Origin: a virus
Length of the DNA: 39,692 bases
Strand: one strand, 5' to 3'
Virus record (IMG/VR): IMGVR_UViG_3300042289_000044
Location: 1-39,692 of that record
Shown here: piece by piece, positions 1 through 39,692 of the stretch
Numbering within the stretch: position 1 is the stretch's first letter
Layout of the letters: every line of letters starts with the position of its first letter
The notes under the pieces: generated by a model
What the model saw: only the letters and a program-made list of their open reading frames with translations
The model's database searches: none
What the model was told of the DNA's origin: nothing
Position numbers and translations under genes: made by a program

Positions 1-2
1 AG

Positions 3-266
3 GACCGCATGCGGGGCACGGGGGTCAAGTCCCTGCGCACCGACCACGGCACCGTCTCGCTGATGGAGAAGACCCGGTACTACACCAACGACTGGGACAG
101 CTTCAAGAAGTTCATGGTGGAACACGACGCGCTCGACCTGCTGGAGAAGCGCATCGCCCAGTCCAACATGAAGTTGTTCTTGGAAGAAAACCCTGGGGCC
201 ATCCCCCCAGGTTTGAACTCGGACACCGAGTTCGACATCTCTGTGAGAAAACCGTCAACTAAGTGA
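3..266 (+). CDS. 3' end of a small phage protein of unknown function (partial)
   Basis: The reading frame is open to the left edge, so the ATG at 9 is probably internal and the true start lies outside the window. The visible part is hydrophilic and charged. It has a GTVSL segment followed by KTRYYTNDW, and ends with ENPGAIPPGLN and a short basic tail (VRKPSTK). The style recalls small proteins encoded just before ssDNA-binding genes in phage replication regions, but I cannot name a family; a Gp157-like role is only a guess. It ends 10 bases before the start of the next gene, which implies one transcript with the putative ssDNA-binding protein. Confidence 0.7.
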   Translation, partial: DRMRGTGVKSLRTDHGTVSLMEKTRYYTNDWDSFKKFMVEHDALDLLEKRIAQSNMKLFLEENPGAIPPGLNSDTEFDISVRKPSTK

Positions 267-276
267 AAGGCTACAC

Positions 277-1257
277 ATGAGCAACATTGCACTTTTCTCC
301 GGCTCTGCCGTTCCCGCGTTCGCCAAGAAGGGCGAACTGTCTGCCCTCGCCAAGTCCCTCGCAGGGGGTGCCGGTGGTGGCGGCAAGCGCATCTCGATCA
401 AGGGCGGCGTGTTCCGCCTGATGGTGGACGGCAAGGAAGTTGCCGCTGTCGATGAGCGCTTCCTCGATGTGGTTGTCGTCAATGCGGCTCCCAAGATCGG
501 GCGCACCTTCTACATGAAGGCGTACGACGGCGACACGCCCAGCGGCCCTGACTGCTGGTCGGCTGACGGCGAGAAGCCCGATGCCAGCGCAGCCACCCCC
601 CAGGCCACCAACTGCGCCTCGTGCCCGCAGAACGTGAAGGGCTCCGGTAATGGCGAGAGCCGTGCCTGCCGCTACAGCCAGCGTCTGGCTGTGGTGCTGG
701 CGAACGATGTGGACGGTGACGTCATGCAGCTTCAGTTGCCTGCCACGTCCATCTTCGGCAAGGAGGAAGGCGACAACCGTCCGCTGCAAGCGTACGCCCG
801 GTATCTGGCTGCGCAGGGCGTCTCTCCCGAGACCTTGGTCACGCGCATGAAGTTCGACACGAAGTCGGAGAGCCCCAAGCTGTTCTTCAAGCCGATGCGC
901 TGGTTGAGCGAGGACGAGTACGCCTCGGCTGCGGAGCAGGGTCAGTCTGAGGACGCCAAGCGTGCGATCACCATGACCGTGGCGCAGACCGACAAGGTCG
1001 AGCCGATGAAGCTGGAGGGCACCAAGCCCACCCCCAAGGCTGCTGCCAAGCCCGCACCCGCTCCTGCGGCTGAGGAAGAAGAGGAAGAGGCACCGCCGCC
1101 TGCACCCCGGCGTGGCCGTCCTCCCAAGGCCAAGGCTGAGCCTGTGGAAGAGGCTGAGGAGACCGTTGAGCCGACCGTGCGCAAGGAAGAAAAGGCTGCA
1201 CCCGCTGCACCCAAGTCGTCTCTTGCCAAGCTGGCGGCTGATTGGGATGATGAGTGA
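277..1257 (+). CDS. Putative phage ssDNA-binding protein with four-cysteine site and acidic tail
   Basis: A 326-residue protein. Residues about 37-80 form a beta-rich segment (KRISIKGGVFRLMVDGKE). Cys93, Cys113, Cys116 and Cys131 are spaced like a zinc site. From about residue 245 the protein is low-complexity, rich in Ala, Pro, Glu and Lys, and it ends in the acidic tip LAADWDDE. A folded core plus a disordered tail with an acidic tip is the design of phage and bacterial ssDNA-binding proteins (T7 gp2.5, T4 gp32, SSB), where the tip recruits replication partners. The place just before a primase-helicase supports this. An AAAGG-type ribosome site precedes ATG 277. The function is inferred from architecture and context; a zinc-dependent accessory replication protein is the alternative. 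Confidence 0.6.
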   Translation: MSNIALFSGSAVPAFAKKGELSALAKSLAGGAGGGGKRISIKGGVFRLMVDGKEVAAVDERFLDVVVVNAAPKIGRTFYMKAYDGDTPSGPDCWSADGEKPDASAATPQATNCASCPQNVKGSGNGESRACRYSQRLAVVLANDVDGDVMQLQLPATSIFGKEEGDNRPLQAYARYLAAQGVSPETLVTRMKFDTKSESPKLFFKPMRWLSEDEYASAAEQGQSEDAKRAITMTVAQTDKVEPMKLEGTKPTPKAAAKPAPAPAAEEEEEEAPPPAPRRGRPPKAKAEPVEEAEETVEPTVRKEEKAAPAAPKSSLAKLAADWDDE

Positions 1258-1264
1258 CTTTGAT

Positions 1265-1280
1265 GGGGGCTTCGGCCCCC
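1265..1280 (+). other. UUCG-capped GC hairpin between the ssDNA-binding and HTH genes
   Basis: GGGGGC, loop TTCG, GCCCCC: a perfect 6-bp stem with the very stable UUCG tetraloop, 8 bases after the stop codon at 1257. Only TCTT follows, so it is a weak terminator at best. It may instead mark an mRNA 3' end or insulate the two genes. The same 16 bases recur on the other strand at 38368-38383. Confidence 0.65.
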
Positions 1281-1290
1281 TCTTAACACC

Positions 1291-1569
1291 ATGACCTACT
1301 CCGTTAAAACCGTGCTGGCGGTGAAGGACGCTCCCAAGAGCCTGGGCAATACGCTCGGGCGTCTTGCTGTGAGCTTGGACTTCAGCGTCTTGCGCCTCGC
1401 CAAAGCCACTGGGGCATCACGCCAAACCGTCTACAACTGGATGCTGGGCGGCGATGTTCTCAATCCGTATCAACCTCGCGTCGAGCGCCTGATCGAAATC
1501 CTCAGAGCCGCCAAGAACGCAGAAACCGCATGGGTGCAAATATGCAAGGAATTCAACCTTCAAGCCTGA
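1291..1569 (+). CDS. Small helix-turn-helix DNA-binding protein
   Basis: A 92-residue protein. Residues about 25-60 read as a Cro/CI-type helix-turn-helix: FSVLRLAKATGASRQTVYNW, with the usual A-x3-G-x-S-x2-T pattern of turn and recognition helix. The rest is a helical tail. It probably regulates phage transcription, but a role in replication initiation is possible because it sits between the putative ssDNA-binding gene and the primase. No convincing Shine-Dalgarno precedes ATG 1291; the stable hairpin at 1265-1280 lies just upstream and may affect its translation. The 3' end overlaps the next small ORF by 40 bases in another frame. Confidence 0.7.
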   Translation: MTYSVKTVLAVKDAPKSLGNTLGRLAVSLDFSVLRLAKATGASRQTVYNWMLGGDVLNPYQPRVERLIEILRAAKNAETAWVQICKEFNLQA

Positions 1570-1682
1570 CGCCAGAGGAACTGGTCCGGTATGCCTACCT
1601 CAAGAACGACAACGGCTTGCCCAAGGACTGGTGCGATGCGCTGATCAAGGCGGTAGAGACGCTGCTGGACGACCTCAAGTAA
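1530..1682 (+). CDS. Small hypothetical protein (50 codons)
   Basis: This short frame starts inside the HTH gene (ATG 1530, or ATG 1542 at codon 5) and ends 15 bases before the primase start. The product contains SLTPEELVRYAYLKNDNGLP, followed by a helical, acidic C-terminus (AVETLLDDLK). It fills the whole gap between two well-supported genes, and its composition looks like protein rather than random frame. I do not recognise a family. There is no strong ribosome site, so it would depend on coupling to the HTH gene. Confidence 0.5.
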   Translation: MGANMQGIQPSSLTPEELVRYAYLKNDNGLPKDWCDALIKAVETLLDDLK

Positions 1683-1697
1683 CCCCCTGGGAGCTTC

Positions 1698-4604
1698 ATG
1701 GAACCGCTTGAGTTTCTAGCGGCTGTGCTTCCGCCACCCGGTTTTGGGTACTACTGCGCAGCAGAGTTGTCTTCCAAGAAGAAGCAACACGTTTTCGTTG
1801 AAGATCTGAAGGAGGTACAGCGCCATGCTGACCAATGGCTGACACAGAGCAAGGACATCTATTTCGCGCTGGCGACGTTCGAGGAGTCGGGCAAGCGCAC
1901 GGCAGACAACGCCGAGTACGTGCGGTCCATGTTCATCGACATGGATGGCTACGCCACGAAGAAAGACGCCGCACAAGCGCTGGGTGGCTTCCTTGAGACC
2001 ACAGGCCTTGAGGGGTTAGCCACGCCGTGGATCGTCGCCTCAGGCGGCGGGCTGCACTGCTACTGGGCCTTCACGCACCCCGTTGCTGTGGGTATCTGGA
2101 AGCCTGTGGCTGAGGCGTTCAAGCGCCTGTGCAAGCAGCAAGCGCTGTCTATCGACATGACGGTCACCGCCGACGCGGCCCGCGTGTTGCGCATCCCGGG
2201 CACACTCAACTTCAAGAAGAAGTACGGCACCCCACGCTCGGTCAAGATCATGACCGAGGGCACCGCATGCAGCTTCGAGGACTTCGCGCAGGCCATCACG
2301 GCAGCGCTGGGGCCGACCAGTGTCAGTGCACCAGCACCGTCTCGCGCACCGCTCGACATCCCCGGCAAGCGCATCGAGGCACCCGTCGCCAGCAACGTCA
2401 AGCTGGTGGAGAACAGCGTCACCAAGTTCAAGCTGATCATGCAGCGCACGGCTGCAGGCGATGGTTGCGCACAGCTTGCGCACTTCGTTGAGCACGCCGC
2501 TGATGACGGGATGGAGCCCCAGTGGCGTGGCTGGCTGTCCCAGGCCAAGCAGTGTGCGGATGGTGAACGTGCTGCGGTCTGGCTGAGCAGCCTGCACCCC
2601 TACGAGCCTGAGCGCATGCAGACCAAGCTGCGCGAGATCAAGGGCCCGTACCCGTGCCTGAAGTTCGACAGCGAGAACCCGGGCATCTGCGAAGGCTGCA
2701 AGCACTTTGGCAAGATCACCAACCCCCTGGCGCTTGGGCGCGAGATCCTGGCTGACAACACCGAGAAGCAGATCGAGATCACGCCCGTGGATCCGGACGA
2801 CCCCGAGGCACCACCGGTCACAGTCACACGCCCAATCCCACCCAAGGGCTACTCCTACGGAGCCAAGGGCGGCGTGTTTGTCGAGCGTATGGTGGAGGAG
2901 GCTGACGGCACCAAGCGCAAGCATCAGATCATGATCGTGCCCTACGATCTGTTCGTCGTGGACCTGCTGAACAAGGACGGTGAGCACACCGTGCACATGG
3001 TCGCCAACCGACCCGGCGCTCCCATCGATGTGCTGATGGCACAGCGCTACACCGTGTCCAAGGATGAGTGCCTGAAGACGCTGGCACAGCAGAACATCAT
3101 CGCCTCGTTCGGCGCAGGCAACGACAAGAACCTGTTCGAGTACATCCGCGCTTGCATCGAGGATGCCAGCGTCACGAAGAAGGCCATCAAGATCCCAGGC
3201 CAGTACGGCTGGCAGGAGGATGGCACGTTCGTCTACAACGGCAAGGTGTACTTCCAAGATGGCAGCACGCGCACGGTGCCGATGCCAGACCTCGTCAACC
3301 TCACGCGCATCACGCGGTCACAGGGCACGCTGGAGGAGTGGAGACGCTTCCCACAGATGCTCATGCGCAAGAAGCAGTTCGACCTGCTGGGCATCGCCAG
3401 CATGGGGTTCGGTGCGCCGCTGATGAAGTTCACGCAGATGGCGGCGCTGACGATACATGGCGGGTCCACCGACAGCGGCACGGGCAAGTCGTTGGCGCTG
3501 AGTTTGCTGAACTCGATCTGGGGCCATCCGATCCGCTACCGCACAGGCAAGAGCACTTCGCCTGTGACCATGCAGCAGCGCATGGGCAACCTCAACAGCC
3601 TGCCGTTCACATCGGACGAGATCACGCACAAGTCTCGGCAGGACATGGAGTGGTTCCCAGGCTTCATCTTCGACGCCTCGGAAGGCCAGGGCAAAGAGAA
3701 GAGCGAGGCGCACCACAACCGTGAGCGGCTGAACCTCGTGTCGTGGGCAACGCTGGTCTTCCTGACCTCCAACACCCACATGCAGGACTACATGTCCGGT
3801 GCTCGGCAGCACACCTCGCAAGGCGAGTTGCTGCGCATGCTGGAGTGGACGCCCGAGGTCAAGCTGAACTGGACGCCGGAGGAGGAAGACCTCCTCAAGA
3901 TCCCCGTGCACAACCACGGCGTGGCTGGCGACATCTACGTGCGCTGGCTGGTGCAGAACCAAGAGACTGCAGAGCGCATCACCAAGGAATGCATCCGCAA
4001 GATCAAAGTCGAGTGGAAGATGTCGGGCGATGAGCGCTACTGGGCCGCTGGCTGCGGCGCAATCATTGCCGGTGCGATTCTTGCTTCAAGTGGGTACGCA
4101 GGCATCATCGACCTGCCGGTGGACAAGATCATCGAGTTCCTCAAGAGCTTGGTGGAGAAAGCCCGCAAGGTGATCAAGACGGGCGGGCGCACGGCAGAGG
4201 ATGTGCTGAACGCCTTCACCCGGGAGAACTACGGGCAGTTCGTGGTGATCCGCCAGAGCAACGGCGCTCTGTTGGCAGCGCTGGGCTCAGGGCAGGAGAT
4301 CGACCAGACGGTCACGCGCAGCAAGGTCATGGGCCGGGTGGAGCACGGCATCAACAAGAAGAACTACGTGGAGTACTTCATCGAGGAGCAGATGCTCAAG
4401 TCGCACTGCGTGGCGATGTCCTTCGGCTACGACGCGTTCAAGAAGCAGATACAGGCCATGCCCGGGTACACGGTCGGCTTCGAGCGCAAGGACATGATGG
4501 CGAAGACTCGAGGCCCGCAGATGCGCGTGCGTACCATCTGCATAGGCCGACCGATAGAAGAAGACCCTCACAATGCTGCGGCACTATCCGTGGGACCGGC
4601 TTGA
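1698..4604 (+). CDS. Primase-polymerase/helicase fusion (AEP PrimPol domain plus P-loop NTPase)
   Basis: A 968-residue replication protein. The N-terminal ~190 residues show the archaeo-eukaryotic primase signature: FIDMDG (Asp81, Asp83), SGGGLH (115-120) and a third acidic motif at SIDMTVTADAARVLRIPGTL (Asp153). A cysteine-containing segment (NPGICEGCKHFGKI) follows near residue 330. The second half carries a Walker A-like loop TDSGTGKS (591-598), an acidic TSDE Walker B-like segment and FLTSN as sensor 1, as in DUF927-like phage helicases. One chain would therefore lay primers and unwind DNA, as T7 gp4 does with unrelated domains. A GGGAG ribosome site precedes ATG 1698. No DNA polymerase gene is visible in the window. 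Confidence 0.85.
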   Translation: MEPLEFLAAVLPPPGFGYYCAAELSSKKKQHVFVEDLKEVQRHADQWLTQSKDIYFALATFEESGKRTADNAEYVRSMFIDMDGYATKKDAAQALGGFLETTGLEGLATPWIVASGGGLHCYWAFTHPVAVGIWKPVAEAFKRLCKQQALSIDMTVTADAARVLRIPGTLNFKKKYGTPRSVKIMTEGTACSFEDFAQAITAALGPTSVSAPAPSRAPLDIPGKRIEAPVASNVKLVENSVTKFKLIMQRTAAGDGCAQLAHFVEHAADDGMEPQWRGWLSQAKQCADGERAAVWLSSLHPYEPERMQTKLREIKGPYPCLKFDSENPGICEGCKHFGKITNPLALGREILADNTEKQIEITPVDPDDPEAPPVTVTRPIPPKGYSYGAKGGVFVERMVEEADGTKRKHQIMIVPYDLFVVDLLNKDGEHTVHMVANRPGAPIDVLMAQRYTVSKDECLKTLAQQNIIASFGAGNDKNLFEYIRACIEDASVTKKAIKIPGQYGWQEDGTFVYNGKVYFQDGSTRTVPMPDLVNLTRITRSQGTLEEWRRFPQMLMRKKQFDLLGIASMGFGAPLMKFTQMAALTIHGGSTDSGTGKSLALSLLNSIWGHPIRYRTGKSTSPVTMQQRMGNLNSLPFTSDEITHKSRQDMEWFPGFIFDASEGQGKEKSEAHHNRERLNLVSWATLVFLTSNTHMQDYMSGARQHTSQGELLRMLEWTPEVKLNWTPEEEDLLKIPVHNHGVAGDIYVRWLVQNQETAERITKECIRKIKVEWKMSGDERYWAAGCGAIIAGAILASSGYAGIIDLPVDKIIEFLKSLVEKARKVIKTGGRTAEDVLNAFTRENYGQFVVIRQSNGALLAALGSGQEIDQTVTRSKVMGRVEHGINKKNYVEYFIEEQMLKSHCVAMSFGYDAFKKQIQAMPGYTVGFERKDMMAKTRGPQMRVRTICIGRPIEEDPHNAAALSVGPA

Positions 4605-4779
4605 GAAGGGGCAGGGGTTCTTCGTCCCTGCGCTTGACCTAGAGGCCGTGCGACAGGCGGGACTGCTGGCTGCAGTCCCGCTTCACATCAAGGACGCCCG
4701 CGCCCAGTTCGGTATCAGGCAAGGGCGGCTTGGGGTGCTTTTTTATCGACTACCGCCCGTGCAGCGGAAGCAAGTTTGA
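4573..4779 (+). CDS. Small phage protein downstream of the primase
   Basis: A 68-residue product with a distinct start (MLRHYPWDRLEKGQGFFVPA) and a patterned end (GIRQGRLGVLFYRLPP). The frame begins 32 bases inside the primase gene. Its last 65 bases overlap the end of the giant minus-strand gene, so both ends are shared with other genes. The sequence looks protein-like and resembles short ORFs placed after primase/helicase genes in related phages, but I know no function. It is the last plus-strand gene in the window. Confidence 0.55.
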   Translation: MLRHYPWDRLEKGQGFFVPALDLEAVRQAGLLAAVPLHIKDARAQFGIRQGRLGVLFYRLPPVQRKQV

Positions 4780-7700
4780 TCTTGGCTTGGCGGGCCTGCT
4801 CCAAGGCTTCGCGCTTCTTCTCTGGCGTCATGTTTGACGCACGGATCTGCCGCTCGTGCTCGGTGATCTGCCCCATGAACTGCTTGAAGCTGCCCGCCAC
4901 AGAAGCCAGCGCCATCTCATCGACGTTCTCTTTGAGGTACTTCTCAGCGTCAGCTTGTCGTCCATCTTCCAACAAACCCTCGTAAGTCCCCTTGACTTGG
5001 TTGACCTGCTTCATGCGCTCGTAGGTAGCGTCGATGATGCCGCTGGCATCCTTGGGTTGGAAGAGCGTACCCACCACCGGCAGGTCCGACGCCCGCTTGG
5101 TTGCGGCCTCGGGGCCTTCTTTGCCGAACGGGGCGCTCAGCGCAGCCAGCAGCGCCATGCCCATGCCACCCGTGTAGCCACGGATCAGATACTCCATCTT
5201 GATCGGAGAGAAGCCTGTGAGTTCCCCCGCTTCGCGGGCCAGCGCAGTGGTGTTGTCGCGGTAGCGATACCCCGGCTCTTTCTCTTGCTCCTTGGCCGAC
5301 TCGATGCTGCGCCCGGTGTAGAGCGACGTCTCAAAGGCCAGCGCCTCCAGTGCAGGCTTGACCGCCTGCGGGATGAAGTACGACGACAGTCCAGGGACCA
5401 TCTGCTGCGCGATGTGCTTGAACGCCTTCATCGCCTCTTCGCCACCCTGCTCGTTGCTCAGGGTGTTCACCAGCGCCTCGGGCAGCGCCTTGAAGATATA
5501 GCCCAACTCGAACGGGATGGGCAGGCGCACCATCTGCTCAAAGCCTGGGACTCGCACGAACCAGTTCCCGTACTTCTCTTCGGGCTTGGCGTTCTTGTAA
5601 GTCTCATCGTCCTGCATCGCCATCGCGTATGCCACGCTCAGACCGAAGAGCATCATTCCCCGTTCCCAAAGCTTCTGGCGTATACCCAAGCGCTCGTTGA
5701 GCGGCATCTGGCCGGTGAAGGACTTGTACAGCACGTCCAGGCCCTGGATCTGTGCGTTGAAGAACGGGATCAGCGTGCTTGCCATGTGCATGCCGGGAGA
5801 GAGCCCGCGCTTGCTGAAGTTCATCGACTCCAGCGCCATGTACGTGGCCTCCATCTCAGAGAGCCCTTGGGCAAGGTAGCTGTCGTACTGAGCCTTGCGG
5901 GTGAGCGCATCGACCTGTGCGGCCTTGGCCTCCAGATACGACAGCCCGTTGGTGATGCTGAGCTTGCCCGCCTGCATGTCCTTGAGCATGCGCGTGACAT
6001 CCTCCGGCATGCCAGTGAAGACCTGACCGCCAGTGATGCCGCGCCCTTGCAGCACGTTGGGCTTGCCGATCTGCTTGAGCGCACCCAACACCGGGACGAT
6101 GTCCGCGCCGCTGGTCATCGCTGCAGCCAGCGAGTCACGGAACAACTGCCGTGCCATGTACACAGGAGAGGCCACCACCACACGCCGCAGCAGGCGTGCA
6201 GGCACGCCCAGCACGCGCACGAAGGCAGGGAACATGGTCGGGATGCCCGCCAGCCCCTTGACCAGCAGATCGCTGTCGATGCCGATGGTGTCGGTGTCCA
6301 CCACAGCGTAGTGGTCCTCACCATCGCGCTTGAACGTCACAGCGCCCTCAGGCGTCTTGCCGCTCTTGGGCACCTTGGCTACGGTCGCCAACCCCACGTC
6401 GCGCAGTTCGAACATGAGGTTCTTGGTGGCGAGGTTCTTCGTCGCCATGTCGAGCAGCATCGACGTGTTCTGCACGCTGCTGGTCAGGAAGTCGAAGATG
6501 GCCTCATCACCGCCCACCAGTTCCTTGAGGTGCGGGCTGTCCTTCAGGTTGCCGATACGGATAGGCGTCTCACCGCCAATGACCATCTCCGCCACACCAT
6601 CGCGCATGCGGTAGTACGGGATGTAGTCGTTGTTTGCCAGCAAGCGGTTGGCCTCTTCACGCGACAGAGCGCCTGTCTGTACCGAGAACTCCAGCAGGTT
6701 GCGGTTGTATTGGTTGTAGATGTCCCGAGCCTCATCGAACGCCTTCTTCAGCGTCGGGTCCGCTTCGATCTCAGCGCGTGCAGCCTTGATGTCGGCTTCA
6801 CTGACTTTGAAGTTCAGCTTGTCGTAGCCCTTGCTCTCTGCCCGTCGAGCAGCCAGATACAGCGTGAAGAGCTTGTTGGCAGCATCGGCGCTGCCTGCTG
6901 CCTTGACCACATCCTTGCGCTTGAGGATGTCCACAATCTGCTTGATGTTGGCACCGGGCTTGGTCTCGATTAAGTACTCCTTAGTGCCGTCCCGCCGCGT
7001 TTTCTCCACACGCTCAGGCACACCTTCGGTGATGGACTGCGACGTGAAGTGCATCCGCTGGTCGTACATCTTTAAGAAGTACATGGCCTGCAGTGCCTTG
7101 GTCGGGTCGGTGCCGCCACGCTTGAGCGCTTCCTCAGACGGTGCCAGCTTGTCCACGAACTGCGTGCGGAACCCCATGCCCAGGAAGTTGTCCTTGAGCT
7201 TGGTAACCCAGCCTTTCTCCTTGGCGATCAGGGAGTCGGCTACGCGGTTGGCTGTCGCCATACTGGGCGCTGCCCGGGCAGGCATCATGGTTTTTGCCAC
7301 CGGAGCAGTCTGCACGCTTGTCGGCATGAACAGTGCATCCACCGCCTTGATTGAGGCGGTCAACATCGTCTTGGCGTCCTTCACACCAATCAAACGCAGG
7401 ATGGTGCTCTTGAACCCTGCGAGCATGTTGGATAGGCTCCAGGGTTTCTTGGCTAGTTGTTGCTGCAGCTTGGCATTGGACATGACTTCCGCCACGAACT
7501 CTGACAGACTGCCCTTGGCCTCGGTGCTCGTTATGTCGGAGTCCTTCTTTACCATCGCGTGAATGGCCTGAAGCTCCCGCTTCGCAGCAAGCTGCATCGG
7601 CGTCAACCGTGCCTCATCCATGAGCAACGTGCGTTCAGCAGCAGCATGGGTAGCTTCGTGCAGGAGCACCTCCTGCGACAATCCCGTGGCCCGGTCAAGT

Positions 7701-10700
7701 TGAATCTCTTTGCCGTCAGCAGATGCTTGCCCCAAGATAGGCCTGCCTTCACTGTCAGTCAGGTTGTCCTTGATCTCAACATTGGTATCGTCCAACAGTT
7801 GAGCCAAGCGCTGAGCAACAGCACGGTGGACTTTGTCAGCAGACTTGTCGGTAGACAGTAGTGCCAGAGCCTGAGCCACATCGTTGTTTTCTAGCGCTTT
7901 GATTTGGTCCGCATCAAGATCCGGGCTCTCTACCTCCACGCCTGTTGCAAAGCGGGTATCTTCCCCCGCGCTCGGCTTGCCTCGCATCGGCTCCGTCATG
8001 CGCTGGGTTGCTTCCCGAGCCTCTTCCTCCTTGATGCGCTGCACCACACGATCCGCAAACTCGTTGGCTTCCTTCTCAATCTGCCGCTGCGTGGCCTCGT
8101 CTATGGTCCCCTTCAATCGAGCCTTGTCTGAAAGCTCCTTCTCTTTCTGCTCGTAGTACTTGGTGCGCAGTTCTTCGGTAGCAGCCATCGTTGCTGCCAC
8201 GCGCTTCTCGGTCTCCGCCTGGATGGGTGCAAGCTCCGCTTTGGTCATAGTTGTGACCGGCGCTTGACTGATCGGCTGGCCCAGGCGCTCACGAATTACC
8301 GTGGTCTCAAGCGCATCCGCAAACCGATCAAAGAACGACACGCTGATGCCGCCGCTAGGCAGGCGACCACCGATCTTGTCCACAGTGTCTTGCCGCATAT
8401 CCTTGGGCAGCTTTGCCCAGATAGCACGCGCAGTTCTGCGCCGTTCTTCAACCGTGACTGGCGCAGTGTTGATAGCCTGCTCAAGTCCGTACAGTTGCTC
8501 ACGGAGCTTGTTGAGTTCTTGGTTCTGCTTCTTGGTGCGCGGTGCCGCAAGCTTCTCTACGATCTCTTGTCGCAACCGATACGCAATACCTTCAAGCGGG
8601 GTACGCATCAGCCGCTCGGGCGTAGCACTCTTACCGCGTTTCTGAGGCCGAATCGCAGTGGACTTGAACCCTTGCTCAACCGCCATCTCAAAAGCTTGAC
8701 GGTTGTTCTTGATGACGGCGTCGAGTTTGTTGGCGTCTTTGGTTGCTTGCGGCACCTCGCCTGTTTCGGCGATTGTGCGTTGTACACCAAAGATTTCCTT
8801 GGCGGCCTTACGCCGTCCTGCTCGGGTGGTTTCTTCCTTACCTGCTTCGCGTGCTTCTGCTTCTTCCCGCGCATCTTGTGCAGCCTGGGCTTGTTCAGAC
8901 TCCGCGTAGTATTCCGTACCAAATGTGCTTTCGCCTTTTAGACGCCCGATTTGTGCACGCAAACCTGCGATTTTCTCGGCAAGCGCCTCGCGCTGTTTCT
9001 TAGATCCGCGTTTCTTGAGCTTAGTCTGCGCTTTCAGTGCCCCTTCAAGCTGCGCTTGCAACTCAGGGATCGACAAGCCACTGCGCTGCTTTTCAACTTC
9101 AGCGCGACGTTCGGCAGCGGTAATGGCAGGGGTTGCCGCAGGCGCAGTGGCTTGCCGCTCCAGCGCGGCTTGCTTGTCCTTGAACCGCTGCACGCTAACG
9201 TCAAAGCGATCTTGCGCACCCTTCATCCACTGCTCAAGCGCAGATCCGGGGCTCTTGCGTGTGAACGGAACCGACTCTGCTTTCTTGCGCTCCGCAAAAG
9301 TCTTTTGTGCAACTTCGAGATTTGCTACTGCGTCCTTGTACTGCGCACTCAGTGCGGACAGTTCTTGACCGGCAAGATCCGCGCCTTCACGCCGCTCCAT
9401 GCGCGACACCAGCGCATTGATGTCGCCGGTAATGCGGTCCACTTCACGCTTGGCTACCGCAACTTCCGTGTCCAGCAACTGCCGATGCAGCCCATCAATC
9501 TGGAGTTGAATGCGGTCGTATTCAGCCTGTGCCAGTTCAAGGCGGCGCTGCGTGTAGTCGCGGATTTCTGCCGGGGTCAACTGCCCAGCGCCGTACATGG
9601 GGCGGCGCAGCGCGGCTTCGTGAGCGGCAAGCTTGCGATACCACTCCTTTGCCATCAGTTCGGCTTCAGGCAGCAACCGCCCCTGCGCCTCGCGGCGAGA
9701 CAGGTACTTCTCAAGCGTAGCCATGTGCGCCTGCACCTGCTCGATGTCAGATGCCCAGCCCTCGCCTTGTTTGGCGGCACTGACTGCTTGATTCAGTGCA
9801 TCTTGTACGGGACCAACGTCCGCGTCGGTCTTTTCTGCCGCTGCACGACGGAAGACAAACTGTGCAGGAGAGTACTTTGTAGGGGCTTGTGACGTGCGTA
9901 CTTGCGCACCGCGCCCACCGATCAGCGCCTGCAACTCGACAATTTTCTGCAGCAACACCATCGCACGCGGAGGCGTACGCACCTCAACAGCAGGCGTCTC
10001 TTTCTCAGCAGCAAGTCGGGCCTCAATCGCATCGACCGTGTTGTTCGCTGCGCGGCTGGTGGCTTCAGCGTTGCGCTGGGCAATCAGCGCGTCATCAGCA
10101 GCGGCACGAAGGGCTTCCTGTTCCTTCTCCTTGAACTCCGTTTCTGCCCCGCGCTTTGCCGCCTGTGCCTGGGTCAAACGGGTCTTAGCTGCAGCAAACG
10201 TACCTTCAGGCGCAATGCCAAGGTCCTTGCCAAACTTCTCTGCAAGACGCTGCGCCTGATCCATGATGGCAGACTTGCCGCGCATGCCTGCCATCGCCCT
10301 GCCAACCTCACTGCGTGCTGCCGCACGGCGCTCTCCTGCCGTTTGCAACTCGGCTTGTGCACGCTCCGTGGCTGCAGCAAACAAATCACCCGTGGCCTGA
10401 TCCTGCGGAGCGGCCTGCGCCTTGGCGGCGTCCACTTCTTCCTGGGTGGCGGGCGCACTGATGTTGTCGATGCGCTGACGCAGCGCGTCAAAGATCTGCT
10501 TCTTGACCCGGTCTGAAGTCTCTGGTGTGTACTGCTGGTCTGCAGCCTCGTTCAGTTCTGCAAGCTCCCGAGCCCGCATATCCTCGACAAGCGCTTGTTC
10601 TTCGGGCGTGGCCTTGTACTCAGCCATCTTGCGCGGCTTGTTGTACCGCACCTCGGTGCCTTCAACCGTGGGTTCGTACCCAGTGAACGCACGCTCGCCA

Positions 10701-13378
10701 AGCACAAGCTCACGCCGCGCTTCACGCGGACCCTTGGCAACAACCCGGGGCTTAGCTGCGCCACCACCCACCGTGTAGAAGTCCACAAGGTTCTGCAGCG
10801 TACGGTTAAGCTGCGCTGCCTGGGGCGTCAGCCCTTGCTGCGTGGACAAGCTCCTGTATGCCTTGTACAGGTTGTTCAGTTCCCCAACACGCTCGGGCTC
10901 AGACCTGAACGCAGACGCGTAACCCAACAGACGACCTGCACGGTCGCCGCCCTCAATCTGACGTATGCGGGCGTTGATACGCTGAAGCTGCTGCGCAATC
11001 GCTTCCTGCCGCTTCTTCTCATCGACCTTGGCTTTGCCCTTGGCCTGTTGCAGATCCGCGTTGAGCTTGGCCCTGAACTCGTTCTGCAGGTCCGCATCAC
11101 TCTTGTCCAGCGGCACAAGCCCTGACGCATCGCGCTGCAGTCGGATCTCTTGGATGGCCGCAGCAATCGCCTCGTTACGCGAAGCTTGCGCCTGCTCCAG
11201 CATCGGGGTCATGCGCCGCTTAGCTGCCTCTGCCATCTCCGGCGTACGGGCAACTTCCGACAACCCTTGGGGAGTACCCATGTACTGGGTCAGCTTTTCG
11301 TACTGGGCAAGCTCAGATGCGTTCTCCGACACCTTGGCGATAGCCGTCTTGCGCGTGTCAGCCAGACGCTGGATACGGGACTCCAGTTCCTCCGCCGAAG
11401 CAGGCGCTGCACCAGCGACTTCAGTAAGCGCTTTGTCAAGCTGTGCTTGCGTAGCTTCCGTAAGCGGCGCTTTTTGTTCTGTAACGCTCAAAGCTGACGG
11501 CGTTTGTCCCGTTAACTGCTCATACGCCTTCTTAGCGCCACGCAAACGACGTAAAGCAGAAACACGCTCTGCTTCTGTTGCAGTATTATAGGCTTGCATT
11601 GCGCGCTGATAAGCGCCTCTAGCAGCGTTGGCAAGCTTAATACGCCGCTCTTGCTGTGCATCAACAACTGCTTCTTCTTTTGCCACGGGCGCAGGCGTAA
11701 GCGCCATCTCTTGCGCTTGTTGCTCATCACGAGCAAGCCCAATCATCCAGCGTCTAATTTGCCGTTCTTGTTCTTTTTCTTGTTCTTGTGCTTTTTGAGC
11801 CGCCGCTTCTGCTTGCACTTGCTGTTCATCAGCGCGCTTAAGTTGCAGCTTCAGCCCACCAAGAATACTATTGCTTACGCCTTTCTTAACTCCTGGGATG
11901 GGCGTTTGTGCTGTTACCAGACGCCGCGCCATCTCCGGATCTTGCATCAGGTACGGCACATACCCTGCGGCTTGATCTTTTTGTTCAAACTCGTTTATTA
12001 GGGATTGTTCATTAGCAATAGCTATCTGCTGCTGTGCGTACTGCGCTTCAGGGGCCGGGGCAGCGGGTAGTGCGTCTTCTCCCGTGAACACGCGTTCTTC
12101 TTTGGACGGCTCAGTCAGATCAACGCCTGCCTGCTCCATCTGGTACTCCAGCGGAGTCATGCCAGCAACGCGTTGCTGCTCCTTCAACTGAGCAATCTCT
12201 GCCTTGCGTGGCACGTACTCAGCAGCCAAGGGCTGCAGCACATCCTTGAGGTGCGCATTGCGGGCATCGACGGCTTCTCTATAGGCCATCTGCTCTTCAG
12301 GCAGCGCGTCTTTGGCGGGGCGCTTGGGCACCGCCGCCTGAAGCTCCTTCATGCGCTGCACTGCCGCTTGGTAGTCAGCGTCAAGCTGAAGTGCGTAGGC
12401 CGGGTCTTTCTTCCGCGCTTCCTCCGCCTTCGCTGCGGCTGCACGCTCCTCCTGTGCCTGCTGCTGCAGCAGGCCACGGGCTTCGCGCTGCTCACGCCCA
12501 CGCTCAAAGGCGCGGCCTGCGGGGGCCAGCGTGCCACCCAGGACGGCACCGCCGATGAAGCTGTCGAAGTACTCCTGACGTGCTTGGGGGTCAGTGATGC
12601 TCAGCCCTGCTTGCAAGCGCTCGAACACCTGCTGTGTGGCCTCGGTGACACCTTCAATGCCTGCGGTCTTGCCCGTCTTGGCGGTGTAGTCGATGAGCGT
12701 CTTCTTCAGCCCTTGCTCAGCAATCTCCTTGGCGTTCTCTGCCGTGATCTTGACGCCTGCCTGACCGAAGATACGCCCGATGCCCGGGATCATCCGCATG
12801 GACAGCGTGTCCAGCGCGGCCTGAGGGACTGCTGCCAGGGCGGCAGCGCCCAGATCAGTCTCAGCAAGCTTCTTGCCCTCCTCCAACTGTCTCGACAGGT
12901 TGGTCGCCGTGAACTGACCAGCAGAAGTCAGACCGGCAGCACCGAGCGTAGTAAGGGCGGCGGCAGTGCCCGTCACGGGCAACGCAGCAGCGGCAGCACC
13001 AGCGGCAAGGGGCGCGGCCATGTAGGGCACAGACCCGCCCAGCAACTCTTTGAACTTGGTGAACGGCGCTTCAGTCCAGCCCTCTTCGGTGGGCTTGAAG
13101 ATCTCAGCCGCACGCTTCTTGGCCGCTTGGTACTCGGCCTCTGCCTTGGCTTCATCCTTGAGGCCTAGCTTGCCTGCAAGCGCAGACAGCCCACCACCTA
13201 GCTCGGTAGCACCGGCCTTGGCCGCAGCAATGAAGCCGCCTTCCGGCTTGGGTGCGGGGGCTTGAGACGCAAACGCCTCAGGGTACTTTTGCTGTGCCCG
13301 TTGCAAGCCCGCAGCGGGGCTCTCGCCCTCCTGCAGTTTCAGATACGAGCCGTCAGGAAGGGGGAGATATTGGGCCAT
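4715..13378 (-). CDS. Giant polyvalent/ejection protein with metallopeptidase-like and LPD38-like regions
   Basis: A 2887-residue protein, the last gene of the virion operon. The start resembles other phage internal proteins (YLPLPDGSYLKLQEGES). Residues about 113-155 are a hydrophobic Gly/Ala stretch that could enter a membrane. About 300-1750 is mostly charged coiled coil. HEATH at 1907-1911 matches the HExxH zinc-peptidase signature, within a region predicted to be alpha-helical. The C-terminal ~900 residues include the NFSKRGLSPGMHMASTLIPF block (from about 2520), which I associate with LPD38 (large polyvalent protein-associated domain). Such proteins are packaged in the head and injected with the DNA. 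The N-terminal half is low-complexity, so alignments there will be weak. Host target and peptidase activity are unproven. Confidence 0.8.
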   Translation of the reverse strand: MAQYLPLPDGSYLKLQEGESPAAGLQRAQQKYPEAFASQAPAPKPEGGFIAAAKAGATELGGGLSALAGKLGLKDEAKAEAEYQAAKKRAAEIFKPTEEGWTEAPFTKFKELLGGSVPYMAAPLAAGAAAAALPVTGTAAALTTLGAAGLTSAGQFTATNLSRQLEEGKKLAETDLGAAALAAVPQAALDTLSMRMIPGIGRIFGQAGVKITAENAKEIAEQGLKKTLIDYTAKTGKTAGIEGVTEATQQVFERLQAGLSITDPQARQEYFDSFIGGAVLGGTLAPAGRAFERGREQREARGLLQQQAQEERAAAAKAEEARKKDPAYALQLDADYQAAVQRMKELQAAVPKRPAKDALPEEQMAYREAVDARNAHLKDVLQPLAAEYVPRKAEIAQLKEQQRVAGMTPLEYQMEQAGVDLTEPSKEERVFTGEDALPAAPAPEAQYAQQQIAIANEQSLINEFEQKDQAAGYVPYLMQDPEMARRLVTAQTPIPGVKKGVSNSILGGLKLQLKRADEQQVQAEAAAQKAQEQEKEQERQIRRWMIGLARDEQQAQEMALTPAPVAKEEAVVDAQQERRIKLANAARGAYQRAMQAYNTATEAERVSALRRLRGAKKAYEQLTGQTPSALSVTEQKAPLTEATQAQLDKALTEVAGAAPASAEELESRIQRLADTRKTAIAKVSENASELAQYEKLTQYMGTPQGLSEVARTPEMAEAAKRRMTPMLEQAQASRNEAIAAAIQEIRLQRDASGLVPLDKSDADLQNEFRAKLNADLQQAKGKAKVDEKKRQEAIAQQLQRINARIRQIEGGDRAGRLLGYASAFRSEPERVGELNNLYKAYRSLSTQQGLTPQAAQLNRTLQNLVDFYTVGGGAAKPRVVAKGPREARRELVLGERAFTGYEPTVEGTEVRYNKPRKMAEYKATPEEQALVEDMRARELAELNEAADQQYTPETSDRVKKQIFDALRQRIDNISAPATQEEVDAAKAQAAPQDQATGDLFAAATERAQAELQTAGERRAAARSEVGRAMAGMRGKSAIMDQAQRLAEKFGKDLGIAPEGTFAAAKTRLTQAQAAKRGAETEFKEKEQEALRAAADDALIAQRNAEATSRAANNTVDAIEARLAAEKETPAVEVRTPPRAMVLLQKIVELQALIGGRGAQVRTSQAPTKYSPAQFVFRRAAAEKTDADVGPVQDALNQAVSAAKQGEGWASDIEQVQAHMATLEKYLSRREAQGRLLPEAELMAKEWYRKLAAHEAALRRPMYGAGQLTPAEIRDYTQRRLELAQAEYDRIQLQIDGLHRQLLDTEVAVAKREVDRITGDINALVSRMERREGADLAGQELSALSAQYKDAVANLEVAQKTFAERKKAESVPFTRKSPGSALEQWMKGAQDRFDVSVQRFKDKQAALERQATAPAATPAITAAERRAEVEKQRSGLSIPELQAQLEGALKAQTKLKKRGSKKQREALAEKIAGLRAQIGRLKGESTFGTEYYAESEQAQAAQDAREEAEAREAGKEETTRAGRRKAAKEIFGVQRTIAETGEVPQATKDANKLDAVIKNNRQAFEMAVEQGFKSTAIRPQKRGKSATPERLMRTPLEGIAYRLRQEIVEKLAAPRTKKQNQELNKLREQLYGLEQAINTAPVTVEERRRTARAIWAKLPKDMRQDTVDKIGGRLPSGGISVSFFDRFADALETTVIRERLGQPISQAPVTTMTKAELAPIQAETEKRVAATMAATEELRTKYYEQKEKELSDKARLKGTIDEATQRQIEKEANEFADRVVQRIKEEEAREATQRMTEPMRGKPSAGEDTRFATGVEVESPDLDADQIKALENNDVAQALALLSTDKSADKVHRAVAQRLAQLLDDTNVEIKDNLTDSEGRPILGQASADGKEIQLDRATGLSQEVLLHEATHAAAERTLLMDEARLTPMQLAAKRELQAIHAMVKKDSDITSTEAKGSLSEFVAEVMSNAKLQQQLAKKPWSLSNMLAGFKSTILRLIGVKDAKTMLTASIKAVDALFMPTSVQTAPVAKTMMPARAAPSMATANRVADSLIAKEKGWVTKLKDNFLGMGFRTQFVDKLAPSEEALKRGGTDPTKALQAMYFLKMYDQRMHFTSQSITEGVPERVEKTRRDGTKEYLIETKPGANIKQIVDILKRKDVVKAAGSADAANKLFTLYLAARRAESKGYDKLNFKVSEADIKAARAEIEADPTLKKAFDEARDIYNQYNRNLLEFSVQTGALSREEANRLLANNDYIPYYRMRDGVAEMVIGGETPIRIGNLKDSPHLKELVGGDEAIFDFLTSSVQNTSMLLDMATKNLATKNLMFELRDVGLATVAKVPKSGKTPEGAVTFKRDGEDHYAVVDTDTIGIDSDLLVKGLAGIPTMFPAFVRVLGVPARLLRRVVVASPVYMARQLFRDSLAAAMTSGADIVPVLGALKQIGKPNVLQGRGITGGQVFTGMPEDVTRMLKDMQAGKLSITNGLSYLEAKAAQVDALTRKAQYDSYLAQGLSEMEATYMALESMNFSKRGLSPGMHMASTLIPFFNAQIQGLDVLYKSFTGQMPLNERLGIRQKLWERGMMLFGLSVAYAMAMQDDETYKNAKPEEKYGNWFVRVPGFEQMVRLPIPFELGYIFKALPEALVNTLSNEQGGEEAMKAFKHIAQQMVPGLSSYFIPQAVKPALEALAFETSLYTGRSIESAKEQEKEPGYRYRDNTTALAREAGELTGFSPIKMEYLIRGYTGGMGMALLAALSAPFGKEGPEAATKRASDLPVVGTLFQPKDASGIIDATYERMKQVNQVKGTYEGLLEDGRQADAEKYLKENVDEMALASVAGSFKQFMGQITEHERQIRASNMTPEKKREALEQARQAKIKLASAARAVVDKKAPQAALA

Positions 13379-13381
13379 GTT

Positions 13382-15067
13382 TTATTCTCTCACTGCAGAG
13401 CCTCGGGGGATAGCGCCGACAACGCCGAGCTTGGCAATTTCGTTGCGAACAAGCGCCTGGATCTCAGGCGGGTACTGATTCAGCATCAGCGGGTTCTTGA
13501 TGGCTTCACCGACGATAGCCTTGAGCATTGCGGCTCTATCGGTTGCTTCACTCTTGGGCTCTTGCTGCGCCTCAAGGAACTGCTTGAAGCCTGCCGGATC
13601 ACGCTTGAACAGGCCATAAGTTGCCTCTATGCCCGTAGGCTTGCCGGCACTGATTTCTGAGGCCCGTGCCGTGCGCTCCGTGGCCGCAACCCTGCGGCCT
13701 TCCAATGCCTGATCAAACGCCTTGTTCTGGACTTCGCGCTCAAGCTTGGCACGCTCGGCTGCGTTCTGCGCAATCGCATCGTCAAGCTGGTTGACACGAC
13801 CAACGTCATTTTCCTGCATTGCCAGGACACGCTGGGCCTCCAGCATGTTGCCGCGCCGAATATTGGACTGAAGCACGCGCATGGTGCCTTGAGCGGTGGC
13901 GTACTCTTTGCGTGCAGCCTCAGCGGCGGCTTCGCGCTGACCCATGATGCCTGACAGACCGCGAGCAAACGAGCCCATGCCCTGACCCTTGCGGGTATCA
14001 ATCGTCCCAGCCAGTCCAAGCAAAGCCATCGGGTCACTAAATACGTCACGCTGCGCACGCGCAAGTGCCGCATCCCGAGCAGCCAGAGCTTCCTTGCCAA
14101 ACGTCTCGGCTTCAGCCCGCTCTTCAGCAAGGTTCTTCTGCATCAACGCTGATAGTCCTGCGCGACCTGCAAGCAGATCTGCGGGCAGCGTCTTGCGGCC
14201 TTCAAGTGCAGCTTTGCGCTCAGCGTACATGCGCTGCTCTTCAGGAGTCAGCGTACTGCGAATACCGGGCATGGGAGCCGCAGGGGCTGCGGCAGCAGAC
14301 GTTGCTGGGGGACGTTGTTGTCCTGTGCCCAGGTTACGTGCAGCCGCCACCGTTTCGGGTGTAGCCCCACGCGTATCTCGCATTGCCATAGGAACTGGCG
14401 CAGGCGCTCGGCCCAGCATACGGGACAGTTCATCGCCAGTATCCGTGGTGCTTTCAACCACTTGTTGTTCTTTTTCAACTAGCGCGTCAAGTATCGGTTT
14501 CTTCAACGCTGGCCGCCCTGCCTTAATCCATTCGTAAAGCATTCTTGCCCCCGAGTCTTTCGGGAACCGCTCCATAAAGGACTGGATACCGTTTTCGTTA
14601 GAACCATCCCTAAAGTGCTGAACATCGCCACCGTTTTCAAACGCCACCGCGCCGCCACCTGCGTAGCCGTGCATCTCGCCACCATGCGCCGCCATGACGG
14701 GCTCTTCGGCCTGCATCTGCTGCGCTTGCGCCACTACTTGCTGTGCAATAGGGGGCTGTTGCGCAGCGTTCTGCTGCATAGCCATCTGGTTCTGCACTGA
14801 CTTTCGTGCAGCCATCTCTTTTTGCTTCTCAACAATTGCAGCAAGTACTCGGTTCTTGGGGATGGGAGAATTTGGGTCTCCAAACAATTGCAGCATCTGC
14901 GGAATCTCAAGCCCCACCAGAGACGGCACAAACGCCGTCAGCCCAGGCTTTGGCCCCGACTGACTAGGCATCATCCCCGGCATCGGTTGCGTTTGCATAG
15001 GCGCTTGACCGGGCATCGGGGCTTGCGCCCCTTGTGGCATCACCGAACGAATACCTTGCGGTTGCAT
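13382..15067 (-). CDS. Internal virion/ejection-type protein with GG motifs
   Basis: A 561-residue protein with a Met/Pro/Gln-rich start (PMPGQAPMQTQPMPGMM). A glycine block lies at about residues 127-150 (HGYAGGGAVAFENGGDVQHF), and long Ala/Arg/Glu helices (about 280-490) are likely coiled coils. No enzyme motif was seen. Its place between the giant polyvalent gene and other helical proteins fits the ejection-protein set of short-tailed phages (analogues of T7 gp14-16 or P22 gp7/16/20). It stops 3 bases before the giant gene starts, so the two are probably made together. Function is inferred from position and composition. Confidence 0.65.
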   Translation of the reverse strand: MQPQGIRSVMPQGAQAPMPGQAPMQTQPMPGMMPSQSGPKPGLTAFVPSLVGLEIPQMLQLFGDPNSPIPKNRVLAAIVEKQKEMAARKSVQNQMAMQQNAAQQPPIAQQVVAQAQQMQAEEPVMAAHGGEMHGYAGGGAVAFENGGDVQHFRDGSNENGIQSFMERFPKDSGARMLYEWIKAGRPALKKPILDALVEKEQQVVESTTDTGDELSRMLGRAPAPVPMAMRDTRGATPETVAAARNLGTGQQRPPATSAAAAPAAPMPGIRSTLTPEEQRMYAERKAALEGRKTLPADLLAGRAGLSALMQKNLAEERAEAETFGKEALAARDAALARAQRDVFSDPMALLGLAGTIDTRKGQGMGSFARGLSGIMGQREAAAEAARKEYATAQGTMRVLQSNIRRGNMLEAQRVLAMQENDVGRVNQLDDAIAQNAAERAKLEREVQNKAFDQALEGRRVAATERTARASEISAGKPTGIEATYGLFKRDPAGFKQFLEAQQEPKSEATDRAAMLKAIVGEAIKNPLMLNQYPPEIQALVRNEIAKLGVVGAIPRGSAVRE

Positions 15068-15076
15068 GTCGATTCC

Positions 15077-16096
15077 TTACTTCGGCGTAGCCGTAGGATT
15101 GAAGGCGTTGTACAGCGCCAGCCCAGCCAGTGCGCCCTGCAGACCCGAGAACATCCCAGACTGCCCTTGATTTGACGAATACGGCGCTGCCTGCAATGGC
15201 AACCCACCCAACAACGACTGCATGTACGTAGCCTGCTGATACGGGAACTTCACCGACTCTTGGAACTGCTGGTAGCCAAAGTCCAGAGGCTGCTGTGCGA
15301 TCTGGCGTTGCGTCTCCCCGGCAGAAAGCTGCTGACCCAAAGACTTGAGACCGTATTCAGCACCAAACTGCTCCGACTTTTCACCCATTCCCTGCGCTTC
15401 CAGGCCGAGTTTGGACTCCCCAAAACGCTGCTCCATCGCACGGTCGTAGGCAGACTGCAAGCCTTTGGTCGTGATGTCCTCAATCTGTGTCCCAAGATTG
15501 CGTTGACGTTCTGCTTCCATGATGGCTTGCCGGGAACCACCATATGCACCCGCTTGAGCGAGACGTGCTTGCTCAGAAGTTCGCCCAATATCCGCTTGCC
15601 TTCGCGCCTCTCGGGCTACGATGTCCGTTACACCCGTCGTGTACGGGTTCATGTAATCCTGAACAGAGCCAAGCGGGCCTAGCCCCGTGTTGAATTCCGT
15701 AGGCTTGTAGTCTTGTAGCCCCGCGATACCTCGGAAGGCTTGCTTTTGTAGGTCTGCTGTGGGCGCGAAGCGTTCGCCAGTGAAAGGCCGATACGAAAGA
15801 TCCGCAGCCCTTTCTCCCAACCCCAACATCTTGTAGACATAGTTGGAAAAGTTTGGACTCAGCGTTGACTGAGACGCTGGGATAGACGCAAAGTTGGAAC
15901 TGAACGGACTACCTGTGTAGCCCGCACTCTGCATCGACTTAATATCTTTTTGACTTACGCCCGCCTGCGCAAGTTTGTCAGGTGTGATGCCGTGCTGGTT
16001 GTAGAAGGCAATCTTCTGGCTTCCATCTAGCTTGTCCCAATCAGCGGGGAGCTTGAGGTCGATACGGGAAGCCATTTCTTGTGCTGTTGCCATCAT
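15077..16096 (-). CDS. Internal virion/ejection-type protein
   Basis: A 339-residue protein. Its core (about residues 145-265) contains DYMNPYTTGVTDIVAREARR, LAQAGAYGGSRQAIMEAERQ and FGYQQFQESVKFPYQQ. These patterns recur in a widespread family of uncharacterised proteins placed among the internal-protein genes of short-tailed phages. The C-terminus is Gly/Leu/Ala-rich and hydrophobic. It starts with two ATGs (16096 and 16093), and the upstream stop overlaps them, so translation is probably coupled. A role as an internal head protein ejected with the DNA is likely but unproven. Confidence 0.7.
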   Translation of the reverse strand: MMATAQEMASRIDLKLPADWDKLDGSQKIAFYNQHGITPDKLAQAGVSQKDIKSMQSAGYTGSPFSSNFASIPASQSTLSPNFSNYVYKMLGLGERAADLSYRPFTGERFAPTADLQKQAFRGIAGLQDYKPTEFNTGLGPLGSVQDYMNPYTTGVTDIVAREARRQADIGRTSEQARLAQAGAYGGSRQAIMEAERQRNLGTQIEDITTKGLQSAYDRAMEQRFGESKLGLEAQGMGEKSEQFGAEYGLKSLGQQLSAGETQRQIAQQPLDFGYQQFQESVKFPYQQATYMQSLLGGLPLQAAPYSSNQGQSGMFSGLQGALAGLALYNAFNPTATPK

Positions 16097-16905
16097 GCGC
16101 TCCTCTGCAGGTTGTTCATCAGTGCGTACATTTCTTCCGCGCCGCCTTGGTCTTCAACTGCCCACCTGGGGATATACGCTTCACCACTAGACACCTTGGC
16201 AGGGGTGGTTCCGTTGGGGCCATGAATCACTGCGGGGGTGAGATCTTTGCGTCCTGTCGGGTCAGGCGGGCCCCCGATCATTCTCGCACCTGGGACCAGT
16301 TGCTGTATACCCCTTGGGCCACCTGCGCCGTCCACAGCCTTCTTGGTCATGACGAAGCCGCCATCTTCCATCTGCACCTTGCCGCCGTTGGCGTAAGCCT
16401 GCATCAAGCCGCCGTTGGCTGCGTAGGTCACCAGCGGACCGTATTTGCCCTGAACCGTACTAGATGTGAGAGGCTTTGACGGACCTGCGTAGGCTTGCGT
16501 TGTGCCACCGCCGTAGCTGGTGCCCTTCTGCCGGTCGAGATATGACAAGAGCGCCATGAGCGCAGCGAGGCCTCCTTTGGAAGTGGCGAAGTCCAGCCCC
16601 TTGCCCAACAGCCCTTTGGCTCCTCCAGCGCCCATCATGTCTTTGATCATGCGGCTAAAGGAGGTGTCCCCACTAGCAGGACTTGTGCGGTACTCTTGGT
16701 CGGCAGTTTCTACGCCACCACCAGACGGCGTGCCTCCAACATCCCCAAAGCCACCTTCGTCTGCATACGGATCGCGTGCGTATAGCGGCAATCCAGTAAA
16801 AATGTCTGGGTTTGAAGCTACGCCAGGGTCATCGTAGTTGTAGTTTTCCCAGTCGCTAAAGTATTGCGTTGCATTCCCAATGCCGTACTTTTCATCGTCA
16901 TCCAT
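16093..16905 (-). CDS. Virion protein of unknown function with repeated GG motifs
   Basis: A 270-residue protein. It has an acidic, Tyr/Asp/Gly-rich first third, then a Gly/Lys/Leu segment (GAGGAKGLLGKGLDFATSKG). Residues 161-185 hold a triple glycine motif (YAANGGLMQAYANGGKVQME, then DGGFV). The C-terminal part contains GGPPDPTGRKDLTPAVIHGP and SSGEAYIPR, a pattern I have seen near the end of uncharacterised phage internal proteins. A GAGAGG ribosome site precedes ATG 16905. No catalytic motif is visible. The gene context indicates part of the internal/ejection set. Confidence 0.6.
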   Translation of the reverse strand: MDDDEKYGIGNATQYFSDWENYNYDDPGVASNPDIFTGLPLYARDPYADEGGFGDVGGTPSGGGVETADQEYRTSPASGDTSFSRMIKDMMGAGGAKGLLGKGLDFATSKGGLAALMALLSYLDRQKGTSYGGGTTQAYAGPSKPLTSSTVQGKYGPLVTYAANGGLMQAYANGGKVQMEDGGFVMTKKAVDGAGGPRGIQQLVPGARMIGGPPDPTGRKDLTPAVIHGPNGTTPAKVSSGEAYIPRWAVEDQGGAEEMYALMNNLQRSA

Positions 16906-16906
16906 A

Positions 16907-18340
16907 TCAACCTCTCAAATCGTACATCAAGCCGTAAGGCGATTCTGGTGTGCCGCGTGCCACGTTAACCTGTGCGGGCGCTTGCCGATCCTGACCTTGC
17001 CCAGCGCCGAGGAGTGCGAACAATACTGACAGATCCATGCCGGGAGCAGGACCGGGAGCGGGCGCAGGCCCAGGAGCGGGCGCAGGCCCAGGAGCGGGCG
17101 CAGGCCCAGGAGCAGGTGCGGGTGTGGTAGCCACAGTTCTATCTTCATCTGACGGCGTGTCAAGCGGCGTACCCGGCGTGCGGTCAGGCTCTTCCATGAA
17201 ATCCCAGTCTGGGATGATGACATCTTTCTTCGGCAGCGTGCCAGTTACGTCGATAGTCTGGCGGTACAACTCAGGGAAGTAATCCTGCATCAACATCTCG
17301 ATGGTGTCGGGATCGTCAATGTTCGCCTCAAGAAACTTGTTCAGTTCGTTCGGGCTCATTGACGTTTTGGGTTCAGCAGCACGTTCTTGCTGCTCTGGAT
17401 ACCGTAGCAGTATGCTTTCAAGCTCTTCGTAATCTTCGTCAGTTGGCAGTTTGAATGAGGCTGGCGTAGTGTCATCTTTATACGGGTCAAGCGCCCAGTC
17501 AGGCAGATCCCCTGCGTCGGGCTCCATGTACCCTGGCCCATCGACATCAAAGAAGCCTTCTTGAATTTCTCCGGGCGTCTCGTATCCAGGGAAGTATTTC
17601 TTGCCCGATTTGCCGCCAGCTTTACTAGCCCCCACTATCTCGTTAAAAAGTCCTTGGAAGTTATCGTTCTTTACAGCTTCTCGTATACGACTTGCTTGCC
17701 CTACGCCTTTTAGGACATCAGTAAGTTCTGTCGGGACTTTTGGTGCACCAGGGATACCTGATGTGGACTCAAGCAGCGCAAGGATGTCTTTGTTCTCAAT
17801 TGCTTTCTGAATAGCGCTGCCAGTTTTTGCGTAGCCACCGGCAGTTTTTAGGGTATTTGCAAGCTCTGAACTTACACCTGGGATCTGACCCACTCCAGGC
17901 AAAATTGACGCAGCGGCGGACAGCCAATCACCACTCTTGGCAGCCTGAACTCCCTTGTAAGCGTTTGCCGCAGCAGTAGCAATAGGGCCGAAACCACCAA
18001 AACTTGCCGCGTTTACTGCAAATTTTACTAGGTCTGTTAGTCCAGAAGTCTTTTGCGGTTCGGAAATTGCGGTTCGTACAAACTTCCCGTTGTTGTCGTA
18101 GATATCGTTTCGGTGGTAACCTTCATATTTTCCTGATAGCGGAGCACTGACCATATACCCGTTTTCAGGTGCGTCTTCGGTACCTCCGTAAACCAACGGG
18201 CGAACTTGAACCCCACTAAATTCAGCAACGGTGTCTAAAACTTGACCGCCAGGATCGCCTTCCCCGCTTGGGCCAGCCACAATAGACTGAAACCCCGTCT
18301 TCAGGGCCTGATCTAGGAAAGATTTTGGATCGTAGGCCAT
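16907..18340 (-). CDS. Virion protein with C-terminal Pro-Ala-Gly repeat
   Basis: A 477-residue protein. Residues about 95-170 are Gly/Ala/Leu-rich (SFGGFGPIATAAANAYKG, SAAASILPGVGQIPGVSSEL), like phage internal proteins that touch membranes. About 240-400 is acidic and looks disordered. Residues about 404-434 are PAPAPG repeats, followed by DLSVLFALLGAGQGQ and a short end, SPYGLMYDLRG. I do not recognise a named family; position in the operon suggests an ejection or internal virion protein. The proline repeat is probably a flexible or extended linker holding the hydrophobic C-terminal peptide away from the body. Confidence 0.6.
   Translation of the reverse strand: MAYDPKSFLDQALKTGFQSIVAGPSGEGDPGGQVLDTVAEFSGVQVRPLVYGGTEDAPENGYMVSAPLSGKYEGYHRNDIYDNNGKFVRTAISEPQKTSGLTDLVKFAVNAASFGGFGPIATAAANAYKGVQAAKSGDWLSAAASILPGVGQIPGVSSELANTLKTAGGYAKTGSAIQKAIENKDILALLESTSGIPGAPKVPTELTDVLKGVGQASRIREAVKNDNFQGLFNEIVGASKAGGKSGKKYFPGYETPGEIQEGFFDVDGPGYMEPDAGDLPDWALDPYKDDTTPASFKLPTDEDYEELESILLRYPEQQERAAEPKTSMSPNELNKFLEANIDDPDTIEMLMQDYFPELYRQTIDVTGTLPKKDVIIPDWDFMEEPDRTPGTPLDTPSDEDRTVATTPAPAPGPAPAPGPAPAPGPAPAPGPAPGMDLSVLFALLGAGQGQDRQAPAQVNVARGTPESPYGLMYDLRG
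17042..17131 (-). repeat. In-frame 18-nt tandem repeat encoding PAPAPG units
   Basis: About five near-identical 18-base units (GCAGGCCCAGGAGCGGGC on the plus strand) lie head to tail inside the 477-residue gene. The unit length is a multiple of three, so copy-number changes keep the frame. This looks like a slippage-prone linker. Confidence 0.85.
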
Positions 18341-18341
18341 A

Positions 18342-19712
18342 TCACTGCGTCAAGTCGTAGAAGGTCAAAGACCCGATGGCCGCACCGGAAGAGCCCGACA
18401 GCACCCGGATGCCCAGCGTATAGATATCACTCGTCCCCGTCAAGGAGGAGCCCAACTGAAGATCCCAGTTGTACCCAGCAGTCTGGTTGATCGTCCCGCT
18501 GGACTGGTTAGTGGACTTCACGTACTGGATATCTACGATGGTGCCTACCGTCATGGCCGTGGCAGAAGTGTCCATCTCCACGTTGGCATCGCTTGCCACC
18601 GCAGCCCAAGAGGCCGAGGTCAGCCCCGTGCTGTTCTTTGCCAGGATAACCTCAAAGTCATCCCCCGTCGAGGTCGGCATCACGTTAAATTTTACGGGCA
18701 GCACCACTGCGTTCAGCGCGGTGGAAGCCAGACGGATGGACACCAAAGGGAGAAAGGTCGTGCTGATCGAAGTTTTGGTCGTTGTTCTGCGGGCAACGTG
18801 CTCAATGGATGTCTGCTCGTAACCGCCTTCTGAAACCACCGAGGAGCAAATTTGTTTCAGAGACGAAGCGCTGGCCGTCGCTGCGGTGTTGGTAATCTCG
18901 TACCTGACCGGCAAAATTGCCGTGGTCATGTAAACAGAAGTGATGTCGTTTGCATTCTCAAAGGTATGGCAGACGATGTAGTTGCCGTCAATGATGAACC
19001 CGCATCGAACAGATCCAACCCCAAGCCATTCAAAGTCCATCCACAAAATTTGTGCTTTGGTCAGGTCCAGGGTGTAGCCGGAGTCTCCAGTACCGTTAAG
19101 TTTGTCGCCGTTCCAATCCGCTTGGTTGACCGCCCGCGCATCGCTGACAGATCCTGAGATGTAAGACCGCAGGACAAAGGAGACGGTGCTGTCTGCTTGC
19201 TGGATAAACACGCCGTTCTGGGTTCCAAAGTACCCCACCCGCTGGCGAAGCCCGGTTTTGGCAGTGTTCATGACGAACGTAGCCAAACACAACAACCCCT
19301 TACCCGGCTGGTACGGCATGCACCTGTAAGTTTGTCTTACAACTTCAGAACCACTGGAAGTGGTGACATCCATCCGCACCGATGATTCGTTGGGCAGGTA
19401 CGTGGTTGACCCCCCAGTGGCCGTGCTGGTGTCAAACTGATTGTCAATAGCGTAGCGGTTTTGAGAATCAAAGATGGTGTATGGTGCGCTGGTTCTTAGC
19501 CGCCCAAACGCATCGACGTTGGTCCCGCCGATGGAGACTGGCACAGCGCTTCCAGTAGTTGCCACGATCTGCTCCAGCAGGTTATCTAGTTGGTTGAAGT
19601 ACAGGCGCAGGATGTTGACGAGGTTGTCAAGATATCCCTTGTCGTAATCCTGCGTAGGCTTGGGCAGCGGCGGCGCTCGAAAGCGCTTGATGATGGTGGC
19701 CCAGATGGTCAT
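18342..19712 (-). CDS. Structural protein with FGRLRTSAPYTIFD signature
   Basis: A 456-residue protein. A short basic helical N-terminus (about 1-55) is followed by the block VDAFGRLRTSAPYTIFDSQN near residue 67 and then a long beta-rich, Ser/Thr-rich body. The GRLR-x-S-x-P-x-T-x-FD pattern recurs in virion proteins of several marine and freshwater phages, often among tail or neck genes; the exact role is not known to me. It shares one base with the nozzle-like gene upstream (19712) and stops just before the next gene. It probably attaches to the tail or is a fibre-like virion component. Confidence 0.65.
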   Translation of the reverse strand: MTIWATIIKRFRAPPLPKPTQDYDKGYLDNLVNILRLYFNQLDNLLEQIVATTGSAVPVSIGGTNVDAFGRLRTSAPYTIFDSQNRYAIDNQFDTSTATGGSTTYLPNESSVRMDVTTSSGSEVVRQTYRCMPYQPGKGLLCLATFVMNTAKTGLRQRVGYFGTQNGVFIQQADSTVSFVLRSYISGSVSDARAVNQADWNGDKLNGTGDSGYTLDLTKAQILWMDFEWLGVGSVRCGFIIDGNYIVCHTFENANDITSVYMTTAILPVRYEITNTAATASASSLKQICSSVVSEGGYEQTSIEHVARRTTTKTSISTTFLPLVSIRLASTALNAVVLPVKFNVMPTSTGDDFEVILAKNSTGLTSASWAAVASDANVEMDTSATAMTVGTIVDIQYVKSTNQSSGTINQTAGYNWDLQLGSSLTGTSDIYTLGIRVLSGSSGAAIGSLTFYDLTQ

Positions 19713-21616
19713 TAGCTCTTCCTGCCGTCCTGACGCACATCAATTCTGGGCGAACCCAACTGCCACTGCACGCCAATCTGGTCAGACGCCGCCTTGATGG
19801 ACATCTGCCTTCCACGAACACGGATGTTGACTTGTCCAGTGTATTGATCCACCGGAACTGTCGCACTGCGCACTACCGGATAAGAATTCTCACCCGCCAC
19901 CGACATATCCGAAGTCACAGACGCTACAGGCACAACGCCTCGGGTATACCCTGAGCCTGAGTTTTGCAAAGGAAGCAGCGTTAGATTCATCGTGGGGCTT
20001 CCAGCCGTAGACCCCGTGAAATTTACGTCAGGAATAACCCGCCACACAAACCCAAAATTGTGCCCATCATCGATGTCAAATTCTGATGAGGTGATGTAGG
20101 CTTCAATCGGAAGAGTCGTAACGGTGGCGTTGTCATCTACTCCAGTTTCGTGGTTTAGCAGACGGCGGTTGTAGTCTGTTGCCATCGGAACATCACTAGA
20201 TACGCTAGTGTCAATCCAAGCCGTGCGGCCCATTGTGCCGTAATACCAAGATTTCTCAACATAGTTGTAGATTACATAACGGTCTACAACCGTAGAACTG
20301 GCAGAGCAGTAGAACCACCAGATTTCATTGAACTGCTCGTTGGTGGATGCAAAAACTTGTTGCGACTGGTTTGTGTTGAAGTCACTAAAGACATACTGCC
20401 TCAAGTCACAGACCAGCGTTTCCACACGACCATCGTAACGGTAGAACTTGCCGTTCCCCATCCAGTAAGTAACGCCTGCTGCGGTAGCCCAAGCCCTATC
20501 GCTGACGATGGATGTGTTGTCAGAAAGAATCTGCGTGCCCCAAACAATCGGGGGGCCAAGGTACTGCAATGAGTACAGGGCCGTATCAGACCAAACCAAA
20601 AACTCTTGACGAACCTGAGCAACAGATTCAATTCTTGAACCGTGAGACAAGCGCACACTGCCCGCTTGGTTGGTAGCCGCAGGCGTCCAGTTGACGGCGC
20701 TTTCTTGGTCTGACCATCTGATCAGCATCGTGTCTTGCGTGGCAGAGCCGTAATCATTGCAGCCAAACGCCAGTACAAACCGAGAGGTGTCAGATATTGA
20801 CAAGAGATGCTGGACGGTTGGAACGTCCGACGCCCCCGACAAGGAAGTGAGCGCCACACCACGAGTTGCCAGCCCACTTGTCTGATCCCAATAGTACAGA
20901 GGTCCGTCTTTGGGGCCGTAGATCATGTCTTCCCCAAAATTGTCGTGGTTCCAGACACGCACATTTGTCAGGGCTGCGCCAGTTGTGCCAACACCCCAGC
21001 CACCACCGCCCCACGGTCCCGCACCCCAGCCTGTTAAGGGGACTTGAACGGCGTCACCAACATTTACTTGATACGCAGCGACAACAGCAGCACCTCCGTA
21101 AGACCCTGCAGTAAGCGTTGTGCTTAACGTGATGGTGTAGGTATCAACCGTTAAAACGGTGACTTGATACTCTGCATTGAAGATGGAAGTGGTGGAGCCA
21201 CTGTAAGTTACAAAGTCACCTGTGATGCAGTCATGTGCTACATCAGTAACCGTTACTGTCACAGTCCCGTTTGCCAAAAAAGGATCGCCTGTACCCGGAG
21301 GGTTTGGCCCCAGCATCGGGTTGACGGTCTTTCTTAGCGGCGTTACATCGTTGTAAGCGCCACCACCCGCCAGGGCAATGTAATACTTGAGGTTCGTCCC
21401 AAGCCCGACATATTTAAGCCCATCAAGCGCTGACCACCCCCACAACGAACGGCAGATGCCAAGAAACTGCTCGTTGGTAACCTGTTGCCAGCCACCAATC
21501 TTCTCAGGTTGACCTGAACGGAATCGAATCTTGTCGCACGAGAACCAGCCGCCCTCGGTGCTGTAGCGGGTTCCTTCGCGGTTGACGCCCGACTTCAGTT
21601 GCAATTTTCTGAGCAT
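19712..21616 (-). CDS. Tail nozzle/tail tubular protein B-like protein
   Basis: A 634-residue beta-rich protein. It starts MLRKLQLKSGVNREGTRYST, followed by GGWFSCDKIRFRSGQPEKIG and WSALDGLKYVGLGTN, then many blocks that alternate Trp/Tyr-rich strands with Asp/Asn turns (for example RYDGRVETLVCDLRQYVF). This is the style of the large propeller-like proteins forming the distal tail of short-tailed phages (P22 gp10, T7 gp12). The assignment rests on architecture and on the two adaptor genes present elsewhere in the operon. It begins 2 bases after the lysozyme stop codon. Confidence 0.65.
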   Translation of the reverse strand: MLRKLQLKSGVNREGTRYSTEGGWFSCDKIRFRSGQPEKIGGWQQVTNEQFLGICRSLWGWSALDGLKYVGLGTNLKYYIALAGGGAYNDVTPLRKTVNPMLGPNPPGTGDPFLANGTVTVTVTDVAHDCITGDFVTYSGSTTSIFNAEYQVTVLTVDTYTITLSTTLTAGSYGGAAVVAAYQVNVGDAVQVPLTGWGAGPWGGGGWGVGTTGAALTNVRVWNHDNFGEDMIYGPKDGPLYYWDQTSGLATRGVALTSLSGASDVPTVQHLLSISDTSRFVLAFGCNDYGSATQDTMLIRWSDQESAVNWTPAATNQAGSVRLSHGSRIESVAQVRQEFLVWSDTALYSLQYLGPPIVWGTQILSDNTSIVSDRAWATAAGVTYWMGNGKFYRYDGRVETLVCDLRQYVFSDFNTNQSQQVFASTNEQFNEIWWFYCSASSTVVDRYVIYNYVEKSWYYGTMGRTAWIDTSVSSDVPMATDYNRRLLNHETGVDDNATVTTLPIEAYITSSEFDIDDGHNFGFVWRVIPDVNFTGSTAGSPTMNLTLLPLQNSGSGYTRGVVPVASVTSDMSVAGENSYPVVRSATVPVDQYTGQVNIRVRGRQMSIKAASDQIGVQWQLGSPRIDVRQDGRKS

Positions 21617-21618
21617 GT

Positions 21619-22101
21619 TTACCCCAGCAGTGCCGCCTCTGCGGCTCTACGCTTGACCAGACCGGGCAGTACACGCCCGCCACCGCGCACCCACAGGGCC
21701 AACTGCTCCTTGGCACCTTCCCAGTCAAGCGCCCGAAGTTTGCGCCGCAGGGTGGAGGTCTGTAGTCTACCGGAACCGAGGTTGTAGGTGAAGTCCGCGA
21801 TGGCGCAGAAGGCCCGCCAGTTCCCGTTGGTCACGCTCCAAGCAAAAAGCTCAGGACACTGCCGCATCACAGCCGAAGCACAGACCCGGCGCAATTCGTC
21901 CATGAGCCAAGCGTCGGCCACCTCCCGCGTGATGGGCGGGTGCTCCATCGTCACCTTGCTGCCGTCAGGCTTGTAGACCGTTCCCCAACCGATGGTAGGG
22001 TAGCCTGCTGGGCAGATGTAGGGATAGATCAGCCCGTCTTTTCCAAGACGGTGCAGCCCCTCAAACTGCTTGCACAGTGCTACGGCTACGTCGAGGTTCA
22101 C
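21619..22101 (-). CDS. Endolysin, GH24 (T4-type) lysozyme
   Basis: A 160-residue muramidase that cleaves the glycan strands of peptidoglycan at the end of infection. Glu14 (QFEG), Cys30 (YICPAG) and Thr36 (YPTIGWGT) match the E-D/C-T catalytic set of phage lysozymes. Cys replaces Asp, as in the R21-type branch. Glu14 to Cys30 is seven residues longer than the usual E-8aa-D/C spacing, because of an inserted loop. There is no signal peptide, so release depends on the upstream holin. The start is GTG at 22101, overlapping the holin stop by 4 bases (GTGA). Length is typical for the family. Confidence 0.9.
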   Translation of the reverse strand: MNLDVAVALCKQFEGLHRLGKDGLIYPYICPAGYPTIGWGTVYKPDGSKVTMEHPPITREVADAWLMDELRRVCASAVMRQCPELFAWSVTNGNWRAFCAIADFTYNLGSGRLQTSTLRRKLRALDWEGAKEQLALWVRGGGRVLPGLVKRRAAEAALLG

Positions 22102-22595
22102 GCTAGGCCCCGCTTTTCAAGCGTACGGTTCATGAAGTAGTAGTTAATCGTACCTGCCACCAGCGCCGCAAAGTCAGGCGACATGGCAGTCTTGAACACT
22201 TCCACTGGCGGCATGCCTTGCAGCCAAGCGTTCCACGCAAACCAGATGTGAACGAACGACCAGATGAACAAGATCCAGTAGGTAACCACCGGACGGACTG
22301 AAGCGCTGAGAGAGGCCACCCAGCCGCCTGCAGCCTTGACCATCTCGGTCTGCTGATCCAGCGCCGACTTGAACGCATCCAACACGCCGACATCCACAGC
22401 CATACCGTGCTGAGCACCGATCTCCTGCAACTTCTGCGCCCCGCGCATCTGCTCCAGTTGGCACTGCTGCTCAAACATTTTGAGTTCGTGCAGGCGCTCG
22501 TTCTTGCGATCCAAGAACTTCAGGACTTCGGGAGCAAGTCGGAACAGGCCACCGAAGATGGAACCGAGAAGGCCCCCACCGAGGATGTCAATCAT
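22098..22595 (-). CDS. Holin-like protein (3TM, GTA-holin type)
   Basis: A 165-residue protein. It has a glycine-rich hydrophobic N-terminus (about 3-20, ILGGGLLGSIFGGLF), then APEVLKFLDRKNERLHELKM and a charged helix. Two more hydrophobic segments follow at about 102-122 (VVTYWILFIWSFVHIWFAW) and about 140-155 (AALVAGTINYYFMNR). This matches the three-TM holin type associated with gene transfer agents and phages (GTA_holin_3TM). It would permeabilise the inner membrane so that the lysozyme encoded immediately downstream can reach the wall. A GGAAG ribosome site precedes ATG 22595. No spanin genes were recognised nearby. Confidence 0.8.
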   Translation of the reverse strand: MIDILGGGLLGSIFGGLFRLAPEVLKFLDRKNERLHELKMFEQQCQLEQMRGAQKLQEIGAQHGMAVDVGVLDAFKSALDQQTEMVKAAGGWVASLSASVRPVVTYWILFIWSFVHIWFAWNAWLQGMPPVEVFKTAMSPDFAALVAGTINYYFMNRTLEKRGLA

Positions 22596-22610
22596 TTGGT
22601 GCTTCCAACG

Positions 22611-23882
22611 TTAAATTTGCGTGACATTTAGCGTCAATGTCGTTGCCGCATCTACGTAGGTTGTGTTCGAAACCGCAAAACTTATTGCCGAATCCGACAA
22701 AGACGCGACTCCATCAGTCATTGTTCCGGCAGCATCTGTAAGAGAAGGAACTGAGTAGGACACACTTGTGCCGCCTAACAAATAACCGCCAGTTTTTGCG
22801 CCGCTTACAGGCAGTTTTGCAGCAAACCTGTTTGCAACTGCGCTTATTTGTAATGCTCCAGACACCCAAATAGCCTGATTATTATTTGCGGCAATAGAGT
22901 TTAGACCGATACTGCTGTCAGACAATAAACGCTGCCATGTTAACGACCCTGTGGATGTATACTTTGCTATTACTGCGCCGGTTGTCCCGCCAGACACATT
23001 CCCTACAATATAAATGTCATTGTTTGTGTCAATAGACATGGATATCGCAAACTGCGTTGTAGCTCCCGTAAGTGCCCGTTGCCATTGCAACGCCCCAGAA
23101 GAATTATATTTGAGCAATAGCAGCGTTTCAGGAGATGTTAGCCTAGCCAAAAAATAAACATTGTTTGCTGAGTCTACTGCATTTGCATAAAAACCAGTAA
23201 AAGTATTTAATAGTTCTCGCTGCCACTGAAGTACGCCAGAGGAGTTTAGTTTTATAAGCGGAGCCCCAGTTGCGCCAATTTGCCACCCTGCACAATACAC
23301 ATTATTAGACGAATCTGTTGAAACGCATGTCCCGTAATAGTTGTAAGAACTATCGTAGACCACTCTATCCCAAAGTAAGGTTCCAGTGCTATCTAATTTT
23401 GCTATAACTATGTAACTGACACTAGGGCCGCCATAGCCCACTATTAAAATATTATCAGCAGCGTCTATTGCTAGTGCAGACGCTTCTACGCTGTAGGACG
23501 TAGTAAGCCGTTTTTGCCACTGCAAAACACCACTGTTATTATACTTAATAATGTTTATTCCATCTACACCAGCGGAGTTTGAGTAACCCACAACGTAAAC
23601 ATTACTTGATGTATCTAACGCAATATCGGCGCCACGTACCCCGTAAGGTGCAGTGTTTGTCAAAGATCTTTGCCATACAATATTCCCAACGGCATCATAC
23701 TTTGTTGTATATGCTACATTTGGCCCCCCAGAATACCCAGTAATATAGCTATTACCTGTAGCGTCAACCGCAATACCTGTTTGACTGTTACCGGCATTTG
23801 CAGAAGCAAGCCAATTGCCCCCTACGGACAACAGCCCAAAGGCACGAGACGATGCCGCGCCACGAGTACCAATCAGCGGCAT
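22611..23882 (-). CDS. Beta-propeller-like receptor-binding or fibre protein
   Basis: A 423-residue protein. After MPLIGTRGAASSRAFGLLSV the body repeats blades such as IKYNNSGVLQWQKRLT, LLKYNSSGALQWQRALTG and IAKYTSTGSLTWQRLL, each followed by an SIDTNNDIYIVGN-type strand. This is the pattern of SBBP/PQQ-like beta-propeller repeats, about seven to eight blades. The C-terminal ~60 residues (about 363-423) leave the repeat and may be a trimerisation or attachment segment. The gene is visibly more AT-rich than its neighbours, which suggests acquisition as a cassette. Position next to a fibre gene suggests host binding; the ligand is unknown. Confidence 0.65.
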   Translation of the reverse strand: MPLIGTRGAASSRAFGLLSVGGNWLASANAGNSQTGIAVDATGNSYITGYSGGPNVAYTTKYDAVGNIVWQRSLTNTAPYGVRGADIALDTSSNVYVVGYSNSAGVDGINIIKYNNSGVLQWQKRLTTSYSVEASALAIDAADNILIVGYGGPSVSYIVIAKLDSTGTLLWDRVVYDSSYNYYGTCVSTDSSNNVYCAGWQIGATGAPLIKLNSSGVLQWQRELLNTFTGFYANAVDSANNVYFLARLTSPETLLLLKYNSSGALQWQRALTGATTQFAISMSIDTNNDIYIVGNVSGGTTGAVIAKYTSTGSLTWQRLLSDSSIGLNSIAANNNQAIWVSGALQISAVANRFAAKLPVSGAKTGGYLLGGTSVSYSVPSLTDAAGTMTDGVASLSDSAISFAVSNTTYVDAATTLTLNVTQI

Positions 23883-24868
23883 TACGCAAACCTCGTTTGG
23901 GCAGCTAGAACCGTGAACGCTGCTGCGCCCGTTTTGATGATGGTGTACGAGTACACATCAATACCTGATACGTTGCCAACCGTGGGCGCAGACCCCCCCT
24001 GCCACTTGGGCGTTACCGACGCACCATCTACTTGCACCGCGCTGTTGTAGTACGCCGTAGCTCCTTGAGTCACAAGAAAGGCCACCGTAACGCTCTGGCC
24101 CGTGCTCATCGCCGTATTCAGGCTGGTGCCAGAAGAGGCTCGGAAGTTAACCGTCCAGTTTGCAGAAGCGCTGGTTGTGTAGTACAGAACCGATTGAGTA
24201 GTGACATCGTAGTTGATCGTACCCGTCGCTGCCGTGGCAGATATCGTCACCACTTCTGCAGCATCCGTCAGGACGGCGGCTAACGTGCTGGATGAACCAC
24301 TGAAGGTTTGGGTTGCTGTAAAAGTTGTTGCCGTACCTGGGGCCACAAAGTCTGTTCCCGCAGTGGCTGCAGTGAATGCCGAGGTGCCGTTGCCTTTGAG
24401 AACCCCAGTCAAGGTTGCTGCGCCCGTCCCCCCCGAAGCCACAGGCAACGCAGCACCAAGCGTCAGGGAAGCAAAGTAGTTCTGCGCAACAACTACGTTA
24501 GTGCCATCGCACCGCAGGGTCATGGAAGCCCCGTTGGGTACAGAGATCCCCGTGCCAGAAGTTCTGACCGTCTGAGCAAACCCCGTGTTGTTGGTTACAA
24601 AGTACAGCTTGCTGACAGAAGGGACAATGACTGCAAACGAAGCGCCCGGAGTCCCTCCAAGCACGAGGAACATGGCCCGTGCTTCATCCGATGCACCGTT
24701 GTTGTTAGACAGCGTGTAGTTTGCTGCCGTCATCGTGATCGTGGCGGTTCCCGCGATAGAAGCATCTACCAGCGCTGTCAGGCCGGTGTTGACCTGCGTG
24801 CCCCAAGTTCCAGAGTATTCCCCGGTAGAAGGCTGGACCAGCCGAAGGCTTGTGGTGTATGAAGGCAT
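23882..24868 (-). CDS. Tail fibre-like protein
   Basis: A 328-residue protein. The N-terminus (SLRLVQPSTGEYSGTWGTQV) is shared by many phage tail proteins. About residues 142-180 carry LPVASGGTGAATLTGVLKGN and AATAGTDF, a linker common in trimeric tail fibres. The C-terminal beta-rich part ends in AAFTVLAAQTRFA. It overlaps the beta-propeller gene by one base (TAATG), so the two are translationally coupled and may form one adhesin. No enzymatic motif is visible. Confidence 0.75.
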   Translation of the reverse strand: MPSYTTSLRLVQPSTGEYSGTWGTQVNTGLTALVDASIAGTATITMTAANYTLSNNNGASDEARAMFLVLGGTPGASFAVIVPSVSKLYFVTNNTGFAQTVRTSGTGISVPNGASMTLRCDGTNVVVAQNYFASLTLGAALPVASGGTGAATLTGVLKGNGTSAFTAATAGTDFVAPGTATTFTATQTFSGSSSTLAAVLTDAAEVVTISATAATGTINYDVTTQSVLYYTTSASANWTVNFRASSGTSLNTAMSTGQSVTVAFLVTQGATAYYNSAVQVDGASVTPKWQGGSAPTVGNVSGIDVYSYTIIKTGAAAFTVLAAQTRFA

Positions 24869-24875
24869 TTGAACC

Positions 24876-25397
24876 TCAGTTGATCACTTGGGTCCAGTTC
24901 GGACCTTGGACTGTTGGGACTTGAACCCACCCCGGAGCCTGAACATCTACAACCCCCGTCCAGTTTGGGCTTTGTGTGGTTGCGTTTGCTGTCCACCCCG
25001 GTGTTTGACTTGTTCCTGCCGCTGCCCACCCCGGTGATTGGGCGTCTGATATCAGTTGCCAGTTAGGCGTTTGCCCAGATGGGATGGTAATCCAAGAGCC
25101 CGATGCCGTAAAGGAACTTTGCCAGTTTGGACTCTGCGTGCTTAGCACATCTGCCCAGCCCGGAGCTTGCGGTGTTGGAACATTGCCCCACGATGAACCT
25201 TGTGTATTTACAACAATCTGCCAGTTCGGAACCTGCGTGTCATCAATGATGTTCCATAGAGCCGTAGTGACAAAGACATTCCCAATGAAACCTTGCGCTT
25301 GAACTCCGGTGACTTGAACAATGACACTTGTACCAGAGGAAACTGCTCCGTTGTAACTACCGAAGTAGCTGCCGAAGTAAGTGCCTGCGTAACTCAT
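24876..25397 (-). CDS. Tryptophan 11-residue-repeat protein
   Basis: A 173-residue protein. Residues 5-17 (GTYFGSYFGSYNG) form a Tyr/Gly start. From residue 37 there is an aromatic residue about every 11 positions: Phe37, then Trp48, 59, 70, 81, 92, 102, 113, 124, 135, 146, 157 and 168, with only one step of 10. Most units end in Q-x-P-(N/G)-W, for example TQSPNW, AQSPGW and VQGPNW. Such a strict period suggests a solenoid or stacked turns with the Trp residues lined up. I know no function. The start overlaps the upstream stop by 4 bases (ATGA), and the location among fibre genes suggests a virion surface or adhesion role. Confidence 0.75.
   Translation of the reverse strand: MSYAGTYFGSYFGSYNGAVSSGTSVIVQVTGVQAQGFIGNVFVTTALWNIIDDTQVPNWQIVVNTQGSSWGNVPTPQAPGWADVLSTQSPNWQSSFTASGSWITIPSGQTPNWQLISDAQSPGWAAAGTSQTPGWTANATTQSPNWTGVVDVQAPGWVQVPTVQGPNWTQVIN
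24894..25301 (-). repeat. 33-base (11-codon) degenerate tandem repeat
   Basis: About thirteen coding units with CCA/CCC-x-x-TGG near each unit end (read on the minus strand). The units differ at synonymous and non-synonymous sites, so the repeat is old rather than a recent slippage product. Confidence 0.8.
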
Positions 25398-26239
25398 GTC
25401 GGGTTTACAGTTGTGACATCTCTTGTGCCTGTTGTGTAAGAAGCCTGCACTCGTGTCGTTGTCCCGTCCTGCGCCTTGAAGGTCATCGTGCCTCCTTCTA
25501 GACCTGTTGCATCACCCGCGTTTACGGCAAGCAATAGACGTAGCACATCCTTGACTGTCAGAGTGCCTTCCACAATCTCTAACAACGGATCTGTACCTGA
25601 GTTGTTCAGCAACTCGCCCATCGTGCCGGGGTCGTTGTATGCGCTGGACAAAGCACTCCATACCGCCGCCGCTAAATTTTGCGGGCTGAGTTCGGTGAAC
25701 GGTGTGATGTCGCCGCTCAAATTTCCCGTGGCCCTGATCGTGGCGCTGTTTGAAAACTGGACCAGAGCGGCGCCGATGGCATCGACGATGGCCCCCAGCG
25801 TGGCGTTGTTGACCGTGAACGAGAAGGACGTGCTGCCAGATGCGGACAGGGCGCCGGCCAAGTTGGCTGCAAGGTTGAACGTGATGGACGTCGAACCTGA
25901 CGCCGAGACGATCAGTTGCCCGTCTGCCGGGTTGACGGTGATTGTGACCGTCGTGCTGCCCGTGATGTTGACGCCCGCCGCGAGGTTCAGCGTACCCGGC
26001 GTGACCGTCACCACCAGATTGGTGAACGACGACATCGCCCCCGGCTTGTACGGCAGCACCCACGACGATGGAGCCAAGTGCCCAGAGGGGATGCCCGCCA
26101 GCTTGGACGGAATGCCCTCGCCCACGGACTGGTTCATCCGGTCGCCACGCCTCCACATGGAACGGAAAGTTCCAGGCGAACCGCCGATCTGGCGCAACGG
26201 AAGCTGCGCCAGGAGCGTGGTGTTTGTCTTGAGAGCCAT
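25394..26239 (-). CDS. Beta-rich virion protein of unknown function
   Basis: 281 residues from ATG 26239, 8 bases after the upstream stop; the frame stays open further upstream but that part lies inside the preceding gene. The start is MALKTNTTLLAQLPLRQIGG. Residues about 75-175 are Ser/Thr/Val-rich strands with a repeated pattern (ITGSTTVTITVNPADG, SASGSTSITFNLAANL, SASGSTSFSFTVNNA), suggesting three or four Ig-like or beta-sandwich repeats. The C-terminus has a helical TVKDVLRLLLAVNAGDATG and a strand segment, FKAQDGTTTRVQASY, that I associate with phage structural proteins. It is probably a tail or fibre component. Confidence 0.6.
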   Translation of the reverse strand: MALKTNTTLLAQLPLRQIGGSPGTFRSMWRRGDRMNQSVGEGIPSKLAGIPSGHLAPSSWVLPYKPGAMSSFTNLVVTVTPGTLNLAAGVNITGSTTVTITVNPADGQLIVSASGSTSITFNLAANLAGALSASGSTSFSFTVNNATLGAIVDAIGAALVQFSNSATIRATGNLSGDITPFTELSPQNLAAAVWSALSSAYNDPGTMGELLNNSGTDPLLEIVEGTLTVKDVLRLLLAVNAGDATGLEGGTMTFKAQDGTTTRVQASYTTGTRDVTTVNPT

Positions 26240-26247
26240 GAGCCCGA

Positions 26248-27126
26248 TCAACCCCAGCCGACCTCGACCGCGCCGTAGAAGTTGGTGCTTGCCGCCGTGG
26301 CCGCGCCCGCGAAGTAGAGCCACGTGAGGCAGGCACCGTCCATCACCCGAGGAAGGCTCGGCAGTTGGTTCAGCAAATCACGCTCGGCAGCGACGGACAC
26401 GGTGGTCAGCGGCAGCGTGAGCAGCGGGCGGGCAAGGCACAGCGCACCGGTGCCGGTGTTGGCAGCAGAGAACGTAACCGTCGCCACCGTGGACACGCCC
26501 GTGTCGCCCGAGGCCAAAGGAAGGAATGGGCCGTAGTTGTTGGCCGCCGTGCCGCTGTGACTGATGTGCCCCACGATGCCGGAAGCCGTCATGGCGACCG
26601 TGACCGGCAGGCTGCGCCCCGAAGTCGGCACCGTGTTGCTGTAGCTCAGCGCAATGTTCTGCGCCGTGGCGCCCGCTGCAGCGGTTTGCACCCAGAACAA
26701 CCTGCACCCGGCCCCGTTGGTGTAGCGCAGAGTGGGCGTGCCCGTGAGGGTTTGTGCCGTGGCGCTGTTATTGCTGATACCGGGCCAGTAGCCCTGCAAG
26801 TCCACCAGCATCAACTGTGCCGGGACACCCGTGGCAACGGAGGTGATGGCGCTGACGTTCAGGACGTGCTTCGTGTCAGGCGAGACATTCCCGCCATGCG
26901 GCAGGCCGAAGATCTGCGTGCCGTTGCCGGTGGTTTCGTCGCAAGTTCTCCACGCCAGCGCAGTGCCCGCAAAGGCGTTGGCGACAGGCGTTCCGGCCAG
27001 TCCGCTGAAGTCATACCAACGGCCTGCGGTGTAGGCTGAACCGCCCGTGAGTTTGTTCCAGTCGGCGCGGTTGAACTTGCCGCTTGTGATCTCGTTGACG
27101 AGATCGTCCATTGAACTGAATGGCAT
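26248..27126 (-). CDS. Virion protein, paralog of the upstream gene (copy 2)
   Basis: A 292-residue protein. It shares ordered blocks with the gene immediately upstream: LRYTNGAGCRLFWVQTAA, GPFLPLASGDTGV, LCLARPLLTLPL and LPSLPRVMDGACLTWLYF. This places both in one family by tandem duplication. The first ~60 residues differ from the paralog. It has no enzyme motif and is moderately hydrophobic and beta-rich. It is likely a structural or tail component; the duplication suggests two related positions in the virion or two binding specificities. Confidence 0.6.
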   Translation of the reverse strand: MPFSSMDDLVNEITSGKFNRADWNKLTGGSAYTAGRWYDFSGLAGTPVANAFAGTALAWRTCDETTGNGTQIFGLPHGGNVSPDTKHVLNVSAITSVATGVPAQLMLVDLQGYWPGISNNSATAQTLTGTPTLRYTNGAGCRLFWVQTAAAGATAQNIALSYSNTVPTSGRSLPVTVAMTASGIVGHISHSGTAANNYGPFLPLASGDTGVSTVATVTFSAANTGTGALCLARPLLTLPLTTVSVAAERDLLNQLPSLPRVMDGACLTWLYFAGAATAASTNFYGAVEVGWG

Positions 27127-27135
27127 GGTGATTCC

Positions 27136-27999
27136 TTACGGTGTCCAGATGAATTGCGCCTGCCCCACCATCGGCAACAAGCCGCTTGTCTGGGTGGATA
27201 TGTTGTAGATGTAGTTGAGAAACGCGCCGTCGTAGATTCTGGGCAACGCTGCCTGCTCACGAAGGAAGTTTTTTTCAACGGTTGACGACAACTCGTTGGC
27301 GGACATCGTGAACAGCGGCTTGGCCAACAGCATCACGCCGAACCCGCCCACGCCTGCCGCAAGCTGCACAGACTGCACAGACCGCACGCCCCTGTCACCA
27401 TCGGCCAGCGGGAAGAACGGCCCTGCAGAGCCCCCGGAGGTGCTGATCATGTTGGGTCCAATGACACCAATGCCGCCCGAGGCTCTGTACGCTGTCGTAA
27501 TGGTCTTGGCAACGCCGTCTTGGTTGGTGTAGTTGATGGTGATGTTCGTGGCAGTGCTTGTTCCAGGCGTTTGCATCATCATCAGCATCCGCACACCCTC
27601 GCCGTCTGTGTATCGCGGCAAGGTCACATCGTTGGTCAAGTCTTGCTGGTCGGTGTTGTCCAGGTCGATGTACGGGTAAAACAGCAGGTAGTCCAAAAAA
27701 TACACCGAGGCCAGAAAGCCCCCGGTGCCGCCATGCGTCAACGACATGCTGAGCAGATACCGCTCCGTGCTGATGCCAGGGCCGACATAGATGCTGTTGT
27801 TGCGCTGGCCGATAAGTTGCGTGGCCTCCAGCGCCGCGCCTAGGTAGGCGTTGTAGGACGGCAGGCCGGTGCCGACGCTGAAATCACCAAACGGGTTGGT
27901 GCCGAAACCACCGTAAACCGATGTGCGAATGAAATGCTGGATGTGATGCCGCCCTTGCTCGACGGCAGCAGCCACCTCGGCAACGGACCTAAACGGCAT
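27136..27999 (-). CDS. Virion protein, paralog of the downstream gene (copy 1)
   Basis: A 287-residue protein. Conserved blocks against its neighbour are LPRYTDGEGVRMLMMMQTPG, GPFFPLADGDRGVRSVQSVQ, MLLAKPLFTM and LPRIYDGAFLNYIY. The N-terminus (VEQGRHHIQHFIRTS) is unique. The start ATG 27999 lies inside the end of the 48-codon zinc-finger-like ORF, so translation is probably coupled. No family name is recognised; tail or capsid-associated structural protein is inferred from context. Confidence 0.6.
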   Translation of the reverse strand: MPFRSVAEVAAAVEQGRHHIQHFIRTSVYGGFGTNPFGDFSVGTGLPSYNAYLGAALEATQLIGQRNNSIYVGPGISTERYLLSMSLTHGGTGGFLASVYFLDYLLFYPYIDLDNTDQQDLTNDVTLPRYTDGEGVRMLMMMQTPGTSTATNITINYTNQDGVAKTITTAYRASGGIGVIGPNMISTSGGSAGPFFPLADGDRGVRSVQSVQLAAGVGGFGVMLLAKPLFTMSANELSSTVEKNFLREQAALPRIYDGAFLNYIYNISTQTSGLLPMVGQAQFIWTP

Positions 28000-28135
28000 C
28001 AGGGTTCTCCAGCGGAGTCCACTCCACCTCGTCGGGTGACCACTCCACGCCCCCGTCGGGATGCTCCGAGCACGCCGACAACTCGGTGTCTGTCAGCGTC
28101 AGCAGCTCACGGCAGTGGGCGCAGCGGTACACCAC
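27989..28135 (-). CDS. 48-residue putative zinc-binding microprotein
   Basis: The GTG at 28135 begins one base after the upstream stop codon, and the frame ends 11 bases inside the next gene, so the ORF exactly spans the only gap here. The product has Cys5-x2-Cys8 (YRCAHCRELL) and Cys22-x2-His25 (SACSEHPDGG), a compact zinc-finger arrangement, followed by the acidic VEWSPDEVEWTPLENP. Tight coupling and the metal-ligand pattern argue that it is real. The function is unknown; small zinc ribbons in phage operons can be structural or regulatory. Confidence 0.55.
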   Translation of the reverse strand: MVYRCAHCRELLTLTDTELSACSEHPDGGVEWSPDEVEWTPLENPDAV

Positions 28136-28136
28136 A

Positions 28137-28577
28137 TCAGTCCACCGTGGCGGTCATGGCACCAGCGGCAAACTGCGGCTGAATGCCGTTGGAGATCGAC
28201 AGGCTGGCGTTGAGCGCACCTTTCAGCAGCAGATTTCCAGCACCAGTGGAGTCCGTGCCGATGCCGAAATGCGTGGCCGTGGCGGTGCCCGCCGTACATT
28301 GACCGAACTGCACCAGCGCGGTGTTGGCGATGGTGGAGGTTGTCCGCGTCCAACCGCCTGCCGTGCGGTTTACAGCCACGCGGGCGTAGCCGGTGTAGCT
28401 GATCTCGTTGGTGCTCTGGTTGCCCGCCTCGCCGGGGTCTGCGCTGTGCAGCGAGATGTAAAACGAACCCGCCGTGGCAGAGTTCTGCAAGCCAGCAGCG
28501 TCCCCGATGTTTGCCCAATCGACGTTGAGAAACAGGAGATCGAGGAGTGCCGCTTCGGCGGCGTTGGTCATGGACAT
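28137..28577 (-). CDS. Small structural/tail fibre-like protein
   Basis: A 146-residue beta-rich protein with FYISLHSADPGEAGNQSTNE and YTGYARVAVNRTAGGW at about residues 42-75. I recall this pattern from a family of small proteins in phage tail or fibre regions. The N-terminal helix (AAEALLDLLFLNVDW) precedes a compact beta domain ending GIQPQFAAGAMTATVD. It is encoded between another small beta protein and the zinc microprotein with very short spacers. The exact role is unknown. Confidence 0.6.
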   Translation of the reverse strand: MSMTNAAEAALLDLLFLNVDWANIGDAAGLQNSATAGSFYISLHSADPGEAGNQSTNEISYTGYARVAVNRTAGGWTRTTSTIANTALVQFGQCTAGTATATHFGIGTDSTGAGNLLLKGALNASLSISNGIQPQFAAGAMTATVD

Positions 28578-28586
28578 GGTATTTCC

Positions 28587-29009
28587 TTACGCGATACGAA
28601 TGATTGCGTTGGTTGCATCTGCAACAGGGAACTGGACGGTAAACGTACTACTAGAGGAGGACTTATCCTGCCCAAAGTCCAGCACCGCGACAGATTTATT
28701 TCCCTTGCTGTAGTTGTATATCAACGCTCCTCGGGCCGTGATGGTCGCAGAGGTAAATGAGATATTGTCAAACGTCACCCAAGCGGTAGTGCCAGAACTT
28801 GCCACTGTTACGCCTGTCAGCGTCCCGCCACCAGCAACGTATGACCCGCTTGCAGCCACTTCGTTGGTTGAAGAATAGACCGTGGTCGTAGCGCCTAGAT
28901 CCGCAGACGAGGTGTACAAGGCGAGTTTGAACGTGTCCGTACCAAAAACCTGGGTGCCCGTGAATAGCTCCGCTTTGAAGCTGGTGGTCATCGTTTGAAC
29001 AATCGCCAT
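28587..29009 (-). CDS. Small beta-rich phage structural protein
   Basis: A 140-residue protein: MAIVQTMTTSFKAELFTGTQ, then DTFKLALYTSSADLGATT and a Gly/Ser/Thr-rich beta body ending FPVADATNAIIRIA. Similar short proteins occur in tail regions of many phages, directly after adaptor genes. Its start directly abuts the adaptor gene's stop codon (29010). No motif indicates enzymatic activity; tail or fibre attachment is the most likely role. Confidence 0.6.
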   Translation of the reverse strand: MAIVQTMTTSFKAELFTGTQVFGTDTFKLALYTSSADLGATTTVYSSTNEVAASGSYVAGGGTLTGVTVASSGTTAWVTFDNISFTSATITARGALIYNYSKGNKSVAVLDFGQDKSSSSSTFTVQFPVADATNAIIRIA

Positions 29010-29660
29010 TTAGATCACCTGTGTCCGTACCTGCCCACTGCGGTATGCGTCCTGGCGATTTTTCCCATCACCCAGGTTCTTCAGCAGCGTCAATGACTGC
29101 ACGTACTGCTTGTCCATCTCGGCCACGATGTCAGGCTCTTGCTTCATGAACCGAGCAGCTTCGACCATGACTGCATTGAACAGCACGCTGTCAAAATTGT
29201 CGCTCAGCCATGTGTTGGTCGCCGTGACAATGCTTTCCGGGTAGTAGAAGTAGTGAAGCTCCGCCGTCAAATTTGCGCTTGGTGTAGGACCAAGAATCAA
29301 CGTCAACTCATCAGGGTTGGATGAATCAGGGCCGAACAACGCGTAGTACTTTGGAGTTCCGGTCGTGCTGGGGTTCGGAAACGCCGAGCGGATGAAGTTC
29401 ACATCCTTGTTCAGCAAGTACTCGTAATTCCCAGAACCATCAATGACCGCAAGGCTGAAGACCGATAGAAAGTCAACCGGAGCCGCAAGATACTGATTCC
29501 CGCTGGTCAACGTGCCCGTGACGTTCTTCCGAAGCGCAGGAAGTTGAACAGCGTTGTAGATGCGCTGCTCAGCCAACTCCGTCATCGTGGCGAAGTCTGC
29601 CGCTGAGAACGTATTTTCGGTGTAGTCGGAGACAGCAGCTTGAAGTTCTGTGTAATTCAT
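29010..29660 (-). CDS. Phage adaptor protein (SU10-adaptor-like)
   Basis: A 216-residue protein. An N-terminal helical part (MNYTELQAAVSDYTENTFSA, AEQRIYNAVQLPALRKN) is followed by a beta part (ASGNQYLAAPVDFLSVFSLA-type strands) and a C-terminal helix (FNAVMVEAARFMKQEPDIVA). This matches head-tail adaptor proteins that sit between portal and tail in short-tailed phages such as SU10. It would seal the portal and receive the nozzle. The 5' end has been disturbed: the homing endonuclease lies directly upstream and begins with a synonymous copy of the same first six codons. Confidence 0.75.
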   Translation of the reverse strand: MNYTELQAAVSDYTENTFSAADFATMTELAEQRIYNAVQLPALRKNVTGTLTSGNQYLAAPVDFLSVFSLAVIDGSGNYEYLLNKDVNFIRSAFPNPSTTGTPKYYALFGPDSSNPDELTLILGPTPSANLTAELHYFYYPESIVTATNTWLSDNFDSVLFNAVMVEAARFMKQEPDIVAEMDKQYVQSLTLLKNLGDGKNRQDAYRSGQVRTQVI

Positions 29661-29672
29661 TTACGCCACCGG
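29643..29672 (-). repeat. Degenerate direct repeat, copy B (adaptor start)
   Basis: Read on the minus strand, CCGGTGGCGTAAATGAATTA and the following CACAGAACTT spans the end of the endonuclease gene and the start of the adaptor gene. It matches copy A at 30220-30251 apart from a 3-base gap and mostly synonymous differences. Confidence 0.7.
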
Positions 29673-30236
29673 CTGCTTAAAACGCCCACGTACACCTTGA
29701 CGTTTGTTGTTTTCTGCCAACCATCGCCAAAACGTGTCGTATGAAACACCAATCTGCTTAGCCGCTTTATACCTTGGTACGCCCGTCAAAACAAGCTGCC
29801 ACGCTTTTTCGCAAAGCGGATCGTACTTATTTTTTCTGGCGTTGCTCCAGCGTTTTTTAGCCCCAGCGCTTAAATTTTGTAGTGCCAATTCAGTGTGCTT
29901 TTTGTTTGTCATGGCCCCAGGCATTGGGAGACATGAATCCTTTAACAGGTTGTAGTGCCCCATCGCTTTAATAGCGATGTCTTCATACATAGCGCGTTGC
30001 CCTACACTACACACCAACAAAGGCCTATAAACAAACACAGCCTCTTTGTGCTTATTCCAAGCCTGCTGCAAAAAAGGCGACGTGTGCTTATTTGCGCGCA
30101 ACGAATTTCTATGCGTGTTCCAACGTCTGCGTGGCTCAACAGTTGAGCCTACATACGAGTGCCCATTGGCAACATTTTCAATCTTGTAAATCAAGACTGA
30201 ATTTGTCAGCATGCGGGGCAACTCGGTGTAGTTCAT
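29661..30236 (-). CDS. GIY-YIG homing endonuclease (free-standing)
   Basis: A 191-residue nuclease. The GIY-YIG core is visible as LIYKIEN (15-21), SYVGST (27-32), Arg36-Arg38 with His42, and the likely catalytic Glu85 (MYEDIAIK). A NUMOD-type segment follows (LALQNLSAGAKKRW), then a helix-turn-helix-like end (GVPRYKAAKQIGVSYDTFWR) for DNA recognition. Such enzymes cut alleles lacking the insert and spread by repair. The gene is more AT-rich than its neighbours. Its first codons, MNYTEL, copy the start of the adaptor gene, so the native start may instead be Met9 (30212). Confidence 0.85.
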   Translation of the reverse strand: MNYTELPRMLTNSVLIYKIENVANGHSYVGSTVEPRRRWNTHRNSLRANKHTSPFLQQAWNKHKEAVFVYRPLLVCSVGQRAMYEDIAIKAMGHYNLLKDSCLPMPGAMTNKKHTELALQNLSAGAKKRWSNARKNKYDPLCEKAWQLVLTGVPRYKAAKQIGVSYDTFWRWLAENNKRQGVRGRFKQPVA

Positions 30237-30251
30237 GGTTTACGCCATCGG
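30220..30251 (-). repeat. Degenerate direct repeat, copy A (endonuclease start)
   Basis: Read on the minus strand, CCGATGGCGTAAACCATGAA and the following CTACACCGAGTT spans the end of the 63-residue basic protein gene and the start of the endonuclease. It is the partner of copy B at 29643-29672 and marks the likely insertion junction. Confidence 0.7.
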
Positions 30252-30431
30252 ACCGCGAGACATGAAGCCCCGCGTAGCAGCACCGGACCCACGCTGCTTG
30301 ACCCCCGTGGTCTTCGGCCCCGGAGCGGGATGCTTGGAGATGTTGCCCAGCACCATGCACAGATCCCGAGGGTTCTCAGCCTCTTGCGGGTATGCCTGCT
30401 TGGCCGGAGGAAGTTTTGTGATCTTGCCCAT
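30240..30431 (-). CDS. Small basic phage protein
   Basis: 63 residues, basic and Pro/Gly-rich: MGKITKLPPAKQAYPQEAEN, DLCMVLGNISKHPAPGPKTT, ending ATRGFMSRGPMA. It starts 3 bases after the stop of the preceding tiny gene. The sequence looks protein-like and is similar in style to other short Lys/Gly-rich ORFs of this operon. No function is known to me; a virion-bound or nucleic-acid-binding peptide is possible. Confidence 0.6.
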   Translation of the reverse strand: MGKITKLPPAKQAYPQEAENPRDLCMVLGNISKHPAPGPKTTGVKQRGSGAATRGFMSRGPMA

Positions 30432-30434
30432 GTT

Positions 30435-30599
30435 TCACCCCGTCTTCTGGTTCATGGCACGGGCCATGTTCTTGCCCATTTTCAGGCGATCCTCAGTAGT
30501 GGGACCGCCCTTCTTGAAGGCTTTCCCGCCCTTGGCGAGCTTGGTCATCGGCTTGCCGGGGTGCATCGCACGTTCGTGCTTGTGAACATCTTTCATCAT
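30435..30599 (-). CDS. Tiny Lys/Gly-rich protein
   Basis: 54 residues with a strong ribosome site (AAGGAG) before a double ATG at 30599/30596; spacing favours the second ATG. The product contains HPGKPMTKLAKGGKAFKKGG and DRLKMGKNMARAMNQKTG, with the A-K-G-G motif found in several small genes at 33.7-35.1 kb. It is very basic, so binding to DNA, RNA or an acidic virion surface is plausible, but the function is unknown. Confidence 0.6.
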   Translation of the reverse strand: MMKDVHKHERAMHPGKPMTKLAKGGKAFKKGGPTTEDRLKMGKNMARAMNQKTG

Positions 30600-30605
30600 C
30601 GCTCC

Positions 30606-30998
30606 TTAGGAAACGGATACTGTGACTGTACCTACTAAACCCCTTGGTGCCAAGGCATTTGGCGTCAAGGCGGCATCAAAACTTCTGGACCCACCCACCG
30701 GGTTCCAGCCCCACTCAATCACCCGGCTACCCCCGCCGAACGAGCCCGTAGCAGTCACACCAGACGAGTACCAAGTGTTTGTGTCTGGACGGGGATCTCG
30801 GATGGCCTGGGGATCACTTACCGGGAAACTGCCTAGCAATAGTTGTGGTTGATCTGGGGTCCAGCATTGAGGACACGCTTTGATCTGTGTTTGCTTGGTT
30901 TTGACTACGAGATTCTTGAGCTTTTTGAGGTCAAAACGAAACCCGCAGACATCGCAGTAGCCGAATGCCTTTGCGCCGTTTGCAAAGCGATTGCTCAT
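30606..30998 (-). CDS. Zinc-ribbon phage protein
   Basis: A 130-residue protein. CDVCGFRFDLKKLKNLVV and CPQCWTPDQPQLLLGSFPV form a CxxC...CxxC zinc ribbon at about residues 15-46. Next comes DPQAIRDPRPDTNTW and a Gly/Ser-rich C-terminus. This domain order is common in small phage proteins located next to adaptor genes. The start overlaps the adaptor-like gene by 4 bases (ATGA). It may be a neck component or assembly factor; direct evidence is lacking. Confidence 0.7.
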   Translation of the reverse strand: MSNRFANGAKAFGYCDVCGFRFDLKKLKNLVVKTKQTQIKACPQCWTPDQPQLLLGSFPVSDPQAIRDPRPDTNTWYSSGVTATGSFGGGSRVIEWGWNPVGGSRSFDAALTPNALAPRGLVGTVTVSVS

Positions 30999-31696
30999 GA
31001 TATGAACATTTGCCTTGGCACAAATCTTACAGCACTGCGGTCTCTATCTTCGGAACTGGCAAGATCCCAGGCTTCATCGTACTGCGCCTTCAGCACCTGC
31101 ATACGCTCCATCGCACCTGGGATCTTCATGGACAGGTAATACGCCAGCCCGGCCACCAGAGCGTTGAGGAAACGGAAGGGAATGTCCTGCGTGTTGGTGC
31201 CGCCTGCTCCAGCGTCTGCAATGCGTCTGAGCCGCCAGTAGATCAGCGTGTAGGTCTGAGAGTTGTCGGGTGTGGGCCACACCGTGAACTGCGGCGCTAC
31301 TGCTTGCCTGTTGATCCAAATCTGGATCGGTCTTGCCTGCTGCAACTTGTTCGGGATGGATGAGTAGGTAGAAACACTGATGCGCGTGATGGTCAGGTCC
31401 GTCTGCGTGGAGACATTTCCTGCGCCCGTGCGAATCACATGCTCAATCAGATCCACCGTATCGGCGGGCAGCGTGTAGGTATTGATACCAGCGGTCAGGA
31501 TCTGTGAGCCTTGCTCAATGGTCCACATATTGATGCCCCGGTTTGCCCAGTCTGCGAACAGCAGGTTCAGGGACCGACGAGCGGTCTTCAGGTCGTAGCC
31601 CGTGCGAAGCTCAGCACCACAACGCTCAAAGGCCTCCTCAACCGCCTCGCTGAGGTCAAGGTTAAATGACGGCCCTGTCTGGTTGATGACTGTCAT
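30995..31696 (-). CDS. Tail tubular protein A/gp4-like adaptor protein
   Basis: A 233-residue protein. A helical N-terminal half (DLSEAVEEAFERCGAELRTG, RRSLNLLFADWANRGINMWT) is followed by a beta segment (GINTYTLPADTVDLIEHVIR) and a helix-rich end (FLNALVAGLAYYLSMKIPGA). This is the pattern of short-tailed phage neck adaptors (P22 gp4, T7 gp11) that bind the portal. With the SU10-like adaptor at 29.0 kb the phage has two candidate neck rings. It starts 9 bases upstream of the tailspike gene's end and is coupled downstream to the zinc-ribbon gene. Confidence 0.75.
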   Translation of the reverse strand: MTVINQTGPSFNLDLSEAVEEAFERCGAELRTGYDLKTARRSLNLLFADWANRGINMWTIEQGSQILTAGINTYTLPADTVDLIEHVIRTGAGNVSTQTDLTITRISVSTYSSIPNKLQQARPIQIWINRQAVAPQFTVWPTPDNSQTYTLIYWRLRRIADAGAGGTNTQDIPFRFLNALVAGLAYYLSMKIPGAMERMQVLKAQYDEAWDLASSEDRDRSAVRFVPRQMFIS

Positions 31697-31704
31697 GTCA
31701 AGCC

Positions 31705-33729
31705 TTACAAGCTACCAAAAGACAATAAGAACCACGCAGTGCCGTTATATTGAACAGCGCATGTTTGCCCAGCAGCAAGCGTTTTAAGCCCGCCAACGCT
31801 GAGCGTAGATGCGCCTGTAGCCGCAGCAGTTCTGACGACAGTAAACGTAGCGCCAGCAAAAGCGTTTGTTGACGACAGCGTGACTGTACGGTTCGTGGTC
31901 AAAGGCGTGTTGAACACCTGTGTCGGTGCGTCAACACCGTTTACTACGGTAACAGAGGCATCGCCGCGATCTGCGCTAACCAGTTGGTAGGTGGCACTAA
32001 AGGTGTTGTCGAAGACTCGATAAATGCCTGTGGCAGGCAGATCGATGTTTGTGTTACACCCACGAAAATCGTTACCGCTAATCTCGACGTCTGTAGCAAC
32101 AGCAGAATTGGCACGAATTCCAGAGTCTGCGTTTACAATACTGTTGTTGATGATGTTTATATTTTGTGAGCCAGCGGCTGTTTCAAATCGGATACCGTTT
32201 ACTGACGTTACAGCACTATTGTGTGATATTGTGTTACCTGAGCAGATAGCATTCTTAACTATTGCACTAAAATTGTAAGTACCGATATTTATGCCGCCTG
32301 AGTTTGGTCCTGTAATGCCAATTAAATCAATGGTGTTGTTACTGATAACTAACCCATCAAAAGTTCCGTCATAACCAACTTGAATGGCGTACATCTCGCT
32401 ACCGCCGTTAACACGCACGGAGTTGTTTGTAACGGTATAGTTTTTACCCGACGAAGCTACAGAATCAGCACTTACAACAATTCGGCCATCGTCCAGTATA
32501 TTGCCACTGATAGTCCAATAATTTCCAATAGCCTCGATACCTTGCCGCCAACTACCTGACCCGCTGCGCCTCCAAGTGTTTCCAGTGATAGATGCGTAAT
32601 CCATCCAACCGGATATACCGGACGCGCCTAGGGTGGTCTTGTTGTTAGCGTCAAAGATGTTGTTGCTGATGACTACGTTTTTGATACGGAACTCGTTGGT
32701 CCCGCCAGCGCCGCCGTTTGCTACCGCCTCAATAGCAAACAAATCACTGTTTGTGTTTTGGAAATAGCAAGAGTCTACGATCAATCCGCCATTAACTGCG
32801 GGGGAGAAGTAGTTAATGGCAATGGCATCGTAAGTCCAGTCAGTGAAATAACATCCTTGGAATTTGATGTCCTCAGTATTCCATAGCTGGACATTGGAAT
32901 TGTTTGGTGCAAGATTGGTTTGGAAACGACAATCCGTAAACGACACATTCTTTACTGGCAACCAACCCGTAAACGCCGCCAAAAACACGTTGTCGTCGTA
33001 GCTGTTAAAAAACCAAACATCATTGAATTTAATGTTGGTTGCGCCGTCGCGCATATAAACACACCACGTACTGTTGGAGGATTGCGCAGCGCTGTTTCCA
33101 TCAAATTTTAACTGAGCAAAAGAAATATTTGCACATTGTACTAATGACAAAATTGCAGCAGAAGGCGACCCAGTAGCAGCCCCAACAAGCTTTAGTATAG
33201 AACCCGCGCCATCACCGTACACAAATATATTGTTGTAGGAACTGTTAAGAGTAAGGGGATTTGTCAGGTACGTACCTGCCGGGAAATATAGCGCTTTACC
33301 ATTAGCTGCCGCAAATGCGTTTGTAAGCGCAGTGGTGTCGTTCGTCACCCCGTCTCCGGTGGCCCCAAAGTCTTTGACGCTTACGACATCGCGCAATTTA
33401 GCCTGGACGGTGCGGGTTACAGCGCCTGTGCCTGCGGGGAGGAAATCAATATCCCCAGACGCGCCAGCGTCTGAAGGATCAAAAATAATCACGCCTGGGC
33501 GGCTGTCTGAGGCGTATCCAGTCGCTGTGATGGTCAGGCTGTACGTGCCATTAGCCGCGTAGAAGCCGTACTCGCCGTCAAAGTTTGTCGTGACAGGGTT
33601 TGGAGTTGTGGTCACTCCGTTGTCAGAGTACAGCGTTGCCAGCCCACCACCAGAGGCGTACACATACACCAGCGCACCGGGGATAGCGTTGCCGCTGCGG
33701 TCCTGTACTACGTCAAAAAAGCGTTGCAT
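31705..33729 (-). CDS. Tailspike/fibre with pectate-lyase-like beta-helix
   Basis: A 674-residue protein. Residues 1-75 are a small beta domain (QDRSGNAIPGALVYVYASGG, NFDGEYGFYAANGTYSLTIT). The linker at about 108-130 (TVQAKLRDVVSVKDFGATGD, GVTNDTTALTNAFAAANGK) is the classic entry to a pectate-lyase-like parallel beta-helix, with long runs of Asn/Ser/Ile turns (ISNNIFD, ITGNTWRR, ISGNILDDG). The last ~100 residues (about 570-674) form a separate beta domain ending AWFLLSFGSL. Such spikes bind and often cleave surface polysaccharide; candidate acidic catalytic residues cannot be fixed from sequence alone. The beta-helix is AT-rich compared with neighbouring genes. Confidence 0.8.
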   Translation of the reverse strand: MQRFFDVVQDRSGNAIPGALVYVYASGGGLATLYSDNGVTTTPNPVTTNFDGEYGFYAANGTYSLTITATGYASDSRPGVIIFDPSDAGASGDIDFLPAGTGAVTRTVQAKLRDVVSVKDFGATGDGVTNDTTALTNAFAAANGKALYFPAGTYLTNPLTLNSSYNNIFVYGDGAGSILKLVGAATGSPSAAILSLVQCANISFAQLKFDGNSAAQSSNSTWCVYMRDGATNIKFNDVWFFNSYDDNVFLAAFTGWLPVKNVSFTDCRFQTNLAPNNSNVQLWNTEDIKFQGCYFTDWTYDAIAINYFSPAVNGGLIVDSCYFQNTNSDLFAIEAVANGGAGGTNEFRIKNVVISNNIFDANNKTTLGASGISGWMDYASITGNTWRRSGSGSWRQGIEAIGNYWTISGNILDDGRIVVSADSVASSGKNYTVTNNSVRVNGGSEMYAIQVGYDGTFDGLVISNNTIDLIGITGPNSGGINIGTYNFSAIVKNAICSGNTISHNSAVTSVNGIRFETAAGSQNINIINNSIVNADSGIRANSAVATDVEISGNDFRGCNTNIDLPATGIYRVFDNTFSATYQLVSADRGDASVTVVNGVDAPTQVFNTPLTTNRTVTLSSTNAFAGATFTVVRTAAATGASTLSVGGLKTLAAGQTCAVQYNGTAWFLLSFGSL

Positions 33730-33732
33730 GGC

Positions 33733-33999
33733 TTACTTTGCTGTTAGCGCAGAGCGCTTGAAGGCTTTGGCAGTAGGAGCGCCGGGAGAACCCGGCTTGC
33801 GCATGGTTTCACCCGATCCAGCGGCAATCCGCTTGCGCTTGGCGTTGATATTGGCATAGAGCCCACCGCCCTCGGCGTACTCGGTAAAGTCGGTGTTGTC
33901 CCTGCGGGCATGGCGTTTCCCGCCCTGAAGGAAGTCGGTGTTGTCACGGCGCTTCTTCAGTTCAGGTCGAATGTCACCCATGCCCCTGCTTTGGCGCAT
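33733..33999 (-). CDS. Small basic phage protein (GLYANINAKRKRIAAGSGE type)
   Basis: 88 residues from ATG 33999, four bases after the upstream stop region (TGAGATG); a longer frame upstream lies inside the neighbouring gene. The core GLYANINAKRKRIAAGSGE followed by TMRKPGSPGAPTAKAFKRSA is a pattern I recognise from many phages as a conserved, uncharacterised small protein. It also has EYAEGGGL, an A-x-G-G motif. Very basic; possible nucleic-acid or capsid binding. ATG 33981 is an alternative start. Confidence 0.7.
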   Translation of the reverse strand: MRQSRGMGDIRPELKKRRDNTDFLQGGKRHARRDNTDFTEYAEGGGLYANINAKRKRIAAGSGETMRKPGSPGAPTAKAFKRSALTAK

Positions 34000-34000
34000 C

Positions 34001-34291
34001 TCACACCACCTTGCACTTGCGAAGGCCGCGCTGTTCGCAGCCGCTACCCTTGACAGAGCCGCCTTTGGCGTAGCCCGCTTCGTTGTATGCCTCACCTTCG
34101 CGGGCAGCGGCAGGAACCTTTTCACGAAGCTCCTTGGCCCTACGAATATCATCACGCGAAGACTTTGCCATTGTTGGCATCATGCGAGACAGCATTGAGT
34201 TTTCACCCTCAATGCCTTGTTGCATCAACTTACGAGCGGCGCTAAGTTTTGAGAACTCTCTTGAAGTGGGAGTACGGTAGTTTTGAGGCAT
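34001..34291 (-). CDS. Small basic phage protein (AKGGSVKGSGCEQRG type)
   Basis: 96 residues. A helical N-terminus (REFSKLSAARKLMQQGIEGE, RRAKELREKVPAAAREGEAY) leads to GYAKGGSVKGSGCEQRGLRK and a short end, CKVV. This C-terminal block is shared by small proteins in many phages and is of unknown function. A strong AAGGAGGGG ribosome site precedes ATG 34291. It lies within a run of similarly basic small genes transcribed together. Confidence 0.7.
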   Translation of the reverse strand: MPQNYRTPTSREFSKLSAARKLMQQGIEGENSMLSRMMPTMAKSSRDDIRRAKELREKVPAAAREGEAYNEAGYAKGGSVKGSGCEQRGLRKCKVV

Positions 34292-34300
34292 AGCCCCTCC

Positions 34301-34612
34301 TTAGCACTTTCCGCCGCCCATCATCTTCACAATTTTGCCCTTGGTCTTGCCTTTGGACTCGATGCCGCCGCCTTTGGCGTAGCCCTTGGCTTCCTTCATC
34401 TCGTGCTTGAGCATCGACTTCGGAGCGCCCTTCTTCTTCATGAAGGCCACTTCCTTCTTCATCATTTCCTTGGACTCTTTCATACTGCCTCCTTCGGCAT
34501 GTGCTTTGGGACCAACAAACTTCTCGGCAACACTACGGGGGATGCCTGTGCCCTTGGGATCTTTCAGTGCCGCGTACATCAAACGCCGCTGAGCTTCGGA
34601 CTGTACAGGCAC
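34301..34612 (-). CDS. Small basic two-part phage protein (SEAQRR plus AKGG)
   Basis: 103 residues from GTG 34612, one base after the preceding stop (TGAAGTG); the ATG further upstream at 34654 would overlap the previous gene. The first half, VQSEAQRRLMYAALKDPKG with SVAEKFVG, matches a small phage protein type found alone elsewhere. The second half (MKKEVAFMKKKGAPKSMLKH, KGYAKGGGIESKGKTKGKIV) matches another. The product may be a fusion of two short families. Lys-rich and probably nucleic-acid or capsid-binding; no enzymatic motif. Confidence 0.65.
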   Translation of the reverse strand: MPVQSEAQRRLMYAALKDPKGTGIPRSVAEKFVGPKAHAEGGSMKESKEMMKKEVAFMKKKGAPKSMLKHEMKEAKGYAKGGGIESKGKTKGKIVKMMGGGKC

Positions 34613-34613
34613 T

Positions 34614-34862
34614 TCAGTTCCCCGGAGGTGCTCTGCGGTCGCGCAGACCATCAATCTTCTTCTCTATCAAGTCAAACCTGTCGAACAACTTGCCCATGTC
34701 CTGACGGAACTCTGCGCGTGTGATGTGATCCCGCGCAATCTCTTCGCGGGTCTTGTTGAGCAGGATACTGATCCTGTCCAGTTCAGCAAATTTTGACACC
34801 ATAAGATATGCCACCACGCCAAGTAGGACCGTGAGAATTGTGTTCCAGACTAAGGATTCCAT
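34614..34862 (-). CDS. Small membrane-anchored coiled-coil protein
   Basis: 82 residues: one hydrophobic segment at about 5-22 (VWNTILTVLLGVVAYLMV), then a charged coiled coil (LDRISILLNKTREEIARDHI, LFDRFDLIEKKIDGLRDRRA). This architecture is common for small phage membrane proteins of uncertain role, sometimes annotated as holin-like. The canonical holin gene is at 22.1 kb, so lysis control or a virion-membrane role is possible. Position amid basic small genes gives no more detail. Confidence 0.65.
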   Translation of the reverse strand: MESLVWNTILTVLLGVVAYLMVSKFAELDRISILLNKTREEIARDHITRAEFRQDMGKLFDRFDLIEKKIDGLRDRRAPPGN

Positions 34863-34863
34863 G

Positions 34864-35103
34864 TCAGCACTTCCAGGCTTTGCGCGCCTTCCTCAGGCGG
34901 CTTTCGGGGTCTTTGGCCGCTTCCGGCCACATCTTCATCTGCCCCGCTGAACGGGCACAGAACGACTTCTTGCGTGGACCGCCTTCTGGTTGAGGGGGCT
35001 TCAGATTCATGCCCTGAGCCTTGGCAGAAGCACGCCCCTTGGCGTTCAACCCGCCCTTGGGGTTCTGCCCCTCCTTCCGGGTCCAAGCAGGCGACTTAGC
35101 CAT
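34864..35103 (-). CDS. DUF6321-like small basic phage protein
   Basis: 79 residues from ATG 35103 (MAKSPAWTRKEGQNPKGGLN, AKGRASAKAQGMNLKPPQPE, ending LRKARKAWKC). The TRKEGxNPKGGLNAKGR block and the SFCAR motif match a family I know as DUF6321, widespread in phage structural regions. The start is preferred over an ATG four codons upstream because it lies just after the upstream stop. Strongly basic. Function unknown; the recurring presence near capsid genes suggests virion association. Confidence 0.7.
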   Translation of the reverse strand: MAKSPAWTRKEGQNPKGGLNAKGRASAKAQGMNLKPPQPEGGPRKKSFCARSAGQMKMWPEAAKDPESRLRKARKAWKC

Positions 35104-35105
35104 GA

Positions 35106-35417
35106 TCAGGCCCACATCCTGCTGGGAGTCTTGACCTCGACCTTGTAGGCGTCCAACTCGGGGGCCTCGTCGGTGTGGCGCACGTTGACGTGCCAGCCCT
35201 CCAGCGGGGCCATCTCGTCCACCGCTTCGCCGCTCTCGTCCTCGGCAGGCAGCACGTTGCCCGTGGCCTTGTAGATCGTGCCGATGACATCAATGGCCGC
35301 GTACTTGGGCACCAGCACCGTCTCGACCACATCGTCTTGCGCGAAGGTCTGCTCGGTGAACAGCACCTCGTTGGCCTCGGCTTCGTCAGCGAATTTCAGG
35401 AAGAAATCTGTGTACAT
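35106..35417 (-). CDS. Small acidic phage protein
   Basis: 103 residues from ATG 35417, which has a good GAGG ribosome site; an upstream ATG at 35456 overlaps the preceding gene by 4 bases (ATGA) and is an alternative start. The product is acidic: MYTDFFLKFADEAEANEVLF, YAAIDVIGTIYKATGNVLPA, LEGWHVNVRHTDEAPELDAY. Many short-tailed phages carry a similar small protein near fibre or capsid genes. No function is known to me. Confidence 0.65.
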   Translation of the reverse strand: MYTDFFLKFADEAEANEVLFTEQTFAQDDVVETVLVPKYAAIDVIGTIYKATGNVLPAEDESGEAVDEMAPLEGWHVNVRHTDEAPELDAYKVEVKTPSRMWA

Positions 35418-35452
35418 AGGTGCCTCACTGAATGGATCGAAGGGGTCGTAGG

Positions 35453-36670
35453 TCATGTCGTGATGGCCTGGAGATCGGCGTTAGCCAGCCTCCGAGGGTA
35501 GTAGGTGATGCGGCGGAGATAGCCGTTGAGGTAATCCGTGCCGCTGCTTCTACCAATGCGAAGCGTTGTCAGACCAGAAGGGACCACGCCAGCCAAATCT
35601 GTCAAAACAGAACCGCCGTTGATTGATGCCGCAAAGTTATTCGCAGCAAATGCACTAGCCATTTTGTTCACGTTCGTTTGCGTCACGCCGTTTGCACCAA
35701 GATCGTATTGGCCTGAACCGCTCGACACTGCGTTGGCGTATAGCCGTGAAGTGTCCGTTCTCCACAGATGAAGAATTGCATTGTTGGTTGAGCCATCATC
35801 TACCGCAACAATGCGAGGGAACAGGGCTGCTGTTTGCGCGGCGAGTTGCTGAGACTCGGTATACAACGTCCCCTCTGTCGCATTAAACCAAGGGCTCAGC
35901 GTATTCACTGAAGCCACATCGGCTGCACGGGTCAGGGCTGTGGTCGTGGTGGGGATGACGGAGGTGGCAAACGCGCCTTGTTCTAGCTGAGGCAGGCCGA
36001 TGCGCAGGGTGATGTCGATGGCTGCGCCGTTGGCCCATGCAAAAGCCACAACTGGCTGCACGTATGCAACTGATGCGTTGTTTGTGGTAAGCGTCGAAGC
36101 GAACCTAGAAAACGTGGCAGAAACGGAAGAAACAATGTTTGTTCCGGTCAGCGTTGACAAATATGTTGGCGTTATTGTGTATTGATTTGCGCTCAGGCTA
36201 ATTGAATTTATATTAGCTGTGCTTCCGCCGACAACAGATACCCAAGCACTATGCGCCCAAGATTGCCCATTGCTTGCGCTAACTATATTAGCGCCCTCAA
36301 GATTCAAAGACCCGTAGGTATTCGTTGTTGTCCCAGAAAAACGTAAGTCAATCCACGTAATTCCGTTTGAAGTGCCAGTGCCAACAATCTGACGAGTAAG
36401 GCCTGGAAAATCTAAAGACCAATTTGTTGGTGCAGCGCCACCAGAACCTATAACTCCCGCCACAGCACCCACCATCGTGTTGTTGCGGATGGAATTGGTG
36501 CGGGACTCCTCAATCAGCAAGCCCTGTGCAGCAAGCGTCGAAGGGCTGTAGTCGAAGCGGGGGGCGTTAACGGCTGCGCTGGTCAGCACACCAGCCGAGT
36601 TGAAGAACGTGGCCGTGCTGGCACGGGTGAAGGTGATGATGTCGCTGAAGTTTTTAGTGACGAGTGCCAT
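35453..36670 (-). CDS. Spike/fibre-like protein, mosaic paralog (copy 2)
   Basis: A 405-residue protein. Conserved blocks against the upstream gene are FTRASTATFFNSAGVLTSAA and LLIEESRTNSIRNNTMVGAV near the N-terminus, FATSVIPTTTTALTRAADVA and LSPWFNATEGTLYTE in the middle, and RRITYYPRRLANADLQAITT at the very end. The two intervals between these blocks are diverged and more AT-rich, as expected for exchangeable binding domains. The C-terminal half resembles concanavalin/LamG-type sugar-binding folds. It lacks the ~65-residue N-terminus of its paralog, which may be the attachment part. Likely a receptor-binding spike subunit. Confidence 0.65.
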   Translation of the reverse strand: MALVTKNFSDIITFTRASTATFFNSAGVLTSAAVNAPRFDYSPSTLAAQGLLIEESRTNSIRNNTMVGAVAGVIGSGGAAPTNWSLDFPGLTRQIVGTGTSNGITWIDLRFSGTTTNTYGSLNLEGANIVSASNGQSWAHSAWVSVVGGSTANINSISLSANQYTITPTYLSTLTGTNIVSSVSATFSRFASTLTTNNASVAYVQPVVAFAWANGAAIDITLRIGLPQLEQGAFATSVIPTTTTALTRAADVASVNTLSPWFNATEGTLYTESQQLAAQTAALFPRIVAVDDGSTNNAILHLWRTDTSRLYANAVSSGSGQYDLGANGVTQTNVNKMASAFAANNFAASINGGSVLTDLAGVVPSGLTTLRIGRSSGTDYLNGYLRRITYYPRRLANADLQAITT

Positions 36671-36682
36671 GATGTTTCCTCG

Positions 36683-38101
36683 TCAGGTGGTGATGGCCTG
36701 GAGATCAGCGTTACTGAGCCTCCGAGGGTAGTAGGTAAACCGCCTGAACCACCCATTCAGTGCAAAACCATCAGTACCCGTAAATCCAAGGTTTACATCT
36801 GTGATTGTGGGCATTGGGCTAAATGATGTTTGCGTGGCTACAGCCTGACCACCACCAGACAGAGCGCAGTCATTAACTTTTACACCTAAAGCCACTTTTA
36901 TTATTTGACCTTCTGTCAGTGCTGGTGATGGTGTTATGGCTATGTCTTTAGTCGCTCCGTCGCGCAACACAGCGACGTATTGATTGGTGCTGCTTTTTCT
37001 TATCCTGTAGCCAACGCCAGCAGCGCCTGAAAAAGTCACAGGGGTCTGCGTTACATTCAATCTGGCAGTGAACTCTGCAAACAACGTCCCCTCTGTCGCA
37101 TTAAACCAAGGCGACAACGTATTCATCAACGCCACATCAGCAGAGCGCGTGAGGGCTGTGGTCGTGGTGGGGATGACGGAGGTGGCAAACGCGCCGAGTT
37201 CTAGCTGGGGCAGGCCGATACGGAGGGTGATGTCTGCTGCCACACCGCCAGTAAATGCCACACTTATTGACTGCCTAACAAACGCGGTTGATGCGCCTGT
37301 TGTTATTGATCCGCTGCTGCGCTGTGTGCTTAAACCAGCAGTTGTCGGAGTAAAAGTGCTGGCCGTTGTTTGACGCAAATACGCAGGCAATGAACTATAT
37401 TCAAAAATCTCTTGAATTGTTGACGCAATACCAGTCAACGATCCTGCTTGCAATTTTACGTAAGTTGAAACAGCCCACGCTTGAGAAGCTGTTGCGGCAA
37501 CGGAATTATTCCCGTCAGTAAGAATTAACGCAGTTCCAGTTACAGTTGCTGTGCCAAACAGTCGAATATCAATGTATGTAACACCGCTTTCTGTGCCTGT
37601 CCCAACAATCTGCCTGCTAATTCCTGTCAAACCAGATAAGTCAATGTTCCAGTTTGTCGGCGGTGTCCCAGGCGTACCTGCTACCGCCCCAACCATCGTG
37701 TTGTTGCGGATGCTGTTCGTCCTCGACTCCTCAATCAGCAGCCCCTGAGCAGCAAGCGTCGAAGGGTTGAAGTCAAAACGAGCCTCGTTGATCGCAGCAG
37801 AGGTCAGCGTGCCCGCAGAGTTGAAGTACGTGGCCGTGCTGGCACGGGTGAACGTCACGATCTGAGCGAAGGTTTTTTGAGCTAGTCCAACGCCACTTTC
37901 CCAGACTGCATATTGCGCAGCAATCTGATACTGCGGGGTGATGAAGTTGGTGTTGAGCGTGTACGTGTCCGCTCCAGACAGATCCCCCGCCGTACCAATA
38001 AAAGACAGGTCCAGTGTTGCGCCGTCCTGATTGAACGGGTTGTTCCCCCCACCGCCACGCAACGGGTACGCAGGAAGCGCGAAGCCAAACCCGAACGACA
38101 T
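36683..38101 (-). CDS. Head-spike/fibre-like protein, mosaic paralog (copy 1)
   Basis: A 472-residue protein. Its unique N-terminus (MSFGFGFALPAYPLRGGGGN, LDLSFIGTAGDLSGADTYTL) precedes the same conserved blocks as its downstream paralog (FTRASTATYFNSAGTLTSAA, LTRSADVALMNTLSPWFNAT, RRFTYYPRRLSNADLQAITT). It follows a spike-base-like gene with a one-base TGATG overlap, the same order as the GhsA-GhsB head-spike pair of the Rhodobacter gene transfer agent. I infer a surface spike that recognises sugars through its LamG-like end. The tandem duplicate downstream suggests a second specificity. Confidence 0.65.
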   Translation of the reverse strand: MSFGFGFALPAYPLRGGGGNNPFNQDGATLDLSFIGTAGDLSGADTYTLNTNFITPQYQIAAQYAVWESGVGLAQKTFAQIVTFTRASTATYFNSAGTLTSAAINEARFDFNPSTLAAQGLLIEESRTNSIRNNTMVGAVAGTPGTPPTNWNIDLSGLTGISRQIVGTGTESGVTYIDIRLFGTATVTGTALILTDGNNSVAATASQAWAVSTYVKLQAGSLTGIASTIQEIFEYSSLPAYLRQTTASTFTPTTAGLSTQRSSGSITTGASTAFVRQSISVAFTGGVAADITLRIGLPQLELGAFATSVIPTTTTALTRSADVALMNTLSPWFNATEGTLFAEFTARLNVTQTPVTFSGAAGVGYRIRKSSTNQYVAVLRDGATKDIAITPSPALTEGQIIKVALGVKVNDCALSGGGQAVATQTSFSPMPTITDVNLGFTGTDGFALNGWFRRFTYYPRRLSNADLQAITT

Positions 38102-38355
38102 CAGAAAATCCTGACTAGGTTGGTCGCTGTCGTGCCAGACGCATACACACGGATCACTTGCAACGGCACAACCGTCCCCCCAGGAACAGCGTTGAACGTC
38201 ACATCTGACCCCTGCGCCGTCAACACCCGCAACGCGCCCGTGGTGCCCACAAAAATGACGCTAGGCTCACGCAGGTTGTTGGTGTCACTTGTCGTGACAG
38301 CAGCCGCATCCCCAGGAAACATGGGGAACGTCGGACTGAAATTGGTCTTAGCCAT
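38101..38355 (-). CDS. Spike base protein-like (RCAP_Rcc01079 type)
   Basis: 84 residues: FPGDAAAVTTSDTNNLREPS, VIFVGTTGALRVLTAQGSDV, FNAVPGGTVVPLQVIRVYAS, GTTATNLVRIF. The pattern of a D-x-N-L entry, FVGTTGAL-V, PGGTVVPLQV-RV and a GTTATN-V end matches the small spike base protein (GhsA) of gene transfer agents and related phages. In that system it trimerises on the head and anchors the receptor-binding spike. The length fits. It is translated immediately before the first fibre paralog. Confidence 0.75.
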   Translation of the reverse strand: MAKTNFSPTFPMFPGDAAAVTTSDTNNLREPSVIFVGTTGALRVLTAQGSDVTFNAVPGGTVVPLQVIRVYASGTTATNLVRIF

Positions 38356-38367
38356 TCAGCACTCCTA

Positions 38368-38383
38368 GGGGGCCGAAGCCCCC
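38368..38383 (-). other. UUCG-capped GC hairpin before the spike base gene
   Basis: On the minus strand GGGGGC, loop TTCG, GCCCCC, starting 4 bases after the decoration-like gene stop and ending at the AGGAG ribosome site of the next gene. There is no U tract, so it is not a classical terminator. It may pause or protect mRNA and tune translation of the spike genes. It is identical to the hairpin at 1265-1280. Confidence 0.65.
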
Positions 38384-38387
38384 GTCA

Positions 38388-38882
38388 TCAGTTCTGGATT
38401 GCGGTCGGAGCCTGAGCGCCGTTGTCAGCACGCTGGATGTACTCAATCGTCACCACAGCCACACCAGCCGTCGGATTACCGCCAGTAGCGGTAAAGGTCC
38501 CAGTCACCGTTACATCAGCCGTGCCGATGTTGTCAGTGGCCGAGGAAACCAGCGCAGCGTCCAGCGTGGCGCGAACCGCTTGAGCAGTCGTCAGACCAAT
38601 CGCAGCAGAACTCTGGTACGCGGTGGCAGACCCTGCGTTACCGAACGTCACGGCCACAGCAGAAACCGAACCGCCAGAAATGGCAGTGGTCTTCTCTACG
38701 TTGAACCGCAGGATCTTGGACCCGGCAGGCAAGTTGAACAGATTCACAGCAGACGGCGAAGTCGTCATGGCCGAGAAAGGCACATTGACAGATTGCGTCA
38801 GCAGGGGAAGGCCGGTATTGGTCGCGGAGCCGAAACGCTGGGTGCCCATGCGAACCGGGCCGGAGAAGGTCGAGAAGCTCAT
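38388..38882 (-). CDS. Putative capsid decoration/structural protein
   Basis: A 164-residue beta-rich protein: MSFSTFSGPVRMGTQRFGSA, FNLPAGSKILRFNVEKTTAI, VTVTGTFTATGGNPTAGVAV, ending EYIQRADNGAQAPTAIQN. It is the first gene after the capsid gene and its terminator. A GAGGAA ribosome site precedes ATG 38882. Sequence style and position suggest a capsid decoration or head-completion protein; I do not recognise a specific family. Confidence 0.6.
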   Translation of the reverse strand: MSFSTFSGPVRMGTQRFGSATNTGLPLLTQSVNVPFSAMTTSPSAVNLFNLPAGSKILRFNVEKTTAISGGSVSAVAVTFGNAGSATAYQSSAAIGLTTAQAVRATLDAALVSSATDNIGTADVTVTGTFTATGGNPTAGVAVVTIEYIQRADNGAQAPTAIQN

Positions 38883-38985
38883 GGCTTATTCCTCAAATCT
38901 GTGCCCGTCGTCTCTGAGGAGAAGTCTGCCGAGTCAGTCGGCGGGCTGTGGTGAAGCTCGGTTTGCAAGAGGGTAGCACAAAAGA

Positions 38986-39008
38986 AAAAGGGGCGCAAGG
39001 CCCCTTTT
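38986..39008 (-). terminator. Intrinsic terminator after the major capsid gene
   Basis: On the minus strand a 9-bp stem AAAAGGGGC/GCCCCTTTT with loop CTTGC is followed by TTCTTTT. It lies 22 bases after the capsid stop codon at 39031. The A-tract on the other side makes it potentially bidirectional. It would let high capsid expression fall off before the spike and tail genes. Confidence 0.85.
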
Positions 39009-39030
39009 GTGGTTTTTGACCCGTGAGGTG

Positions 39031-39692
39031 TCAAGCCCCAGGACTTGCGAAACATCCGAGCGGGTCCGACACTCCGAACGAGTAACGTTCGCGAGCTTTG
39101 TACCGAGAGTTCCCGGTGTCGAAGTCGGCGTCCATTGACGTAGCCAGCGGCACGCGCACGAAGTGCTTCAGACCGTTCGGAACGTCCGTCTTCAAGAACC
39201 AAGCGTTGGTGTCGGTCAAGAAGTGGTTGACAGTGTAGCCTTCCGGGATGCTGCCGTTGTTCTTCAGCGCGTTGATGTCGTTGTCGGTGGTGCCGACACG
39301 CAGCGACGTCTCCAGCAGTCGGGTTGCGACGAACTGGAGTTGCGGAGGAACGATCAGCTTGCGGGGCTTGGCAGCGATCAGCAGACCACGTTCGTCGGTC
39401 CAACCAGCGATCTGGATCACAGCCGCTTCGAGGGACGTTTCGTTCAGGTCAGCCGCCGTCGCAGGACGGTTGCTGTTGGTGCCGCCAGAGACCAGCGGAT
39501 GAGCCGTCGAGAACAGGGCTTGGCCGTCACCGTAGGTGAAGGACACGTTGAAGCCGTTGTTCAGGATGGACGCCGCCTTGACCTGCTTGGTGTACGACAT
39601 AGCCCGTGCGAGGGACTTGGTGTACCGAGCAGACAGACTGTCGTACAGGTTGTCTTCCATCGCCTCTTCGGTGATGGAAAAGCCCATAGCGA
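39031..39692 (-). CDS. Major capsid protein, C-terminal part (cut by window edge)
   Basis: About 220 residues are visible and the frame is open to the right edge, so the start is outside. Segments such as YTKQVKAASILNNGFNVSFT, ALFSTAHPLVSGGTNSNRP, LNETSLEAAVIQIAGWTDER and PRKLIVPPQLQFVATRLLET are typical of HK97-fold phage capsid proteins. The C-terminal DADFDTGNSRYKARERYSFG, followed by DPLGCFASPGA, matches the end of several such families, including gpT-like heads. A strong terminator follows. The family is assigned with good confidence, the exact subfamily less so. Confidence 0.8.
   Translation of the reverse strand, partial: AMGFSITEEAMEDNLYDSLSARYTKSLARAMSYTKQVKAASILNNGFNVSFTYGDGQALFSTAHPLVSGGTNSNRPATAADLNETSLEAAVIQIAGWTDERGLLIAAKPRKLIVPPQLQFVATRLLETSLRVGTTDNDINALKNNGSIPEGYTVNHFLTDTNAWFLKTDVPNGLKHFVRVPLATSMDADFDTGNSRYKARERYSFGVSDPLGCFASPGA

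Follow-up and report, generated by a model that had tools for sequence, protein, structure and literature searches.

Two adjacent minus-strand genes in the viral DNA analyzed here (a 39.7-kb stretch, which we call the window) open with the same residues, MNYTEL: a GIY-YIG homing endonuclease-like gene (HEN) and the SU10-type head-tail connector (adaptor) gene that follows it. Why should an endonuclease and an adaptor share a start, and which of the two starts is the original one? A preliminary description had proposed that the insertion of the endonuclease duplicated the gene boundary, so that the upstream copy (copy A) became the endonuclease start and a recoded downstream copy (copy B) restored the adaptor start. 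We think it likely that the adaptor gene was invaded at its 5' end by a free-standing GIY-YIG homing endonuclease, which brought a re-spelled substitute head along as part of a mobile unit. The features of the locus are listed in Table 1.

Table 1. Features at the adaptor-start locus, with the gene order on the minus strand given first.
Feature	Coordinates	Strand	Remarks
SU10-type adaptor-like gene	31696-30995	-	
Zinc-ribbon-like gene	30998-30606	-	
Small gene C	30599-30435	-	
Small basic gene D, 63 aa, C-terminus SRGPMA	30431-30240	-	left neighbour at filled and empty sites
GIY-YIG homing endonuclease-like gene (HEN), 191 aa	30236-29661	-	PF01541, 33.1 bits (cut-off 22.6)
Adaptor (SU10-type head-tail connector), 216 aa, start replaced	29660-29010	-	PF24175 SU10_adaptor, 75.4 bits
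GIY-YIG catalytic core match, HEN residues 15-54	30075-30194	-	PF01541
Helix-turn-helix-like C-terminal stretch, HEN residues 147-180	29697-29798	-	PF13384 HTH_23, E 8e-5
Copy A, CCGATGGCGTAAACCATGAACTACACCGAGTTG	30251-30219	-	D stop and native adaptor start ATGAACTACACCGAGTTG, now endonuclease ORF start
Copy B, CAGCCGGTGGCGTAAATGAATTACACAGAACTT	29675-29643	-	endonuclease stop and substitute adaptor start ATGAATTACACAGAACTT
GGTG Shine-Dalgarno-like element	29667-29670	-	6 nt before adaptor start, inside endonuclease 3' end (PVA-stop)
Re-spelled adaptor head, first ~36 nt	29625-29660	-	low identity to nearest relatives

Two PF24175 SU10-adaptor genes thus lie close together, flanking the insertion hotspot. 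In the same window, the adjacent tail proteins at 35453-36670 and 36683-38101 both match the same part of phrog_5939 and are apparent tandem paralogues.

Both MNYTEL junctions are present as had been described, and their codons do differ synonymously: over NYTEL, 5 of 15 nt differ between the copies, all without changing the protein (AAC/AAT, ACC/ACA, GAG/GAA, TTG/CTT). The best local alignment of A and B reads CCG(A/G)TGGCGTAA, a 3-nt gap (ACC) and ATGAA.TACAC.GA. Its score of 17 was reached by 0 of 20,000 Markov resamples of copy B. When both strands of the window were scanned with copy A, copy B was the top match and the next place scored 13, counted without copy A itself and without offsets overlapping A or B. 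Chance similarity of the two copies was ruled out by the resampling and the scan.

Searching IMG/VR gave many insert-free relatives, and 80 adaptor loci were kept; homologues of the window adaptor are up to 93% identical to it. In the insert-free contigs, the homologue of gene D lies immediately 5' of the adaptor and runs directly into it, with one start only. Such relatives had been expected to join the gene ending in GPMA straight to MNYTEL, and this is what we found, as M/VNYTEL. Copy A is identical at 35 of 36 nt to the empty-site junctions L013, L014, L020, L092, and L094, of which L092 and L094 derive from the same contigs as L020 and L013. Because of this match, copy A is the original adaptor start, now fused to the endonuclease ORF, with copy B as its substitute. 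The endonuclease ORF accordingly opens with the first six codons of the native adaptor (18 nt of native head). The proposals that copy A was turned into the endonuclease start and that copy B restores the adaptor start with recoded codons thus hold. An unrelated GIY-YIG homologue with an MNYTEL N-terminus, named beforehand as evidence to the contrary, was looked for, and none was seen among the homologues found. Further, HEN residues 1-7 (the MNYTEL leader) have a pLDDT below 50 in a mediocre AF2 model (mean pLDDT 70), which fits a captured adaptor leader. As a separate observation, loci L004, L006, L017, L031, L048, L054, and L055 have a conserved spacer of ~30 nt, TTTGGAAATTTTTGGCGGGAAGYCCAAAAA, between D and the adaptor GTG; judged by eye, it can form a hairpin.

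The HEN belongs to the GIY-YIG nuclease superfamily by its domain and its catalytic Tyr, Arg, Glu, and Asn motifs: Y17, Y28, G30, and R38 are invariant among six HENs of the adaptor-start site, and the Glu and Asn motifs (YED, HYN) can be read from its sequence. It also matches phrog_7168/314, homing endonuclease. Residues 147-180 are probably the DNA-binding part, as they are helical in the AF2 model (pLDDT ~83) and match HTH_23 at 22.8 bits, below the PF13384 cut-off of 24.6. Between carriers, dN/dS was 0.04-0.18 for the HEN and about 0.07-0.20 for the adaptor, so both genes are under purifying selection. We found no close relatives of the HEN or the adaptor in isolated-phage records and no HEN relative in the bacterial genomes searched; HEN relatives at other loci (L083-L085, L205-L208) showed no duplicated neighbour starts. 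A group I intron or intein was rejected, since an Rfam search of the window gave no intron match and a TAA separates the HEN and adaptor ORFs; the HEN is therefore neither intron- nor intein-borne.

Does the endonuclease travel together with the adaptor head? Six pairs of loci share an endonuclease, and in each identity is high over the endonuclease and on through at least the opening ~24 nt of the adaptor. Four pairs are bounded on both sides. In L046/L202, identity is 63-77% upstream, 95% over the endonuclease, 92-100% over adaptor nt 1-66, and 73-79% thereafter. The corresponding values are 70-71%, 96%, 86-96% (nt 1-126), and 71% in L288/L292; 52-60%, 89%, 96% (nt 1-24), and 60-80% in L260/L262; and 57-84%, 85%, 90-100% (nt 1-96), then 87% and 65%, in L255/L257. 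L300/L303 displays the right edge only (100% to adaptor nt 126, then 76%), and L051/L210 the left edge only (73-79% rising to 100%). Since the pairs share an endonuclease in different surroundings, endonuclease and adaptor head move as one block in these related phages, the replacement target-gene end forming a unit with its endonuclease. On the left, the block begins close to the D stop/adaptor start, which fits a break at about that point, and conversion extends rightward over varying lengths. For the window HEN, we found just two further contigs (L081, L082), with near-identical surroundings, so that its own movement is presumed by extension from the related types.

The distribution of carriers also speaks of mobility. 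In a quick tree of adaptor bodies, HEN carriers are scattered, requiring 7 changes for 7 rows, at least 5 of them forced by supported branches; with the empty and filled sites and the footprints in related carriers, this is the pattern of a mobile homing endonuclease. Across IMG/VR, we counted 35 distinct junctions (distinct sequences around the adaptor start) with GIY-YIG genes, comprising at least five GIY-YIG types with differing C-terminal parts. When loci were selected solely for the D-gene ending, roughly 6 of 120 had an endonuclease. In L282-L285, the endonuclease has suffered a large internal deletion and still precedes the same head type (TAA-ATC), the ORF in L282 (2501-2632) being down to 43 residues, as expected for a decaying element. 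Separately, the adaptor behind the full-length HEN of L287 (3121-3696) lacks about 30 codons just past its start, either by deletion or by assembly error. Swaps of the adaptor head do occur without HENs, which could suggest chance recombination at a gene boundary beside an inert HEN, with A and B alike merely as two adaptor-type starts. We regard this as very unlikely, given purifying selection on the HENs, the several HEN types inserted at the adaptor start, and the block footprints.

Where, then, does copy B come from? Its upstream half, GGTGGCGTAA, encodes PVA-stop and resembles the 3' ends of other endonucleases at the site, which commonly read RGGTGGCNTAA; its GGTG recurs with the same spacing in most TAA-adjacent HEN/adaptor junctions. 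From -12 to +9, copy B matches other HEN-bearing junctions at 18 of 21 nt without gaps, compared with at most 12 of 21 nt for 174 empty junctions. Owing to this 3'-end match and the GGTG, copy B probably belongs to the mobile unit rather than duplicating the local boundary. The repeat reported across the stop codon is thus real as an alignment, which spans both stop and start, whereas its upstream half, the likeness of SRGPMA to KQPVA, may not be a duplication. A tandem duplication of the local boundary at insertion, with copy B diverging later by selection against cleavage, would explain why B aligns well to A over the upstream stop and start once a gap is allowed. However, besides the better ungapped fit to HEN-bearing junctions and the common endonuclease ending, the head in L046/L202 accompanies its HEN into different backbones, and footprints of the unit recur in other endonuclease types at the site; we consider such a duplication improbable. 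With a gap, the upstream part of copy B matches the local D end nearly as well (11 of 12 nt), so the two may have an older common origin.

If the head is part of a mobile unit, is its spelling unusual? The first ~36 nt of the window adaptor are 44-72% identical to its nearest relatives and nt 37-150 mostly 80-93%; the head has been replaced, and it presumably arrived together with the endonuclease. Other carriers show this break more sharply: most codons differ between L204 and L020 up to ~nt 45, after which the two are nearly identical, and the difference extends to ~nt 63 in L046 vs L059, ~nt 30 in L051 vs L048, and ~nt 24 in L214 vs L169. The changes in carrier heads are mostly synonymous (in L046 vs L048, 15 of 21 codons differ synonymously and 3 in the amino acid). 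In close-family adaptors, the ATGAAYTAYNYAGAACTTC spelling occurs only beside HENs. Among carriers with a close body relative, a divergent head on a similar body was found in 6 of 6, compared with 8 of 57 empties (Fisher 4e-5; 2e-4 once near-duplicates were collapsed); this nearest-neighbour test was picked after seeing a matched-pair result, and its P value should be read accordingly. When carriers were compared with every empty pair of matched body identity, their head divergence was often not extreme and significance was weak, because empty heads themselves form several discrete alleles. With swapped heads in those 8 of 57 empties as well, head replacement is not exclusive to carriers. Insert-free adaptor starts whose heads diverge on otherwise close bodies (L001, L005, L006, L011, L012, L018, L074, and L169) may be resistance alleles or mark places where an endonuclease was lost.

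The re-spelling might also have a simpler reason. In plain co-conversion, the HEN would come from a lineage naturally so spelled, and the head would be a hitch-hiking flank with no selection for immunity; this view shares the movement of our preferred explanation and departs from it only in the reason for the re-spelling. The several discrete head alleles among empty sites are in its favour, as is the GCAGAACTTC-type spelling in the distant adaptor lineages L219 and L235. On the other hand, most carrier heads have no close match in empty phages over nt 4-45, where the best match of the window, L046, and L204 heads among the sampled empties is 0.62-0.71, vs a median of 0.90 for close-family empties against another empty; downstream, at nt 67-120, carriers match normally, and a replaced head accompanies several different HEN types. 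We hold plain co-conversion to be a possible but rather doubtful reason for the spelling.

We return to homing with a re-spelled head, for which we propose the following model, in which cutting, target position, immunity, and coupled translation are inferred. The mobile unit would consist of the endonuclease gene and, directly downstream, a synonymously re-spelled adaptor 5' end, whose ribosome-binding element would sit in the last codons of the endonuclease. The enzyme would cut an insert-free co-infecting phage at its native adaptor start. Repair templated by the carrier would then leave the endonuclease behind the recipient's own D gene and native start codon, with the donor's re-spelled head (copy B) placed in front of the recipient's adaptor body. 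The native start codon would thereby drive the endonuclease. Re-spelling would preserve the adaptor protein while removing the target, and that it destroys the cut site is plausible. Against this model stand the swapped heads of some insert-free phages and the often unremarkable head divergence of carriers in the matched-pair comparison. In addition, the free-standing HENs of T4 usually cleave at sites remote from their own insertion point (Edgell et al. 2010, PMC2988022).

The adaptor start codon itself shows a further pattern. Where the adaptor directly follows the endonuclease TAA, 15 of 16 distinct junctions have ATC (10), ATT (4), or ATA (1) as first codon; GTG or TTG never occurs, and the window ATG is the sole exception. 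These junctions (L243, L246, L248, L249, L260, L262, L265, L296, L297, L299, L300, and L304, and further L051, L213, and L214) carry GGTG just upstream, and ATC-started adaptors are under purifying selection (L051/L213, dN/dS 0.07). Possibly the start-codon G belongs to the enzyme's target, or weak initiation is tolerated through coupling, or the stop is read through, as ATC, ATT, and ATA are all Ile codons in the same frame. We tentatively speculate that natural home-and-rescue elements of many GIY-YIG types may have a hotspot at the adaptor start codon region across phages, with immunity gained by re-spelling the first codons, the start codon included (NTG to ATC/ATT/ATA). In that case the adaptor would be AUH-initiated through its coupling to the selfish gene, and the phage would depend on its parasite.

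The closest known system is the WHO element at FBA1 in Torulaspora/Lachancea yeasts, an endonuclease gene with a resistance-conferring FBA1 3' end (Coughlan et al. 2020, PMC7282813), of which the phage arrangement would be a mirrored form with another enzyme family. In both, an endonuclease comes with a replacement target-gene end, the target becomes a chimera, the displaced native end is left as a fragment, and the target gene end is unusually diverse (PMC7282813). In contrast, WHO elements occupy a yeast nuclear gene, use an intein/zinc-finger endonuclease, and bring a ~400-bp 3' end that precedes the endonuclease (PMC7282813), whereas the phage unit has a GIY-YIG enzyme of putative cleavage activity and a 5' end of ~20-70 nt downstream of it, and the native start is reused as the endonuclease start. 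Having GIY-YIG and HTH/NUMOD-like ends in place of an intein-like endonuclease fused to zinc fingers, the phage element would work like a WHO element without being a member of that group.

Mobile ORFs in fungal mitochondrial atp6, atp9, cox2, and nad3 (Glomus; Allomyces atp6) likewise carry a synonymously divergent duplicate gene end, in one case with a GIY-YIG endonuclease, and the native end persists as a remnant; there the end is C-terminal, whereas in the phage it is N-terminal and lies in an operon with a stop-start arrangement (Beaudet et al. 2013, PMC3630166). Tremella introns with N-terminal duplications also replace a native N-terminal gene piece by a foreign one through element mobility, but are intron-borne and mitochondrial, unlike the phage window with no intron signal (PMC7315562). 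T4-like seg genes (GIY-YIG) are free-standing between phage genes, with flank co-conversion and overlapping stop-start arrangements; their enzymes, in contrast, cut at distances of hundreds to thousands of bp from the genes that encode them, and a carried, re-spelled neighbour start is not described in the passages considered (PMC2988022). The synthetic home-and-rescue drives HomeR also home into an essential gene and supply a recoded rescue copy of it, but are engineered with Cas9 in flies, so that for a natural phage element they offer an analogy only (PMC7968924). In the open-licence literature, we found no phage description of an endonuclease with a replacement gene start; one may exist elsewhere.

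Our findings point to a strategy in phages that is known from yeast WHO elements and fungal mitochondria, in which a selfish endonuclease invades an essential gene and brings a re-spelled rescue piece. One junction holds empty alleles, several endonuclease types, decayed remnants, and swapped heads without an endonuclease. This variety of alleles makes invasion, immunity, resistance, and loss directly testable and bears on the evolution of gene drives, and the short re-spelled heads predict the cut position of each enzyme.
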